NCBI RefSeq assembly: GCF_022968795.1
Contig: NZ_JALJRB010000008.1
Coordinates: forward strand, 1-64,000
Source: Desulfatitalea alkaliphila
Lineage (GTDB): Bacteria; Desulfobacterota; Desulfobacteria; Desulfobacterales; Desulfosarcinaceae
Length of the DNA: 64,000 bases
Reading direction: 5' to 3'
Shown here: positions 1 to 64,000 of the stretch, one piece after another
How positions within the stretch are numbered: the stretch's first letter is position 1
Layout of the letters: every line of letters starts with the position of its first letter
Notes under the pieces: model-generated
Seen by the model: only the letters and a program-made list of their open reading frames with translations
Database searches by the model: none
Told to the model about the DNA's origin: nothing
Position numbers and translations under genes: made by a program

Positions 1-742
1 AATTCAATTCGGGCTTGTAATTCAACTCGGCCTTGGCGAGGGCGGCGGCGTTTTGGGTGACTTTCGGCTTAAGGAACATGTGCTTTTCAGGATAAGCCAA
101 AAAGGGAAAGTAAGTCATGGTGGTCCACTTTGCCGCCACAACCTCCGTCAGACATTGGGCGAAGCCCTCAAACCGTTTCAAGTATTCGCTGCGGCCGTAA
201 AGCAGATCAAACAAACGCCCGGAAAATAGTCGCATGTTGTCGGCCGTTTTCAGACCATCCTTGAGGTCCATCTTCTCATTGGGAAATATCAGGTTGGTCT
301 TATTGACCACCTTAAGCGCCCGGCGCACGATTTCATCAAACTTTCCGCCTTCGAGCAGTTCCCGGTATGCCTTCTCGTTGAGTAATTCCAACAAAAGATC
401 CCTGGCAGCGACCTTGTAATCGCGTTCCTCCCGGAGATAAACGGGATCCTCAAATCCTTCCGGAAAACTTTTAAGAAAGTCCGACCGGGCATCCGGCAGA
501 CTTCTGTGCCCTTTCTCGGCGACTCGCTCAAAAAAGGATGGACTGTCGAGAATCGGATGTTTGGCTTCTTCGCCCTCGATTTTTTCAAAAGCCACATGGC
601 TCAATAGAAAGTATCTATCACCGGCATTAATAAAAAATATTCTCGCCTTTCCATCAGCAGTGATCTGCATGACCTTGCCGCTCCCCCAATCATGCTTCTC
701 CGGATGTCGCACCTTATCCCCGGCCTTGATCTTCATCGCCAT
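1..742 (-). CDS. DUF3553 domain protein, 3' end beyond window
   Basis: The frame stays open from an ATG at 742 to the window edge, so about 247 residues are visible and the C-terminus is missing. The N-terminus (MAMKIKAGDKVRHPEKHDWG, then GKV) has the look of the short DUF3553 domain, a small beta-rich module of unknown role. The rest is charged and mostly helical with no motif I recognise. GAGGAGG ends about six bases before the ATG at 742; a second ATG at 736 is possible. Function unknown. Confidence 0.75.
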   Translation of the reverse strand, partial: MAMKIKAGDKVRHPEKHDWGSGKVMQITADGKARIFFINAGDRYFLLSHVAFEKIEGEEAKHPILDSPSFFERVAEKGHRSLPDARSDFLKSFPEGFEDPVYLREERDYKVAARDLLLELLNEKAYRELLEGGKFDEIVRRALKVVNKTNLIFPNEKMDLKDGLKTADNMRLFSGRLFDLLYGRSEYLKRFEGFAQCLTEVVAAKWTTMTYFPFLAYPEKHMFLKPKVTQNAAALAKAELNYKPELN

Positions 743-1450
743 CAAATCCCTCCTCAAATCTCGCCCTTCAACCACAGTTGTTGGACTTCCGGAAAACGGA
801 TGACGGACACCTGACCACCGCGGGATATCGGATGCCGAAATATCCCGCGGTAAAGGTCACTTCTTGCCAACTGGGCAGTTCCATCACCTGTGCCTCCTAT
901 CAATTCCTCGCATCAACGGCCACTCCAGCCATGTCGGTCTTGTACCCTTGTCAACAACAACGCTTTCGTTTCAATCAACGCCCCTGTAAATTATTGCAGT
1001 GCGGCGCCTCCATGCAATGTTGTATCCTGGAGCATACCACCCCTCTTTGTCGGATGGGGTCAATTGTGCTGGTGTTTTCACCCTGCACCTTTTTCCTAAA
1101 CGATGGCCGTCATCCCGATTCACCTGAACCCCGGCGCAATGAAGCGGTAATTCAATCTGTCATCGGCCGGAGCCTTGCAATCTTGAGTTTTCGATAGGGA
1201 TACACAATCCATATGAAAGCCGCTGACAGCCGCAGCCATTTTGATAACGCGGACGCATCGCACTGCGGGCTGGAGTTTAGAATATTAAAAACGCAGCGTT
1301 GGTAAGTTGGGAAGGTGCCGCACACTGGATGCAAGAAGGGTGGCCCGGAGGTGGTGTTTCAAGATCCAGCCGAATGAAAAAACCAAAGCCATTGTTCCGG
1401 ACAGGATCGATGAGGCCGTGAAAACCAAGGCCGATGTCGTGATCATCGAT
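743..1450. other. gene-poor stretch
   Basis: About 700 bases with no convincing gene. Open frames here (for example 778-1197 on the plus strand) have odd composition and no usable ribosome site. The stretch holds a 12-bp inverted repeat at 817-851 and, at its right end, a short degraded coding remnant, both listed separately. Confidence 0.6.
817..851. repeat. 12-bp perfect inverted repeat
   Basis: ACCGCGGGATAT at 817-828 is repeated in inverted form at 840-851 around an 11-base loop. It lies 75 bases upstream of the DUF3553 gene start, so it could be an operator or part of its leader. There is no T-run, so a terminator is less likely. Confidence 0.5.
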
Positions 1451-1483
1451 TCAAGGTCCTTGCCTGCGCGACGGTGCTTGTAA
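1313..1483 (+). pseudogene. possible remnant of an Fe-S (CCG-domain) oxidoreductase
   Basis: In one plus-strand frame the sequence reads WCFKIQPNEKTKAIVPDRI, then DEAVKTKADVVIIDS, then stop at 1481. The pattern of an R/I-x-x-A helix followed by TGADxLV-like residues resembles the end of a cysteine-rich CCG domain of HdrB/GlpC-type Fe-S oxidoreductases, but the expected ACPFC-like motif is gone and no start is visible. It overlaps the 3' end of the opposite-strand regulator by about 30 bases. This is a low-confidence reading from memory of the family. Confidence 0.25.
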
Positions 1484-3181
1484 CGGATCGTACTTTTTTC
1501 TTCTCCGCCACAATGTCACCCGGGATATGCCCAACTCCCCGGCGGCGGCGCCCAGGTTGCCGTCATGTTTGGCGATGGCCGCAGTGATGGCCCGGTACTC
1601 TTGCTCGCGCCGTTTTTTTTGCACGTCGAGGGTGGTGGCGAGGTCGGTTTCACAGGCATCGGCCGGCACAACTGTTTCCGGACTGGAAATTTGCAAGGGC
1701 AGGCAGTCCGGGGTGATTTCACTTTCGCGGCTCATGGCGAGGGCGTGCTCGATGGCGTTCTCGAGCTCGCGAATGTTGCCCGGCCAGTGGTAGCGCAGCA
1801 GGAGTTGTTGGGTGGACAGGCTGAAGGTTTTCAAATGCCGGCGCTCGTTTTTCTGATGCTTGTCGATGAAATGACCCGCAAGTCTCAGGATGTCTTCGGT
1901 TCTTTCCCGCAGTGGTGGGATGTGCAGGGGGATCACGGCCACCCGGTAGTATAAATCCATCCGGAATTTACCTTGCTGGATGCGGGCCGCAAGATTCTGA
2001 TTGGTGGCGCAAAGGATGCGTACATCCACTGGATATAAGCGGTCCGAGCCGACAGGGCGCACCTTGCGTTCCTGCAGCACCCGGAGCAGCTTGACCTGCA
2101 TGCTCATGTCCAGCTCTCCGATTTCATCCAGAAAAAGCGTGCCCTCCCGGGCTTCCCGGAAAAGGCCGGCCCGGTCCGAAATGGCGCCGGTGAAGGCGCC
2201 TTTGACATGACCGAACAGTTCCGACTCGAGCAGTGCTTCCGGTAGGGCGCCACAGTTGACGGCCACGAAGGGTTTGTTCTTGCGATGGCTCTGGCCGTGA
2301 ATGGCCCGGGCGGCCACCTCCTTGCCCACCCCGGTTTCGCCGCTGATCAAAACGCTCGAATCGACTTCGGCGCAGCGCACGATGGTCTCGAAGACGCCCT
2401 GCATCTTGCGGTCGCCGCCGATCATGCCCGTCTGCAATGCGTTGCGGCGCTGCTGGCGTTTGAAGTGAAACAACTCCCGCTCCTTTTCGGCCAGGCGCAG
2501 GTTGTCGGTGATGTCGGTGAGGGTTTCGGCCTGGGCGAACAAACGGCCCCGGGCGTCGTAGATCGGGCGGATCTCGCCGATGAATTGGCGCAATCGGCCG
2601 TCCACGGTCAGGGTCAACTCCACCGGCCCCTTGACGCCCAAGGGCAGCAGCGGCGATTTGCGGCCGCAGTGCAGGGCCGCGCTCTCGGGGCTGCCGAACA
2701 TGTAGCGCCCGTTTTCATCGAAGATCGAGACGCAATCCCGGATGCCGAAAAGGATGCTTTGGAGCATGCGCTTTTCCTTTTCCAGTTCGTCGCGCATGCG
2801 CTTTTGCTCGCTGATGTCCACCAAGATAACGTTGACGGTGGCCGGTCGTCCGTTTTCGTCGGTGTTGAGGGACTGGTGAAACAGGATCGGTATCTTCTCC
2901 CTGTTCTCCGGTCCGTAGATGTAGAGTTCATACTGGACCGACTGGTGGCCCTCCCGGAGCAGCCGGGCATAATGTTCCACCATTTGGATTTCTTCGACGC
3001 TGATCAGGGTGCGCATGTCCCGGCCGATCAGATTGGCGCGGTCGGCGCCGGCGAATTCGAGAAAGGTGTCGTTGACATCCAGCAGAATGAAGTTGAGATC
3101 GGTAAGCCAGAAGCTGACCTTCAGATCGTCCAGGATGCGCTTGAGATTGACGTTGGGGTGGACCGTCGGGCTTGGAGGCAT
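1451..3181 (-). CDS. sigma54-dependent transcriptional activator with two PAS domains
   Basis: 576 residues: two PAS-type sensor regions at about 10-125 and 135-230, a short linker, an AAA+ sigma54-interaction domain at about 253-480 and a Fis-type helix-turn-helix at about 540-563. Visible motifs are Walker A GETGVGKE (281-288), the sigma54-contact loop GAFTGA (328-333) and Walker B TLFLDEIGE. AGGAG lies about nine bases before the ATG. The gene is divergent from the carboxylase operon, and a palindrome plus a -24/-12 element lie in the shared intergenic region, so it very likely activates that operon in response to a cytoplasmic ligand or redox cue. The ligand is unknown. Confidence 0.93.
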   Translation of the reverse strand: MPPSPTVHPNVNLKRILDDLKVSFWLTDLNFILLDVNDTFLEFAGADRANLIGRDMRTLISVEEIQMVEHYARLLREGHQSVQYELYIYGPENREKIPILFHQSLNTDENGRPATVNVILVDISEQKRMRDELEKEKRMLQSILFGIRDCVSIFDENGRYMFGSPESAALHCGRKSPLLPLGVKGPVELTLTVDGRLRQFIGEIRPIYDARGRLFAQAETLTDITDNLRLAEKERELFHFKRQQRRNALQTGMIGGDRKMQGVFETIVRCAEVDSSVLISGETGVGKEVAARAIHGQSHRKNKPFVAVNCGALPEALLESELFGHVKGAFTGAISDRAGLFREAREGTLFLDEIGELDMSMQVKLLRVLQERKVRPVGSDRLYPVDVRILCATNQNLAARIQQGKFRMDLYYRVAVIPLHIPPLRERTEDILRLAGHFIDKHQKNERRHLKTFSLSTQQLLLRYHWPGNIRELENAIEHALAMSRESEITPDCLPLQISSPETVVPADACETDLATTLDVQKKRREQEYRAITAAIAKHDGNLGAAAGELGISRVTLWRRRKKYDPLQAPSRRQGP

Positions 3182-3208
3182 GGGATGCCGCTCCTGATAT
3201 CTCGAGGC

Positions 3209-3271
3209 TGTTTCACCTGTGATTCAGATGATTCACATGTTTCAGTGATGTTAAGCATAAAGTGAAACATG
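3209..3271. promoter_or_regulatory. candidate upstream activator site (TGTTTCA palindrome)
   Basis: CATGTTTCA at 3236-3244 is exactly inverted at 3263-3271 (TGAAACATG) with an 18-base spacer, and a third half-site TGTTTCA sits at 3209-3215. It lies just upstream of the activator start and about 90 bases before the -24/-12 element at 3341. That is the usual arrangement of an enhancer bound by a sigma54 activator. Assignment to the 1451-3181 protein is inference. Confidence 0.6.
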
Positions 3272-3340
3272 CCGAACTGTCAACCGGCTGCGCCGTCCGC
3301 CAATGTCTTTGATTTCAAAACAAAAGCAACTTCGGGCAGG

Positions 3341-3357
3341 TTGGCATCAACCTTGAA
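3341..3357 (+). promoter_or_regulatory. sigma54-type -24/-12 promoter candidate
   Basis: TTGGCATCAACCTTGAA matches the sigma54 consensus (TGGCAC-N5-TTGC) closely, with GG and GA separated by ten bases (GA in place of GC). It is 112 bases upstream of the carboxyltransferase start and downstream of the palindromic activator site. Confidence 0.55.
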
Positions 3358-3468
3358 TTACTTACTCTGATGGCTGGGCCGTCGTTCCTGGCGCCCTGAC
3401 TACCGGCTGCGTTCATCCCGCCACAGGCTATCGCTTAAATGCAAGCGTTCAAAGGAGGCCGCGACACC

Positions 3469-5085
3469 ATGCATGTGATCGAGTCCCGCATCGACACCCA
3501 ATCGGATGCCTATCGAAAAAACTACGAGGCCATGGCGGCCCGGGTGGCCGAGTTGAACACGGAATTGGACCGGGCGTTGAACGATCGCCCGGACAAGGAT
3601 TTGAAACGGCTGACGGCAGCGGGAAAGCTGCCGACCCCTAAAAAGCTCGAGCTGCTGCTGGACCCCAACACGCCCTTTCTCGAAATCGGGCCATTGGCCG
3701 CCAAAGGGATGTACGACGGCAAGGTGCACAAGGCCGGCATGATCATCGGGGTCGGCCTGGTCTCCGGCAAGGAGGTGCTCTTATCGGTCAACGACCCCAG
3801 CATCAAGGGGGGCGCCTCCTTTCCCATGAGCGTGAAAAAAACCCTGCGCAGCCAGGTCATTGCCATGGAGAACCGGCTGCCCATGGTGAATCTGCTGGAT
3901 TCGGCGGGCGCCTTTTTGCCGTTGCAGTCCGAGATTTTCCCGGATGTGGATGACGGTGGTCGCGTCTTCTACCATCAGGCGCTCATCAGCAAGATGGGGA
4001 TTGCCCAAATCACGGCCGTCATGGGTTTGTGCACGGCCGGCGGCGCCTATATACCGGCCATGAGCGACGAGGTGGTGCACGTGCAGGGCCACGGCGCGAT
4101 CTTCCTGGGCGGCCCGCCGCTGGTCAAGGCCGCCACCGGCGAGGAGGTCACGGCGGACGAATTGGGCGGCGCGGAGGTGCACTGCGCCGAATCGGGCGTA
4201 TCGGATTACTTCGCCGAAGACGACGCCCATGCCATCGAAATCGTGCGCCGACTGGTGGCCAACCTGCCGGACAGCCCCAAGGCCCTATCCCCCCTCCGGG
4301 AGCCCCGGCCGCCGATCTACGACCCCAAGGAGATCTACGGCATCGTTCCGGGGGATATCGCCGAACCCTACGACATCCGGGAAGTCATCGCCCGGATCGT
4401 CGACGGCAGCGAGTTCATCGAATTCAAGCAGATGTACGGGCCGACCTTGATTTGCGGTTTCGCCCACATCCACGGCTACCCGGTGGGCATTCTGGGCAAC
4501 AACGGCATCCTTTTTTCGGAAAGCGCCTTGAAGGGCACCCATTTCATCCAGTTGTGCGACAAGCGCCAAATCCCCCTGGTCTTCCTGCAAAACATCACCG
4601 GCTTTATCATCGGACGGGATTACGAGCGCGGCGGGATCACCAAAAACGGCCACAAAATGGTCAACGCGGTGGCCACGGCCACCGTTCCCAAGTTCACCGT
4701 GATGGTGGGGGCTTCGTTCGGCGCCGGCAACTACGCCATGTGCGGCCGGGCCTACGGTCCCCGCTTCTTATGGACCTGGCCCAATCACCAGATCGGGGTG
4801 ATGGGCGGCCGGCAGGCGGCCGATGTGCTCGTCACCCTGCAAAACGACCAGCGCGCGCGGGCCGGGCAGCCGCCGATGAGCGAAGCGGAAGCCGCCGCCA
4901 TCCGCGAGCCGGTGGTGGCGGCCGCCCTCAAGGAGGGCAACGCCTATTACAGCACCGCCAATCTTTGGGATGACGGCATCATCGATCCGGCCAAGACCCG
5001 CGACGTGCTGGGGTTGAGTATCGGCGCGGCGCTCAATGCGCCGATTCGCAGCGATGTGCACGGCTACGGCATTTTCCGTATGTAA
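3469..5085 (+). CDS. acyl-CoA carboxylase, carboxyltransferase (beta) subunit
   Basis: 538 residues of the biotin-dependent carboxyltransferase family, closest in style to methylcrotonyl-/geranyl-CoA carboxylase beta subunits (Liu/Atu). Two crotonase-fold halves are visible: the acyl-CoA half with LLDSAGAFLPLQ and MGLCTAGGAYIPAMSDE, and the carboxybiotin half with GNNGILFSESALKGTHFIQL and FGAGNYAMCGRAYGPRF. AAAGGAGG at 3451-3458 supports the ATG at 3469 over one at 3439. It transfers CO2 from carboxybiotin to an acyl-CoA together with the next two genes. The substrate is not determined by sequence; AtuA and enoyl-CoA hydratase neighbours suggest a branched or isoprenoid acyl-CoA. Confidence 0.9.
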   Translation: MHVIESRIDTQSDAYRKNYEAMAARVAELNTELDRALNDRPDKDLKRLTAAGKLPTPKKLELLLDPNTPFLEIGPLAAKGMYDGKVHKAGMIIGVGLVSGKEVLLSVNDPSIKGGASFPMSVKKTLRSQVIAMENRLPMVNLLDSAGAFLPLQSEIFPDVDDGGRVFYHQALISKMGIAQITAVMGLCTAGGAYIPAMSDEVVHVQGHGAIFLGGPPLVKAATGEEVTADELGGAEVHCAESGVSDYFAEDDAHAIEIVRRLVANLPDSPKALSPLREPRPPIYDPKEIYGIVPGDIAEPYDIREVIARIVDGSEFIEFKQMYGPTLICGFAHIHGYPVGILGNNGILFSESALKGTHFIQLCDKRQIPLVFLQNITGFIIGRDYERGGITKNGHKMVNAVATATVPKFTVMVGASFGAGNYAMCGRAYGPRFLWTWPNHQIGVMGGRQAADVLVTLQNDQRARAGQPPMSEAEAAAIREPVVAAALKEGNAYYSTANLWDDGIIDPAKTRDVLGLSIGAALNAPIRSDVHGYGIFRM

Positions 5086-5105
5086 CCCAACCCATGGGGA
5101 ACCTG

Positions 5106-6590
5106 ATGTTCAAGAAAATATTGATTGCCAACCGCGGCGAGATCGCGGTGCGGATCATGCGCACTTGCCGGGAGATGGGCATCGCCGCGGTCGCCGTCCA
5201 TTCCGAGGCCGACCGGCATGCCCCGCACGCCCTTTCGGCCGACGAGGCCGTGCCCATCGGACCCGCCGAGCCGTCCCAAAGCTACCTGAACATGGACCGC
5301 ATCATCGCGGCCGTGAGACAGACCGGCGCCGATGCCGTTCATCCGGGCTACGGTTTTCTGGCCGAAAATGCCGACTTCGCCGAACGCTGCGAGCGGGAAG
5401 GGATCGTCTTCATCGGCCCCCCGGCCCGGGTGATCCGGCAACTGGGCGACAAAATCACGGCCCGGCGCATCATGCACAAGGGCGGGGTACCCATTATCCC
5501 CGGCATGCTCGAGGCGGCGGATGACCCCGCCGCCTGGGCGGCCGCTGCCGCGCAGACCGGTTTTCCATTGTTGATCAAGGCTTCGGCCGGCGGGGGCGGC
5601 AAAGGCATGCGCATCGTCGAGCGCCCGGCGGACCTGGCGGAAGCCTGCCGGGCCGCCTCCCGGGAAGCCGCCGCCGCTTTCGGCAGCGGCACCATCTACT
5701 TGGAAAAATTTCTTCCCCGATCCCGTCATGTGGAGATCCAGATCTTGGCTGACGGCCGGGGCCACACCGTCCACCTCCTGGAACGGGAATGCTCCATCCA
5801 GCGCCGGCATCAGAAGATCATCGAAGAGACCCCCAGTTCGGCACTGTACCCGGTGCTGCGCGCCGCCATGGGGCAGGCGGCGGTGGCGGCCGCCCGCGCG
5901 GCAGGTTACGTGAACGCGGGCACGGTGGAGTTCATCCTGGACCCGGAAGGCCGCTTTTACTTCCTGGAAGTCAACACGCGCCTGCAGGTGGAGCACCCCA
6001 TCACGGAGATGATCACCGGCTTGGATTTGGTGCGCCGGCAGATCGAAATCGCCGCCGGCCGGCCGCTCTCATTGACCCAGGAAGAAGTATGCGGCCGGGG
6101 GCATGCCATCGAATGCCGCATTTACGCCGAAGATCCCGAGCGGGATTTCATGCCCTCGCCGGGACGGATCGCCTATCTGCGGGAACCGGCCGGACCGGGT
6201 GTCCGCAACGACTGCGGCGTTTGTGCCGGCTTCGAGGTACCGGTGGAGTACGATCCCATCCTGTCCAAGCTTGTGGTCCACGCGGAAAGCCGCGATCTGG
6301 CCATCCGGCGCATGATCCGGGCGTTGCAATCGTATGTTGTTCTGGGGGTGAGGACACCCATCGACTTTTTGCTGGATGTGCTCGCCTCGGCACCGTTCCG
6401 GTCCGGAAAGACTTATACCGATTTCATCGCCACGCATATGGCCGAGTGGGCGCCGGACGGCCAAGCGCTGGAACTGGCCGCCCTGGCGCATGCGGCGGAC
6501 GCCATGGCACCCAAGGCGCGCCCGGCCGGGCGCGTTGCGGCGGAAACCCGCCCCGGCCCCTGGCATACCTTGAAGCACTGGCGACTGTAA
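5106..6590 (+). CDS. acyl-CoA carboxylase, biotin carboxylase subunit
   Basis: Starting at MFKKILIANRGEIAVRIMRT, about 494 residues with the ATP-grasp biotin carboxylase layout: N-terminal domain, glycine-rich ATP loop KASAGGGGKGMRIV, catalytic stretch EVNTRLQVEHPITEMITG, and C-terminal domain (GHAIECRIYAEDP). An ATG 12 bases earlier is possible, but GGGGA before 5106 and family start points favour this one. It carboxylates biotin on the carrier protein encoded next. Unlike AtuF/LiuD it has no fused biotinyl domain; the carrier is a separate gene. Confidence 0.92.
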   Translation: MFKKILIANRGEIAVRIMRTCREMGIAAVAVHSEADRHAPHALSADEAVPIGPAEPSQSYLNMDRIIAAVRQTGADAVHPGYGFLAENADFAERCEREGIVFIGPPARVIRQLGDKITARRIMHKGGVPIIPGMLEAADDPAAWAAAAAQTGFPLLIKASAGGGGKGMRIVERPADLAEACRAASREAAAAFGSGTIYLEKFLPRSRHVEIQILADGRGHTVHLLERECSIQRRHQKIIEETPSSALYPVLRAAMGQAAVAAARAAGYVNAGTVEFILDPEGRFYFLEVNTRLQVEHPITEMITGLDLVRRQIEIAAGRPLSLTQEEVCGRGHAIECRIYAEDPERDFMPSPGRIAYLREPAGPGVRNDCGVCAGFEVPVEYDPILSKLVVHAESRDLAIRRMIRALQSYVVLGVRTPIDFLLDVLASAPFRSGKTYTDFIATHMAEWAPDGQALELAALAHAADAMAPKARPAGRVAAETRPGPWHTLKHWRL

Positions 6591-6629
6591 CCAAAATCGA
6601 CCTTTACCGGCAAGCGGAGGACCGTCTGC

Positions 6630-7187
6630 ATGGATGTCCGACTGAGACACAAAGAGAATATCATCGCCTTTGCAGTGGAACCGGCGGGCGACGGCAAGTT
6701 CAGCGCCACCTTCGGCGATCGGCGGGTCGATGTGGCTTTCGAGCGCATTTCCGAACACCAGATACGCCTGAGCGTGGACGGCCGCCAGACCCTGGCCTTC
6801 GTGGCCGAGACCCCTGAGGGCAAATCGGTGATGGTGGACGGGCGCACCTTCCTGCTTGCGGACGAGCGCGCCGCGGGAACACGGCCCCGGGCAAGATCGA
6901 CCGACGGCCCCAAGGCGGTTACACCGCCCATGCCGGCAGTGGTGACCCAAATCCTGGTGACCGAGGGCGGGGCGGTAGAAAAAGGGCAAGGGCTGCTGGT
7001 GGTCTCGGCCATGAAGATGGACACCCTTCTCACCGCGCCGTTCGCGGGCGTGGTCAGGCGCATCAACGTGGCAGAAGGGCAGAAGGTGGCGCCCGGGCAG
7101 GTGTTGGTGGATATCGATCCCCCGGCGGCCGATGGTGTGGCGGCGCCCGCCGCCGACGCGGCAGCGAACGATCAAGGAGACCGTTGA
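6630..7187 (+). CDS. biotin carboxyl carrier protein of acyl-CoA carboxylase
   Basis: 185 residues. The C-terminal biotinyl/lipoyl fold (about 97-168) carries SAMKM, with Lys129 the predicted biotinylation site. Residues 1-85 form a beta-rich linker domain like those before the biotinyl domain of fused alpha subunits, so this is probably the split-off C-terminal part of an ancestral alpha subunit. A purine-rich GCGGAGGA precedes the ATG. It shuttles carboxybiotin between the two preceding subunits. Confidence 0.9.
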   Translation: MDVRLRHKENIIAFAVEPAGDGKFSATFGDRRVDVAFERISEHQIRLSVDGRQTLAFVAETPEGKSVMVDGRTFLLADERAAGTRPRARSTDGPKAVTPPMPAVVTQILVTEGGAVEKGQGLLVVSAMKMDTLLTAPFAGVVRRINVAEGQKVAPGQVLVDIDPPAADGVAAPAADAAANDQGDR

Positions 7188-7966
7188 TGACGGAAAAGGA
7201 TTTGCTCTACCGCGTCGAACGGCATGTGGGCACCATCACCATCCATCGGGCCGCCACGCGCAACGCCATCACCCTTGAAGCGGTGACACTGTTCCATGCG
7301 GCCCTGGACCAGGCCCTGGCGGATGTCGATGTGCGCGCGGTCTGCATCACCGGCGCCGGCGACAAGGCCTTCTGCTCGGGGGCCGACCTGGGAAGCGGCA
7401 TGCAGGACGACGCGGCAGGCCGACGCGACCGCTTCGACAGCTATGCCCGGCTCATCAGCCGCCTGGCGGAATTTCCCAAGCCCACCGTGGCGCGGGTCAA
7501 CGGCCACTGTCTGGCCGGCGGCACCGGTTTCATGCTGGCCTGCGACATCGTGATCGCCAAAGCGTCGGCCCAATTCGGCACCCCCGAGGTCAACGTCGGG
7601 CTGTTTCCCATGATGATCGGGGCGCTGATTTTCCGCAATGTTCCGCGCAAAAAGGCCATGGAGATGATCTTGCTGGGCCGGCGCCTCACAGCCGACCAAG
7701 CCCTTTCGATGGGACTGGTCACCCGGGTCGTGCCGGATGCCGATTTGGACGCCGAGGTGGACCAGGTGCTCGCTGAACTTGCCGCCAAGAGCCCCATCGG
7801 CCTCAAGCTGGGCAAGACGGCCTTTGCCGCCGCCGAGCAGATGCCCCTGACCGAGGCGGTGCGTTACCTGGGCAGTCAACTGGCGGTGGTGGCCGCGACG
7901 CAGGATGCCCGGGAAGGCATCCGCGCTTTTGTGGAAAAACGCGCCCCGCAATTCAAAGGAGAATGA
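7187..7966 (+). CDS. enoyl-CoA hydratase/isomerase
   Basis: 259 residues of the crotonase superfamily: ADLGSGM-type oxyanion loop after AFCSG, and HCLAGGTGFMLACDIVIA forming the second oxyanion region. The ATG shares its A with the TGA of the carrier gene, and AAGGAGA precedes it, so translation is coupled. In Atu/Liu pathways the equivalent enzyme hydrates the carboxylated enoyl-CoA (AtuE, 3-methylglutaconyl-type hydratase); that specific role here is inference. Confidence 0.88.
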   Translation: MTEKDLLYRVERHVGTITIHRAATRNAITLEAVTLFHAALDQALADVDVRAVCITGAGDKAFCSGADLGSGMQDDAAGRRDRFDSYARLISRLAEFPKPTVARVNGHCLAGGTGFMLACDIVIAKASAQFGTPEVNVGLFPMMIGALIFRNVPRKKAMEMILLGRRLTADQALSMGLVTRVVPDADLDAEVDQVLAELAAKSPIGLKLGKTAFAAAEQMPLTEAVRYLGSQLAVVAATQDAREGIRAFVEKRAPQFKGE

Positions 7967-7971
7967 TCGCC

Positions 7972-8121
7972 ATGCTGTATCGTTTCGCAGGCCACACCCC
8001 GTCCATCGGCGAAGGGACTTTTGTCGGCGCGCCGGCCGGTGTTATCGGCAACGTCGTCATCGGCGACGGGGCCGTCATCGGGCACCGCAACCAAGGAGGG
8101 TGGCAGCATGCGCGATCCTGA
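7972..8121 (+). pseudogene. truncated gamma-carbonic-anhydrase-type hexapeptide protein
   Basis: After AAAGGAGAATGATCGCC an ATG opens a 49-codon frame beginning MLYRFAGHTPSIGEGTFVGA and containing VIGNVVIGDGAVIG, the left-handed beta-helix start of gamma-carbonic-anhydrase-like proteins, normally 170-200 residues. The frame ends at a TGA inside the following gene's start region, with none of the metal-binding histidines left. It seems to be the 5' stump of a gene whose remainder was deleted. It could still be translated, which may help couple the next gene. Confidence 0.7.
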
Positions 8122-9895
8122 AAAACTGATCATCGCCAATTGCAGCGGCTTTTACGGCGACCGCCTGTCGGCGGCCAGGGAAATGGTTCAAGGCGGCCCC
8201 ATCGATGTGCTCACCGGGGATTACCTGGCTGAACTCACCATGGCGATCCTGCTGCAGAAGAAACGCAAATCGGCCGAGGGCGGTTACGTCCCCACCTTTC
8301 TCAAACAGATGGAAGAGGTCATGGGAAAATGCCTGGAAAAGGGCATACGCGTGGTCTCCAACGCCGGCGGGCTGAACCCGGCGGCCCTGGCCCGTGCGCT
8401 GGGAGCCGTCGCTGAGGCGCTCGGGCTTTCGCCCAAGATCGCCTATATCGAAGGGGACGATTTGATGCCGCGGCTGGCGGAGCTCCAGCAGGCGGGTGAA
8501 CCTTTCACGCATATGGACAAGGGCATCCGCCTGGCCGATGCCGGGGCCGTTCCTATTTCGGCCAATGCCTACCTGGGCGCCTGGGGGATCGCCGCGGCCC
8601 TGGCGCAGGAAGCGGACATTGTGGTCTGCGGCCGCGTGGCCGATGCCGCCCTGGTGGCCGGCCCCTGCGCCTGGCGCTTCGGCTGGCGGCGCACCGACTG
8701 GGACCCGTTGGCCGGTGCTTATGCCGCCGGGCACATCATCGAGTGCGGCGCCCAGGCGACGGGCGGCAACTATTCCTTTATTCACGAAGTGCCTTCCTAC
8801 CACGATGTGGGATTTCCCATCGCCGAGATGCATGCCGACGGCAGCTTTGTCATCACCAAGCACCCCGGTACCGGCGGACTGGTGTCGGTCGGCACGGTGA
8901 CCGCCCAGTTGCTCTACGAAATCGACGCCCCCACCTACCTGACGCCCGACGTGGCAGTGCGCTTCGACACCCTTTCGCTGATCCAGGAGGGGCCTGACCG
9001 GGTGCGCGGCACGGGCACGCGGGGCGAACCGCCCCCTGCGACCACCAAGGTCTGCATCAACACCCTGGGCGGGTACAAGAATACCATGACGGTTGTCCTG
9101 ACCGGTCTGGACATCGACCGCAAGGCCGAGATCGTCAGCCGAACCCTGCTCGACAGCCTGGGCGGCCGCGAGCGGTTCCAGACGGTGGACGTGCAGCTCG
9201 TGCATTCCGAAAAGAGCGACCCGCGCAGCAACGACGAGGCCTTCGCCTATCTGCGCATCACGGTGATGGACCCGGATGCGGACAAGGTCGGAAAAGGCTT
9301 TTCGGCCAAGGTGGTGGAGATGGCCCTGGCCGGCATTCCCGGCTTCACCTTGACTTCGCCGCCCACCAACGGGGCGCCGGCGGTGGTGCATTGGCCTGCG
9401 CTGGTTGCAAACCGCCACATCCATCAAACGGTCTGCATCGACGGCCGGCCGGCCGAGGTGATCGAGGCCGCCGTGGTCTGCGAACCCTTTACGGTGTCTC
9501 CCGGCGAACCCGAGATCATGGCGGTTCCGGGCGGCAAAACCGTCCGGGCGCCTCTGGGGAGGGCCTTTGCCACGCGCTCCGGCGACAAAGGCGGTAATGC
9601 CAACCTCGGCATCTGGGGCAAAACGCCGGAAGCCTACGCGTTCCTGCAAAGTTTTCTGACCACCGAACGCCTCAAGGCGCTGCTGCCCGATTGCGCTTCT
9701 TTTACCATCGACCGATATGCGCTGCCCAACCTGCTCGCGCTCAATTTCTACATCCGCGGGTTGCTGGGCGACGGCGTGGCGGCGTCGGTGCGCAGCGATC
9801 CCCAAGCCAAGACCCTGGGGGAATACCTAAGGGCGAAAATGGTGGAGATGCCCGCCTCGATCCTGGTGGCCTTTCCGGACAACAAGGAGCAATGA
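8108..9895 (+). CDS. AtuA-like (DUF1446) acyclic terpene utilisation family protein
   Basis: About 595 residues starting MRDPEKLIIANCSGFYGDRL after AAGGAGGG. The N-terminal two thirds are DUF1446/AtuA (SNAGGLNPAALARALG, VVCGRVADAALVAGP, ECGAQATGGNYS). The last about 110 residues are the small AtuA-like domain (ATRSGDKGGNANLGIWGKTP) fused in one chain, as in many family members. AtuA proteins occur with geranyl-CoA-type carboxylases, but their biochemical role is not settled. It overlaps the truncated gene at 7972-8121 by 14 bases. Confidence 0.88.
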   Translation: MRDPEKLIIANCSGFYGDRLSAAREMVQGGPIDVLTGDYLAELTMAILLQKKRKSAEGGYVPTFLKQMEEVMGKCLEKGIRVVSNAGGLNPAALARALGAVAEALGLSPKIAYIEGDDLMPRLAELQQAGEPFTHMDKGIRLADAGAVPISANAYLGAWGIAAALAQEADIVVCGRVADAALVAGPCAWRFGWRRTDWDPLAGAYAAGHIIECGAQATGGNYSFIHEVPSYHDVGFPIAEMHADGSFVITKHPGTGGLVSVGTVTAQLLYEIDAPTYLTPDVAVRFDTLSLIQEGPDRVRGTGTRGEPPPATTKVCINTLGGYKNTMTVVLTGLDIDRKAEIVSRTLLDSLGGRERFQTVDVQLVHSEKSDPRSNDEAFAYLRITVMDPDADKVGKGFSAKVVEMALAGIPGFTLTSPPTNGAPAVVHWPALVANRHIHQTVCIDGRPAEVIEAAVVCEPFTVSPGEPEIMAVPGGKTVRAPLGRAFATRSGDKGGNANLGIWGKTPEAYAFLQSFLTTERLKALLPDCASFTIDRYALPNLLALNFYIRGLLGDGVAASVRSDPQAKTLGEYLRAKMVEMPASILVAFPDNKEQ

Positions 9896-10713
9896 TGAAA
9901 TCGATATGCGCCGATCTGGCTGGGGAACAAAACCGCCTGGATGCCCTGGTGAGCGATCTTGCCCCCGCCGATTGGGAAACCCTGGCGCCCTGCGGCAACT
10001 GGACGGTCAAGGATGAGATTTGCCACCTGGCTTACTTCGACTATACAGGCCGCCTGTCCGCCACCGATCCCGCCGCATTCCAGCGACACCTGGCCGAGGA
10101 CCTGGGACGCTTCAAGAACATGGACGAAGCCGTTGCATTCACCCTGGCCAAGGGGCGGGCCATGTCCACCAGCGAGCTGCTCGCCTGGTGGCGCCAGGAG
10201 CGCGGGCAACTGGTCGACGCCCTGTCGCGCCTGAGCCCCAAGGCGCGCCTGCCGTGGTACGGACCGACCATGAGCGCACGCTCGTTCGCCGGCGCCCGGC
10301 TCATGGAGACCTGGGCCCACGGTCAGGATATCCATGATGTCCTGGGGGTCCAACGCACCGCCGGCCCGGGGTTGCGCCATATCGCCCATCTGGGCGTCGT
10401 CACCTTCGGCTGGAGCTTCAGCAACCGGGGTCTGCAAATTCCCGAAACCCCGGTGCGCGTGGAACTGACCGCGCCCTCGGGCGAAATCTGGACCTGGGGC
10501 GATGCGGCCGCGGCCCAACGCATCAGCGGCCCGGCCGTGGATTTTTGCTTGGTGGTCATCCAGCGGCGCCACGTGGACGATACCGCCCTGGTGGTCATCG
10601 GCGATGTGGCCCGCAAATGGATGGCGGTGGCCCAGTGCTTCGCCGGACCGCCCACGCCGGGCCCGGCCCCGGGGACCCGGCTCACGCGGCAGCAAAAGGG
10701 AGACACAGCATGA
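9892..10713 (+). CDS. DinB-like/MDMPI N-terminal domain protein (TIGR03084-like)
   Basis: 273 residues, ATG overlapping the upstream TGA. The four-helix DinB/maleylpyruvate-isomerase fold is suggested by NWTVKDEICHLAYFD near residue 40 and ETWAHGQDIHDVLG near 145; these histidines could form the metal site. A beta-rich SCP2-like C-terminal part follows. Similar proteins sit beside acyl-CoA dehydrogenases and AtuA genes in other genomes, to my memory. No reaction can be named; a thiol-dependent transferase or isomerase role is only a possibility. Confidence 0.72.
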   Translation: MMKSICADLAGEQNRLDALVSDLAPADWETLAPCGNWTVKDEICHLAYFDYTGRLSATDPAAFQRHLAEDLGRFKNMDEAVAFTLAKGRAMSTSELLAWWRQERGQLVDALSRLSPKARLPWYGPTMSARSFAGARLMETWAHGQDIHDVLGVQRTAGPGLRHIAHLGVVTFGWSFSNRGLQIPETPVRVELTAPSGEIWTWGDAAAAQRISGPAVDFCLVVIQRRHVDDTALVVIGDVARKWMAVAQCFAGPPTPGPAPGTRLTRQQKGDTA

Positions 10714-11861
10714 GTCAAAATTTGTATTTCAGCAAAGAACACGAGCAGGTGCGCGCGGCGGTGCGTGATTTCGTGAACAAGCGCATCAACCCTTTCATCG
10801 ATGAATGGGAGGAAAAGGGGGCCGCGCCGCTGCACGCGCTGTTCAAGGAGATGGGCGAACTCGGCTTCCTGGGCATCCGCTACGACGAAAAATACGGCGG
10901 AGAAGGCCTGGACTACTGGTACGAGACGGTGATGCTCGAGGAGATCGCCCGCGCGCGCTGCGGCGGCGTGCCCATGGCCATCGCCGTCCAGACCAACATG
11001 GCGACCCCGGCGATTGCGGAGTTCGGCAGCGAGTATCAGAAGCAGACATATCTGCGCCCGGCCATCCGCGGGGAAATGGTGGGCGCCATCGCCGTCACGG
11101 AACCCGATGCCGGCTCGGATGTGGCGGCGATCAAGACGTTCGCCAAACGGGACGGCGACAGTTACGTGCTCAACGGGTCGAAGACCTATATCACCAACGG
11201 CACCCAGGCCGACTTTCTGACGCTCCTGGCCCGCACCAGCGATGCGCCGGGGTATCACTCCTTCAGCCTCTTCGTGGTGCCCACCGATCTTCCCGGATTC
11301 AAGATCAGCAAGAAGCTCGACAAGCTGGGCATGCGCAGCAGCGATACGGCCGAGATCTACTTCGACGACCTGCGGATTCCGGCCGAAAACCTCATCGGCC
11401 GGGAAGGCGAAGGGTTCATTTACCAAATGAAGCAGTTTCAGCATGAGCGCTTTTCGGCCCTGCCCATCTGCTACATCGGCGCCGAAGAGATGATCAACGA
11501 AACCGTGACCTATATCAAAGGGCGCCTCGTTTTCGGCAAGCCTCTGATCACGAAGCAGGTCCTGCGCCATCGCCTGGTGGACTGGCTCAGCGAGATCGAG
11601 TGTCTGCGGCAGCTCACCTATCACATCGTGCGCCTGAAGATGGCCGGCCGGGACGCCACCCGTGAGATTTCCATGGGCAAATTGATGGGCGGGCGGGTCC
11701 TGAACCAGGTGGCCGACGGCTGTCTGCAAATGCACGGCGGCATGGGGTTCATGAACGAAATGCGGGTGTCGCGGTTTTTCCGGGATGCCCGGCTGATCTC
11801 CATCGGGGCCGGCGCCAGTGAAGTCATGAGCGATATCATCGCCAAACTCGAAGGGTTTTGA
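10710..11861 (+). CDS. acyl-CoA dehydrogenase
   Basis: 383 residues with the standard three-domain fold: helical N-domain, FAD-contact strand AVTEPDAGSDVAAIKT, YITNGTQAD, and C-terminal QMHGGMGFMNEMRVSRFFRD. The start overlaps the previous stop. It would introduce the alpha-beta double bond into the branched acyl-CoA that the carboxylase later uses (role of AtuD/LiuA), passing electrons to ETF. Substrate assignment comes from context. Confidence 0.9.
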   Translation: MSQNLYFSKEHEQVRAAVRDFVNKRINPFIDEWEEKGAAPLHALFKEMGELGFLGIRYDEKYGGEGLDYWYETVMLEEIARARCGGVPMAIAVQTNMATPAIAEFGSEYQKQTYLRPAIRGEMVGAIAVTEPDAGSDVAAIKTFAKRDGDSYVLNGSKTYITNGTQADFLTLLARTSDAPGYHSFSLFVVPTDLPGFKISKKLDKLGMRSSDTAEIYFDDLRIPAENLIGREGEGFIYQMKQFQHERFSALPICYIGAEEMINETVTYIKGRLVFGKPLITKQVLRHRLVDWLSEIECLRQLTYHIVRLKMAGRDATREISMGKLMGGRVLNQVADGCLQMHGGMGFMNEMRVSRFFRDARLISIGAGASEVMSDIIAKLEGF

Positions 11862-11938
11862 CACAGGAGACATCGGAAGTGCCATAAGCGTACGTAGGGT
11901 CCAGAACGATTCAACCATTTTCAGAAGGAGCTGGGATC

Positions 11939-13447
11939 ATGAAAATCAACATCGGTTATCTGCTCTACAAGCGGGCTATGCTGAGTCCCAAGCTGGAGGC
12001 CCTGGTGGTGGGTGATGTGCGGCGTTCCTATCGGGAGTTGAACGATCGCGCCAACCGGGTTGCCAACGCCATGCGCGCCATGGGGGTCGATCGGGGCGAT
12101 CGCGTGGCGGTGCTGGCCTTGAACGATCCGGAATATCTGGAACTCTACTTCGGACTGGCAAAAATCGGTGTGGTCATGGTGCCCATGAATTATCGTCTGG
12201 CGCCTCCCGAGGTGGCCTACATCGCCAATGACTGCGGGACACAGCTTCTCATCTTCGGCAAGGAGTTCGTCCCGGTGGCCGAAGCCATCCGCACCCAGAT
12301 CCCGGCCAAGCGCTTCATCGGCATCATGGAGGACCCCCCGGCCTGGGCCCAATCCTACCAAACGCTCATGGAAGCCGCCCCGACCGACGAACCCGAGCAC
12401 ATCGGCGGGGATGACGACACCTTGACGATCCTCTACACCTCCGGCACCACCGGCCGGCCCAAAGGGGCTGAATTGACCCACAACGGCTATTATCATACAT
12501 CGGTGGACCTCAAGGCCACGCTTACCGATGTCGGCACCCGCATGCTGATGCCCCTGCCCCTGTTTCATATCGGCGCCCTGGCGCCGGTGCCCATGTGCGC
12601 CCACTTCGGTACGACAATGATATTTCAGCGCGCCTTCGAACCGGCCGAATTTCTCAATCTGATTCAGACCGAGCATGTTTCCTGGTTCGGCTCGGTGCCC
12701 CAGGTGCTGATGTTCCTGCGCTCGGTGCCCCAATTCGAAACCTTCGATTGGTCCACCATCAAACTGGCCCTGGTCTATGCGGCGCCCGTGCCGGTGCCCC
12801 TGATCGAGGCCTTTGCCGAAAAGGGAATGGAGGTGCGCCAACTCTACGGCTTGACCGAATGCACCGGCCCGGCATCGGTCATCGATGGGGAATGGGCGAT
12901 CCGCAAAGCCGGCTCCTGCGGCCCCCCGTTCTTCCACACCGACATCCGGGTGGTGGACCTGGACGGCAAGCAGGTCGCCCCCGACGCGCCCGGCGAGTTG
13001 CTCATGCGCACCACCCACCTCATGAAGGGTTACTACAACAACCCGACGGCGACGGCGCAGACCATCATCGACGGGTGGCTCCACACCGGTGATATCGCCA
13101 GGATGGACGCCGACGGGTTTTTGTACATCCTGGACCGCAAAAAGGACATGATCATCTCCGGCGGCGAGAACATCTATCCGGCCGAAGTGGAGGGGTGCCT
13201 GCTCGGCCACCCGAGCATCGCCGACATCGGCGTGATCGGCATTCCGGACGCAAAGTGGGGTGAAGCCGTCAAGGCCGTCGTGGTGCTCAAAAAGGGGGAA
13301 AGCCTCACGCAGGAAGACCTCATCGACTGGTGCCGGGACAAACTGGCGAAGTACAAAACCCCGAAGCAGGTGGTCTTCACCGATCAAATCCCGCGCACAC
13401 CCACGGGCAAAATTCTTAAACGGATACTGCGCGAACAGTTCGCATAG
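11939..13447 (+). CDS. acyl-CoA synthetase (AMP-forming)
   Basis: 502 residues of the ANL family: P-loop YTSGTTGRPKGAELTH, YGLTECTGPASV (A5), GWLHTGDIARMD (A7), DRKKDMIISGGENIYPAEVE (A8) and the C-terminal catalytic lysine in PTGKILKRILRE. AGAAGGAG precedes the ATG. It activates a carboxylic acid to its CoA ester, probably the entry step for the substrate of this operon. Last gene of the run; a GC-rich hairpin follows at 13483. Confidence 0.9.
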   Translation: MKINIGYLLYKRAMLSPKLEALVVGDVRRSYRELNDRANRVANAMRAMGVDRGDRVAVLALNDPEYLELYFGLAKIGVVMVPMNYRLAPPEVAYIANDCGTQLLIFGKEFVPVAEAIRTQIPAKRFIGIMEDPPAWAQSYQTLMEAAPTDEPEHIGGDDDTLTILYTSGTTGRPKGAELTHNGYYHTSVDLKATLTDVGTRMLMPLPLFHIGALAPVPMCAHFGTTMIFQRAFEPAEFLNLIQTEHVSWFGSVPQVLMFLRSVPQFETFDWSTIKLALVYAAPVPVPLIEAFAEKGMEVRQLYGLTECTGPASVIDGEWAIRKAGSCGPPFFHTDIRVVDLDGKQVAPDAPGELLMRTTHLMKGYYNNPTATAQTIIDGWLHTGDIARMDADGFLYILDRKKDMIISGGENIYPAEVEGCLLGHPSIADIGVIGIPDAKWGEAVKAVVVLKKGESLTQEDLIDWCRDKLAKYKTPKQVVFTDQIPRTPTGKILKRILREQFA

Positions 13448-13482
13448 TCAAACCAATCGTTCAAGGTGACCCATGTGGGACG

Positions 13483-13505
13483 GGCGCCCCGAAGCGCGGG
13501 GCGCC
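13483..13505 (+). terminator. GC-rich hairpin after acyl-CoA synthetase gene
   Basis: GGCGCCCCG at 13483-13491 pairs perfectly with CGGGGCGCC at 13497-13505 across a 5-base loop, 36 bases after the stop. No T-run follows, so it may stabilise the mRNA end or act as a weak terminator. Confidence 0.4.
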
Positions 13506-13603
13506 ACTCACCAGACGGGCAGTTGCCGTCCCCTATCATGAGTTCGCCATCGGCGATGCACTGGGATGGCCGACTGGGTTTTTAAAAAGGGTATAAAGGT
13601 TTT

Positions 13604-13897
13604 ATGCGGATCCGCCGATACTATTTCCAGCCCGAAACTCCAAAAATAGGATCCTGGTCGATGTTGGAAATATTGGTGGGCCTGGCGACATTATGGATCT
13701 TGAAGCGGCGCTTCCCGAATGCCGGTGCCGCAGATGGAAAAGACGCTGAGATCGTCCCCTTCCCCTTCATTCATCACCAAGACCGGGGGGATGGCGCGCC
13801 TTTTTCGTTTGTGGATGACGATTTCGACAGCGACTGCGACACTGCTCTGATTGATGAAATCCTCGATGAAGGCGGCGATGATGAATTCATAGAATGA
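13604..13897 (+). CDS. small hypothetical protein with one hydrophobic segment
   Basis: 97 residues. A hydrophobic stretch (MLEILVGLATLWIL) at about 20-33 could be one membrane segment or an anchor. The C-terminal half is strongly acidic (FSFVDDDFDSDCDTALIDEI). AAAGG lies shortly before the ATG. I do not recognise a family. Amino-acid use looks like a real protein rather than a shadow frame, but no domain supports it. Confidence 0.4.
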   Translation: MRIRRYYFQPETPKIGSWSMLEILVGLATLWILKRRFPNAGAADGKDAEIVPFPFIHHQDRGDGAPFSFVDDDFDSDCDTALIDEILDEGGDDEFIE

Positions 13898-14249
13898 CCC
13901 GCCCGGGGCGTCAATCCATCCAAAATGGACATGGCGATCCTGATGGGCGGTGATCGAAGGTATCTCTCCAATCCCTGAACAATGGCCTTCCCGACGGCTA
14001 CCCGGCTTCACAGCTTTTTCCGGTTCAACAAACGACTACCTGGCGCACCTGGCGGTTCACTGTATTCAAGGTCGGTGAGCGTGCCATCGTCATCGGTGCT
14101 GATCACCGGTGCTCAAGTTAATATCCAACTGGCCGATATTGACCGCAGATATTTGTGCCGAAGGGTAAGGCACGCATGCGAGCGGATATGGCCCATGGAA
14201 TTGCAATTGGATTTTCACTTTGGCACAAATCATTGAGCAGGAGCGACGA
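13898..14249. other. intergenic, no recognised gene
   Basis: About 350 bases before the metallophosphoesterase. A frame at 13982-14236 has no ribosome site and no recognisable content. The short self-complementary sequence CACCGGTG occurs at about 14103-14110. Probably holds the promoter of the next gene, which I could not pick out. Confidence 0.45.
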
Positions 14250-16187
14250 ATGAAAAACCACTTTTCGAATCACAGCGGCGATGCCGTGCAGGGCAGCGGC
14301 TTATCGCGCCGTGACTTTATAAAAGCGACCGCCGGTGGTGTTGCATGTATTTCTTTCAGTACATGGATGCTTGGGTGCGGCGGCCACGGCAACCGGTCGG
14401 CCCAGGTCCCGAGTTATCCGATTGATACCGATGTTCAAACGACGCTTGAGAGGACCATCGAGCCCGGCATGACATCGGGCGCGATTGCGCCTGAAGATCT
14501 CCGCAGGATTTCAGACTATGACCAAAACGGCTATGGTTTCTGGAATTATGGCGCACCGCTGGTTGCCGAACAACGCGACGACATCATGGGGACGTCCTAT
14601 GCTCCTCCGAGAAGCAATGATCCTGCGACCCTGCTGAGATTTTTTGCCATTTCCGACATCCATATCACGGATAAAGAATCGCCATCGCAGTTGATCTATT
14701 TGCAACCGCTGAATCAATATGGGTTCGAGGCCGGCGTCACATCGGTCTATTCGCCCGTCATGCTGTACACCACCCATGTGCTCGACGCGGCGATCCAAAC
14801 GGTGAACGCCCTGCACAAAAGCAATCCCATCGACTTCGGCATCTCTCTGGGAGACACCTGCAACAGCACTCAGAACAACGAGCTGCGATGGTATATCGAT
14901 GTGTTCGACGGCCGGATCATCCACCCCGCTTCCGGTGCGCAGGTGGGCGCCGACCGCATCGATTATCAGCGGCCTTTCAAGGCCGCGGGGCTCCATCCGT
15001 CGATTCCCTGGTATCAAACCATGGGAAATCACGATCATTTCTGGATGGGCTCGATCCCACCGGACGGCCGAGAGGGCAATGATTCGAGCCTGCGGGATTC
15101 CTGCACCAGCAACGAAGTGATTGCCATGTCGAATCTCCTCGTCAGGGGTAACGACATATACAGCTATAAACAACCCGGGGAGACCAGGTACTATATGGGC
15201 GTCCTTGATGGCGCCACCCCGAACGGGGAGATCATAAATTGCGGTCAAGTCGAAAACTTCAGCAGGCCGCCCAGGGTTGTCGCCGACCGGGACCGCTATT
15301 CATTGACCAAAAGGGAATGGGTTGAAGCCTTTTTCAACACCTCCACCGAGCCGGCCGGTCACGGCTTCGGTCTGGTCCCCGCCGGCAAGGATCCCGATTT
15401 TGCCTGTTACAGCTTCGTGCCGAAAGCAGATATCCCCATCAAGGTGATCGTCCTGGACAACACCCAACGGGAAGACGACCAATCCACCGCCATCCATGGG
15501 CATGGTTATCTGGACGAAGCCCGCTGGCAATGGCTCAAGGCGGAGCTTGCGGACGGTGATGCACGGCATCAACTCATGATCATCGCATCGCACGTGCCGA
15601 TTTGCGTCCAGAAAACCGGTAGCTTTATGGAGTGGCTCGATAATTCCACCAATCCCGATGCACCGCAAAATGCGGCCACCCTCGTCGAACTGCTTGAAGA
15701 ACTGCACAGCCATCCCAATTTACTGATGTGGATGGCCGGTCATCGTCATTTCAATACCGTCAAGGCATTTGAATCGCCTGATGAAAACTTTCCTGAGAAT
15801 GGCTTCTGGCAGGTGGAAACCTCGTCGCTGCGTGATTTTCCGCAGCAGCTGCGCATGTTTGATATCAAGCTCAACAGCGACTATACCGTTTCCATCATGA
15901 CGACCAATGTCGATCCGGCCGCCAAGGAGGGAACGCCCGCCTGGACCGCACGCAAGTATGCCGTCGCGGCGCAGCAGATTGTCAACACAGAGGGGATTTA
16001 TCAAGCGGACAACACGACCAATTACCTTGTCGATCCCGTCACTCAAAACGAAACACGCTCGGACGGCGAGGTTCTTATGGACCCGAGCATTCGGCCGATG
16101 CCGACGGGTTCGTACAATGCCGAGCTGCGCATGCAATTGAGCCCGGCAATGAGGGCGCAAATGCAGTCGCTGTTCCCCGCACTGTAG
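14250..16187 (+). CDS. Tat-exported metallophosphoesterase (TIGR03768-like)
   Basis: 645 residues from the ATG after AGGAGCGACGA. The N-terminus has a twin-arginine signal (SRRDFIKATAGGVACISF) followed by WMLGC, so it may be a lipoprotein. Calcineurin-type metal ligands are all visible: FAISDIHITD, ISLGDTCNS, MGNHDHFW, IASHVPI and MAGHRHFN. The YPIDTDVQTTLERTIEPGMT region resembles the RPA4764/TIGR03768 family as I remember it. It probably hydrolyses a phosphoester in the periplasm; the substrate is unknown. It stands alone and converges on the oxidoreductase gene. Confidence 0.83.
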   Translation: MKNHFSNHSGDAVQGSGLSRRDFIKATAGGVACISFSTWMLGCGGHGNRSAQVPSYPIDTDVQTTLERTIEPGMTSGAIAPEDLRRISDYDQNGYGFWNYGAPLVAEQRDDIMGTSYAPPRSNDPATLLRFFAISDIHITDKESPSQLIYLQPLNQYGFEAGVTSVYSPVMLYTTHVLDAAIQTVNALHKSNPIDFGISLGDTCNSTQNNELRWYIDVFDGRIIHPASGAQVGADRIDYQRPFKAAGLHPSIPWYQTMGNHDHFWMGSIPPDGREGNDSSLRDSCTSNEVIAMSNLLVRGNDIYSYKQPGETRYYMGVLDGATPNGEIINCGQVENFSRPPRVVADRDRYSLTKREWVEAFFNTSTEPAGHGFGLVPAGKDPDFACYSFVPKADIPIKVIVLDNTQREDDQSTAIHGHGYLDEARWQWLKAELADGDARHQLMIIASHVPICVQKTGSFMEWLDNSTNPDAPQNAATLVELLEELHSHPNLLMWMAGHRHFNTVKAFESPDENFPENGFWQVETSSLRDFPQQLRMFDIKLNSDYTVSIMTTNVDPAAKEGTPAWTARKYAVAAQQIVNTEGIYQADNTTNYLVDPVTQNETRSDGEVLMDPSIRPMPTGSYNAELRMQLSPAMRAQMQSLFPAL

Positions 16188-16310
16188 GCGAACAGAGGTC
16201 AGCGATGAAACGCCGGTCGGCAAGCGGTGCTTTGGTATTGTGCGGCAAGCCGCAAAGACCTATGGGCTGGCCAGGAAGCAATTATGGATGAATGCTGTTC
16301 GCGTGGCAAC

Positions 16311-16335
16311 CGTCACCAAGTGGTGGTTGCCACGC
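16311..16335. terminator. hairpin between convergent genes
   Basis: GCGTGGCAAC at 16311-16320 pairs with GTTGCCACGC at 16326-16335, with an inner CACC/GGTG pairing possible. It lies between the convergent metallophosphoesterase and oxidoreductase genes and may end transcripts from either side. No clear T-run. Confidence 0.4.
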
Positions 16336-16427
16336 TCCAATACATGGTTTCAGTTGCGCTTTTGCAAGAAGATCGGCCCGGCGCAAAACGGTGCTGATCG
16401 ACCGGATGCGCCGGGATTGGCAAGATG

Positions 16428-17780
16428 TCATCCTGATTGCTGCAGAGCCTGTTCCGCCGCGATGGTGATGGGTTCCATGCTCGGCTCGGAGGAGATGTCC
16501 GGGTTGCAGGCCGATGTGAAGGTGGTGAGATCGGCCATGGTTTTGCCGCCGAGAATGAACGCGCTGACGGCGTCGATTTCGCGGGCGGGCGCAACGTCGT
16601 GGCTGACGATCTGACCGCCGATCAGCTTTTTGGTTTCCCGGTCGAAAACCAGCTTGATCCGCCAGGGCTGCATGCCGGGGATCATGCCGTGCTTGCTGCG
16701 AGAATCCACGGCGGCACAGATCGTTTCGAACCCTTCCCGGGCGGCGGTCTCTTCGGTCAGACCGGTGGAGGCGACCACAAGGTCGAACATCCGACAGCCG
16801 CCGGCGTTGAGCACGCCGGGAAAGCCGATGTCGAATCCGGCGAGGCGCTTTGCCGCCAGGCGTCCCTGCATCACCGCCGGCCCCCTGAGGCATCCGGCGT
16901 CGATCTTGCCGGTGATGAAGTTGATCTTTTCGACACAATCGCCGCCCGCCAGGATGTCCGGGTCGGATGTTTCCTGGAACCGATTCACCTGTATCCCGAA
17001 CCGGCCCATTTTCAGGCCTGCTTTTTCCGCCAGCGCGACGTTGGGTCTGACCCCCACATTGACAAAAACCATATCCGCGTCGATGATCTTTCCGGAATCG
17101 AGGGCCACGCCGCGGACATGGGTGTCTTGCCCCACAATTTGTTCCACCTTTGCGTCGGTCATCAGGCGAATCCCCTGCTTATCAAGATATTCCGCAACCG
17201 GACCGGCCATATCTTTATCCAGCATCAGGGGCAGGGGTCGATCGCACTGTTCCACCACGGTGATGTCATAGGCGCCGGGGTTCTGGGTGGCCAACAGCGA
17301 CGCGATTTCCATGCTGATAAAGCCCGCGCCGATAAAGACCAGCTTGGCGGGCTTTGTTTCAGCCAGAAAAGCTTTGATCCGTTCGGCGTCGTCAAGGCCG
17401 CGAAGGGCGCACACCCCGTTGAGCTCCCGGCCGCCGAGTGGCGGGATGAATGCGCTCGATCCGGTGGCCAGAAACAGCTTGTCATAGGGAAATCGCCGGC
17501 CGTCGGCCGTCAACGCCTGCTTTTGGGCGGTATCCAGCTCCGTTACTTCACCTACGGTGACGTTGATGCCTGCTTCCTCGAGTTTTTTGTCCGGCACCAC
17601 AATGGACTCCGGCGCGGCCAGACCGGCCACGACATGGGGAAGCGCTCATCGGACGATGAAATTGGGTTCCTTGCGGATCACCGTGACATCGACCTCGGGC
17701 ATCAATTTCTTGGCCAGCATGGCGGCTGGACCGCCCGCGCCGCTGCAACCGACGACAACCAATTTTTCACCTTTTTTCAT
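16428..17780 (-). CDS. FAD-dependent NAD(P) oxidoreductase, probable selenoprotein (in-frame TGA, codon 45)
   Basis: Reading through one TGA (17646-17648) gives 450 residues, the normal length for the NADH oxidase/CoA-disulfide reductase family. The ATG at 17780 follows GGAGG. FAD fold: VVVGCSGAGGPAA (8-20). The TGA falls in EPNFIVR-[TGA]-ALPHVV at position 45, where this family carries its redox-active cysteine (Cys42/43). Later parts are typical: ATGSSAFIPP, NAD fold VFIGAGFISMEIASLL, LAGGDCVEKI, and a dimerisation domain. A hairpin with a GGUCU loop sits 21 bases after the TGA. The shorter frame starting at GTG 17630 would lack FAD binding. It shares orientation with the CGGC gene upstream. 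Confidence 0.85.
17613..17631 (-). promoter_or_regulatory. SECIS-like hairpin of the oxidoreductase gene
   Basis: On the minus strand, CGTGGCC pairs with GGCCGCG (seven pairs, one G-U) around the loop GGTCT. The loop starts 21 bases after the TGA at 17648-17646. E. coli fdhF uses the same GGUCU apical loop for SelB binding, with 18 bases between its TGA and the loop. Spacing, loop and stem all fit the bacterial SECIS rules. Confidence 0.75.
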
Positions 17781-17945
17781 GGAAGCCTCCTTGCCGCGTG
17801 GAAATTCAAAGACACGCGGACCTTTTACCGCTTCAACCGTGCGGACGGGAAGCGGCCTGGACCGGCCCATATCGATGGATGTGGGCCGGCATGAATCATA
17901 AAGATCGACTTGGAAGTCGGATCTTCAGGGCCCGCGAAACCGCAC

Positions 17946-18290
17946 CTAGTGATAGTCATGGGTGCCCAGAAAAACGGGTACGCCGGTTTTTTCGCCGATG
18001 ATGGTGGCCATCTCCTCGGCGGATGTGTAGGGGCATGCTGGTTTGGCATTGGCCATGCAGGAACTCAGATAGATCGCGTCGGGCTTGACCTGGGACATTT
18101 TGATGGCCACGCCGGTGTTGGGCGCGACACTGCGGCCCGGACACTCGCATTTTACAAACGCCACCACCGCCACCGGCTCGTCAAACTTGCCCTCTCCCAT
18201 GGCTGCCGCCTTAAGACAGCGCCATTCACCGGCGCATCCGTATCCACTGTCCATGTAGGCGCCGCATCCGATAATCGCAACTTTTTTCAT
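17946..18290 (-). CDS. CGGC domain protein
   Basis: 114 residues. Cysteines lie in a CGGC-domain-like pattern: IGCGAYMDSGYGCAGEWRC at the start, FVKCECPGR in the middle, and YLSSCMANAKPACPY near the end, closing with a GTHDYH-like tail. This domain is thought to bind metal or act in redox, but its function is not established. AGGAG lies six bases before the ATG. It precedes the probable selenoprotein oxidoreductase by 165 bases on the same strand, suggesting a shared redox task. Confidence 0.8.
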   Translation of the reverse strand: MKKVAIIGCGAYMDSGYGCAGEWRCLKAAAMGEGKFDEPVAVVAFVKCECPGRSVAPNTGVAIKMSQVKPDAIYLSSCMANAKPACPYTSAEEMATIIGEKTGVPVFLGTHDYH

Positions 18291-18336
18291 TTGCTACTCC
18301 TTTCGTGTCTGGAAATATTATTGCTGACAAAGCGTC

Positions 18337-18356
18337 GCGGCTGCTGATGCAGCCGC
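18337..18356. terminator. hairpin between GAF gene and CGGC gene
   Basis: GCGGCTGC at 18337-18344 pairs perfectly with GCAGCCGC at 18349-18356 around TGAT. It sits after the GAF gene stop and before the CGGC gene start on the minus strand. No T-run, so terminator function is uncertain. Confidence 0.4.
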
Positions 18357-18410
18357 AGCATACATCAGATTCACCCCCTTCCCTTTGCGGAAATGTATTG
18401 TTGCGGTGAA

Positions 18411-19268
18411 TCAATCGTCATAGATATCAATATCGGGATAATATTCCTTGGCGCAATCCGGGCAAACACTATGGCTGAATTCAGCTTCCGAATGCTTATG
18501 GATATAGGTTTCAATTCGATTCCAATACCCCTTGTCATCGCGAACATTCTTGCAGTGGCTGCATATGGGCAGCAAACCGCTCAACTTTTTAACTTCAGCC
18601 AGGGCTTGCTTCAAATCGCCGATTGTTTTTTCACGCTGTTTTTCAGCCTGTATTCTATCATCCAGGTTTCTACTGTTCTGTAAAGCGATCGCTGCCAATT
18701 CGCCAAATCCGGTCGCCATTTTTGCATCGTTATCATTAAAGTCGCCATCCTTATTGGCAAGACCAATGATCCCGACCGTTTTCCCTTTCAGCACAAGGGG
18801 TGCAAACATCACATTTCTTAATATCATATGGCCTTTGGGCATTAAATGGACCCATTCGCTGTTCATAAAATGATTGTGATAAACCGCCTTATTGGTATGA
18901 TAAGCTTCCGCTCGCAATCCTTGAATCGGCATTGGCAAATCTGGATCGACATTACAAGAATGCCCTCCTGCTTCCAGAAAGAGAACCTCATTTTCTTCCC
19001 CGGTTTCATTTAGCAGGGCAACATAACCGGAGGTAGCTCCAATCAAATCTTTACAGTGGTCGAAAATGGATCGTGCCGACTCTGCAAACCCTTTCTGGTC
19101 AAGTACTGCCTTCGATCCATTCATGATTGCACGCAATTCTTTTTCGCGAAGGGATGATTCTTGTATGACTTCGCACACTTGGTCCAATAGTCCATCTTCG
19201 ATAAAGGATTTCGCCTTGAGCTTTTGTACTTTTTGGAGCAACTCCTCTTTTGCAATATCAGTACTCAT
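18411..19268 (-). CDS. GAF domain protein with C-terminal cysteine pairs
   Basis: 285 residues. A helical N-terminus (1-60) leads to a GAF domain at about 60-205 (VMFAPLVLKGKTVGIIGLAN is its signature end), then a coiled coil and a short C-terminal module with ICSHCKNVRDDKGYW and SVCPDCAKEYYP. The same module ends many response regulators and kinases in sulfate reducers, in my recollection. The two CxxC pairs could bind zinc. There is no kinase or output domain. It starts 27 bases after the hybrid kinase stop, so the two are probably cotranscribed. Confidence 0.8.
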   Translation of the reverse strand: MSTDIAKEELLQKVQKLKAKSFIEDGLLDQVCEVIQESSLREKELRAIMNGSKAVLDQKGFAESARSIFDHCKDLIGATSGYVALLNETGEENEVLFLEAGGHSCNVDPDLPMPIQGLRAEAYHTNKAVYHNHFMNSEWVHLMPKGHMILRNVMFAPLVLKGKTVGIIGLANKDGDFNDNDAKMATGFGELAAIALQNSRNLDDRIQAEKQREKTIGDLKQALAEVKKLSGLLPICSHCKNVRDDKGYWNRIETYIHKHSEAEFSHSVCPDCAKEYYPDIDIYDD

Positions 19269-19295
19269 AGACCACTCCTGATTGATTTTATTCGG

Positions 19296-21635
19296 CTATT
19301 TCTGGTCCAATGTTGCTCTCACCTGAAAGCTTAACTCCTTGATGGAAAAAGGCTTTTGAATGAAATTCACACCCTTTTCCAGCACGCCTCTCTGAGCGAT
19401 CACATCGGCCGTGTAGCCTGACATGTACAAAGTCTTCAGGTTCGGATAGAGGGAATGCATTTGATGGGCCAGATCGCGACCGTTCATCTCGGGCATCACC
19501 ACATCGGTCACCAGCAGATCGATGTCATCGGTGTGCGTTTTGGCCAACTGCAGCGCCTGGCTCGGCGAGCCGACAGCAAACACTCGGTAGCCCAACCGTT
19601 GTAGCAGCGCCTGGGTCATCTTCATGATGGCCGGCTCATCCTCTACCACTAGAACCGATTCGCCGTGACCCACCGGCGGCTGCAGCTCGGTTTCCATTTC
19701 GATGGGTGCCGGGTCGGCGGCGTGCCGCGGCAGGTGGATCTTGAAGGTGGTCCCTTGCCCCGGCGCGCTATGTACATTGATGAATCCCTCGTTTTGTTGG
19801 ACAATACCGTAGATTGTGGCCAGACCGAGCCCGGTGCCCTCGGCGACGCCTTTGGTAGTGAAAAACGGCTCGAAGATCCGTCCCAAGGTCTCTTTATCCA
19901 TCCCGCAACCGTCGTCGGACACGGTCAGGACCACAAACTCACCGGGTCGGCTGCCTGCATTGGCGTTACACCAGGCATCATCGCAGACCGCGTTGCCGGT
20001 CTCGATGGTCACCCTGCCCACCCCGTCGATGGCATCGCGGGCATTGACGCACAGATTGGCCAGGATCTGGTCCACCTGGGCCGGGTCCATTTCAACGGCC
20101 CACAGGTGCTTGCCGGGATACCAGACCAGCTCGACCTCCTCGCCGATCAGCCGCCGCAGCATCCGAAGCATGCTTTCCACCAGCTCATTGAGATCCACCA
20201 CCTGCGGGTCGATGGTCTGCTTGCGGGCAAAGGCCAGCAATTGCCGGGTGATATCGATGGAGCGCTTGGCCGCCGCCTGGACCTCCTTCAAATCGGCGTG
20301 CAGTTCGCTGTCGGGAGCGGCCCTCTCCAGGGCCAGCTCAGTGTAACCTGCGATCACGCTGAGCATGTTGTTGTAATCGTGGGCCACGCCCCCGGCCAAA
20401 CGGCCCACCGACTCCAACTTTTGCGCTTGGAGCAGTTGCCCCTGCATCCCTGCCCGCTCCTCCTCCGCCTTGATGCGTGCGGTGATGTCAATGATATTGC
20501 CCAGGACGCGAACCACCCGGCCCTCATGCATCTCGGGCCGTCCAATGGTGCGCACCCATTGGACGGCACGGTTTTCGGAGCACAAACGCAGTTCCAGATC
20601 ATAGGGCTCGCCCTTCTCCACCGCACGCCTGAAGGCCTCAGAAATGATCTTTTGATCCTCGGGATGATACAGTTGGATGTTGCGGTCAGGATCGACGGGG
20701 TTGAATTCACCCTTGGCAAGACCATGAATGGCATAGGTGCCATCGGTCCATGATACTTTCTGAGTGGACAGCTCATATTCCCAGCCGCCGACCCTGGATA
20801 TTTTTTCCATGGATTGCAGCAAGTACCGTTGCTTCTCGATCTCCTTTTGGGCAACCTTGCGATCGGTGACATCAAAGGCATAATGCAGATACAGGTCATC
20901 GGAGACCGGCACCCAGTGCGCCTCCCAGGCCGCCGACAACCCCTCGAACTCCAGGTGGTGGGCCTTGCCGTCGGCCCATGCGGCGGGAGCCAAGCACCAG
21001 GGACAGGGCTCCTTGAACTTGGGCCAAGTCTCGTAACAGGTATGGCTGTATTCGCAACCGGCCTCTTTGGCCGCTTTGTTCATTGCGACAATTTCCCTGG
21101 TTTCGGGGCGCAAAAGAATTGCGATACAAGGAATTGAGTCGAGCAGCAGCTGGTTCAGGTACTCCTGCCGATCATGCCGCTCTTGAGCGAGCTTGCGCTC
21201 CGAGATGTCCCTTACGATAATGCTGGCCCGTTCGTCGCCCGCCTTGGTGTTGAAAACAACCGATGTGATCTCCACCGGCACGATGGTGCCATCCTTGCGT
21301 TTGAAGTTGAGCTCCCCGGAAAAATATCTGTTTTCAGCCCTTTGCCGCAAGGCGGGCGCAAGTCTGGGATCATCCGGATCGACGATGGCCTCTCTGCCCA
21401 AGCGAAGCAGCTCTTCCAAGCGATATCCAAACATTGCGCAGGCAGCGGGGTTGGCCTCCAAAATCGCGCCATCCGGTTTTGTGATCAACAGCCCATCCAG
21501 ATTGTTATCGAAAAAGGCGCGGAATTTATTGTCGCTATCGGACATTTGGAGAACTCTGCGGCGAAGCTCGGCACATTCATTTTCAAGGGATCGGATGCGT
21601 TGAATGAGCTCTTCGTGAGTCGGAGTTTGATTCAT
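19296..21635 (-). CDS. hybrid sensor histidine kinase (PAS x3, HisKA, HATPase, receiver)
   Basis: 779 residues: a short coiled coil, PAS regions at about 35-148, 160-262 and 275-388, HisKA with phospho-His419 in GGVAHDYNNMLSVIAG, HATPase with NARDAIDGVG and TGLGLATIYG, and a receiver domain with VLVVEDEPAI and phospho-Asp711 in LLVTDVVMPEMNG. No membrane segment is seen, so it is a cytoplasmic sensor. The second PAS carries a cysteine cluster (C194, C200, C211, C214). GGAG precedes the ATG. No DNA-binding regulator is adjacent, so the output pathway is unknown. Confidence 0.92.
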   Translation of the reverse strand: MNQTPTHEELIQRIRSLENECAELRRRVLQMSDSDNKFRAFFDNNLDGLLITKPDGAILEANPAACAMFGYRLEELLRLGREAIVDPDDPRLAPALRQRAENRYFSGELNFKRKDGTIVPVEITSVVFNTKAGDERASIIVRDISERKLAQERHDRQEYLNQLLLDSIPCIAILLRPETREIVAMNKAAKEAGCEYSHTCYETWPKFKEPCPWCLAPAAWADGKAHHLEFEGLSAAWEAHWVPVSDDLYLHYAFDVTDRKVAQKEIEKQRYLLQSMEKISRVGGWEYELSTQKVSWTDGTYAIHGLAKGEFNPVDPDRNIQLYHPEDQKIISEAFRRAVEKGEPYDLELRLCSENRAVQWVRTIGRPEMHEGRVVRVLGNIIDITARIKAEEERAGMQGQLLQAQKLESVGRLAGGVAHDYNNMLSVIAGYTELALERAAPDSELHADLKEVQAAAKRSIDITRQLLAFARKQTIDPQVVDLNELVESMLRMLRRLIGEEVELVWYPGKHLWAVEMDPAQVDQILANLCVNARDAIDGVGRVTIETGNAVCDDAWCNANAGSRPGEFVVLTVSDDGCGMDKETLGRIFEPFFTTKGVAEGTGLGLATIYGIVQQNEGFINVHSAPGQGTTFKIHLPRHAADPAPIEMETELQPPVGHGESVLVVEDEPAIMKMTQALLQRLGYRVFAVGSPSQALQLAKTHTDDIDLLVTDVVMPEMNGRDLAHQMHSLYPNLKTLYMSGYTADVIAQRGVLEKGVNFIQKPFSIKELSFQVRATLDQK

Positions 21636-21916
21636 GTTTGCGATCTCCTACCCGTTTGAATAGATCCGCGCTGCTTGAGCACCTTGACATTAAACGCGCA
21701 AAGCCCCCGGATCTCGATCCGATCGCCCTGCATCGCGGCGATGTCCGTACATTCTTCAATTTGCCACTTCCCGGTTGTAAAATCAACGACCTCACCCACA
21801 TTCGGTGAGCGTGCTTCTGAATTGACCGATTTTCATTTTTTCATCTGGGGGCATCACTATTTCCTCCATACTGATCCTTCTGCGGTATCTCAGAATCTGA
21901 ACGTCCATATTTGTGC

Positions 21917-21945
21917 TTGACAAAGACCCTGTCATTGGTTTTATT
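21917..21945 (+). promoter_or_regulatory. sigma70-type promoter of the GntR gene
   Basis: TTGACA (21917-21922) and TTTATT (21940-21945) are separated by 17 bases. The expected start point, near 21952, lies inside the paired palindromes at 21943-21968, which fits autorepression. Confidence 0.55.
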
Positions 21946-21968
21946 GTTGGACAATATTGTCGGACAAT
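21943..21968. promoter_or_regulatory. tandem GntR-type operators
   Basis: Two adjoining 13-base near-palindromes, ATTGTTGGACAAT (21943-21955) and ATTGTCGGACAAT (21956-21968), lie just before the GntR-family gene and overlap its promoter. Their form (TTGT-N3-ACAA) is what FCD-type GntR regulators bind. Confidence 0.65.
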
Positions 21969-21991
21969 TATTCAAGGATCAAAAAACACCC

Positions 21992-22678
21992 ATGGAGAAA
22001 AATAGTCGACTGCCACTCAGGGAGAGAGTTTGCCGGGAACTTCGGCAGGCAATCGTTTTTGGCTCTCTGACGCCGAACGAACACCTCAAGGAAATTCCGC
22101 TGGCCAAACATTTCGGGTGCTCACGCGGATCCATCCGCGAAGCCCTCGGCCTTCTCGAACAACAAGGTTTTGTCACTCATGTGCCCAATCAGGGCGCAAC
22201 CGTTAAGGAGCCGTCAGCAAAAGAGGTCGAGGATTATTACAATTTATTGGCTGTAATGGAGGGCAAGGCAGTCCAATGGGCCACGCCGAATTTATCGCAG
22301 GGCGATATCGATCGTCTCAAGTCGATCAACGATATGCTTAAACGCTCTCTGCAAAAAAGTGGCGCCTCGGTGGAGGCATGGATTCCCTTGAATATTGAAT
22401 TCCACCGAATGTTCCGGGAAAAGTGTGGCAATGCCAAAATGAACTGGGTCGTGGAGGAAATCCGTACCAGAATCACACGATATCGTTACACCAGTTTGAT
22501 GGTGACAGCTTTCGGCGATTACGCTGATGATCATGACGAAATTATTGCTTCGATTGCCGATAAAGATGCCCCGAAAGCCGGCAAGGCCATGGAGAATCAC
22601 ATCCAAAGGGCCAAACAGATTCTCGTCAAGTTTCTTGTCAACGACCCACCTGCAAACGCCATTTTTCCAATTGGTTAA
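21992..22678 (+). CDS. GntR-family (FCD) transcriptional regulator
   Basis: 228 residues. An N-terminal winged helix (LRERVCRELRQAIVFGSL and GCSRGSIREALGLLEQQGFV) is followed by an all-helical FCD ligand domain with a likely metal-binding set of Asp/His residues (EFHRMFREKCG, DDHDEIIASI). The chosen ATG follows AAGGATC; a frame extending upstream to 21911 would run through the operators and is unlikely. It heads the catabolic cluster that follows and probably represses it until a carboxylate or CoA ligand appears. Confidence 0.88.
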   Translation: MEKNSRLPLRERVCRELRQAIVFGSLTPNEHLKEIPLAKHFGCSRGSIREALGLLEQQGFVTHVPNQGATVKEPSAKEVEDYYNLLAVMEGKAVQWATPNLSQGDIDRLKSINDMLKRSLQKSGASVEAWIPLNIEFHRMFREKCGNAKMNWVVEEIRTRITRYRYTSLMVTAFGDYADDHDEIIASIADKDAPKAGKAMENHIQRAKQILVKFLVNDPPANAIFPIG

Positions 22679-22708
22679 GCTGCAGGCATACTTACAGAGG
22701 AAACAACC

Positions 22709-23491
22709 ATGGAGGAAATTCATCTTCCTGACATGCGATTGAACGGCCAGGTTGCCATGGTGACAGGCGCATCGCGCGGCATCGGCAAGTGGATTGCTCT
22801 GGGGCTTGCCGATGCCGGCGCGCGTGTGGCCGTTGTTTCGCGAAGCCTGGAAGGCAGCCGGGCGACAGCCCAGGAAATTGGCGAGCGGGGAGGAAGCGCC
22901 GCATTACCCATCGAGGCAGATGTAAGCGATGTCGATGCAATTCAACGCATGGTGCAGGAAGTGGTGGAACACTTCGGTCGCATCGACTGTTTGATCAACA
23001 ACGCCGGCATCAATGTGCACAAACCCATGCTGGAAATAACACCGGCCGATTTCGATGCTGTTAGCGGCGTCAATTTCAGGGGGGTCTATTTCACCAGCCA
23101 GGTCGTTGCCAAGGCAATGATCGCTCAAGGCGGCGGAAGGATCGTCAATATATCTTCATCGGCGGGGGTACTTCTGCGACCCGGTATTCCAAATTCGGTT
23201 TATGCCGGTACCAAGGCAGCCGTCATCATGCTCACCAAGGCGTTTGCAGAAGAACTGGCACAGCACAAGATCAATGTGAACGCAGTAGCACCAGGTTACT
23301 TTGCAACACCCATGACCACTGATCGGATCAGCGACCCGGAAATTCACCGCACCATCCTTGCTTTGACCCCAATTAAACAGATAGGCGGTCCTGCGGACAT
23401 CATCGGACCGGTGCTTTTCCTGGCATCGGAGGCCGCAAGATTCATCACCGGCCAGACCATTTTCGTGGATGGAGGCAGAACGATCATTTAG
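22709..23491 (+). CDS. short-chain dehydrogenase/reductase
   Basis: 260 residues of the classical SDR type: cofactor loop TGASRGIGKWIA, NNAG in CLINNAGINVHKP, catalytic Ser in VNISSSAGV, YAGTK giving the Tyr-Lys pair, and the family end ITGQTIFVDGG. It likely oxidises a hydroxyacyl-CoA or a related alcohol. It is the first enzyme gene after the regulator. Dehydrogenases of the 2-hydroxycyclohexanecarboxyl-CoA type are one possibility from context, but the sequence does not decide. Confidence 0.88.
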   Translation: MEEIHLPDMRLNGQVAMVTGASRGIGKWIALGLADAGARVAVVSRSLEGSRATAQEIGERGGSAALPIEADVSDVDAIQRMVQEVVEHFGRIDCLINNAGINVHKPMLEITPADFDAVSGVNFRGVYFTSQVVAKAMIAQGGGRIVNISSSAGVLLRPGIPNSVYAGTKAAVIMLTKAFAEELAQHKINVNAVAPGYFATPMTTDRISDPEIHRTILALTPIKQIGGPADIIGPVLFLASEAARFITGQTIFVDGGRTII

Positions 23492-23511
23492 CCGCCATGG
23501 CAGAGGGTAAC

Positions 23512-25020
23512 ATGGCTAAAGACCTTGCAACGTTTGTAAAAGATAAGGCCCAAAAGTACACCGACCGGGTTTTCTTGAAAGACTTTGGATCAGATCGCGA
23601 AATTAGTTACAAACAGCTGGAGGAGATCACCAACAGGCTTGCCTGGGGTTTCAGGGCGATAGGACTCAAAAAGAATGATCGTGTCGCCCTTTTGCATCCC
23701 AACCACTCAGATGTCATTCTCGCCTATATTGCCATCGCTAAAGCCGGCGGCGCCACCGTTCCGATCAACACCCTCTATTCTCCGGCCGAAATCGAATACA
23801 TCATCAACGATGCCGGGGCTTCATTCCTTGTAACCACCGCAGATCACCACGATCAGTTGGCGCAAATCATTCCGAACCTGACCGAAATGAAACAGGTTCT
23901 GGTCAAAAGAGGCGCCCAAACGATTGAAGATGTCTTCGAAGGGCATATTGGACCATTAAAAACGGTAAAACAGGAACATTCCGACCCGGAGGCACCGGCA
24001 ATCATATTCTATACCTCGGGGACCACGGGAAAACCTAAAGGGGTCAAGATCACCCATAAAAACCTTACTTTTTCGGGCCCCAATGTCGCCCAAAGCTATG
24101 GCTTGCGGGAAAACGACGTCACCATCGCCGCCCTTCCCTTGGTGCATGTGTTTGCAAACGCAAGCCCTGTCTTTGGAAGCCTGAGCTCTGGTGGCACTGT
24201 GGTGGTGATGGAGCGCTTCAAAAGCGAGGATGTGTTTGCAGCTGTAGTGAGGCACGGGGTCACTTGGTACCCGGGTGTCCCTACCATGTTCCATTACCTG
24301 CTATCAGCCCATTCAAAAGATCAATACGACTTGCGCTCGCTGCGAATGATGTTGTCCGGGGGTGCGTCTCTTTCGGTGGAGGCCCTAACCAAACTTGAAA
24401 AGCAATTCAACATAGATGTCCTTGAAGTATATGGCTTGACCGAATCTACCGGGTTGGTCACCGCCAACCCGGTCTATGGCGTTCGCAAGCAGGGATCTAT
24501 CGGGATTGCGGTGTCCGGCGTGGAGGTCAAGGTCGTCGACACCGAAGGCAGGCACCTTGCACCCGGAGAGGTCGGCGAACTTGTTTTCCGTGGACCCAAT
24601 GTCTGTCAAGGTTATTGGCATCTGCCACAACTGACCGAGAAGAAAATTTTTAACGGATGGATGCACACCGGCGATCATGCCTACAAGGATGAAGACGGGT
24701 ATTATTTCATCGTGGGACGCGAAAACGATCTTATTATCACCATGGGCTACAACATTTATCCAAGAGAAATCGAAGAGATTTTCTATAAACACCCGGACGT
24801 ACTTGAAGTGGCGGTCATCGGCCTGCCTCACCCTGAAAAAGGCGAGATTCCAAAGGCATATGTAGCGGTTCGATCAGGAACAAGCGTCAACGAAGCGGAT
24901 CTTCAAGAATTTTGCAGGACACAATTGGCAGGTTACAAAGTCCCCGAAATCAGCTTTCTGGAAGATCTCCCCAAAAATCATACCGGAAAAATCATGAAAA
25001 ACATGCTGCCCAAAACCTGA
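23512..25020 (+). CDS. acyl-CoA synthetase (AMP-forming)
   Basis: About 502 residues of the ANL superfamily: FYTSGTTGKPKGVKITH, VYGLTESTGLVTAN, GWMHTGDHAYKDEDGYYFIV, and NHTGKIMKNMLPKT with the catalytic lysine close to the end. GAGGG just before 23512 favours this ATG over one at 23497. It is followed by a cyclase-family hydrolase and a TRAP transporter, so it probably activates the imported acid. Confidence 0.9.
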   Translation: MAKDLATFVKDKAQKYTDRVFLKDFGSDREISYKQLEEITNRLAWGFRAIGLKKNDRVALLHPNHSDVILAYIAIAKAGGATVPINTLYSPAEIEYIINDAGASFLVTTADHHDQLAQIIPNLTEMKQVLVKRGAQTIEDVFEGHIGPLKTVKQEHSDPEAPAIIFYTSGTTGKPKGVKITHKNLTFSGPNVAQSYGLRENDVTIAALPLVHVFANASPVFGSLSSGGTVVVMERFKSEDVFAAVVRHGVTWYPGVPTMFHYLLSAHSKDQYDLRSLRMMLSGGASLSVEALTKLEKQFNIDVLEVYGLTESTGLVTANPVYGVRKQGSIGIAVSGVEVKVVDTEGRHLAPGEVGELVFRGPNVCQGYWHLPQLTEKKIFNGWMHTGDHAYKDEDGYYFIVGRENDLIITMGYNIYPREIEEIFYKHPDVLEVAVIGLPHPEKGEIPKAYVAVRSGTSVNEADLQEFCRTQLAGYKVPEISFLEDLPKNHTGKIMKNMLPKT

Positions 25021-25073
25021 AATGTCCGATTTGCTGAAAGCATAGTTCGAAGATTATCAAAGGAGACACAATA

Positions 25074-25871
25074 ATGAAGGATTATATAGAAACCTTGTTG
25101 AATAATAGCCGCGTTTTCGACTTGGGCCAACCCATCTACCCGGGCATGCCGCATCATCCCAATCAACCGCCCTTTGGTTACGTGCTTTTGAAAAAGCATG
25201 GTGATATCACAATGGGCGATCAAGAGATCAGCTTTTTGAATGATCTTTTCATGATGGGTGGCCACACAGGCACCCATCTGGATGCCGTGGGCCATGTTGC
25301 CTGCAACAACCGCGTCTATAACGACCTTGATATCTCCGATTTGCAAAGCTACCAAAACGGCCTGCAGCGCTGGAGCATCGAGGAAACCGCTCCCGTGGTG
25401 CGACGCGGCATATTGCTGGACATCCCTGATCTTCTCGACATGGAGGTTTTGCCAAACGATTTCGCCATTGGCCAAAAAGAACTGCAGGATGCGTGCAGCC
25501 GCAAGAAGGTGCGGATTCAGCGGGGGGATGTGGTGCTCATTCGCACCGGATGGATCCGATATTGGGAGGACCGCAAAAAATACCTGTCCATAAAGGAGGG
25601 CGTGCCGGGCGTCGTAGAATCAGGCGCACGTTTTTTGGCATCCTGCCAAGCAGGCTTTGTTGGCAGCGACACTACCGCATTCGAAAAGGTACCCCCACAC
25701 CATCTTCCGTGTCATGTTATTCTCTTGAAGGAAAACGGCATCCAGATCATGGAAATGCTCAATTTAGAAGAACTTTCGTCCAATGGGATCATCGACTTTT
25801 TGTTCATCGCGCTTCCTTTGAAAATTCGGGGAGGCGCAGGCTCGCCCATAAGACCCATTGCAATTGTATGA
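25074..25871 (+). CDS. cyclase-family metal-dependent hydrolase
   Basis: 265 residues of the kynurenine-formamidase/cyclase family (PF04199). The metal motif reads GGHTGTHLDAVGHV, with two histidines and an aspartate as ligands, and VGSDTTAFEKVPPHHLPCH supplies another conserved region. AAAGGAGA lies before the ATG. Family members hydrolyse amides or lactones or open rings; here, between a CoA ligase and a transporter, ring or ester hydrolysis of the imported acid is plausible but unproven. Confidence 0.85.
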   Translation: MKDYIETLLNNSRVFDLGQPIYPGMPHHPNQPPFGYVLLKKHGDITMGDQEISFLNDLFMMGGHTGTHLDAVGHVACNNRVYNDLDISDLQSYQNGLQRWSIEETAPVVRRGILLDIPDLLDMEVLPNDFAIGQKELQDACSRKKVRIQRGDVVLIRTGWIRYWEDRKKYLSIKEGVPGVVESGARFLASCQAGFVGSDTTAFEKVPPHHLPCHVILLKENGIQIMEMLNLEELSSNGIIDFLFIALPLKIRGGAGSPIRPIAIV

Positions 25872-25999
25872 AAACGGTTTTTTCAGTGTGTTGACCCGAC
25901 AATCAAAGGAAAAATAGATCCGCATAATACTCTTGCATACCCTGAAACACCCGGCAACCATAAACCCAGGCGTTAGCAATCGGAAAGGAGCGTCACTCC

Positions 26000-27028
26000 A
26001 TGAAAAAGAACGATAACAGCGGTCGGATTGAAGTGATTCGGAGGGAAGGTTTCAACAGGAGAGAATTTCTCAAACTCACAACCGCCGGCGTCGCCGCCGC
26101 AAGCCTGCTGCACTGCCTTCCCGGCAAGGTCTTGGCCCAACGGATCCAGCAATACACCTTCGGCTCTGCCAGCGCCTCCGGCGCTTGGTATCCACTTGCG
26201 GTAGCAATGTCAAAGGTGATCAACGACAATGTTCCAGGCTATCATGTCACCGGGGTGACCACAGCCGGCGCTTCCAGAGAAAACATCATGCGGATTCACC
26301 GGCGAGAAATGGAGTTGGGATGGACCACTGCGGATTTCCTGCGCAAGGGGTACAACGGAATGGATCCGTTTGAAGCAACACAAGACGTCCTGGGCTGGTT
26401 TGCCGCCTACCCGGGCATATTCACCATCGTTGCCCGCAGCGCCACCGGGGCCAAAAAGATCAGCGATCTCAAAGGGATGACCATCGCCACCAGCACACCC
26501 GGTTCAATGACCCAAATCAATAACGACGAAATCATTTTTCCGGCTCATGGCCTGCTCCCCGGCAGGGATTACCGTTCGGAGCAGATTCAATTCGACGATG
26601 CCATCCAGAAATTGATCGACGGTCATATCGATGCTTGCTCCTACTTCATGGGAGCAGGAGTCCCTGGCTTCACACGAATGGCCGAATCGACCCGCTTAAA
26701 TTTCATCCCCATCGAAGAATCGGCCAAAGCCGCAATCCAATCCAAGGAAGGTGCACTCTATTTTGATTACCTCCCGGCCAACACCTACCGCGGACAAAAG
26801 GAGCCAGTGGAATATGCCATGCTGGCCTACACCATGTGCTGCGGGGCCTATTTGGAGGACGAGTTCATGTACAAGGCCACCAAGGCGATCATGGATAATC
26901 TTGGTTTCATAACAAGCGCCTCGGCGGTGTTCAAGGATACCAAACCACAAAAAGTTTATGACGGCATGCCCATCCCCGTGCATCCCGGTGCCGCCAAGTA
27001 TTATGCTGAACACGGCGTTGCCATTTAA
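26000..27028 (+). CDS. TAXI-family TRAP transporter substrate-binding protein
   Basis: 342 residues. A twin-arginine-like signal (NRREFLKLTTAGVAAASLL) ends near GKVLAQ, so the mature protein is periplasmic. The body fits the TAXI solute receptor (TFGSASASGAWYPLAVAMSK; LKGMTIATSTPGSMTQIN). AAAGGAG lies before the ATG. It hands its ligand, probably an organic acid, to the fused permease encoded next. Confidence 0.9.
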   Translation: MKKNDNSGRIEVIRREGFNRREFLKLTTAGVAAASLLHCLPGKVLAQRIQQYTFGSASASGAWYPLAVAMSKVINDNVPGYHVTGVTTAGASRENIMRIHRREMELGWTTADFLRKGYNGMDPFEATQDVLGWFAAYPGIFTIVARSATGAKKISDLKGMTIATSTPGSMTQINNDEIIFPAHGLLPGRDYRSEQIQFDDAIQKLIDGHIDACSYFMGAGVPGFTRMAESTRLNFIPIEESAKAAIQSKEGALYFDYLPANTYRGQKEPVEYAMLAYTMCCGAYLEDEFMYKATKAIMDNLGFITSASAVFKDTKPQKVYDGMPIPVHPGAAKYYAEHGVAI

Positions 27029-27071
27029 CATCCGGGGCTACGCGACAGCCATATTCTTCAAGGGGGGGCGA

Positions 27072-28952
27072 ATGGAAGTTCCTAAAAAAAAGGCAATCGA
27101 TCATTTCTTGATGGTATGCGCGGTGATCCTTTCCGTAGTGTCGCTCTATACCGCTTTTTTCGGTACTTTCCCGACCATGATTCAAAGAACGTTTCATCTG
27201 ACCATGGTCTTCATAATCGCGCTTTTCTTGTATCGATACCCGTTCGCCCAACGTTTCCCGAAAATCGATCTTACCATCAACATGTTGTTCGCCGGGCTGT
27301 TCATAGCCGCCAATCTCTACCTGGCCTTTAATTGGCAGGCGCTGTATGTTTCCCCGTTTCTTACCAACATGGAAATTTTTCTTGGGGTTGCGGCCATCGT
27401 CATCATCCTTGAGCTCACCAGAAGAACTGTAGGCATTTTCCTTTCCATCATAGTTCTCTTATTCATGGTGTATGCCTATTTCGGTGCCTACTTTCCAGGT
27501 TTTCTCGCCCACAGAGGTTATAGTCTGGAACGTATCGTCGTTCAGGTTTTCGCAGGGACCGAAGGTATTTATGGCATCCCTATCGGCGTCAGCGCCACAT
27601 TGGTCATTGTCTTTGTCGTTTTCGGGGCTTTCATCGAAAAAGGCGGCGCATCGGATGTTTTTTTGAATATCGCCACCGCCTTGGCCGGGGGTCGAAGAGG
27701 AGGACCGGCCAAGGCCTCCATTTTTTCCAGCGGCTTTATGGGTATGCTCTCAGGCAGTTCTGCGGCCAATGTGGCCACCACCGGATCGGTTACCATTCCC
27801 ATGATGAAAAAATCCGGTATGGAAAGCTACGTTGCCGGCGCTGTTGAAGCCGTGGCCTCTTCCGGCGGTTACAAAACACCGCCGATCATGGGCGCCGTGG
27901 CCTTCATCATGGCCCAAATGGCAGGCATGAGTTACTGGGATGTAGCGTTGGCAGCCACTTTACCGGCGTTTTTCCATTACTATGGTCTCTATCTGATGGT
28001 CGATCTGTATGCCGGCTACAAAGGGTTCAAGGGAATAGAGAAACAACTTATACCCCCATTTCTGCCGGCCGTCAAAAAAGGGCTTGTATTTATGGTCCCG
28101 GTTGTGATCCTGGTCGTGCTCATGGCCATGCGCTACTCGGCCATGTATGCCTGCGCCTATTCTTTGTTGTCGCTGTGGATCATTTCAATTTTCACCCGGT
28201 CATTGAATTTATCCAAAATTATCGGCGCCCTTTATGACGGCGCCGTGCGGATGATCTGGATCACCGTGCCCTGTGCCGCCGCCGGAATCATCCTTGGCAT
28301 CCTGACAATGACCGGTGTGGGAATGAAGCTCAATGAGATCATCGCCTTCCTGGCGGGCCAGAGCCTGTTTTTCACATTGTTCTGGATCATGGTGATTTCA
28401 ATCATTTTGGGGATGGGACTTCCGCCGGTTGTTTCATATTTGGTATTGGCGGCCCTCGAAGTGCCGGTGCTGGTCCAAATGGGTGTCACGCCTTTGGCAG
28501 CCCACATGTTTATTTTCTACTTTTGTGCCCTGTCTCTGATCACTCCACCCATTTGCACCACGGCTTTCACGGCGGCGGCCATCGCCGGTGCACCTCCAAT
28601 GAAAACCGGGTTGGAAGCGGTCCGCTTCGGCATAGTACTTTACACGCTGCCGTACCTTTTTGTCTACAACCCTGCATTGCTGCTTCATGGCAATCTATTG
28701 CAAATTATCTTCGTATTCATAATCGCGGCCATCGGAATTTTCGCGCTGGCAATCGCCGCACAGGGATATTTCAAACGAAATGTTGGTTGGATCGTGCGCG
28801 TCCTGTTTTTTGCCAGCTCCATTCTCGTTTTTTCGCCTAGCCTGAGGGTGACAGCGGCGGGCATGGTGTTGTTAATTTTCCTGTTGGTTTTTGAGATGCG
28901 GGCCGCCAAGAAGCTCAATGCTCAGTCGATTACAGTGGCCAAATCACTTTAA
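27072..28952 (+). CDS. TRAP transporter permease, fused small and large subunits
   Basis: 626 residues, almost entirely hydrophobic. The first about 150 form a DctQ-like four-helix part, the rest a DctM-like part with the family signatures GFMGMLSGSSAANVATTGSV and SGGYKTPPIMGAVAF. TAXI systems typically use this fused form. The chosen ATG follows a G-rich stretch (GGGGGGGCGA); the open frame reaches further upstream into the receptor gene but that start is unlikely. Imports the receptor's ligand using an ion gradient. Confidence 0.92.
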   Translation: MEVPKKKAIDHFLMVCAVILSVVSLYTAFFGTFPTMIQRTFHLTMVFIIALFLYRYPFAQRFPKIDLTINMLFAGLFIAANLYLAFNWQALYVSPFLTNMEIFLGVAAIVIILELTRRTVGIFLSIIVLLFMVYAYFGAYFPGFLAHRGYSLERIVVQVFAGTEGIYGIPIGVSATLVIVFVVFGAFIEKGGASDVFLNIATALAGGRRGGPAKASIFSSGFMGMLSGSSAANVATTGSVTIPMMKKSGMESYVAGAVEAVASSGGYKTPPIMGAVAFIMAQMAGMSYWDVALAATLPAFFHYYGLYLMVDLYAGYKGFKGIEKQLIPPFLPAVKKGLVFMVPVVILVVLMAMRYSAMYACAYSLLSLWIISIFTRSLNLSKIIGALYDGAVRMIWITVPCAAAGIILGILTMTGVGMKLNEIIAFLAGQSLFFTLFWIMVISIILGMGLPPVVSYLVLAALEVPVLVQMGVTPLAAHMFIFYFCALSLITPPICTTAFTAAAIAGAPPMKTGLEAVRFGIVLYTLPYLFVYNPALLLHGNLLQIIFVFIIAAIGIFALAIAAQGYFKRNVGWIVRVLFFASSILVFSPSLRVTAAGMVLLIFLLVFEMRAAKKLNAQSITVAKSL

Positions 28953-28999
28953 GAGCGGCGATCAAAACCCCTTCGGTTGAATTCACGTAGGAGACGACT

Positions 29000-30163
29000 A
29001 TGTTCACACTACTTCCTTTAGAAGATCAAGAGTTCAAAGAACGCTGTTTGCAATATGCCCGGTCCGTTTTGGCACCTTTGGCCAAGCAGCTTGGCGACGT
29101 CAACGACGTTCCTGAGGCACTGCGTGCTTCTCTGGCCGATTCAGACATCTACGGGCCACTATTTCCCAAAGCCTATGGCGGCACGGGTTTGAGTGCCGTT
29201 CGGATTTGCCTGGTCCGGGAAACCATCGCCGGAATCTATGCACCAGCGGATACCACGTTTGCTATGCAGGGACTCGGGGGATACCCAATTGTGCTGGCCG
29301 GCAGCGAATCACAGAAAGCGCGCTATTTACCAGAACTGGCGGCAGGCAGGCGACTTTCCACTTTTTGCCTTACCGAACCAGAAGCAGGCTCGGATGTGTC
29401 CGCTCTGCAAACCGAAGCACGAGATGCGGGGGACCACTATGTGATCAATGGGCGCAAGCGATTTATCTCAAACGGCTATTCGGCCGACATGGGCGTACTT
29501 TTTGCCCGGACACCCACCTCGGAAAACCCAATGGCGCTTTCAGCATTCATTGTCGAAAAAGACATGACTGGATGGAATGTCGATTGGCGAATCGAACTGA
29601 TGGCCAGCCACGACATTGTAGAATTTGAAATCAAGGATTTGCACGTCCCAAAGGAAAACTTGTTAGGACCACCGGGTGCTGGGTTTAAGCTGGCCATGCA
29701 AACCCTGGACTTGATGCGCATGTCGGTGGGTGCTGCAGCGGTGGGCATGGCCCAAACCGCCCTGGACGAAAGCATGCGCTATGCCCGCAAACGCGTTCAG
29801 TTCGGAAGGCCCATCGTCGATTATCAATCCACTGGTTTCAAGTTGGCCGATATGGTCACAGAGATCCAGGCCGCTCGCAGCCTGGTATACTTGGCGGCGA
29901 TCAAAAAAGACCGCGCCGATCCTAGCGCCACCTTGCATTCGTCTATCGCCAAAATGTATGCTACCGAAGCCGCCTTCCGCTGCATCGACCAGGCCGTCCA
30001 GATCCACGGCGGCATGGGTGTAGTTAAAGGTGCGACGGTAGAGCGCCTCTACCGCGAGATCCGCCCCCTGCGCGTTTACGAAGGCACTACCGAGATTCAG
30101 AAATTGATCATTGCCAACCAACTGCTCAAGGAGGCCAAAAAGAACGAGCCGCTGACACCCTGA
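29000..30163 (+). CDS. acyl-CoA dehydrogenase
   Basis: 387 residues: CLTEPEAGSDVSALQTEA at the FAD site, RFISNGYSADMGV, and QIHGGMGVVKGATVERLYRE near the end. AGGAGACGACT precedes the ATG. It closes the GntR-controlled cluster and would oxidise the CoA ester made by the ligase at 23512. It differs clearly in sequence from the enzyme at 10710, so the two belong to separate pathways. Confidence 0.9.
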   Translation: MFTLLPLEDQEFKERCLQYARSVLAPLAKQLGDVNDVPEALRASLADSDIYGPLFPKAYGGTGLSAVRICLVRETIAGIYAPADTTFAMQGLGGYPIVLAGSESQKARYLPELAAGRRLSTFCLTEPEAGSDVSALQTEARDAGDHYVINGRKRFISNGYSADMGVLFARTPTSENPMALSAFIVEKDMTGWNVDWRIELMASHDIVEFEIKDLHVPKENLLGPPGAGFKLAMQTLDLMRMSVGAAAVGMAQTALDESMRYARKRVQFGRPIVDYQSTGFKLADMVTEIQAARSLVYLAAIKKDRADPSATLHSSIAKMYATEAAFRCIDQAVQIHGGMGVVKGATVERLYREIRPLRVYEGTTEIQKLIIANQLLKEAKKNEPLTP

Positions 30164-30165
30164 CC

Positions 30166-30360
30166 TGTAAGCTAAAAAAGATAGAATGCCGTGTTATCGA
30201 CTGCCCTCGGTTCAACTGTTTTGCGGGGAACCGGATGACGTGCTCTTACCAAAGCTGATACGGCCGGAAGCACAAACCGTCCCCGGCCATTGACTGTCCT
30301 GGACAGCTGCATTGCAACCTGTGCGATCAGGTAAAGTACGACATCGCCGAAGCAGTATGA
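30166..30360 (+). other. cysteine-rich open frame interrupted by TGA, status unclear
   Basis: Between the dehydrogenase and the nitroreductase one plus-strand frame reads TCKLKKIECRVIDCPRFNCF, then AGNRMTCSYQS, a TGA at 30256, then YGRKHKPSPAIDCPGQLHCN and LCDQVKYDIAEAV before TGA at 30358. Its nine cysteines and sensible composition look like a small metal-binding protein, but there is no in-frame ATG/GTG/TTG at its head and the hairpin after the TGA has a large loop. It may be a decayed gene. Function unknown. Confidence 0.3.
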
Positions 30361-30442
30361 CCGCAGAATCCATCCATCCCCGACCTGACCCTTAAGAAAG
30401 ATCCGGTGGAGTTCACATCCCCGGGCGCCCCTTTTTTATTGC

Positions 30443-31267
30443 CTATTTCCAGAAAATACGGGCCGCTTTTCTCTCCGGCAGGCGGTAGTATTTGAATTTG
30501 GGATGCCCCAGCACCATGGCATAAAAGTGCGTATGGTTCTCGGGCAGACCCACCAATGCTTTGAGCGGTTCGGAAAATTTCAAAGCCCGGGTAATCAACC
30601 CGAGCCATAACGTCCCGAGTCCTTTGGCAGTGGCAATCAATTCAAAGTAAGACAAGGCAATGGACAGATCCACCATGCCATTGTCATAATAGCCAGGGGC
30701 GGAAGCCACAATCAGACAAGGCGCATCCCGGGTGATGGAATTGATACCGGCATCATAAGCTGCCACAATTCTGGCAAAATAAGGCGGCAGCTTCTTGGCG
30801 GTCTCCGATGTCAGCATCATTTTCATCCACTGCACCGTCAGATCCGATATTTCTTTTAATTCGGCCTTATCCGTATGAACCGTCCAGGCCAGCAGCTGCG
30901 AATTGCCACCGGTGGGGGCATAGCGCGCCGTGTCGATCAGGGCCTGTATCGTCTCGCGAGCCACCGGCTCATCCTTATACCTCCGGATCGATCGCCTGGT
31001 CCTTAGGAACTGGTTGGCCCGGGCGGTATCCAATACCAACTCTTTTTCAATTTCCGGGCTGTTCGCCAGGGGTACATTGTCATGATCCAGGGCGCCATGG
31101 GGACACACCGCTACACAATGCCCGCACCGCAGGCAGCTTTTATCCCCCTGAGAAATCATCACTGGCACACTCTCCTTGTCCGCCTGTTTGATAATGCCGG
31201 CCGGACAGTCCATGACGCATAACCCATCTTTCTTGCACTTGCTTTCATCAATTTTTATCAATGCCAT
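30443..31267 (-). CDS. nitroreductase-family protein with N-terminal ferredoxin domain
   Basis: 274 residues. Residues 1-65 carry ferredoxin-type cysteine motifs (CKKDGLCVMDCPAGII and CLRCGHCVAVCPHGAL), followed by an FMN-binding nitroreductase domain (RTRRSIRRYKDEPV; YAPTGGNSQLLAW; GLGTLWLGLITRAL). Such proteins reduce flavin-linked substrates with electrons from Fe-S clusters. The physiological substrate is unknown. It is transcribed alone, opposite to the catabolic cluster. Confidence 0.88.
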   Translation of the reverse strand: MALIKIDESKCKKDGLCVMDCPAGIIKQADKESVPVMISQGDKSCLRCGHCVAVCPHGALDHDNVPLANSPEIEKELVLDTARANQFLRTRRSIRRYKDEPVARETIQALIDTARYAPTGGNSQLLAWTVHTDKAELKEISDLTVQWMKMMLTSETAKKLPPYFARIVAAYDAGINSITRDAPCLIVASAPGYYDNGMVDLSIALSYFELIATAKGLGTLWLGLITRALKFSEPLKALVGLPENHTHFYAMVLGHPKFKYYRLPERKAARIFWK

Positions 31268-31555
31268 CTATTACCTCTATAAACGAAACGGGTTGAAGTT
31301 GCCCGCCAATTATGTCCTTGATCTGAAAAATACGCAATCATGGATTTGCCGCCCCACCAAACAATCTGTTGTTTTTGCGTCTGATATTATTCTCAACGGA
31401 TCGGTATTTGCGTGCTCCGGGATAAAATTTTGTAAAGGAAGCCCTGGTGGAAGGTTTGAAACGCGAAGCTGAAATAATCCCGTTTCCACTGAACGTACAT
31501 ATCGCAACCGGATAGGAGGTTGGGCCCCCTTTGCACCAACCTTTGCATCCAGCAC
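31268..31555. other. intergenic between nitroreductase and tRNA genes
   Basis: Nearly 290 bases with no gene I can support. Open frames here lack ribosome sites. It should carry the nitroreductase promoter on the minus strand, but I could not choose one. Confidence 0.4.
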
Positions 31556-31588
31556 CAAAACGAAAGGGGGTTGCATTATGCAACCCCC
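31556..31588 (-). terminator. terminator of the tRNA-Lys/tRNA-Glu transcript
   Basis: GGGGGTTGC and GCAACCCCC (31566-31588) form a strong hairpin just after the tRNA-Glu 3' end on the minus strand, followed on that strand by TTTCGTTTT. Confidence 0.75.
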
Positions 31589-31596
31589 GATATAAT

Positions 31597-31674
31597 TGGC
31601 GTCCCCAAGGGGATTTGAACCCCTGTCGCCGGCGTGAAAGGCCGGTGTCCTGGACCGGGCTAGACGATGGGGAC
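31597..31674 (-). tRNA. tRNA-Glu (TTC)
   Basis: The minus strand gives a full cloverleaf: acceptor GTCCCC/GGGGAC, anticodon stem CCGGC/GCCGG around a loop with TTC, T-arm AGGGG-TTCAAAT-CCCCT, and an encoded CCA. It follows tRNA-Lys by 38 bases and shares its promoter and terminator. Confidence 0.95.
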
Positions 31675-31712
31675 GAAACTGCGTGTCCTTTTGTTTCGTC
31701 CTAGCAGTGAGC

Positions 31713-31788
31713 TGGTGGGCCGTGTTGGACTCGAACCAACGACTCTCTGCTTAAAAGGCAGATACTCTACCGACTGAGTTAACGGCCC
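31713..31788 (-). tRNA. tRNA-Lys (TTT)
   Basis: Cloverleaf on the minus strand: acceptor GGGCCGT/ACGGCCC, D-arm CTCAGTCGGTAGAG, anticodon loop CTTTTAA in a TCTGC/GCAGA stem, T-arm GTTGG-TTCGAGT-CCAAC, CCA encoded. First gene of the two-tRNA transcript. Confidence 0.96.
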
Positions 31789-31806
31789 CGTCGGACGAAA
31801 AATGGG

Positions 31807-31835
31807 TTTTTAACCCCTTCTCCCACCGTTGTCAA
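31807..31835 (-). promoter_or_regulatory. tRNA operon promoter
   Basis: On the minus strand TTGACA (31835-31830), a 17-base spacer and TAAAAA (31812-31807) form a near-consensus sigma70 promoter about 19 bases before the tRNA-Lys gene. Confidence 0.7.
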
Positions 31836-31924
31836 CACAAAATAGTGCAAAATTTTGCAGCCTCGCGGCGCGCGCGCCTTGGTTGACTTTATCGCCCGGG
31901 AATCATATGGGGGAATCAGGTTGA

Positions 31925-32710
31925 GTGATGCCTGTGACAATGGATTCAGGTGGGTGGTGTGCAATGGCGATGTCTCCGAACGAGTTGCGTAAGTTGGCAA
32001 AATTTTTGGGGTACGCGCTGGGGCGCCGGCCGGATGCCTTCGGGCTGGTGCCGGATGCCGAGGGATTTGTCAAGATCAAGACGCTGCTGCAAGGATTGCA
32101 GGGTGATCCGGAATGGCGTCATGTGCGCCAGGGGGACCTGCAGATGGTGGTGCTGACCGAACAGCCGCCCCCCATCGAGATTCATGAGGCGCAGGTGCGC
32201 GCCACCGACCGTGCCCATTTGCCAAAAATGGCGATGGCACAAGATCTGCCCAAACTGCTGTACACGACGGTGCGGCGACGGGCCTATCCGGCGGTGCATG
32301 CCAACGGCATAGGCCCGATCGGCGGATCCCATGTCATGCTGACGACGGATGCCCGGCAGGCCGAGCGCATCGGCCGGCGCTGGGACAATGAACCGGTGGT
32401 GCTGACGGTGCAAGTTGCCGAGGCCCGGACTGCCGGCGTGGTGTTCCACTGTTATGGCGATGCATTGTTTCTCGCCGACGGGATCCCGGTGGGCGCCTTC
32501 ACCGGGCCGCCCTTGCCCAAGGTGCCACCGGCCAAGGCGGCCGTGGAACCATCGCCACGACCGAAAACACCAGGCAGTTTTTTTCCGGACATATCCGCCC
32601 TGGCCGGCAAGGGCGATCCGGATCGCAACGAACGCACCCGGCGCGATGAAGCATCCTGGAAAAAAGACCGGCGCCGAGCGCGGCGGGAAAAGGAGCGGGA
32701 GCGATTCTGA
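31925..32710 (+). CDS. KptA/Tpt1-like RNA 2'-phosphotransferase homologue, catalytic motifs altered
   Basis: 261 residues. About 1-185 align by eye with KptA: LRKLAKFLGYALGRRPD, then EGFVKI, PAVHANGIGPIGGSHVMLTT and PVVLTVQVAEARTAGVVFHC. However the RH pair of the usual LRHKPE is replaced (LGRRPD), and YHGT is replaced by YTTV, so classical removal of a tRNA 2'-phosphate with NAD+ is doubtful. The last about 70 residues are a very basic tail (KKDRRRARREKERERF), suited to RNA binding. Flanked by tRNA genes on both sides. The start is uncertain; in-frame ATGs about 40 bases later are possible. Confidence 0.7.
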   Translation: MMPVTMDSGGWCAMAMSPNELRKLAKFLGYALGRRPDAFGLVPDAEGFVKIKTLLQGLQGDPEWRHVRQGDLQMVVLTEQPPPIEIHEAQVRATDRAHLPKMAMAQDLPKLLYTTVRRRAYPAVHANGIGPIGGSHVMLTTDARQAERIGRRWDNEPVVLTVQVAEARTAGVVFHCYGDALFLADGIPVGAFTGPPLPKVPPAKAAVEPSPRPKTPGSFFPDISALAGKGDPDRNERTRRDEASWKKDRRRARREKERERF

Positions 32711-32790
32711 GGTGTATCGTATTTGGATGGGGTCGGAAAACCGTTTGACAAGCGGTTGGTGATTTGGTACCAAGCCCCCGGTGTTTCACT

Positions 32791-32867
32791 GGGCCGTTAG
32801 CTCAATTAGGCAGAGCACCTGACTCTTAATCAGTAGGTTGATGGTTCGATTCCATCACGGCCCACCA
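32791..32867 (+). tRNA. tRNA-Lys (CTT)
   Basis: Cloverleaf: acceptor GGGCCGT/ACGGCCC, D-arm GCTCAATTAGGCAGAGC, anticodon loop CTCTTAA (CTT), T-arm GATGG-TTCGATT-CCATC, CCA encoded. Its acceptor stem matches tRNA-Lys (TTT) at 31713. A strong terminator follows. Confidence 0.96.
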
Positions 32868-32880
32868 AATTAGAGAAAAG

Positions 32881-32920
32881 AAGGGTTACAGGCGTCGCAC
32901 TGTAACCCTTTTCTTTTTTT
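32881..32920 (+). terminator. rho-independent terminator after tRNA-Lys
   Basis: AAGGGTTACAG (32881-32891) pairs perfectly with CTGTAACCCTT (32900-32910), followed by TTCTTTTTTT. Confidence 0.92.
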
Positions 32921-32986
32921 GTGGAACGCTTTATGGCACAATGTGTTCAATCGCTTCTTAGAAACCACCAACGTGCCTGATTGAAA

Positions 32987-33454
32987 ATGAAAGTCCTGCA
33001 ACTCATCATCGCCATCCTCATCGCCCAATGCGCCGGTCTGATCGGCTCCCTGTTCACGACACCGGCCATCCCGACCTGGTATGCCCAACTGGTCAAACCC
33101 GTCTTCACGCCGCCAGGGTGGCTTTTCGGGCCGGTTTGGCTGTCGCTCTACAGCCTCATGGGCATCGCATCCTTTTGGATCTGGCGGCGGCGGGGGCGCC
33201 ATCCGTTGGCCGGTAAGGCGCTTGTGGTCTATGGGGTCCACCTGGCATTCAATGCCTTGTGGTCGGTTCTGTTCTTCGGGCTGAAAAACCCGGGGCTGGC
33301 CTTTGTGGAGATCGTCCTTTTGTGGGGTATGATCGGCGTCACGGGCATCCTGTTTTTCCAGGTCGACCGGCGCGCGGCTTACCTCCTGGTCCCTTACTGG
33401 CTTTGGGTGAGCTATGCCGCCGTCTTGAATTTTTCCATTTGGCAGTTGAATTGA
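32987..33454 (+). CDS. TspO/MBR family membrane protein
   Basis: 155 residues with five hydrophobic segments, as usual for TspO. Family landmarks are WYAQLVKPVFTPPGWLFGPV, the W-rich central segment (HLAFNALWSVLFFGLKN) and the end WLWVSYAAVLNFSIWQLN. It binds tetrapyrroles or related ligands in the membrane. The ribosome site is weak; the ATG at 32987 is chosen over a TTG six bases earlier. Confidence 0.88.
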   Translation: MKVLQLIIAILIAQCAGLIGSLFTTPAIPTWYAQLVKPVFTPPGWLFGPVWLSLYSLMGIASFWIWRRRGRHPLAGKALVVYGVHLAFNALWSVLFFGLKNPGLAFVEIVLLWGMIGVTGILFFQVDRRAAYLLVPYWLWVSYAAVLNFSIWQLN

Positions 33455-33515
33455 CCGTTGCCGGATGCCACTTCACACGCCCTGCTGTTGATGAAAGGGC
33501 GCGAACGGTTCGCCA

Positions 33516-35174
33516 TCAATCCTGTCCGTGCTTGTTGAGTGCCTCATCCCTGAGCACCCGCCGGAGAATCTTGCCCGCGGTGGACTGGGGAAGCGCGTCC
33601 CGAAACTCAATCTGCCGCGGCACCTTGTAGGGGGCCATCTTCTCTTTGCAGAAAGCGATGATCTCCTCGGCCGAAATCGTTTGCCCTTCCTTGGGGACGA
33701 TAAAGGCCTGGACCGTTTCGCCGCGATAGGCATCCGGTATGCCCACGGTGACGGCGTCTTTGACCTTGGGATGGCTGTAGAGCACCTCGTCCACCTCCCG
33801 CGGGTAGATGTTGAAACCGCCGGCGATGATCATGTCTTTTTTGCGATCCACGATGAAGAGAAAACCGTCCTCGTCCTGGACGACGATGTCACCCGTGTGG
33901 AGCCAGCCGTCCACCAGTTGACGCGCCGTTTCCTCGGGGTTGTTCCAATACCCCTTCATCACCGACGGCCCCTTGATGAGCAGTTCTCCCGGCTGTCCCC
34001 GGGGCACTTCGGTGGTGCCGTCGACAGTGTCCACGATGCGGATATCGTTATCCGGGGCGGGCACGCCGATGCTGCCGGGTTTCTTTTTGCCGAGGATGGG
34101 ATTGAACGCCCCCATGCTCGCGGTTTCGGTCATGCCCCAGGCTTCCGTTATAAAAACACCCATGTCGCGCAGCCGCTCGAGCAGCTCCACCGGACAAGGG
34201 GCCGCACCGGAATTGACCACATGTATTTTGCGGCCCAAATCGATCTCGCCGATGCGCGGATGGTTGATCAGGGCGGTGAGCATGGTGGGTACGGCTGGAA
34301 AATAGGTCACCTCTTCCACTTCCAGAAGCAGGTCGATCACCTCATCGGGGTCGAAGCGGGGCACCAGGATCAGTGTCACGGCGTTGAACAGGGACCAGTT
34401 GGCGATCAGGTTGCCGTAGACATGGTAAAGGGGGATGATAATCAGCGCCGTCCGTCGCTCGGGTGGAATGAACTGCATGATGGGAAACATTCGCGGCGAG
34501 GTCTGCATCACGGCCGCGAGGATATTGGCGTGGGTCAGTACGGCCCCCTTGGGAATTCCGGTGGTGCCTCCGGTGAACTGGATGACGGCTGGGTCCTCGG
34601 TGTCGACTTCGATCCGCGGCCTGCGTTCATCGTCACCGCCTTCCAACAGGGATGCAAAGAGATGCCAATCCAGCCGGGCACTGTTGGTGGACACGGCCGC
34701 TTTGCGCTTGGCGAACTCATAGCGCCCGGTGAGGATGACATGGGGTATGGGTACCCGGCTGCACAAATCCCGGATGCGGGGGGCGGTTTCATCCAGGGTG
34801 AACAGGGTGCAGAGGCCCGTGTCGGAGGCGATTTTGGTGAGCTCCTCCAGAGCGTAGGCGGGGTTCAGGTTGACCACGACGGCGCCCAGGGAAAGGGCGG
34901 CGTAATATGCAATCAGAAACTGAGGGCAATTGGGCAGCTGGATGCCCACGCGGTCGCCCTTTTCCACACCCATGGCCGCCAGCGCATTGGCCATGCGCAA
35001 TATGGTGCGACGATACGCCTGGAAAGTGATGGCGGCGCCCTCGTAGTTTATGGCCTGCTTGTCCGGAAGGGTGTTGGCCGGGATCTGTAACAACTCCGGC
35101 AAGGCGATCCGAGGGTAGCGGATGGTGGTTGGCACATTGTAATCGTAATGCGCTTGCCAAAAACGTTCGTTCAT
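33516..35174 (-). CDS. long-chain acyl-CoA synthetase (AMP-forming)
   Basis: 552 residues: FTGGTTGIPKGAVLTH (with GG in place of SG at the P-loop), AWGMTETASMGAFNP, GWLHTGDIVVQDEDGFLFIV, DRKKDMIIAGGFNIYPREVD and STAGKILRRVLRDE. Such proteins activate medium- or long-chain fatty acids in the cytoplasm. It is a single gene; its start is about 20 bases from the left arm of a palindromic repeat element. Confidence 0.9.
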   Translation of the reverse strand: MNERFWQAHYDYNVPTTIRYPRIALPELLQIPANTLPDKQAINYEGAAITFQAYRRTILRMANALAAMGVEKGDRVGIQLPNCPQFLIAYYAALSLGAVVVNLNPAYALEELTKIASDTGLCTLFTLDETAPRIRDLCSRVPIPHVILTGRYEFAKRKAAVSTNSARLDWHLFASLLEGGDDERRPRIEVDTEDPAVIQFTGGTTGIPKGAVLTHANILAAVMQTSPRMFPIMQFIPPERRTALIIIPLYHVYGNLIANWSLFNAVTLILVPRFDPDEVIDLLLEVEEVTYFPAVPTMLTALINHPRIGEIDLGRKIHVVNSGAAPCPVELLERLRDMGVFITEAWGMTETASMGAFNPILGKKKPGSIGVPAPDNDIRIVDTVDGTTEVPRGQPGELLIKGPSVMKGYWNNPEETARQLVDGWLHTGDIVVQDEDGFLFIVDRKKDMIIAGGFNIYPREVDEVLYSHPKVKDAVTVGIPDAYRGETVQAFIVPKEGQTISAEEIIAFCKEKMAPYKVPRQIEFRDALPQSTAGKILRRVLRDEALNKHGQD

Positions 35175-35195
35175 TTCGCCCTCTCATTTCTCTTT

Positions 35196-35379
35196 GCGGT
35201 TATGCAGAAAGCCCAAGTAAGATGAGAAGCGGGCAAAAGCAGCATCGAAATCGAAATCGGGATCGGGATCGATTCAGGTCCGTTTTGCGCCTCGTTTCGC
35301 TTCGATTTCGATAGCGATCCCGGTAGCGATTTCGATTTCCAACGGGGCAAGCCCCAACTTGGGTTTTGTGCATAACCGC
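35196..35379. repeat. palindromic repeat element, copy 1 (CGAAAT/CGGGAT core, terminal inverted repeats)
   Basis: A 23-base left end (GCGGTTATGCA followed by GAAAGCCCAAGT, 35196-35218) is inverted with about two mismatches at 35357-35379. Inside, CGAAATCGAAATCGGGATCG on the left (from 35244) faces GATTTCGATAGCGATCCCGG and GCGATTTCGATT on the right. Two partial relatives lie upstream of uvrA. It resembles a small non-autonomous element (MITE/REP type). Confidence 0.6.
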
Positions 35380-35794
35380 GTTTCTCTTTGACGGAAATTT
35401 GTTATTGCGTCAAAATGATCTATGAGTCTACCAGTTCAGTCAACCGGGGACAAGTTCGCAGCATGAAGATCGCAAGACGATTGCCTCCCACGGCACCTTG
35501 GCAGGGTGTGTGTTTTCGCTTCATTGGATGGGGATTCGGGTTGTGAGATGTATGATGAAGGCGAACAGCAATTCTTTATAGCGAAGGCGAGCGACCGATG
35601 AAAAACAGTGCCCGTTAGGGTTTGGCCACCATGTGCGTCGGCCGCGGACAAGGCCGTGCCATGATCCGGGAAAACCTGATGCGCGGATGAAGGTCAAACA
35701 GCCGCTTCTCTCCGGCATCCCCGGCTTCGGCGCCGCCGGGGACGTCAAGGGCATCCCCGGCGCCACGCCCTCACGGTATAAAGGAGGCTCGATC
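35380..35794. other. leader region of the thiolase gene
   Basis: About 415 bases without a gene I can support. The last 100 bases are very GC-rich with repeated GGCATCCCCGG and GCCGCCGGGG blocks that can pair, directly before the ribosome site AAAGGAGG. This could fold into a leader structure. No promoter was clear. Confidence 0.4.
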
Positions 35795-36964
35795 ATGCGT
35801 TCATCGCTCAAGGACAAATACGCCATCGTCGGCATAGGTTACACACCCCAGGGCCGGATTCCCGACAGGACATCGCTCAGCTTTCATTTGGAGGCATCGG
35901 CCAACGCCATCGCGGATGCCGGTTTGAACCCTGCCGATGTGGACGGGCTGATCAGCTACCGCCACTTTCCGGCGGCATCCAATGAGATCGACCTGACCCC
36001 TCAATTGATCGCGCAGCATCTGGGCATCACGCCGAACTACATGAGCCAGGATGCCAATTGATCGCGGAATCACCTACAGCACGCAGTTGGCGCGCTCGAA
36101 TCCGGAATGTGTCATTATGTATTGATCTCTTACGGCCACAATGCCTCTTCCAGCGACAGCATGCAGCAGATGCTGTTCGATCTGGCCAGGGATGGTGCCC
36201 CCTTCGGCCATTTCGGGGCGGTCGGCGGTTACGCCCTGGCGGCCCGGCGGGCGATGGCGACGTTCGGCTCGGGGCCCGAAACCTGGCAAGAGATCGCCGT
36301 GGGTCAACGCAAGTGGGCCAATCTGAACCCGATTGCCAAAATGTACCGCAAAACCATGACGGCGGCGGATTATGACAATGCCGACTGGGTTGTCGAACCG
36401 TTCCGCCTGCCGGACATGTGCCTGATGAACGACGGCGGCCGCGCCCTGATCGTCACCTCCCTGGAGCGGGCGCGGGACTTGAAACAACCCCCGGCCGTGA
36501 TCATGGGCATGGGCCAGCACAATCCCTCGACGGCCATTGAACAGTCCGATTGGATGGACGGACCCACCGGGGCCAAGAAGGCCGGTGCAGAGGCCCTCGC
36601 CATGGCCGGCATCACCCTCGATGCGGTGGATGCCTGCCAGATTTACGACTGCTTTACCTACACCGTGGAGATCACCCTGCAGGATTATGGGTTTTTCAAA
36701 CCCGGCGAAGGGCGTGATTGGTTCCAGGGCGGGACGATCGCGCCCGGCGGCCGCATGCCGGTCAACACCTCGGGGGGGCAGCTCTCGGAAGCCTACTATA
36801 TGGGCTTGACGCCCGTCAGCGAGGGGGCCATGCAGTTGATGGGACGCTGCGGCGAGCGGCAGCTGGGCCCCGCAACGGGGAACAAAACACCGCAAATCAT
36901 CATGTGCAGCGATAACGGTGGGATCTTGCAAAGCCACGCGTGTATCCTGTTGAGGAGGGCGTAA
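35795..36964 (+). CDS. thiolase-like (SCP-x/LTP) enzyme with in-frame TGA at codon 89, possible selenoprotein
   Basis: Reading through the TGA at 36059-36061 gives 389 residues, the usual length of this thiolase family, with a clean ribosome site (AAAGGAGG). Both sides are normal: KYAIVGIGYTPQGRIPDRT at the front, QHAVGALESGMCHYVLISYG after the TGA, and NTSGGQLSEAYYMGL near the end. Codon 89 lies where thiolases place the acyl-accepting cysteine (Cys89 in the Zoogloea enzyme). A hairpin with loop AGTTG follows 23 bases later. Either Sec is inserted or the gene is a recent nonsense mutant. It pairs with the DUF35 gene next to it. Confidence 0.7.
36078..36096 (+). promoter_or_regulatory. SECIS-like hairpin of the thiolase gene
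   Basis: AGCACGC (36078-36084) pairs with GCGCGCT (36090-36096), one A-C mismatch, around the loop AGTTG. The loop starts 23 bases after the TGA, and has G then T near its 5' side, as bacterial SECIS rules require. It is weaker than the hairpin in the oxidoreductase gene. Confidence 0.45.
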
Positions 36965-36966
36965 CC

Positions 36967-37374
36967 ATGGCCTACGAAAAACCTTTGCCGAGGATCAATG
37001 GGGACAACAGCGGCTTCTGGGAGGGCTGCCGTGGGCACCTGCTCAAGTTCCAGCAGTGCCGCGACTGCGGGCATGTCCGATGGCCGCCGGCCGATCTCTG
37101 CCCTGCTTGCCTTTCCAAGGCGCATGACTTTTTGGCATCCAAAGGATTGGGACGGATCTACACCTTCGCCGTCTATCACCAGGCCTTCCACCCGGCATTT
37201 GCAGCCGATCTGCCCTATACGGTGGCCATCGTGGCCCTGGATGAAGGGCCCCACCTGCTGACCAACATCATCCAGTGCCCGCCTGAAGCGGTGCGCTGCG
37301 GCATGCGGGTCACGGTAGTGTGGGAGGCGGTGGACGACACGATTACGCTGCCCAAATTCAAGCCCGCGGCGTAG
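36967..37374 (+). CDS. DUF35 OB-fold / zinc-ribbon partner of thiolase
   Basis: 135 residues. The rubredoxin-like zinc ribbon is CRDCGHVRWPPADLCPAC (about 33-50), followed by the OB-fold (GRIYTFAVYHQAFHPAF). DUF35 proteins form complexes with thiolase-like LTP proteins, for example the retro-aldolase Ltp2. It begins two bases after the thiolase stop, so they are expected to be one complex. Its TAG stop overlaps the first base triplet of a palindromic repeat. Confidence 0.9.
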   Translation: MAYEKPLPRINGDNSGFWEGCRGHLLKFQQCRDCGHVRWPPADLCPACLSKAHDFLASKGLGRIYTFAVYHQAFHPAFAADLPYTVAIVALDEGPHLLTNIIQCPPEAVRCGMRVTVVWEAVDDTITLPKFKPAA

Positions 37375-37443
37375 GGGCACGGCATGCCGTGCCCGGGGGT
37401 TGCGCATTGCGGTCGCGGTGGGCACGGCATGCCGTGCCCCTAC
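37371..37443. repeat. paired copies of a GGGCACGGCATGCCGTGCCC palindrome
   Basis: The 20-base palindrome GGGCACGGCATGCCGTGCCC occurs at 37375-37394 and 37420-37439, each with a GTAG/CTAC outer edge facing outward, so the two 24-base copies form a perfect inverted pair around 25 bases. It could fold as one long hairpin or two small ones, and might end the thiolase/DUF35 transcript. This palindrome is of a type seen dispersed in many genomes. Confidence 0.75.
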
Positions 37444-37606
37444 GGGGGGGGTTGCTGCGTCCTGCCGGGCTATTTTTGATCCGGGCTTGATCCGGGCTTG
37501 ACATTTAATCGGACATGGTGGTAGGGGTTGCTGTTTAAAAATTGATGATAGTGCCCATCCTTGCTCCGGCTGCGTGCCGGGGCTCAATTATCCATGAGGA
37601 GGCAAC

Positions 37607-38116
37607 ATGCGACGGTACGAAACTATTTTCATTGTCGATCCCGACCTTCCGGAAGAGGATCGCGTCTCCCTGCTCGACCGGTTCAAAGAGATCATCCCGC
37701 AACAAGAAGGTGTTCTGATCGAGGAAGATCTTTGGGGCGTCCGCAAGCTGGCTTATGATGTAAAGAAAAAGCCGCGCGGTTTTTATGCCCGCTTGGACTA
37801 CTGCGGCACTGCCAAGGTGGTGGACGAGCTGGAGCGGTTTTCCCGCATCGATGACCGGGTGATGAAGTATCTGACGGTGCAGTTGGATGCCGATGCCGAT
37901 GTGGAGAAGATCCAGGCCGACATCGCGGCGGCCAAGGCGGCTGTGGCGGAGCAGCAGGCACCGACCGCGGAGACCACAGCGGAAGCCACGACGGATGCCG
38001 CGACCACGGACACCGCGACGACCCCGGCCGAACAACCGGCTGAAACGGCAGCGGCGACCGACAGTGCCGCCCCCACCCCGGAAACCGAAGTCAAGGAAAC
38101 CACCCCGGAGAGCTAA
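37607..38116 (+). CDS. rpsF: 30S ribosomal protein S6
   Basis: 169 residues. The first about 95 are S6 (RRYETIFIVDPDLPEEDRVS; KKKPRGFYARLDYCG). A tail of about 65 residues rich in Ala, Thr, Glu and Pro (TAEATTDAATTDTATTPAEQ) is a low-complexity extension. GAGGAGG precedes the ATG. It heads the rpsF-rpsR-rplI-dnaB order common in bacteria. Confidence 0.96.
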   Translation: MRRYETIFIVDPDLPEEDRVSLLDRFKEIIPQQEGVLIEEDLWGVRKLAYDVKKKPRGFYARLDYCGTAKVVDELERFSRIDDRVMKYLTVQLDADADVEKIQADIAAAKAAVAEQQAPTAETTAEATTDAATTDTATTPAEQPAETAAATDSAAPTPETEVKETTPES

Positions 38117-38128
38117 AAGGAGCAGTTC

Positions 38129-38395
38129 ATGGCCACGACAAATACTCGCAGACCACCGGCAAGAAGAAAACGCAGGGTTTTTCATCGGCGCAAGGTGTGC
38201 CGTTTTTGCGCGGACAGCAAGATCATCATCGATTACAAGGACGCCCGCACCCTCAGGTATTTCATCACCGAACGGGGTAAGATCATTCCGCGGCGCATCA
38301 CCGGCACGTGCGCGACCCATCAGCGCACCTTGACGTTGGCCATCAAACGCGCCCGCGCCATCGCGCTGCTGCCGTTTGTGGGCACCCTGGACTAG
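38129..38395 (+). CDS. rpsR: 30S ribosomal protein S18
   Basis: 88 residues with a basic front ([20 protein letters not shown]) containing a CxxC (CRFC), and the core [27 protein letters not shown] precedes the ATG, 12 bases after rpsF. S18 pairs with S6 on the 30S platform. Confidence 0.97.
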
Positions 38396-38514
38396 AATCC
38401 GCCTTTCCCGCCGACAGGGGGAAACTTACGGGCCTCGGCAGTACCGGCCGACGCCCCCCGGCGAGACCGGACCCGGCCGGAGACCTGCCGCCCGCGCGGC
38501 ATTGGAGGTTGTGC

Positions 38515-38958
38515 ATGAAAGTAATATTGAAAGAAACCATTGATTCCCTGGGTATCATCGGCACCGAAGTGAATGTGGCGCCCGGTTACGCCCGCAACTA
38601 TCTGTTGCCCCAGGACAAGGCCGTTCCGGCCACGCCCCAGTATCGCAAGATCCTGGCGCAGGAGAAGGCCAAGTTCGATTTGCAGATCGCCAAGGAGAAG
38701 GAACTGGCCGAGCAGATGGCCGAGCGACTCAGCGGCGTGGAGTGCGAGGTGCCGGCCAAGGTCCATCAAGAGGATCGCCTCTACGGCTCGGTGACGGTGC
38801 GCGACATCGTCGATGCCTTGGCCAGGAAGGAGATCCAAGTGGAAAAACGGATGGTGCTGCTCAAGGAGCCCATCAAGACCATCGGTACCTTCCAGGTGCC
38901 CATCCGGGTATACAAGGAAGTGGAGCCGGAGATCACGGTGCACGTGGTGCCCGAGTAA
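38515..38958 (+). CDS. rplI: 50S ribosomal protein L9
   Basis: 147 residues starting MKVILKETIDSLGIIGTEVN, with the N-domain YARNYLLPQDKA, a long connecting helix (about 40-75) and the C-domain LYGSVTVRDIVDAL. TTGGAGG precedes the ATG; the frame is open further upstream but that extension is not L9. A 119-base gap separates it from rpsR. Confidence 0.97.
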   Translation: MKVILKETIDSLGIIGTEVNVAPGYARNYLLPQDKAVPATPQYRKILAQEKAKFDLQIAKEKELAEQMAERLSGVECEVPAKVHQEDRLYGSVTVRDIVDALARKEIQVEKRMVLLKEPIKTIGTFQVPIRVYKEVEPEITVHVVPE

Positions 38959-39037
38959 TTGCAGTTTCAATAGCCGGGGGCGCCGTGCGGCACAAACCGT
39001 GGCGCCCCCGGCGCTTCTCTTGCAAGCCGGCGTGAAT

Positions 39038-40393
39038 ATGGCACGGAATCCCGAAACCTTCCCCAAAGATCCCTCCCTGCAAAAGCTTCCGCCCCAGAGT
39101 GTCGAAGCGGAAGAGTCGATCCTGAGCACCGTACTGCTGGACAACAGCACCCTGGTGGATGTGGTCGAAATACTGCGAGCGGACGACTTCTACCGTACCG
39201 CCCACCAGAAGATTTTCAAGGCGGTGGAGGAGCTGTTCCGTAAAAGCGAGCCGGTGGACCTGATCACCATGGCCAACACCCTGCGTGATCGGGGGGAGTT
39301 GGAAGCCGTCGGCGGGGCGGCCTATCTGGCCCGGTTGGTGGATACGGTGCCGTCGGCGGTCAATGTTAGCCACTATGCGCGTATCGTGCGCGACAAGGCC
39401 TCCCTGCGCCGCCTGATCACCAAGGCGAACGAAATCACCCAGCACTGTTACGAGGATGCGGGCGATCTGGATCAGGTGCTCGATTTCGCCGAAGCGGCGG
39501 TTTTCGAGATCTCCGAAAACAAACACCGCGCCGCTTTTCATCCACTGAGCAAGATCATCGAGCTGAACATCGACGCCCTGGAGGAGCGCCAGGGCAACCG
39601 TGCCTTGGTGACCGGCATCCCCACGGGGTTCACTCGCCTGGACCACATGACGTCGGGTTTGCAGGGTTCCGACCTGATCATTCTGGCGGCCCGCCCCAGT
39701 ATGGGCAAGACCGCCCTGGCATTGAACCTGGCCCGCAATGCGGCCCTGGACGGCAATGTGCCGGTGGCCGTTTTCTCATTGGAAATGTCCAAGGAGCAGC
39801 TCTCCATGCGCATGCTGTGCGCCGAGGCCCGGGTGGACGCGGGCCGGTTGCGCAGCGGTTTTCTCAATCCCGAGGATTGGAGCCGCATCACCGAGGCGGC
39901 CGGGGTGTTGTCCGAGGCGCCCATCTTCATCGACGACTCGCCGGACATCTCCGCCACCTCCATCCGCACCAAATCGCGCCGGCTCAAGATGGACAAGGAT
40001 CTGGGATTGGTGATCGTCGACTATCTGCAGTTGATGCGCGGCGCGCCGGGAACCGAGCGGCGCGACCTGGAGATTTCCGAAATCTCCCGCGCCCTCAAGC
40101 TGTTGGCCAAGGAGTTGAATGTGCCGGTGCTGGCCCTCTCCCAGCTCAATCGCCGGCTGGAAGAACGCAGCGACAAGCGGCCGCAGCTGTCCGATTTGCG
40201 CGAATCCGGTGCCCTGGAGCAGGACGCCGATGTGGTGGCCTTCATCTACCGTGATGAAGTGTACAACAAAGAAGAAAACAACCCCAACCGCGGAACCGCC
40301 GAGATCATTTTGGCCAAGCAGCGCAACGGGCCCACCGGCGTGGTGCCCCTGACCTTCCTGGGCACTTACACCCGCTTCGAGAACCCGGCATGA
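39038..40393 (+). CDS. dnaB: replicative DNA helicase
   Basis: 451 residues: N-terminal helical domain (PPQSVEAEESILSTVLLDNS), linker, and RecA-like C-domain with Walker A ARPSMGKTALALNL, PVAVFSLEMSKEQLSMRMLC, VIVDYLQLM and SQLNRRLEERSDKRPQLSDL. The ribosome site is weak. The stop overlaps the hflX start (ATGA). It unwinds DNA at the fork with primase. Confidence 0.97.
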   Translation: MARNPETFPKDPSLQKLPPQSVEAEESILSTVLLDNSTLVDVVEILRADDFYRTAHQKIFKAVEELFRKSEPVDLITMANTLRDRGELEAVGGAAYLARLVDTVPSAVNVSHYARIVRDKASLRRLITKANEITQHCYEDAGDLDQVLDFAEAAVFEISENKHRAAFHPLSKIIELNIDALEERQGNRALVTGIPTGFTRLDHMTSGLQGSDLIILAARPSMGKTALALNLARNAALDGNVPVAVFSLEMSKEQLSMRMLCAEARVDAGRLRSGFLNPEDWSRITEAAGVLSEAPIFIDDSPDISATSIRTKSRRLKMDKDLGLVIVDYLQLMRGAPGTERRDLEISEISRALKLLAKELNVPVLALSQLNRRLEERSDKRPQLSDLRESGALEQDADVVAFIYRDEVYNKEENNPNRGTAEIILAKQRNGPTGVVPLTFLGTYTRFENPA

Positions 40394-42039
40394 AAAAGGT
40401 GTGGGGCAACACCAAGGGGCTCAAGGCCGCCCCCCTGCGCCGTCTGGAAAACCTCTACCGCCGCCGCATACCCCCCGCCCTGCTGGTCACTCCCGATATG
40501 GCCCGCGAGATGGCCGCCCTTTCTTATGATATTCAGCGCCAGATCGCCGTGCTGATCGACCGTGCCGGGCGCATCGCCTATGTGCTGGTGGGGGATGCAC
40601 AACAAATTTTCATTCCCGAACTGGCCGAGTACCGCGCCTTTCCAGGGCGCTTGCGCGGGGTGCGTTGCGTGCACACCCACATCAAGGACGAACCGCTGGA
40701 CCCGGACGATCTGACCGACCTGGCATTGTTGCGTCTGGACCTGATGGCGACCATCGCCATCGGCGCGGCCGGGCAACCCTTGTCCGTTCACTGGGCCCAT
40801 ATTCTTCCGGGCGCCGAGCCGCCCCAAATGCCCTACCAGGTTCGGGAGCGCCTACAGCCCCACGATCTGGACATCGGGTGCCAGGACCTGGTACTGGCCC
40901 TGGAGCGGGAGATGGGGCAATTGCAGGCGCGGTCCGCGGCAGCAGCCGGCAGCGAACGGGCGCTGCTGGTCAGCGTCACCACCGCACCCCGCAAAATCGC
41001 GTTGGACTCCCTGGCCGAGCTTACCGAACTGTGCCGCTCGGCGGACATCGAAGTGCAGGACACGGTGCTGCAGTTGCGCAAGCAGATCGACCCACGCACC
41101 CTCATGGGCAGCGGCAAGCTCAAGGAGCTCGCCATCCGGGCCCTGCAGTCGGGTGTCAGCCTGATCATCTTCGACCAGAACCTCAACCCCTCCCAGATCA
41201 AGACCATCACCGACCAGATCGAATTGAAGGTGATCGACCGCACCCAGTTGATTCTGGATATCTTCGCCCAAAGGGCCAGCAGCAAGGAGGGCAAGCTGCA
41301 AGTGGAGCTGGCCCAGCTTAAATATTTACTGCCGCGCCTGGTCACCAAGAACACGGCCATGTCGCGGCTCACCGGCGGCATCGGCGGCCGCGGGCCGGGC
41401 GAGACCAAGTTGGAGATCAATCGGCGGAGGGTGCGCGATCGCATCAACAACCTGGAAAAGGCCCTTTTGAATGTTCAGAAACACCGTCGCCAACAGCGGC
41501 GCCGACGGGAGCAGAAAGGGGTGCCGGTGATCTCCATCATCGGTTACACCAATGCCGGCAAATCGACCTTGCTCAACACCTTGACCCAAAGCCGGGTCCT
41601 GGCCGAAAGCCGCCTTTTCGCCACCCTGGACCCTTCCAGTCGGCGTTTGCGCTTTCCCCGCGACATGGAGGTGATCATCACCGACACGGTGGGCTTCATC
41701 CGCGACCTGCCCAAGGATCTGGTGGTGGCCTTTCGCGCCACCTTGGAAGCCTTGGAGGGGGCCGATCTTCTGTTGCATGTCATCGACCTGGCCAATCCCC
41801 GTCATGGGGAACAGATCCGCGCCGTGGAAAAGATCCTCGAAGAACTTTCGCTGAATCGCATTGCCCAGGTACGCGCCCTGAACAAGATGGATCTACTGCC
41901 GGCCGACAGCGTGGCGCAGCTGGCGCAAAAACTGGACGGCGTGCCCATCTGCGCCCGCGACCAGGCCTCGCTGACACCCTTGATCGAGCGGATGGCCCAT
42001 ATTATCGAAGCGTTGCCCCAGGACCCGATTGTACCTTGA
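40390..42039 (+). CDS. hflX: ribosome-associated GTPase HflX
   Basis: 549 residues. An N-terminal extension (about 1-200) precedes the HflX domain (DPRTLMGSGKLKELAIRALQ, GGIGGRGPGETKLEINRRRV) and the G-domain with GYTNAGKSTLLN (G1), TLDPSSRRL (G2), DTVGFIRDLP (G3) and NKMD (G4). It splits or rescues stalled ribosomes. The long N-terminus is more than the minimal family needs but is common in this group. Confidence 0.95.
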   Translation: MKKVWGNTKGLKAAPLRRLENLYRRRIPPALLVTPDMAREMAALSYDIQRQIAVLIDRAGRIAYVLVGDAQQIFIPELAEYRAFPGRLRGVRCVHTHIKDEPLDPDDLTDLALLRLDLMATIAIGAAGQPLSVHWAHILPGAEPPQMPYQVRERLQPHDLDIGCQDLVLALEREMGQLQARSAAAAGSERALLVSVTTAPRKIALDSLAELTELCRSADIEVQDTVLQLRKQIDPRTLMGSGKLKELAIRALQSGVSLIIFDQNLNPSQIKTITDQIELKVIDRTQLILDIFAQRASSKEGKLQVELAQLKYLLPRLVTKNTAMSRLTGGIGGRGPGETKLEINRRRVRDRINNLEKALLNVQKHRRQQRRRREQKGVPVISIIGYTNAGKSTLLNTLTQSRVLAESRLFATLDPSSRRLRFPRDMEVIITDTVGFIRDLPKDLVVAFRATLEALEGADLLLHVIDLANPRHGEQIRAVEKILEELSLNRIAQVRALNKMDLLPADSVAQLAQKLDGVPICARDQASLTPLIERMAHIIEALPQDPIVP

Positions 42040-42074
42040 CAGATGGCCGCAAAGGCGGCTATTGTGACCCCCTT

Positions 42075-42863
42075 ATGGATACGCAAACCCTGCAGCGCAT
42101 CGGCATCCGGGCCGCCTACCGAGCCGGACGGATTCTCAACGACTATTTCGTCGGCGAATTCAAGATCAACAAGAAGGGCACCATCGATCTGGTGACAGAG
42201 GCCGATCTGGCTTCGGAAAAGATGATTGTCGAAACCCTCCGCGAAACCTTTCCCGATCATGGCGTTCTGGCCGAAGAGAGCGGCGCCTCCGGTGACAACC
42301 GCAGGGATCAGTGGATCATCGACCCGTTGGACGGCACCACCAATTTTGCCCACCGGCTGCCCATCTTCGCCGTTTCCATCGCCTATGCCCGCGATGATCA
42401 GGTCGAAGTGGGTATCGTTTTTCATCCGATCAGCGGCGAACTGTTCACCGCCATCCGGGGTGAAGGGGCCCGCTTGAACGACCAGCCCATCCGTGTATCC
42501 GAAACTGCACAGGTACGCGACAGTTTGCTGGTGACCGGTTTTCCCTACACCGTGGCCACCGGCGACACCATCCGCCCCATGGCCCGTTTCGCCCGTTGCC
42601 TCGCCGCGGCCCAGGGCGTGCGCCGCCTGGGGTCCGCGGCCCTGGATCTGTGCTATGTGGCCTGCGGTCGTTTCGATGGCTTCTGGGAAGAACATCTCAA
42701 GCCATGGGACACGGCGGCGGGCATGTTGATCGCCGCCGAAGCCGGCGCCCGGGTGTCCGATTTCAGCAATGGCCCGTATCATATTCGTCATCCCGAAATT
42801 TTGGCCGCCAATCCCCATCTTCATCCGGCGTTGGTGACCCTTTTGCATAATGAGGACAGTTGA
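42075..42863 (+). CDS. suhB: inositol monophosphatase family protein
   Basis: 262 residues with the Mg2+ site motifs EES in VLAEESG, DPLDGTTNFAHRLP and KPWDTAAGMLIAAEAG. The ATG at 42075 is taken as the start; an earlier TTG at 42036 is less likely. It hydrolyses inositol phosphates or similar sugar phosphates. Follows hflX closely in the same operon. Confidence 0.92.
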   Translation: MDTQTLQRIGIRAAYRAGRILNDYFVGEFKINKKGTIDLVTEADLASEKMIVETLRETFPDHGVLAEESGASGDNRRDQWIIDPLDGTTNFAHRLPIFAVSIAYARDDQVEVGIVFHPISGELFTAIRGEGARLNDQPIRVSETAQVRDSLLVTGFPYTVATGDTIRPMARFARCLAAAQGVRRLGSAALDLCYVACGRFDGFWEEHLKPWDTAAGMLIAAEAGARVSDFSNGPYHIRHPEILAANPHLHPALVTLLHNEDS

Positions 42864-42865
42864 CC

Positions 42866-43063
42866 ATGAAGCATCAACAAAGCACCATTTCCTTTCTGCT
42901 GGACCACCTGGATTGCTTCGGCGATTTCAGCAAGACCAATCCGCTTTGCGCCAAGCATTGCGTGCTGCGCTTGCGCTGCGCCATCGAGCAGGATTACGCC
43001 GTCCGCATGGAGGTGTTGGATGAGATGGCCACCGCGGAGCATGTGACTTTCACGATTCAGTAG
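42866..43063 (+). CDS. small conserved-looking protein with three cysteines
   Basis: 65 residues, ATG two bases after the phosphatase stop. NPLCAKHCVLRLRCAIEQD holds all three cysteines in a C-x3-C-x5-C pattern near the middle; a metal role is possible. I do not recognise a named family. Operon position, composition and the terminator after it support a real gene. Confidence 0.6.
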   Translation: MKHQQSTISFLLDHLDCFGDFSKTNPLCAKHCVLRLRCAIEQDYAVRMEVLDEMATAEHVTFTIQ

Positions 43064-43171
43064 TACTCGCGGTCGTCATTCACGGCGGATCACGCGGCGG
43101 CGCAAACACCTCCGGCCCATGCGCAAGTTCGGGATGCCGCCGTATCCGGGGCGGACATGGTGAATAAGATC

Positions 43172-43203
43172 AGCGGTTGCCGATGCGGCAACCGCTTTTG
43201 TTT
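43172..43203 (+). terminator. terminator of the rpsF-suhB operon
   Basis: GCGGTTGCC (43173-43181) pairs perfectly with GGCAACCGC (43187-43195) across GATGC, followed by TTTTGTTT. Confidence 0.85.
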
Positions 43204-43299
43204 GGCGAGAGGCATATTCTTGAAGGTGGATCAAACCGATTGGTCCGCCTTTTGCGTTTCTTCAGAGGGGCGATTGACCTTCTTCCGATGCGCAACGGA

Positions 43300-44664
43300 T
43301 TAAAAGTCACCGCTTTCCAGTTTCTCCTGAAGGTAGTCCACCTGTCCTTTTATGGGGCTGCCTAAGCGAATGCCTTTTTCCACCGTGCCGATGGCATGCA
43401 GTGCGGTGGCGTGATAGCGATTGAAGCATTTGCCGATAGCTTGCAGGGGTTGGTCGGTGTAGTGCCGAGCCAGATACATGGCAACCTGGCGGGGCCGCAC
43501 GATGCCCTGTTTGCGCGAGGGAGACACCAAATCCTTGGGGGTGATGTTGTAGTATTTGCAGACCAGCTGCTTGATGGCGTCGATGGTCACCTGGCGGGAT
43601 TTTTGCACCATGTTTTCGATCACACCCGCCGCCAATTTAAGGTCGATGGCGCTGCCCAGCAAGGAAGCCCGGGTGGAAACCCCGACCAAACCGCTTTTGA
43701 GTTGGCGCACGTCGTTGGTCAGTTCGCAGGCCAGGTATTCGAGGACTTCAACGGGAATCCGCCAGCTGTTGGCCCTGGCGTATTGCTTCAAAATCCGCAA
43801 TCGCACCCGATAGTCAGGCGGCTCGATGTTGGAGATCAAGCCGGATGTCAGCCGTGATCGCAGATTTTCGCTGATCTTGGGAATCTCCGTCGGAGAACAG
43901 CAACTGGAGAAGATAATGCGTTTGTTCTCGTTGAGCAGGGAATCGAGGGTGTGCGCCAACTCGATCTGGGTGCGCTCCTTACCGCTCAGGTAGTGAATAT
44001 CCTCGAGCAGCAGCACATCGCATCCATTGTTGTACTTCTCTTTGAAAAGCGAAACCGAGTTGGTTTTATAAGAGGATACCATCTCGCTGGTAAAGTCTTC
44101 CGCGGTCATGTAGTACACCCGCTCGGTCGGAAAGGTGTTCATTATCTGATGACCGATGGCTTGGGAGAGATGGCTCTTGCCCATGCCGGTTTTGGATAGC
44201 AAAAAGAGGCTTTGCTGCTGATGGCTTTTGCGGGCGGCGACGGAAAGCGCGGCGGAGTAGGCGAATTCGTTGTTGCGGCCCACCACGAAATGATCGAAGG
44301 TGTAGTCCCGACGCAACATCCGGCCGCAATGGGGCTGTATGGTCATGTTGGGCAAGGGCAACTGCTCGGCCGCGGGCATCTCCCTTCGCTTGGCCGGCTT
44401 GCCGTTGCCGATCACCAACTCCAATTTCATTGATTGTCCGGCCAAACGCTGCAGCTCATTGAGAATCAGGTGGCTGAAATGCTCCTTGACCCGCTTTTGG
44501 AAAAACAGGTTGGGACATTGCAGGCGCATCACCGAATCATCGGCCGAACCGTTGTGCGGCGCATCGCTTTGGAGCGCTTCCAGCGGATCGATCCACATGC
44601 GAAAGGCATGCCCGGGAATTTGATCGCCCAACGAATTTTTAATGCCTTGCCAGAGTTGCTTCAT
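43300..44664 (-). CDS. dnaA: DnaA-family replication initiator, divergent
   Basis: 454 residues from MKQLWQGIKNSLGDQIPGHA. Domain III has Walker A SKTGMGKSHLSQAIGHQ, DVLLLEDIHYLSGKERTQIE and ENLRSRLTSGLISNIEPPD. Domain IV has DLVSPSRKQGIVRPRQVAMY and RYHATALHAIGTVEK, which deviates from the usual box-binding signature (RDHTTVLHA). Length and layout are those of DnaA. The deviations suggest either a fast-evolving or second DnaA. Starts at 44685 and upstream are possible. Confidence 0.85.
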   Translation of the reverse strand: MKQLWQGIKNSLGDQIPGHAFRMWIDPLEALQSDAPHNGSADDSVMRLQCPNLFFQKRVKEHFSHLILNELQRLAGQSMKLELVIGNGKPAKRREMPAAEQLPLPNMTIQPHCGRMLRRDYTFDHFVVGRNNEFAYSAALSVAARKSHQQQSLFLLSKTGMGKSHLSQAIGHQIMNTFPTERVYYMTAEDFTSEMVSSYKTNSVSLFKEKYNNGCDVLLLEDIHYLSGKERTQIELAHTLDSLLNENKRIIFSSCCSPTEIPKISENLRSRLTSGLISNIEPPDYRVRLRILKQYARANSWRIPVEVLEYLACELTNDVRQLKSGLVGVSTRASLLGSAIDLKLAAGVIENMVQKSRQVTIDAIKQLVCKYYNITPKDLVSPSRKQGIVRPRQVAMYLARHYTDQPLQAIGKCFNRYHATALHAIGTVEKGIRLGSPIKGQVDYLQEKLESGDF

Positions 44665-45297
44665 ATCACCATGCCCACAAATCATTGCGTAAAACCTATG
44701 CCGTTGCTGGTTGATTGAACAAAAGTCCTGGCCGCTGCCGAAAGCCAAGCAAATCGTAAGGGATTAAAAACTATTGATCGAAAATGCCGGATTAGCGGAA
44801 AAAAATATGATGAATGAAAAGCATGGGGGATTAATAGAGCAGGGCCCCCGGGGTGTCAAACCGGAATGCGCTAATTCTTCCAACACAATCCTAACATTTC
44901 CTGATAGAATCATAATGTATCGTTTTCACTAATTAAATTTTTATTTGACAAGCCAAGACCCGGAAAACAGATGCATTGTAACAGGATAAATTTCCATAAG
45001 TATTTTAAAGAGATCCGTAGTTATCAACAATGCGGGACGAAATCCCAAACTCCTATTTTCATCTATTTTCTTTCATTTTCGACGTTTTTCAAAACACCCG
45101 GTCATCATCGGCCGGACGTCAATAGGGCTGCTTTTTTCCTGATCGGAATAAAAATTTTAATTTGAAATTCCATTCATTTGTCTTCTCGATAGCGCCGACC
45201 TGTCAAATTTGCGCATGATTCCTGCAACAGGGCCGAGGTGCGGAAGGCCGATGGGTCGTTACCATTGGCGGTCGCCGTCGCCGTATGCAGCGTTTGT
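44665..45297. other. AT-rich intergenic region upstream of dnaA
   Basis: More AT-rich than its surroundings, with stretches such as TTTTTATTTGACAAG. I find one imperfect DnaA box (TTATCAACA at 45021-45029) and no cluster, so an origin is not shown. Open frames here look like noise. Promoters for dnaA would lie here but none stood out. Confidence 0.5.
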
Positions 45298-45425
45298 CGG
45301 GATTGGGATCGAAATCGATTCTGTTCACGCTTGCCTAATTTTTTCGTTCGATTTCGATAGCGATAGCGATTTCGATTGGTAATGGGGAAAGCCACAACCC
45401 GGGTTTTGTAGATAGCCGCAAACAT
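45298..45425. repeat. palindromic repeat element, copy 2
   Basis: Contains GGGATCGAAATCGATTC on the left, CTAATTTTTTCGTTCG in the loop and GATTTCGATAGCGATAGCGA then TTTCGATT on the right. Downstream it continues as GGGGAAAGCCACAACCCGGG and TTTTGTAGATAGCCGCAAA, matching the right end of copy 1. Confidence 0.6.
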
Positions 45426-45505
45426 ATTTACATCCCTCGTTGCGAAAGATATGAAGGACGCTGTACATATCGCTCGTTACCGTGAACGTGCCCCACTCGG
45501 ATGCG

Positions 45506-45613
45506 GCATCGAAATCGAAATCGGGATCGGGATCGGTTCAGTTCACGCCGGCCTAATTTTTTCGTTCGATTTCGATAGCGATACCGATTTCGATTACCGA
45601 TGAGGCAAGCTGG
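45506..45613. repeat. palindromic repeat element, copy 3
   Basis: CATCGAAATCGAAATCGGGA and TCGGGATCGG on the left, a loop with GTTCACGCCGGCCTAATTTT nearly identical to copy 2, and GATTTCGATAGCGATACCGA then TTTCGATTACC on the right. It ends with GATGAGGCAAGC, like copy 1, 18 bases before uvrA. Confidence 0.6.
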
Positions 45614-45631
45614 AACATTCATATCTAAACC

Positions 45632-48466
<2,835 letters not shown>

Positions 48467-48484
<18 letters not shown>

Positions 48485-48645
48485 CTTCCCCTTTTTTGCA
48501 TCCCTGCTTCAGGCCGTCTTGGCCCGATCATAGGATTCAAAATCCTCGGAATAGCTCGCTATGCCTCCGGTTTTGAATCCTATGATCAAACCCATCCGAC
48601 CCAAATCCGGGCGCCTAAAATGCGAAGTTATTGTTTCGCGAGCCC
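48467..48645. repeat. nested inverted repeats at the uvrA 3' end
   Basis: The outer arms of 22 bases (48467-48488, starting GGGCTCGCAAAACAATAACT, and 48624-48645) match with one mismatch. The inner arms of 17 bases, GATCATAGGATTCAAAA (48526-48542) and its exact inverse (48571-48587), match perfectly. The left outer arm contains the last five uvrA codons and the stop. The whole can form a cruciform; it may be a small mobile element or a terminator structure. Confidence 0.65.
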
Positions 48646-48745
48646 TCGGCCGATCCGGGGTTGCAGGCGAACACGCGGGTATCAGGACGGCGGCCCGGGA
48701 TGGCCGATGCATCCTGTCCCGGTTGCATTGAGAGGGGTCTGCAAT

Positions 48746-48790
48746 GAAAAAAGCGGCTTCCGGATCTTGGATCCCGAAAGCCGCTTTTCT
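48746..48790 (-). terminator. terminator of the F0 operon
   Basis: On the minus strand AAAGCGGCTTTCGGGATC pairs with GATCCGGAAGCCGCTTT, followed by TTTCATT. The opposite strand also ends in TTTTCT, so it may work in both directions. Confidence 0.85.
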
Positions 48791-48814
48791 CGTCTTTATT
48801 GTTGCTGGTATAAA

Positions 48815-49093
48815 CTAACCAAGCAACCGGGTGATGGGCTCCGCCGCGGGGTTCGCGTAGATCAGAATCAGCCCGATAACCAGGGTGTAAATACAAAGCG
48901 ACTCGATCATGGCGAGACCGATCAGCATGGCCACGGTCACCTTACCGGAAGATTCGGGATTTCTGGCGATGCCTTCCACGGCGGCCTTCAGACCCATGGC
49001 TTGGGCCAGGCCACAACCCACGGCGGCGATGGCGATACCGAAACCGGCAGCGGCGACACTCCAAATAAAAAACTGTAATGCTTCAGGACCCAT
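48815..49093 (-). CDS. atpE: ATP synthase F0 subunit c
   Basis: 92 residues, two membrane helices joined by the polar loop RNPESSGK. The ion-binding carboxylate is Glu64. Gln31, Glu64, Ser65 and Tyr69 take the positions of the sodium ligands of the Ilyobacter c-ring (Gln32, Glu65, Ser66, Tyr70), though Thr67 is replaced by Leu. Sodium coupling is therefore predicted. AGGAGG lies before the ATG. Last gene of the F0 group. Confidence 0.95.
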   Translation of the reverse strand: MGPEALQFFIWSVAAAGFGIAIAAVGCGLAQAMGLKAAVEGIARNPESSGKVTVAMLIGLAMIESLCIYTLVIGLILIYANPAAEPITRLLG

Positions 49094-49257
49094 ACGATAC
49101 TACCTCCTTCTAAGAATGAAATGAAATTGAATTGGTTGGCTTCTTCCCAAGCCGGAACCGCTTCCCTACTCGACGAAAACAAATTCGAACTGCTTACGCG
49201 GCCGGCGCGGGCAACCAATGCCGGGCCGGCCGACGATACTTTGCGTGAATGCGCCCA

Positions 49258-49947
49258 TCAATGGGCATCTTCCATGGCGCTGGCGAAATACATGATGGAC
49301 AGCAGGAAAAACACCAGGGCCTGGACAAATTTGGCGAAGATGAACAGGATCATGATGGGAATGGGCGCCAAGTAGAGACCGGCCAGGGCGAAGAGGATCA
49401 TCAGGGTCAACTCCTTGCCCAGCATGTTGCCGAAAAGACGGAAGGAGAGCGAGAGCACCCGGGCGAAATGGCCGACCAGCTCGATGGGCAGAATCAGGGG
49501 AATCATCCACCAAACGGGGCCGATGAAGTGTTTGTAATAGTGCATGCCATGGAACTTGAATCCGATGATGTGGGTCAGAAAGAAGGTGCACAGGGCCAGC
49601 GCGACGGTGGTGTTCAAGCTGGCGGTGGGTGCGAAGAAACCCGGTATCAAGCTGACCATGTTGCCGATAAAGATGAAGGTCAACAGGGTGAAGGCATAGG
49701 GGAAATAGGGACGCCCCTCCGGACCCGTGACCGTCAACATGAAGGTCTCCACCTCGTCGACGAGCCACTCGATCACGTTTTGCAGTTTCGAGGGAATCAG
49801 GTGGACGCTGCGTCCCGCCAGAACACCCACGATGATCATGAAGATCATGACGACCCACATGTAGACGATGTGTGGATAGTGGTGAGCGAAATCCCCCAAT
49901 CCGACAAGCCCCAACAGTTCGACAAAGAATAGGTACGGGTGTTCCAC
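49258..49947 (-). CDS. atpB: ATP synthase F0 subunit a
   Basis: 229 residues, about six membrane segments. The essential arginine lies in LSLSFRLFGNMLGKELTLMI, and the end FVQALVFFLLSIMYFASAME is family-typical. It forms the ion half-channels next to the c-ring. It sits between subunit I and subunit c genes; no b, delta or F1 genes are present, so they must be elsewhere, as in other deltaproteobacteria. Confidence 0.95.
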   Translation of the reverse strand: MEHPYLFFVELLGLVGLGDFAHHYPHIVYMWVVMIFMIIVGVLAGRSVHLIPSKLQNVIEWLVDEVETFMLTVTGPEGRPYFPYAFTLLTFIFIGNMVSLIPGFFAPTASLNTTVALALCTFFLTHIIGFKFHGMHYYKHFIGPVWWMIPLILPIELVGHFARVLSLSFRLFGNMLGKELTLMILFALAGLYLAPIPIMILFIFAKFVQALVFFLLSIMYFASAMEDAH

Positions 49948-49948
49948 C

Positions 49949-50335
49949 TTATGTTGCCTCCTTGAAAATGAGTTTGGTGATTTCGAGCAACGTGGCCAAC
50001 ATCATGCTGATCATCACGATGGACAAACCGATGATCAATCCCAGGGGATCGACGATGTGGTTGTAGATGAGCAGAAATATCAAAATGGCGCTGACGGTGA
50101 AGCGCACATAGTATTTGGCGATGATCGAGCTGATGGAGGCGGTGTGGGGCGGCGCGAAAGCCTTGCGCAGGGTGCGCGCCATGAGATGGAAATTGAGGGT
50201 CACGATGAAACCGCCGAACACGAGTCCCTTTAGAAAGGGGGGTGCCGTGAGCAGGTAACCGACAATGCAGGTCAGCGCGAACAGCACCCAATTGGTGCGC
50301 TTGATGAAGGTGATGAGGCGTTGTTGAATATCCAC
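49949..50335 (-). CDS. ATP synthase subunit I-like protein
   Basis: 128 residues with four hydrophobic segments (NWVLFALTCIVGYLL; FGGFIVTLNFHLMARTL; FTVSAILIFLLIYNHIV; GLSIVMISMMLATLLEI). Position directly before atpB and the overall form match the AtpI/subunit I family (PF03899), which helps assemble the c-ring. The stop is one base from the atpB start. Confidence 0.82.
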   Translation of the reverse strand: MDIQQRLITFIKRTNWVLFALTCIVGYLLTAPPFLKGLVFGGFIVTLNFHLMARTLRKAFAPPHTASISSIIAKYYVRFTVSAILIFLLIYNHIVDPLGLIIGLSIVMISMMLATLLEITKLIFKEAT

Positions 50336-50374
50336 CGTTGACCCTGTCTTTTGGCGCCGATCACTGTTGCCGGT

Positions 50375-50596
50375 TCAGATGTCGCGACTCTTGCGAATGG
50401 CGTGGCCGATGTTGCGAAATCCGGCCAATATGCCCACCACAATGAACACCAGTGTAAAAACGGGACGGGTGTCGAACTTTCCGTCCAAGTACAGCCCCAA
50501 TGCCAACCCGAGAAAAATCGCCACGGCGATGGAGACCCCCAGACTGCTGAAGTACGCCATTTGGCGGATGGGGCGCTGTTGCTTGTCGTCCTGCAT
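50375..50596 (-). CDS. AtpZ-like F0F1-ATPase accessory protein
   Basis: 73 residues with two membrane helices (MAYFSSLGVSIAVAIFLGLA and FTLVFIVVGILAGFRNIGH) and a DGKFDTRP loop between them. This matches the small AtpZ/ATPase_gene1 family found first in many F0 operons, proposed to act in Mg2+ supply or assembly. First gene of this four-gene group. Confidence 0.8.
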   Translation of the reverse strand: MQDDKQQRPIRQMAYFSSLGVSIAVAIFLGLALGLYLDGKFDTRPVFTLVFIVVGILAGFRNIGHAIRKSRDI

Positions 50597-50771
50597 GCAA
50601 TGGAGCCGTTTCGGCTGTACTGATTGTCAAGTGATTCTGGTCGTTCTGTAAATCTGGGTTCAGCTATCACAGATGACCCGCGAAGTCAAATGTTTGATGG
50701 CCAAAAACAGGGGACGCCGCGGCTTGTCTTTCATGGCGATGCAAAAAGGAATGCTGGGATGGCGCGGGCCC

Positions 50772-51569
50772 TTACCACGCGATGCGCCGCACATCGAACA
50801 CCGGCCCGTCGATGCAAACGTGACGATAGCCGGCCGCGGGATCGGCGTCGGGCACGGCGCATCCCAGGCAGGCGCCAATACCGCAGGCCATCATGGTTTC
50901 CATGGAAAGCTGGCACGGAATGTCGTGACGGATGGCGATACCGGCGACACATTGGAGCATGCCGTGGGGGCCGCAGCCGTAGAGCCGATCCGGCGGCTGA
51001 TCCTGCACGGCCGCCTCCAGCGGATCGGTGATGAGGCATTGCCGTCCCTCGCTGCCGTCGTCGGTGGTGAGGGTCACCGCGATGCCCATATCCGCGAAGG
51101 CGTCGCGACACAACAGCTCTTCCCGGTTGCGCCCTCCCAAAAAGAGGTGCATGTCCACCGGCGGCACCCCTTGCCGGCACAGGTGAACTGCCAGGAAATA
51201 GATGGGCGCCACCCCCATGCCGCCGGCTGCCAGGTAGATCCGGCGGGGGTTGTCGGCCGTGGCGAATCCGCGCCCCAGGGGGCCCAGCAGGTCCACTGTA
51301 TCGCCGGGCTGCAGGCGGGACATCCAGCGGGTGCCCTGCCCCAGAGCTTTGTAGAGCAGCTCGATGCCGGGTGGGTGGTTCGGGGAGGCGATGGGGGCGA
51401 AAATGGAGAAGGGGCGTCGCAACAGGGGCGTTAGGCCGCCGCCGATACGCACCATCACGAACTGGCCGGGCTGGGCGGATGCGTAGCCCTCGGGGCAGCT
51501 CAATCCCATCCGGTAACACGCCGGGCCCACTTGGTGTTGCCACACGACGGTGGCCGTCTGCTGGATCAT
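50772..51569 (-). CDS. pyrK: dihydroorotate dehydrogenase electron-transfer subunit
   Basis: 265 residues: a flavin-binding beta-barrel (GQFVMVRIGGGLTPLLRRPF), a NAD-binding region (YLAAGGMGVAPIYFLA, LYGCGPHGML) and a C-terminal 2Fe-2S site with ACGIGACLGCAVP plus a later Cys in RHVCIDGPVF. It passes electrons between PyrD type B and NAD+. No pyrD lies beside it in the window. The frame is open upstream, but the ATG at 51569 gives the family length. Confidence 0.9.
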   Translation of the reverse strand: MIQQTATVVWQHQVGPACYRMGLSCPEGYASAQPGQFVMVRIGGGLTPLLRRPFSIFAPIASPNHPPGIELLYKALGQGTRWMSRLQPGDTVDLLGPLGRGFATADNPRRIYLAAGGMGVAPIYFLAVHLCRQGVPPVDMHLFLGGRNREELLCRDAFADMGIAVTLTTDDGSEGRQCLITDPLEAAVQDQPPDRLYGCGPHGMLQCVAGIAIRHDIPCQLSMETMMACGIGACLGCAVPDADPAAGYRHVCIDGPVFDVRRIAW

Positions 51570-51622
51570 GGTGCTGTCATGCCTTTCTCGCGCGGCGCAG
51601 CGGCGGCCGCGGGGTTTGCAGT

Positions 51623-52405
51623 TCAATCCGCCAGGCGTATCACTGCCGCAAAACGTCCGGTAGCGGCCCCTTCGCCGCGGTGGGAAAAGAACAGGCCGGG
51701 GTTGCAGCGGGTGCACAAGCCGCTGACGCTCACCTGTTCGGACGGCACCCCCGCGTCGGCCAGTTGATCCACCGTGATGCGCCAGAAGTCGAAGTGGTCG
51801 CCGGGCAGCCGGTAGGGCCAATAGGCTGCGGGGATCTCGCGCCGATAGTGGATGAATTCGGCGCAACAAGGTCCCAGCGAGGGTCCCACCCCGGCAATCA
51901 AGTGTTCGGGGTCACAGCCGAAGCGCTGCACCATGGTCTGGACGGTGCGTCCCACGATGTTGCGGATGCTGCCCCGCCAGCCGGAATGCACATTGGCCAC
52001 CACCCGTCGCGCGGGGTCGGCCAGCAGCACGCTCTGGCAATCGGCGGTCTGGATCAGCAGGGCGGCGCCGGTCACGGCGGTGATCAAGGCATCGCCGCCC
52101 AAGGCGGTCCAGTGCTCCGGCGCAGGTGGTGCGGCGTGCGCCGCGGGGTCCCATACCGCCACCTCGGTGCCGTGCACCTGGCGGGCGAAAACGGCGGTAT
52201 GCCCGCCGGCCGCCGCCAACATGCGCCGCCGATTGGCGGTGATAACGCCCCACGGGTCGCCGTTGTTCATCCCTATGTTCAACGGCAGGCGACGCCCGTC
52301 ACCGTCATGGGCCCAGCGGGTACAGATGCCGTGCCACACTCCCGGCACCGCGGCCAGAGCGGGGAACTGTAAGAATCTCACCCCTCGGTGTGCGACCCAG
52401 CGCAT
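51623..52405 (-). CDS. pgeF: purine nucleoside phosphorylase PgeF/YfiH (laccase-domain) protein
   Basis: 260 residues with the family's metal-site motifs HGTEVAVW, QTADCQSVLLAD and NVHSGWRGSI, and the end region GLCTRCNPGLFFSHRGEG. The reading frame is open upstream, but GGATGGAGA before 52405 and the family length favour this ATG. Family members edit peptidoglycan precursors or act as nucleoside phosphorylases. Confidence 0.88.
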   Translation of the reverse strand: MRWVAHRGVRFLQFPALAAVPGVWHGICTRWAHDGDGRRLPLNIGMNNGDPWGVITANRRRMLAAAGGHTAVFARQVHGTEVAVWDPAAHAAPPAPEHWTALGGDALITAVTGAALLIQTADCQSVLLADPARRVVANVHSGWRGSIRNIVGRTVQTMVQRFGCDPEHLIAGVGPSLGPCCAEFIHYRREIPAAYWPYRLPGDHFDFWRITVDQLADAGVPSEQVSVSGLCTRCNPGLFFSHRGEGAATGRFAAVIRLAD

Positions 52406-52449
52406 GGTCCATCTCCATCCTTCAATCTCAATCCATCCCGTTGCCGTTC

Positions 52450-53268
52450 TTACACCGCCCGCGCCACCGTCAGCAAGCGCACTTCCGCGGCACCCCGATC
52501 CAACAGCACCCCGGCGCAAGCATCTGCGGTGGCGCCGGTGGTGAGCACATCGTCCACTACGAGGATGCGGCGACCGGCAATGGCGGCCGCCGGATGCACG
52601 CCGAAGGCCTGCTGCAGATTGGCGGCGCGTTCCTTGCGGGTCAACCCCGTTTGAGGCCGGGTGGGCCGTCGTCGCACCAGCCATCGGGGGGCCACCCAAT
52701 CGTCGGCCGCCGCCACACCTTCCGACCGCGCCAACCGGGGCCAGCCCTGGATCAAGGCAAGGGACTGATTGAAGCCGCGCTGCCGCAGCCGTCTTGGGTG
52801 CAAGGGCACGGGCAACACATGGTCGATGACGGCCGGATCCCATTCACGGCGCAGCACCTCCCACAACAGCCGCCCCAGCAAACTGCCCAGGTGTTCCCGG
52901 CCGCCATATTTGTGCTGGTGAATCAGTGTCCGCAGCGGCCCTTCGTAACGCCCGGCGGCCCTGGCGGCGGCGAAGCGGGGCGGTTGCGCACGGCAAACGC
53001 CGCAAAGATGATCCAGTCCGTGGGGTGAGGCAAAGGGCTCACCGCAACAGGGGCACCGAGGGGATCCGACCGCCGCGAAGCGTTGTGCACATCCGGAGCA
53101 CAAGTGTTGACGCAGCAAGAATCGAAACCAGTGCGCCAGGGGCGCCCGGGCCTCCGGCGCCATTGGCTCGGCAGGCATCCGAAACAGGCGGCCGCAATCG
53201 CAACAGACCGGCGGCAGGATGGCCGCCGACAACGACCGCACGAGCCGCACCAACGGGTTGCCGTCCAT
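52450..53268 (-). CDS. ComF family phosphoribosyltransferase-like protein
   Basis: 272 residues. Four cysteine pairs in the first 105 residues (CCDCGRLF; LCSGCAQRF; CPCCGEPF; LCGVCRAQPP) would bind zinc. The PRPP loop is GRRILVVDDVLTTGATADAC and FNQSLAL lies before it. The ATG at 53268 follows the icd stop by ten bases; earlier starts lie inside icd. ComF proteins take part in DNA uptake or amidophosphoribosyl chemistry. Confidence 0.9.
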   Translation of the reverse strand: MDGNPLVRLVRSLSAAILPPVCCDCGRLFRMPAEPMAPEARAPLAHWFRFLLRQHLCSGCAQRFAAVGSPRCPCCGEPFASPHGLDHLCGVCRAQPPRFAAARAAGRYEGPLRTLIHQHKYGGREHLGSLLGRLLWEVLRREWDPAVIDHVLPVPLHPRRLRQRGFNQSLALIQGWPRLARSEGVAAADDWVAPRWLVRRRPTRPQTGLTRKERAANLQQAFGVHPAAAIAGRRILVVDDVLTTGATADACAGVLLDRGAAEVRLLTVARAV

Positions 53269-53278
53269 CCATCGGCCG

Positions 53279-54511
<1,233 letters not shown>

Positions 54512-54692
54512 TGTATCGCTCCTCTCCTATTACGCGGCCTCCTTTTGGAAGAACGCCTTTTCCTCGCGAATAAAAAAGCACAACTGCTTGTGTGCACCTT
54601 GCACACCGAATCGCGCCCGCTGCGGCACCCGTAAGCCGCCATGTCAATCCCGGTCAATGGCATCGCGGAAAGCCGCTGCAGCGGCCATCGGC

Positions 54693-55505
54693 TTATTTGA
54701 GGGCGTTGCGCTGCCGAAAGGCTTCGTAAATCACCACGGCGGCGGCCGCCGAGGCGTTCAACGATCCGATCGGCCCGGTTTGGGGAATGGACAATAGAAA
54801 GTCGCACTCCCGTTTGACCAGGGGGCGCAACCCTTTCTCCTCGCCGCCGATCACCAGGGCCAGGGGACCGCGCAGGTCCGCATCGAACAGGCGCCGCTCA
54901 CCGTCGCGGTCGGCACCGGCAATCCAGAACCCCCGGGCTTTCATGGCCTGCATGGCCGCCACCAGGTTGGTCACGTAGGCCACCGGCATGTGTTCCAAGG
55001 CGCCGGCCGAGGCCTTGCTGGCGGCCGCCGAGGGGGGCGCCGACCGATCCTTGGGCGCCACGATGCCCTGCACGCCGGCGCAATGGGCGGTGCGTACGAT
55101 GGCGCCGAAGTTCTGAGGGTCCACCAGTTGGTCCAGCAGCAGCACCCAGCGGCTGTCGGCCGGCCTGTCCAGCGCGAGGATGGCTTCAAGGGAGCAGACC
55201 GGATAATCGCCCACCGCCGCGGCCACATCCTGGTGACGGTCGTGGCCCACCAGTGATCGCATCTTCTCAGGTGTCACCCAGTGCACCGCGATGCCTTGCG
55301 CCTGGCACACGGCGGCAATGGCCTCTCGCCGAGCGGCCCCCTGCCCTTCGGCCAGATAGACGGCTTGAATCCGGCGCCGCCGGGCCCGCAGTGCCTCGTT
55401 GACGGGATGGTACCCCCACAGCAGGGGCCGGGTCCGATGCCGGTCGCCCTTGGCATCATGGTCATTGCGCTTCTTTTTGTCCATACCCTTCGCCTGGCGT
55501 GTCAT
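54693..55505 (-). CDS. rlmB: 23S rRNA 2'-O-ribose methyltransferase (TrmH/SpoU family)
   Basis: 270 residues. The N-terminal substrate domain (LLWGYHPVNEALRARRRRI) precedes the knotted SPOUT domain with LLDQLVDPQNFGAIVRTAHC, ALVIGGEEKGLRPLVK and IGSLNASAAAAVVIYEAFR. This arrangement fits RlmB, which methylates G2251. A very basic start (MDKKKRNDHDAKGDRHR) may be RNA-binding. Its start overlaps gmk's stop. Confidence 0.88.
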   Translation of the reverse strand: MTRQAKGMDKKKRNDHDAKGDRHRTRPLLWGYHPVNEALRARRRRIQAVYLAEGQGAARREAIAAVCQAQGIAVHWVTPEKMRSLVGHDRHQDVAAAVGDYPVCSLEAILALDRPADSRWVLLLDQLVDPQNFGAIVRTAHCAGVQGIVAPKDRSAPPSAAASKASAGALEHMPVAYVTNLVAAMQAMKARGFWIAGADRDGERRLFDADLRGPLALVIGGEEKGLRPLVKRECDFLLSIPQTGPIGSLNASAAAAVVIYEAFRQRNALK

Positions 55506-56116
55506 CGGGAGGCTTCTCCGGCGTTTTGTATCAGGGCCGCCAACGCCTGTTCGGCCCGGGCCAAATCGTCATTGACCACCACGTGGCGGTATTGCCGGGC
55601 CTGGGCCATCTCTTCGCGCGCGTTGGCCAGGCGGGTGGCGATGGCCGCCTCATCGTCCGTGCCCCGCTGCCGCAGACGTTGCGCCAGCACCGCAAGGGAG
55701 GGCGGCTGGATGAAGATGGTGATGGCGTCGGGAAACTTTTGCAAAATCTGGCGTGTCCCCTGCACGTCGATGTCCATCAGAATGTCCCGTCCGGCGGCCA
55801 GGGTGTCGGCGATCCAGCGGGCCGAGGTGCCGTAAAGGTTGCCGTGCACCCGCGCCCATTCGGCCCATTGCCCTTCGGCGATGCCCTTCTCGAAGGCTTC
55901 GCGGCTGATGAAGTAATAGTCCTGGCCGTGCTGTTCGCCCGGTCGCGCTTTGCGGGTTGTGTAGGAGACGGAGTAGGCCAGTTGGGGATAGCGCCGCCGC
56001 ACGGCACTGCACAGGGTGCTCTTGCCCGCGCCCGAAGGGGCCGAAACGATGAACAGACGGCCCGGGCGTTGCGCCGCGGCGCCCTGCCCCGCGGCGGTGT
56101 CGGCGGCGGTGGTCAT
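55502..56116 (-). CDS. gmk: guanylate kinase
   Basis: 204 residues: P-loop [15 protein letters not shown], the GMP site [33 protein letters not shown] and [15 protein letters not shown]. It converts GMP to GDP. Overlaps the remA-like stop by four bases (ATGA), within the conserved yicC-remA-gmk order. Confidence 0.96.
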
Positions 56117-56379
56117 TTGCCCTCCTTGCTTGCGTCCATCAGGGTTTCGTACCGCTGGGCGATGGTTTCGGGCTGAATGGCGGAAAGGACGATGTGGTTG
56201 CTGTCCATGACGATCAGGGCGCGGGTGCGGCGGCCTTGGGTGGCGTCGATGAGGTGCTTGTCCTCCCGGGCCTCGTCCTTGAGCCGTTTCATGGGAGCGG
56301 AGTTGGGCGACACGATGGCCACCACCCGTTCGGCCACCACTGTGTTGCCGAAACCGATATTGAGCAGTGTTTTCTCCAT
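56113..56379 (-). CDS. RemA-like (DUF370) regulatory protein
   Basis: 88 residues starting [20 protein letters not shown], with [20 protein letters not shown] and [20 protein letters not shown], hallmarks of the DUF370/RemA family. RemA is a DNA-binding biofilm regulator in Bacillus; here the conserved link to yicC and gmk suggests a more basic role. AAGGAT before 56379 sets the start. Confidence 0.88.
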
Positions 56380-56418
56380 GGGGGCATCCTTCATTAATTA
56401 GGCGGCTTATTCAGCGAG

Positions 56419-57300
56419 CTATTCGATGTTTTGGACCTGCTCACGCAGTTTTTCGATTTCCGCTTTGACCGCCACGATGATATGGGCCAGGGCCGCCTGC
56501 CCCACTTTGGCGCCCATGGTGTTGAACTCCCGGTTGAATTCCTGCAACAGGAAGTTGAGCTTGCGGCCGGAGGGCTGGTCATCCTGCACTGTGTCGCGGA
56601 ACTGCACCACGTGGCTGCGGGCGCGCACGATCTCTTCGGAAATATCGCTGCGGTCGGCCAGCAGGGCCGCCTCCTGGGCAATGCGCATGGGGTCCAGCTC
56701 GACCACGCCCCGGGTCATGGCTTCGATACGGCTTTGCAATTTTTCGCGATAGGACGCCAACAAACCGCCGGTGGCCTGTTCGATGGCGTCCAGCTGTTCT
56801 TCGATCCAGGCCAGCCGTTGCAGGAAATCGCGGCCCAGGTGTTCCCCTTCCTGAAGCCGCATGCGGTCCAGGGTCTCCAGGGCCTGGTCCAGGCCGCGGG
56901 CCATGAGGGGCCAGTGGCTGTCCGCCAGTTGGGGATTGTCCACCGGCTGGATCAAGCCGGGCAGGTTCAAAAGATGCTCCAGGGTCGGCTCGCCGGTCAG
57001 TCCCAAGGCGTGCTTCAACTCCCGCGCGGCATTGAAATAGGCTTTGGCCCTGGCCAGGTCGGCCTCATAGGCGGCGGCGCCTTCGGACATGTCGCGCACC
57101 TTGATACGCACCTCCACCCGGCCACGGGCCACCCGGGCCGCGATGGCGGCCTTGATCTTCTCTTCCAGACCGGCATAGCCGTTGGACAGGCGCAACACCG
57201 TGTCCAGATTGCGGCTGTTGTAGGTGCGTATCTCCACGGCCACGGTCACATCGTTTTCGGTCAACTCCGCGCCGGCATAGGCGGTCATGCTTTTGAGCAT
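56419..57300 (-). CDS. yicC: YicC family endoribonuclease-like protein
   Basis: 293 residues. The N-terminal YicC domain (MLKSMTAYAGAELTENDVTV, IRTYNSRNLDTVLRL) and the C-terminal DUF1732 part (GRKLNFLLQEFNREFNTMGA) are complete, with a helical middle. YicC proteins cleave or chaperone RNA. It starts the yicC-remA-gmk run. Confidence 0.93.
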   Translation of the reverse strand: MLKSMTAYAGAELTENDVTVAVEIRTYNSRNLDTVLRLSNGYAGLEEKIKAAIAARVARGRVEVRIKVRDMSEGAAAYEADLARAKAYFNAARELKHALGLTGEPTLEHLLNLPGLIQPVDNPQLADSHWPLMARGLDQALETLDRMRLQEGEHLGRDFLQRLAWIEEQLDAIEQATGGLLASYREKLQSRIEAMTRGVVELDPMRIAQEAALLADRSDISEEIVRARSHVVQFRDTVQDDQPSGRKLNFLLQEFNREFNTMGAKVGQAALAHIIVAVKAEIEKLREQVQNIE

Positions 57301-57313
57301 GGGAAAGGTCTCC

Positions 57314-57877
57314 TTACGAGGCGTTGCCGGACAACCGCAACCCCGCGCTTTTCAGGGCCGCCATCTCGGCGGCGTAATGGTGCCGGACCACGGACAAAAA
57401 AGCACGCATCTCATCGGCGGCATAGTCCGGGTAGGTCCACGGCAGCGGCTGGAAATCCCCCTTGCGGTAAACCAAGGTCAGATCGGCATAGATCCCGCTG
57501 TCCAGATAGATGCGGTGCGCGAAGTTCTTGCCGGTGGCCAAGACGAACCGCTCGTGGAGCAGATAGCCCGGATCCAGATTGACCCGCCGCCGCCCGTTGC
57601 GGGTAAAACGCTGCTCCAGGGCATTGGTTTGGCGTTTGATGCCGGCCAGCGCCGCCTGGTCGACGAAACCCTGAAACACCAGCATGCGCCGATAGAGCGG
57701 GGCCCCCATTTCGGCGCTGTAGTAGTCGGTATAGGGGAAGTCCAACCATAAGCCGGCCAGCTCCAGGGCACCGAAACGTTCCTGAAGCGCCTGGGACACT
57801 TCCGGCAGCAACCGTTTATCGTTGAGCAACATGCCGATCACCAGCTTGGCAGGCTGGGGCGGTTTGGGACAACTCAT
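57314..57877 (-). CDS. DUF4416 family protein
   Basis: 187 residues. FPYTDYYSAEMGAPLYRRML and NLDPGYLLHERFVLATGKNF are motifs I associate with DUF4416, seen beside envelope or ribonuclease genes in deltaproteobacteria. Function unknown. No signal peptide or membrane segment. It precedes yicC by 13 bases, so probably the same transcript. Confidence 0.82.
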   Translation of the reverse strand: MSCPKPPQPAKLVIGMLLNDKRLLPEVSQALQERFGALELAGLWLDFPYTDYYSAEMGAPLYRRMLVFQGFVDQAALAGIKRQTNALEQRFTRNGRRRVNLDPGYLLHERFVLATGKNFAHRIYLDSGIYADLTLVYRKGDFQPLPWTYPDYAADEMRAFLSVVRHHYAAEMAALKSAGLRLSGNAS

Positions 57878-57966
57878 AATATCAAACCATGCCGCGCATC
57901 GCGGCCGTTGGGTGTTCCTCTGTCGGCGGAACTGCGTTTAAGCGCCGATATCTGCCCATCGGCTTA

Positions 57967-58146
57967 TCACCCCTCGTCCGCCAGCGGCTTGGCCTCTTCG
58001 ACCAGCATAATGGGAATATCGTCCTCGATGGCATACACCAGTCGGCACGCTTCGCAAATCAGTCCGTCCCGGTTGGGGTTGAGGTGAATATTGCCCTTGC
58101 ACTGGGGGCACACCAGCAGATCCAGCAATTCCTGATCAATGGCCAT
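57967..58146 (-). CDS. Trm112-like zinc protein
   Basis: 59 residues: [40 protein letters not shown] and a short acidic end. The CPxC and CExC pairs bind zinc in this family, which stabilises methyltransferases and other partners. AAGGAGACGGTC precedes the ATG. Confidence 0.9.
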
Positions 58147-58273
58147 GACCGTCTCCTTGGATAGGTTTTTGCCACCGTTCATTCCCATAATCCGTGAAAA
58201 AGTGCAATGGACTTCAAAACCGGATTGGGCTAAAAGGACGGTCAAACAGGACAACGGACAAGGAGGTTCGGCA

Positions 58274-59230
58274 ATGCACCTGTACAAACGCATCATGGTC
58301 ACCGGCGGTTGCGGCTTTCTGGGATCCCACTTGTGCGACCGCCTGGTGGCCGCCGGCCACGACGTGTTGTGCGTGGACAATTGCTTCACCGGCACCAAGC
58401 GCAACGTGCGCCACTTGCTGGACCATGCCAACTTCGAATTCGTGCGCCACGACATCACCTTTCCCCTCTACCTGGAGGTGGACGAAATTTACAACATGGC
58501 CTGTCCGGCCTCGCCCATCCACTATCAGTTCGACCCGGTGCAAACCACCAAGACCAGCGTCCACGGTGCCATCAACATGTTGGGACTGGCCAAAAGGGTC
58601 AAGGCCAAGATCCTGCAAGCCTCCACCAGCGAGGTGTACGGCGATCCGGAAATCCATCCCCAAACCGAAGGCTACTGGGGGCGCGTCAACCCCATCGGCC
58701 CCCGCTCCTGCTACGACGAAGGCAAGCGCTGTGCCGAGACCCTCTTCTTCGATTACCATCGACAGAACCGATTGCGGATCAAAGTGGCCCGGATTTTCAA
58801 CACCTACGGCCCGCGCATGCACCCCAACGACGGGCGGGTGATTTCCAACTTCATCGTCCAAGCCCTCAAGGGAGAGCCGATCACCATTTACGGCGACGGC
58901 AGCCAGACCCGCTCCTTTTGTTACGTGGACGATCTGGTGGAGGGCCTGCTGCGCCTGATGGACACCCCGGACACCGTCACCGGCCCCATCAACCTGGGCA
59001 ACCCGGTGGAGTTCACCATCCTGGAGCTGGCCCAACGGGTGATCGACATGACCGGCGCCAAATCCCGACTGATTCACCAACCCCTGCCCGCGGACGATCC
59101 GCGCCAACGCAAACCGGACATCGGACTGGCCCGTGAAACCCTCCAGTGGGAACCCGGCGTGCCCTTGGAACAAGGCCTCCAACAAACCATCGCCTATTTC
59201 GAGAAGCTGCTGTCGGAAACACCCCGTTGA
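58274..59230 (+). CDS. UDP-glucuronate decarboxylase (UXS-type, extended SDR)
   Basis: 318 residues: [15 protein letters not shown] for [56 protein letters not shown] with the Tyr-Lys pair, and [18 protein letters not shown]. The sequence is typical of UXS, which makes UDP-xylose from UDP-glucuronate for surface glycans. AGGAGG precedes the ATG. First gene of the envelope run. Confidence 0.93.
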
Positions 59231-59235
59231 TACCA

Positions 59236-61035
59236 ATGACGGAAAAGAACAAGGAGTCAAAAGAGCGTTTGATACGGATTCCCGAATTCAGATTGAAACC
59301 GCGCCACCGGCGCATCCTGACGATGATCAAGGAAAACAAGGGACGGCTCATCGCCGCCGGTGTGTGCAGCCTGATGATCGCCGCCGCCACGACGGCCATG
59401 GGGTATCTGATCAAGCCGGTGATCGACGACATCTTCGTCAACAAGGACACCACCGGCTTGATGCTGTTTCCCCTGCTGGTCATCGCGGTGTTCCTGGTCA
59501 AGGGCCTCGGGCGCTACGGCCAGGAATATTTCATGAACTACGTGGGCGAGGATATCATCCGCCGCCTGCGCAACCAGCTCTACGACCGCATCCAGGATCT
59601 CTCCCTGGCCTTTTTCCAAAAGGCCCAGACCGGTGTGTTGATGTCCCGCATCACCAACGACGTCAACATCCTCAAGGCCATGGTCTCCACGGCGGTCACC
59701 TCCACCCTGCGGGACGCCTCCTCCATTCTGGGTTTGACGGCGGTGATCTTCTATTTGAATTGGCGCATGGCCATTTTGGCCTTCATCGTGCTGCCGGTGG
59801 CCTTTTTCCCGGTGTTCGCGCTGGGCCGTCGGGTGCGCCGGGTAAGCACCGGCTGCCAGGAGGCCATGGGCGAATTGAGCGCCTTTTTGCATGAAACCTT
59901 GTCCGGCAACAAAATCGTCAAAGCCTTCGGCATGGAGAGCCACGAAAAGGCGCGGTTCTTCGCCAAGACCCGGCAATTGTTCCAACTGGAGATCAAGGGG
60001 GTGATCGTGCGGGCCCTGTCGTCGCCCATCATGGAATTTTTCGGCGGCTTGGGCATCGCTTTCGTGATCTGGTACGGCGGCTGGGAGGTGATCCACGAAC
60101 GCACCACCCCCGGCACTTTCATCAGCTTTCTGACCTGCGTGATGCTGCTCTACGATCCGGTCAAAAAGTTGAGCCAGTTGAACAATGCGGTGCAACAGGG
60201 ACTGGCCGCCGCGGACCGGGTCTATGACGTGATCGAAACCCCCACCGAAATCCGGGAGCCGACCCATCCGGTCCCCATGGGCCACGCGCCCCACACGGTG
60301 GCCTTCGAGCAGGTCTGTTTCAGCTATGACCAGGAGCCGGTGCTCCAGGACATCGACTTGACGGTGCATCACGGTCAAGTGCTGGCCCTGGTGGGCATGA
60401 GCGGTGGCGGCAAGACCACCCTGGTCAACCTGCTGCCCCGTTTTTTCGATGTCACGGCGGGCCGGGTGACCATCGACGGCGTGGACATCCGCGACTACCG
60501 CCTGGCCGACTTGCGCGGCCGCATCGCCGTGGTCACCCAGGAGCCGATCCTGTTCAACGAGAGCGTGCGCTACAACATCGCCTACGGCAACCCCGGCGCC
60601 TCGGACGAAGCCATCGTCGCGGCCGCCGTGGCGGCTTACGCCCACGACTTCATCCAGCGCTTTCCCAACGGCTACGACACCCCCATCGGCGAGTTGGGCG
60701 GCCGTTTGTCGGGAGGGGAAAAACAGCGCATCTGCATCGCCCGGGCGCTGCTCAAGGATGCCCCCATCCTGGTGCTGGACGAGGCCACGTCATCCCTGGA
60801 CACCGAGGCCGAAGCCGTGGTGCAGAAAGCGCTGGACAACCTGATGGCCGGCCGCACCACTTTCGTCATCGCTCATCGGCTCTCGACGGTGGCCAAGGCG
60901 GACCGGATCGTGGTGCTGGTGGGCGGTCGCATCGTGGAACAGGGCACCCACGAAACCCTATTGGCCCGGAAGGGGGAATACGCCAAATTGTACCAGATGC
61001 AATATGTCGCCAACGAGCCGGAGGCCCAGCCATGA
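59236..61035 (+). CDS. msbA: lipid A export ABC transporter (MsbA family)
   Basis: 599 residues: six-helix membrane domain (MGYLIKPVIDDIFVNKDTTG; FHELSGNKIVKAFGM-like loop) and an ATPase with GMSGGGKTTLVNLLPRFFD, VTQEPILFNESVRYNIAYGN, LSGGEKQRICIARALLKDA and ILVLDEATSSLDTEAEA. It flips lipid A-core across the inner membrane. The ATG is chosen five bases after the UXS stop; the frame is also open further upstream. Confidence 0.92.
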   Translation: MTEKNKESKERLIRIPEFRLKPRHRRILTMIKENKGRLIAAGVCSLMIAAATTAMGYLIKPVIDDIFVNKDTTGLMLFPLLVIAVFLVKGLGRYGQEYFMNYVGEDIIRRLRNQLYDRIQDLSLAFFQKAQTGVLMSRITNDVNILKAMVSTAVTSTLRDASSILGLTAVIFYLNWRMAILAFIVLPVAFFPVFALGRRVRRVSTGCQEAMGELSAFLHETLSGNKIVKAFGMESHEKARFFAKTRQLFQLEIKGVIVRALSSPIMEFFGGLGIAFVIWYGGWEVIHERTTPGTFISFLTCVMLLYDPVKKLSQLNNAVQQGLAAADRVYDVIETPTEIREPTHPVPMGHAPHTVAFEQVCFSYDQEPVLQDIDLTVHHGQVLALVGMSGGGKTTLVNLLPRFFDVTAGRVTIDGVDIRDYRLADLRGRIAVVTQEPILFNESVRYNIAYGNPGASDEAIVAAAVAAYAHDFIQRFPNGYDTPIGELGGRLSGGEKQRICIARALLKDAPILVLDEATSSLDTEAEAVVQKALDNLMAGRTTFVIAHRLSTVAKADRIVVLVGGRIVEQGTHETLLARKGEYAKLYQMQYVANEPEAQP

Positions 61036-62603
61036 GGACCATCGATGACCGTCCGGAACGGCTTTTCCTGTTGTTCGTCCTGGTGCACACTTTCTGCTGG
61101 ACGGTGGTGCCCGCACTGGTCAACCCCAACCTGCCCTACGACGTGATCGAGGGCCTGGCCTGGGGACACGAATGGCAATGGGGCTACTACAAGCACCCGC
61201 CCATCAAGCCGTGGTTCCTGGAAGCCATGGCGGTGGTCTCGGGGCGGGCCGACTGGGCCATGTACCTGTTGAGCCAGCTGTGCGTGGTGGGGGCCTTCTG
61301 GGCGGTCTGGCGCCTGGCCAGGGAGTTTTTCAGCCCGGCCATGGCCCTGGTGGCCGTGCTGCTGCTTGAAGGCGTCTATTACCACAACTTCACCAGCCCC
61401 GAATTCAATGTCAACGTGGCCCAGCTGCCCTTCTGGGCGTTGACCATCCTGTTCACCTGGTGGGGGCTGACGCGACGCACGACGCTGCCCTGGGTGCTGG
61501 CCGGGGCGTGCATCGGCCTGGGGTTCCTGTCCAAGTATGTCTTCCTGTTTTTGGTGATGGCCATCGTGGTGATGCTGTTTGCCGTGCGCGAATTTCGGCC
61601 GGTGCTCAAGTCGCCGGGCCCCTGGATCGGCGCCCTGGTCTCCCTGGCGGTAGCCGCCCCCCACCTGTACTGGTTCGTGGCCAACGATTTCCCCACCATC
61701 GCCTACGCCGTGGAGATGGCCGACCCGGGCAAGCCGAGCCTGTTCAACCACATCTTCTACCCGCTGCGTTTGCTGGTGGGCCAGTCGCTGATCCTGATCC
61801 CGGTGCTGCTCATGCTCCTGACCCTGCGGCGCAAGGAGGGTGAACTGCCGGAGCCGGTGCAAACCAGCACCGCCGCCGGGCCTTTTCTGCTGTTCACCGC
61901 GCTGGGGCCGCCGCTGCTGATGGCCCTGATGTCGGCGCTGTTCGGCTGGAAGATCCGCTCCATGTGGGCCACCCCTCTGTTTCTGACCGCCAGTGTCACC
62001 TTGATCTACTTTTTACGGGAGCGGCTCACCACCGTGCGCCTGCGCGGCTTCACCATCGCCTTGGGCCTGTTGTTCAGCCTCTCCCTGCTCGCCTATGCCG
62101 GTCACGCCTTCATCGGTCCCGCTTTTACCGAACGGCCCAAGCGGGTGCACTTCCCCGGACTGGCCCTGGCGGATGAGGTGACCCGGCGCTGGCACGACCA
62201 TTTCGAGAAACCGCCGGAAATCATCATCGGCTCGTACTGGGTGGCCGGCAACGTGGCCTATTACGCACCGCACCGGGCGACGGTCTTCATCGACGCCGAT
62301 CCCGGCAAAGCCCCATGGGTCACGCCGGAGCAGATGCGCCGCCACGGTGCGGTCATCATCGGTTTCAGCCGCCGCGAGGCGCTCCAGATGGTGCCCTTCG
62401 ATCCGGAGCGGGTGATCGATACCGGCCCCGTCACGCTGGCGCCCGAGTATTGGAAAGATCTGAAACCATTTGAATTTTGGATGCTCATTCTGCCGCCCTC
62501 AGATAAAGCCGGCGCAGATTTAGGGCGCATTGCAGTGGATGGCGCAACCGACAGGGCCGCAATGGCCGAGGATGCCGTGACCAGCGCATTGCAGAGGTGG
62601 TGA
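61032..62603 (+). CDS. glycosyltransferase family 39 (ArnT-like) membrane protein
   Basis: 523 residues with about ten membrane segments. The acidic first loop (NLPYDVIEGLAWGHEWQWGY followed by YKHPP) is where GT39 enzymes place their catalytic aspartate. A periplasmic domain forms the last 130 residues. It probably moves a sugar from a polyprenyl carrier onto lipid A or a glycan. Starts within the msbA stop (ATGA). Confidence 0.85.
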   Translation: MRTIDDRPERLFLLFVLVHTFCWTVVPALVNPNLPYDVIEGLAWGHEWQWGYYKHPPIKPWFLEAMAVVSGRADWAMYLLSQLCVVGAFWAVWRLAREFFSPAMALVAVLLLEGVYYHNFTSPEFNVNVAQLPFWALTILFTWWGLTRRTTLPWVLAGACIGLGFLSKYVFLFLVMAIVVMLFAVREFRPVLKSPGPWIGALVSLAVAAPHLYWFVANDFPTIAYAVEMADPGKPSLFNHIFYPLRLLVGQSLILIPVLLMLLTLRRKEGELPEPVQTSTAAGPFLLFTALGPPLLMALMSALFGWKIRSMWATPLFLTASVTLIYFLRERLTTVRLRGFTIALGLLFSLSLLAYAGHAFIGPAFTERPKRVHFPGLALADEVTRRWHDHFEKPPEIIIGSYWVAGNVAYYAPHRATVFIDADPGKAPWVTPEQMRRHGAVIIGFSRREALQMVPFDPERVIDTGPVTLAPEYWKDLKPFEFWMLILPPSDKAGADLGRIAVDGATDRAAMAEDAVTSALQRW

Positions 62604-63556
62604 TGGATCGCGTGTGTATTTTGATGCCGTTGTTCAACGATTGGGCCTCGGCGCAGATTTTAATTCCCCGCATTGATAAGGCGGTGACGGCCTGGCAGAG
62701 CCGGATCACCCTGGTGATGGTGGACGATGGTTCAAAGGATCCCATGCCCGAAGCGGACCAGCTGATCGGCGACAGCACGCATATCGCCGAAGTGCGGGTC
62801 ATCCATCTGACCCGCAACCGGGGGCACCAGCGCGCCATCGCCGTGGGCCTGGCCTACGCCCACGGCCGGGGCGACTTTTCGGCGGTCTATGTGATGGACA
62901 GCGACGGGGAGGATCCCCCGGAAGAGCTGGAGGACCTGCGGCGCGCCGGTTTGCAGCACCCGGAGGCCATCGTCACCGCGGACCGCGCCAGCCGCTCCGA
63001 AGGGCCCCTGTTTCGGCTCGGCTATCGCTGCTACCGGCTGCTGTTTCGGCTGCTGACCGGCGTCGCCATCCGCTTCGGCAATTTCTGCCGCATCCCGGCC
63101 GTGCAGCTGGAACGCCTGGTGCACTATGCCGATCTGTGGAACAGCCTGTCGGGCTGCATTAAAAAGTCGCACCTGCCCACCACGGGCATTCCTTCCCATC
63201 GGGCGGTGCGCTACATCGGGCCGTCCAAAATGAATTTGATGGCCCTGGTGCTCCACGGTCTGAATGCCGTGGCGGTGTTTCATGAAACGGCCCTGGTGCG
63301 GATGTTGCTGATCATCGCCCTGGCGGCGGGGGTTGCCGCCGCGGGCTGGCTGGCGAGTCTTTTCGGGTCGGCCGCGGCCGGCGTCGCCGCCTGGGGGCTG
63401 TTGCTGGCCATGGTCCTGCTGACCGGCATGGTCCTGCTGGCCGTTACTTTGGCCCAATTGCAGGGGCGCAGCCGTTTCAAGGAAGGCCCCGCCGCCTTTT
63501 GGCAAAGCCAGGTGCGGCAAATCGCGGCGTTGCGCGAACCGCGATCCGAATCATGA
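62603..63556 (+). CDS. glycosyltransferase family 2, polyprenyl-phosphate type
   Basis: 317 residues: the GT-A domain has LVMVDDGSKDP and VMDSDGEDPPEELEDLRR (the DxD-like site), then FRLLTGVAIRFGNFC, and two C-terminal membrane helices (about 235-290). It resembles GtrB/DPM-type enzymes that load a sugar onto undecaprenyl phosphate, the donor type that the preceding GT39 protein uses. The ATG overlaps the previous TGA by one base. Confidence 0.88.
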   Translation: MDRVCILMPLFNDWASAQILIPRIDKAVTAWQSRITLVMVDDGSKDPMPEADQLIGDSTHIAEVRVIHLTRNRGHQRAIAVGLAYAHGRGDFSAVYVMDSDGEDPPEELEDLRRAGLQHPEAIVTADRASRSEGPLFRLGYRCYRLLFRLLTGVAIRFGNFCRIPAVQLERLVHYADLWNSLSGCIKKSHLPTTGIPSHRAVRYIGPSKMNLMALVLHGLNAVAVFHETALVRMLLIIALAAGVAAAGWLASLFGSAAAGVAAWGLLLAMVLLTGMVLLAVTLAQLQGRSRFKEGPAAFWQSQVRQIAALREPRSES

Positions 63557-63583
63557 TCAAGGAAGAAAAGAGGTTTTTTACCC

Positions 63584-64000
63584 ATGCCGACCCGCAATCT
63601 CTCCTACCGCCTGATTAAAGGCGTCATCACCCTGCTGGCGCGAGTGCCCCGACCGCTGATGGCCCGCTTGGCAGTGCCGGTGGGCCGGCTCTGGTATTCG
63701 CTGGATCGCCGCCACCGCACCATTGCCGCCGACAACATGGCCCGCGCCATGGGCGACACTTTCTCCGAACGACAACGGGAGCGGCTGCTACGCGCCAACT
63801 TCATCCAGCTGGCCACCACGGCGCTGGAGATGCCCTCCCTGCTGCATTTGAGCCGCGATAATCTGGATCAATATGCACTTTTCGAGGGTGTCGAACACGT
63901 TATCCGTGCAAGGGACCAAGGCAAGGGGGTGCTGCTGCTCACTGGCCATTTCGGTAACTGGGAACTGTTCAACCTGGTGACCGCCCTGAAATTCGGTCCG
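63584..64000 (+). CDS. lipid A biosynthesis acyltransferase (LpxL/HtrB), 5' part
   Basis: 139 residues are visible and the frame runs off the window. The start is MPTRNLSYRLIKGVITLLAR, a membrane-associated helix, followed by RTIAADNMARAM and LLLTGHFGNWELFNLVTAL, which holds the H-x4-E catalytic motif of the LPLAT family. It adds a secondary acyl chain to lipid A. AAAAGAGG precedes the ATG at some distance. Confidence 0.88.
   Translation, partial: MPTRNLSYRLIKGVITLLARVPRPLMARLAVPVGRLWYSLDRRHRTIAADNMARAMGDTFSERQRERLLRANFIQLATTALEMPSLLHLSRDNLDQYALFEGVEHVIRARDQGKGVLLLTGHFGNWELFNLVTALKFGP

Follow-up and report, generated by a model that had tools for sequence, protein, structure and literature searches.

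The locus considered here raises the question of whether a TGA triplet inside a gene for a thiolase-like enzyme of Desulfatitalea alkaliphila is a stop that breaks the gene or a codon for selenocysteine (Sec), and, in the latter instance, what a Sec might be doing at that place in such an enzyme. The window, by which we mean the whole stretch of 64,000 nucleotides analysed, contains a frame of 389 codons plus TAA in which codon 89 is the sole TGA (Table 1). A previous sequence-only reading had described that TGA as lying in one uninterrupted frame, behind a good ribosome-binding site and between family motifs on both sides: the sequence and its translation bear out the first statement, the AAGGAGG box lies seven bases 5' of the ATG, and the flanks of the TGA are conserved on each side in the homologue alignments. 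For the product, Pfam matched the C-terminal thiolase domain alone, while the thiolase and lipid-transfer families of NCBIfam all scored below their cut-offs (best, 265.7 against 421 bits).

Table 1. Features of the locus, in window coordinates.
Feature	Position	Strand	Basis or remark
Ribosome-binding site AAGGAGG	35781..35787	+	sequence
Predicted Sec-containing thiolase-superfamily gene	35795..36964	+	389 residues, TAA stop
TGA codon 89, read as Sec89, motif QDANUSR	36059..36061	+	aligned column
Candidate bacterial SECIS hairpin, stem AGCACGC/GCGCGCT, loop AGTTG (N-GU-N)	36078..36096	+	comparative
Hairpin, first arm AGCACGC	36078..36084	+
Hairpin, loop AGTTG	36085..36089	+
Hairpin, second arm GCGCGCT	36090..36096	+
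YDCF motif, Tyr284-Asp285-Cys286-Phe287	36644..36655	+	Ltp2 Tyr294 and Sal Tyr302/Cys304 equivalents (alignment to 6ok1, 9myr)
Tyr334	36794..36796	+	Ltp2 Tyr344 equivalent; aligned with the GHP His of thiolases
DUF35/ChsH2-type partner, rubredoxin-like zinc ribbon plus OB fold	36967..37374	+	PF12172, PF01796

A scan of named genomes yielded 193 relatives, of which the best 80 were aligned together with the window sequence. In these 81 sequences the in-frame TGA, for which the sequence-only reading had advised looking in related genomes, recurs: the codon-89 column holds TGA in 48, Cys in 31 (TGT 19, TGC 12), and Gly in 2 (GGC and GGT, one each). The two Gly sequences (L178 and L179, 53–55% identity) were set as an outgroup by our own choice, which the tree backs in that they fall there with the outgroup; we therefore use the term family for the remaining 79 members, in all of which column 89 is Sec or Cys. 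That sister family, in which GASAG replaces the Sec/Cys motif while YDCF and Tyr334 are retained, offers a natural comparison free of Cys and Sec. Each of the matched TGA genes among the best 80 carries one TGA and no further stop. The TGA records in that set include Desulfatitalea, Desulfatibacillum alkenivorans DSM 16219, Smithella, and Syntrophaceae; the Cys records include Desulfurella acetivorans, Hippea, Dehalococcoidia, Aquificota, another Smithella, and two Syntrophus aciditrophicus assemblies. A non-Cys sense codon in close relatives lacking the hairpin had been named beforehand as the observation that would speak against Sec; we encountered it in only the two Gly sequences and in more distant paralogues.

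The gene was also sought by taxonomic rank. Within the genus, an orthologue was found at 1e-60 in 5 of 11 genomes, with TGA in all five. The order (389 genomes) gave 18 matches at 1e-55, 15 of which, at 68% identity or above, had exactly one TGA each, and three of which, at 37–39%, had none; 389 genomes drawn from the class and searched with the tighter limit of 1e-60 yielded 17 of those 18 with no additions, and the phylum (395 genomes) gave 35 matches at 1e-60. The 47 proteins aligned from these searches, whose genomes overlap with those of the 81-sequence scan so that the two counts are not additive, comprise 30 with TGA, 9 with TGC or TGT, and 8 with other codons, the last being more distant (about 37–42% identity). 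The resulting 39 orthologues include one partial gene (L087, 3108-3800), which has two TGA in the matched stretch, one of them at the Sec column. No relative of the query was confirmed in the viral contigs searched.

The machinery for Sec decoding is present in the organism's own genome, with SelB at 379.6 bits and tRNA-Sec at 73.5 bits. SelB exceeded the cut-off in 29 of 30 TGA genomes (14/15 in a first set and 15/15 in a second), the exception being a genome 71% complete, and tRNA-Sec exceeded 70 bits in 13 of the first 15, where the two misses are 71% and 73% complete; weak tRNA-Sec matches, present in all 24 genomes, were left uncounted. Of 21 Cys genomes, 16 likewise had SelB above the cut-off, so that the Cys forms are not accounted for by a lost machinery. 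We rejected a reassignment of TGA throughout the genome, as 12 of the 47 TGA genes fetched also end in TGA, and a pseudogene or a sequencing error in view of the 48 TGA sequences among the best 80 relatives and the window.

Two other frames of the window run across a TGA. One, at 16431-17780 on the minus strand, encodes a FAD-dependent pyridine nucleotide-disulphide oxidoreductase with TGA at 17646-17648 in the motif FIVRUALP, its start being our guess (the ATG preceding MKKGEKL); it resembles the catalogued Sec family 'FAD-dependent oxidoreductase (CoA-disulfide reductase) UGxP' (PMC13188914) and is probably the second Sec gene to which the sequence-only reading alluded. The other, at 7184-9892 on the plus strand, joins an enoyl-CoA hydratase and an AtuA protein in one frame across the TGA, and most likely represents two adjacent genes sharing that frame.

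The hairpin downstream of codon 89 spans nucleotides 17-35 after the TGA, from which 16 nt separate the stem. It had been placed 23 bases beyond the TGA, which figure holds for the start of the loop, though the stem begins earlier; likewise, the two arms proposed do pair, but with one A.C mismatch in this genome. The published rules for a bacterial SECIS call for a loop of 3-9 nt, a stem of 4-16 bp, a G among the first two loop nucleotides, a distance of 16-37 nt between TGA and loop, and a minimum free energy of at most -7.5 (PMC13188914); here we found a loop of 5 nt with G at position 2, six pairs plus the A.C mismatch, 23 nt, and -7.5 kcal/mol, the energy thus lying right at the limit. When folded singly, the window hairpin showed no excess over shuffled sequences (z -0.76 for 29 nt, +0.38 for 52 nt), so that the evidence for it is comparative.

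For that comparison we used 55 distinct TGA genes and 36 distinct Cys genes, after removal of identical 60-base stretches. Five of the seven stem pairs were kept in all 55 TGA genes, the less-kept ones being the outermost (41/55) and the A.C/A-U pair (29/55). The loop GU at positions 2-3 was present in 55/55 TGA genes versus 8/36 Cys genes, and loop positions 1 and 4 covaried in 54/55 TGA genes (A-U 40, C-G 7, G-C 7, other 1), both falling on the third base of a codon (Ala and Val), the changes being synonymous. The observed pairing, the covariation score, and the count of double changes were each reached by none of 500 shuffles, the tally of pairs showing double changes by 6, and the number of further pair types by 437, with the proviso that kinship among the sequences can inflate all counts of this kind. 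Sliding the stem partners lowered the pairing from 90.7% to at most 53.4%, although at a slide of +2 the covariation score was 0.111 versus 0.121 unslid. In the Cys genes the pairing was at shuffle level (47.9% versus 48.5% shuffled), the hairpin of the TGA genes having decayed there. A scan of codon identity in the TGA genes ranked the hairpin codons first of 372 windows for synonymous constraint, while in the Cys genes these codons were absent from the top windows shown. The covariation term of RNAalifold was near zero for the hairpin because that program leaves the loop unpaired; the covariation within the loop, as read from these alignments, is stronger evidence for a SECIS than the energy of folding. 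In one TGA gene (L117, 502-561) the conserved His of QHAV is replaced by Leu and one stem position is T.C, the loop and the core stem being kept.

On this comparative footing, the TGA at codon 89 almost certainly codes for Sec and the gene is a predicted selenoprotein gene. In a quick tree of 86 proteins, calculated with the Sec/Cys column masked, the Sec and Cys labels require three changes. When the tree is rooted on the outgroup the Cys lineages are basal, so that the natural reading, as this topology suggests, would be that Sec was gained once and reverted twice (L111/L112/L116 and L129/L151/L156); change counts by themselves cannot tell whether Sec was gained or lost, 29 of the 83 internal branches are left open, and the program warned of long outgroup branches that meet.

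What kind of enzyme carries the Sec was approached through its predicted structure. With 87 sequences AlphaFold2 (AF2) gave a model of pLDDT 94.3 and pTM 0.94, as compared with a pLDDT of 40 with 15 sequences, and Foldseek placed nearest to the former the chains 4u4e, Ltp2 (6ok1), Sal (9myr), and the archaeal thiolase 6esq, with TM scores by query length of 0.85 to 4u4e, 0.85 to 6ok1, and 0.86 to 6esq. The modelled fold is that of the thiolases and Ltp2. In the model, residue 89 sits in a turn between strand 82-85 and helix 93-102, where the confidence is locally lower (mean pLDDT 80 for residues 81-90).

The TGA had been assigned to the position of the thiolase nucleophile, an assignment that is likely, the residue falling on the 6esq Cys whether masked or not, but unproved, as with masking its place varies by up to two residues. 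When residue 89 was shown as Cys, it aligned on the nucleophilic Cys in 6esq, its counterpart Cys in 7yvy, and the Cys of Ltp2 GGGAACG, as well as on the first Gly of 4u4e GGSS and the Ser of Sal GGAS; when masked as X, it fell on the 6esq Cys, one residue past the 7yvy Cys, two before the Ltp2 Cys, on the first Gly in 4u4e, and on the second Gly in Sal. A profile-profile comparison against 34 Cys thiolases matched it to the Cys if shown and, if masked, to the second residue after that Cys. The motif, mostly Q-[DE]-A-N-[UC], resembles the thiolase [VF]-E-x-x-C, and reads U-S-R from the Sec onwards, as compared with the CxS fingerprint of thiolases. To judge from these alignments, a fair statement would be that Sec89 lies at the thiolase nucleophile or at most two residues from it; the number 89 shared with Cys89 of the Z. 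ramigera thiolase is a coincidence.

The remainder of the active site departs from that of a thiolase. Tyr284 and Tyr334 occupy the positions of the HDCF His and the GHP His of SCP2-type thiolases, and the thiolase NEAF/HDCF and GHP fingerprints, as given in PMC3406046 and PMC12329534, are absent. Present instead in all 79 family members (from the best 80 of 193 relatives plus the window) are YDCF, Tyr334, and Arg91, and with them the catalytic Tyr and acid of the Ltp2/Sal aldolases in the form of Tyr284, Cys286, and Tyr334; for Ltp2, PMC12329534 names Tyr294 and Tyr344 as catalytic. The Gly that Sal has at the thiolase Cys position is missing, if the masked alignments are right, column 89 being Sec or Cys throughout. 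By its sequence, then, the protein is neither an ordinary thiolase, since the HDCF and GHP His are replaced, nor an ordinary Sal-type aldolase, which has Gly where Sec or Cys stands here. To call it a thiolase, as had been done, is too simple in view of those two His, which are Tyr here, and of the Ltp2 and Sal aldolases among its nearest solved relatives.

A DUF35 gene lies directly downstream in 78 of 80 loci (the best 80 of 193 relatives), and all 78 of these adjacent partners have the Cys4 pattern for zinc; of the two misses, one locus ends at a contig edge (L174) and the other does not (L118). In a separate set of loci the pairing was found in 17 of 17 (14 with TGA and 3 distant ones without). 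Besides DUF35, a crude ORF caller found no cluster in more than 7 of the same 80 loci, nor did any Pfam family occur in more than two among 51 neighbours on the same strand, each 180 residues or longer, in 41 thinned loci, so that these neighbourhood scans revealed no conserved metabolic or redox gene. An apparent protein fusion in one genome (a 909-codon open frame in G410) was judged from its translation to be an accidental upstream frame.

The pairing recalls three known systems. The Ltp2–ChsH2(DUF35) retro-aldolase (6ok1) shares the thiolase fold, the DUF35 partner, and the equivalents of Tyr294 and Tyr344, but has YDHF instead of YDCF and GGGAACG instead of QDANUSR; we know of no role for the Cys of that GGGAACG. 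The Sal–Shy(DUF35) bile acid aldolase (9myr) shares YDC with its catalytic Tyr and Cys as well as the DUF35 partner, but differs in the Gly at the thiolase Cys position and in Gln352 versus Tyr334 (PMC12329534). The archaeal acetoacetyl-CoA thiolase of the HMGCS/DUF35 complex (6esq) has a DUF35 partner too (same source), and the Cys of its EAACAS aligns with Sec89, but it has the HDCF and GHP His in place of Tyr. The nearest solved structure by both sequence and fold is the putative thiolase of Sphaerobacter thermophilus (4u4e), which has GGSS and neither Cys nor Sec. With the known bacterial selenoprotein families the gene has in common the in-frame UGA, the bSECIS rules, and the Sec/Cys pairs.

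In the mechanism that we propose, SelB and tRNA-Sec would decode the UGA of codon 89, aided by the downstream SECIS hairpin, and the product would be an enzyme of the SCP2-thiolase/Ltp2/Sal branch that acts on a CoA thioester together with the DUF35 subunit. Sec89, where the helix bearing the thiolase nucleophile begins, would attack the thioester carbonyl and carry the acyl group in the form of a selenoester; the acid-base work of C-C cleavage or formation, by retro-Claisen or acyl transfer, would fall to Tyr284/Cys286 and Tyr334. The covalent catalysis, the formation of a complex with DUF35, the type of reaction, and the substrate we infer from the comparisons above. The low pKa of Sec may compensate for the missing GHP His; as the Cys relatives in the 79-member family are also without that His, however, the low pKa would not be the whole story. 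On balance we lean towards a Sec89 that accepts the acyl group in an acyl-transfer or retro-Claisen reaction associated with DUF35, and put forward more tentatively, as a conjecture somewhat open to doubt, the fuller proposal of a new DUF35-associated branch of the thiolase superfamily that performs C-C-bond chemistry on CoA thioesters with Sec as a covalent acyl carrier. Retro-aldol chemistry, for its part, requires no nucleophile, and against an acyl-Sec stand both the GGSS at the site in 4u4e and the Gly of Sal at the thiolase Cys position (PMC12329534).

Sec89 might belong to a selenoprotein in which its role is redox or regulatory, through a selenenylsulfide with a conserved Cys or as a switch, while Tyr284, Cys286, and Tyr334 carry out a retro-aldol reaction of the Ltp2/Sal type. 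Uncharacterised selenoproteins are mostly thought to be redox proteins (PMC13188914), both catalytic Tyr of Ltp2 and the YDC motif of Sal (PMC12329534) are invariant here, and the Cys at 106, 209, 281, 286, 352, and 371, kept in 64-79 of the 79 family members with Cys106 and Cys286 invariant, leave room for such a role. Nevertheless, the UxxC, CxxU, and UC motifs are absent at the site, Sec89 lies at or near the thiolase nucleophile, and the conserved neighbours include no redox gene, so that we regard this alternative as possible though unlikely. Rather improbable, in our estimation, is a Sec89 that serves as a general acid/base or an oxyanion-hole residue in (retro-)aldol catalysis with no acyl-enzyme: the rest of the active site is aldolase-like and Sal does employ a Cys as its catalytic acid, but that Cys belongs to the YDCY matched here by Cys286, and Sal functions with Gly at the thiolase Cys position (on Sal, PMC12329534). 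Finally, that the TGA is a true stop (by pseudogene, frameshift, or sequencing error), a Trp codon, or a site of leaky read-through appears exceedingly improbable, as against a hairpin unremarkable when folded alone there stand the SECIS covariation, the single TGA without other stops in each matched gene, and the 48 TGA sequences with Cys as the sole sense alternative within the family as examined (among the best 80 of 193).

A 2026 catalogue of 119 prokaryotic selenoprotein families includes in its Table 1 no member of the thiolase superfamily (PMC13188914), the word thiolase is absent from the main text of PMC9312934, PMC2398784, PMC8318568, PMC12013277, PMC1088965, PMC1794560, and PMC5029168, and PMC5109826 names five other Sec genes. 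We found no report of a Sec thiolase in the literature searched, outside which lie the supplements and most subscription journals, where one could be listed.

With codon 89 very probably read as Sec, selenium would appear in a family of C-C-bond enzymes for which that literature reports none, and a gene seemingly broken by a stop would encode an enzyme common to many anaerobic bacteria; in sulfate reducers and syntrophs, annotation pipelines presumably break such genes in two or give them a wrong start. A redox function is established or presumed for most selenoproteins, and the few that lack one include methyltransferases and SelD (PMC13188914); if the acyl-carrier reading were true, Sec would here have a non-redox task. 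The clean Cys relatives in several phyla, together with a tree suggestive of a single gain and two reversions, form a natural series for asking what selenium brings outside redox chemistry.
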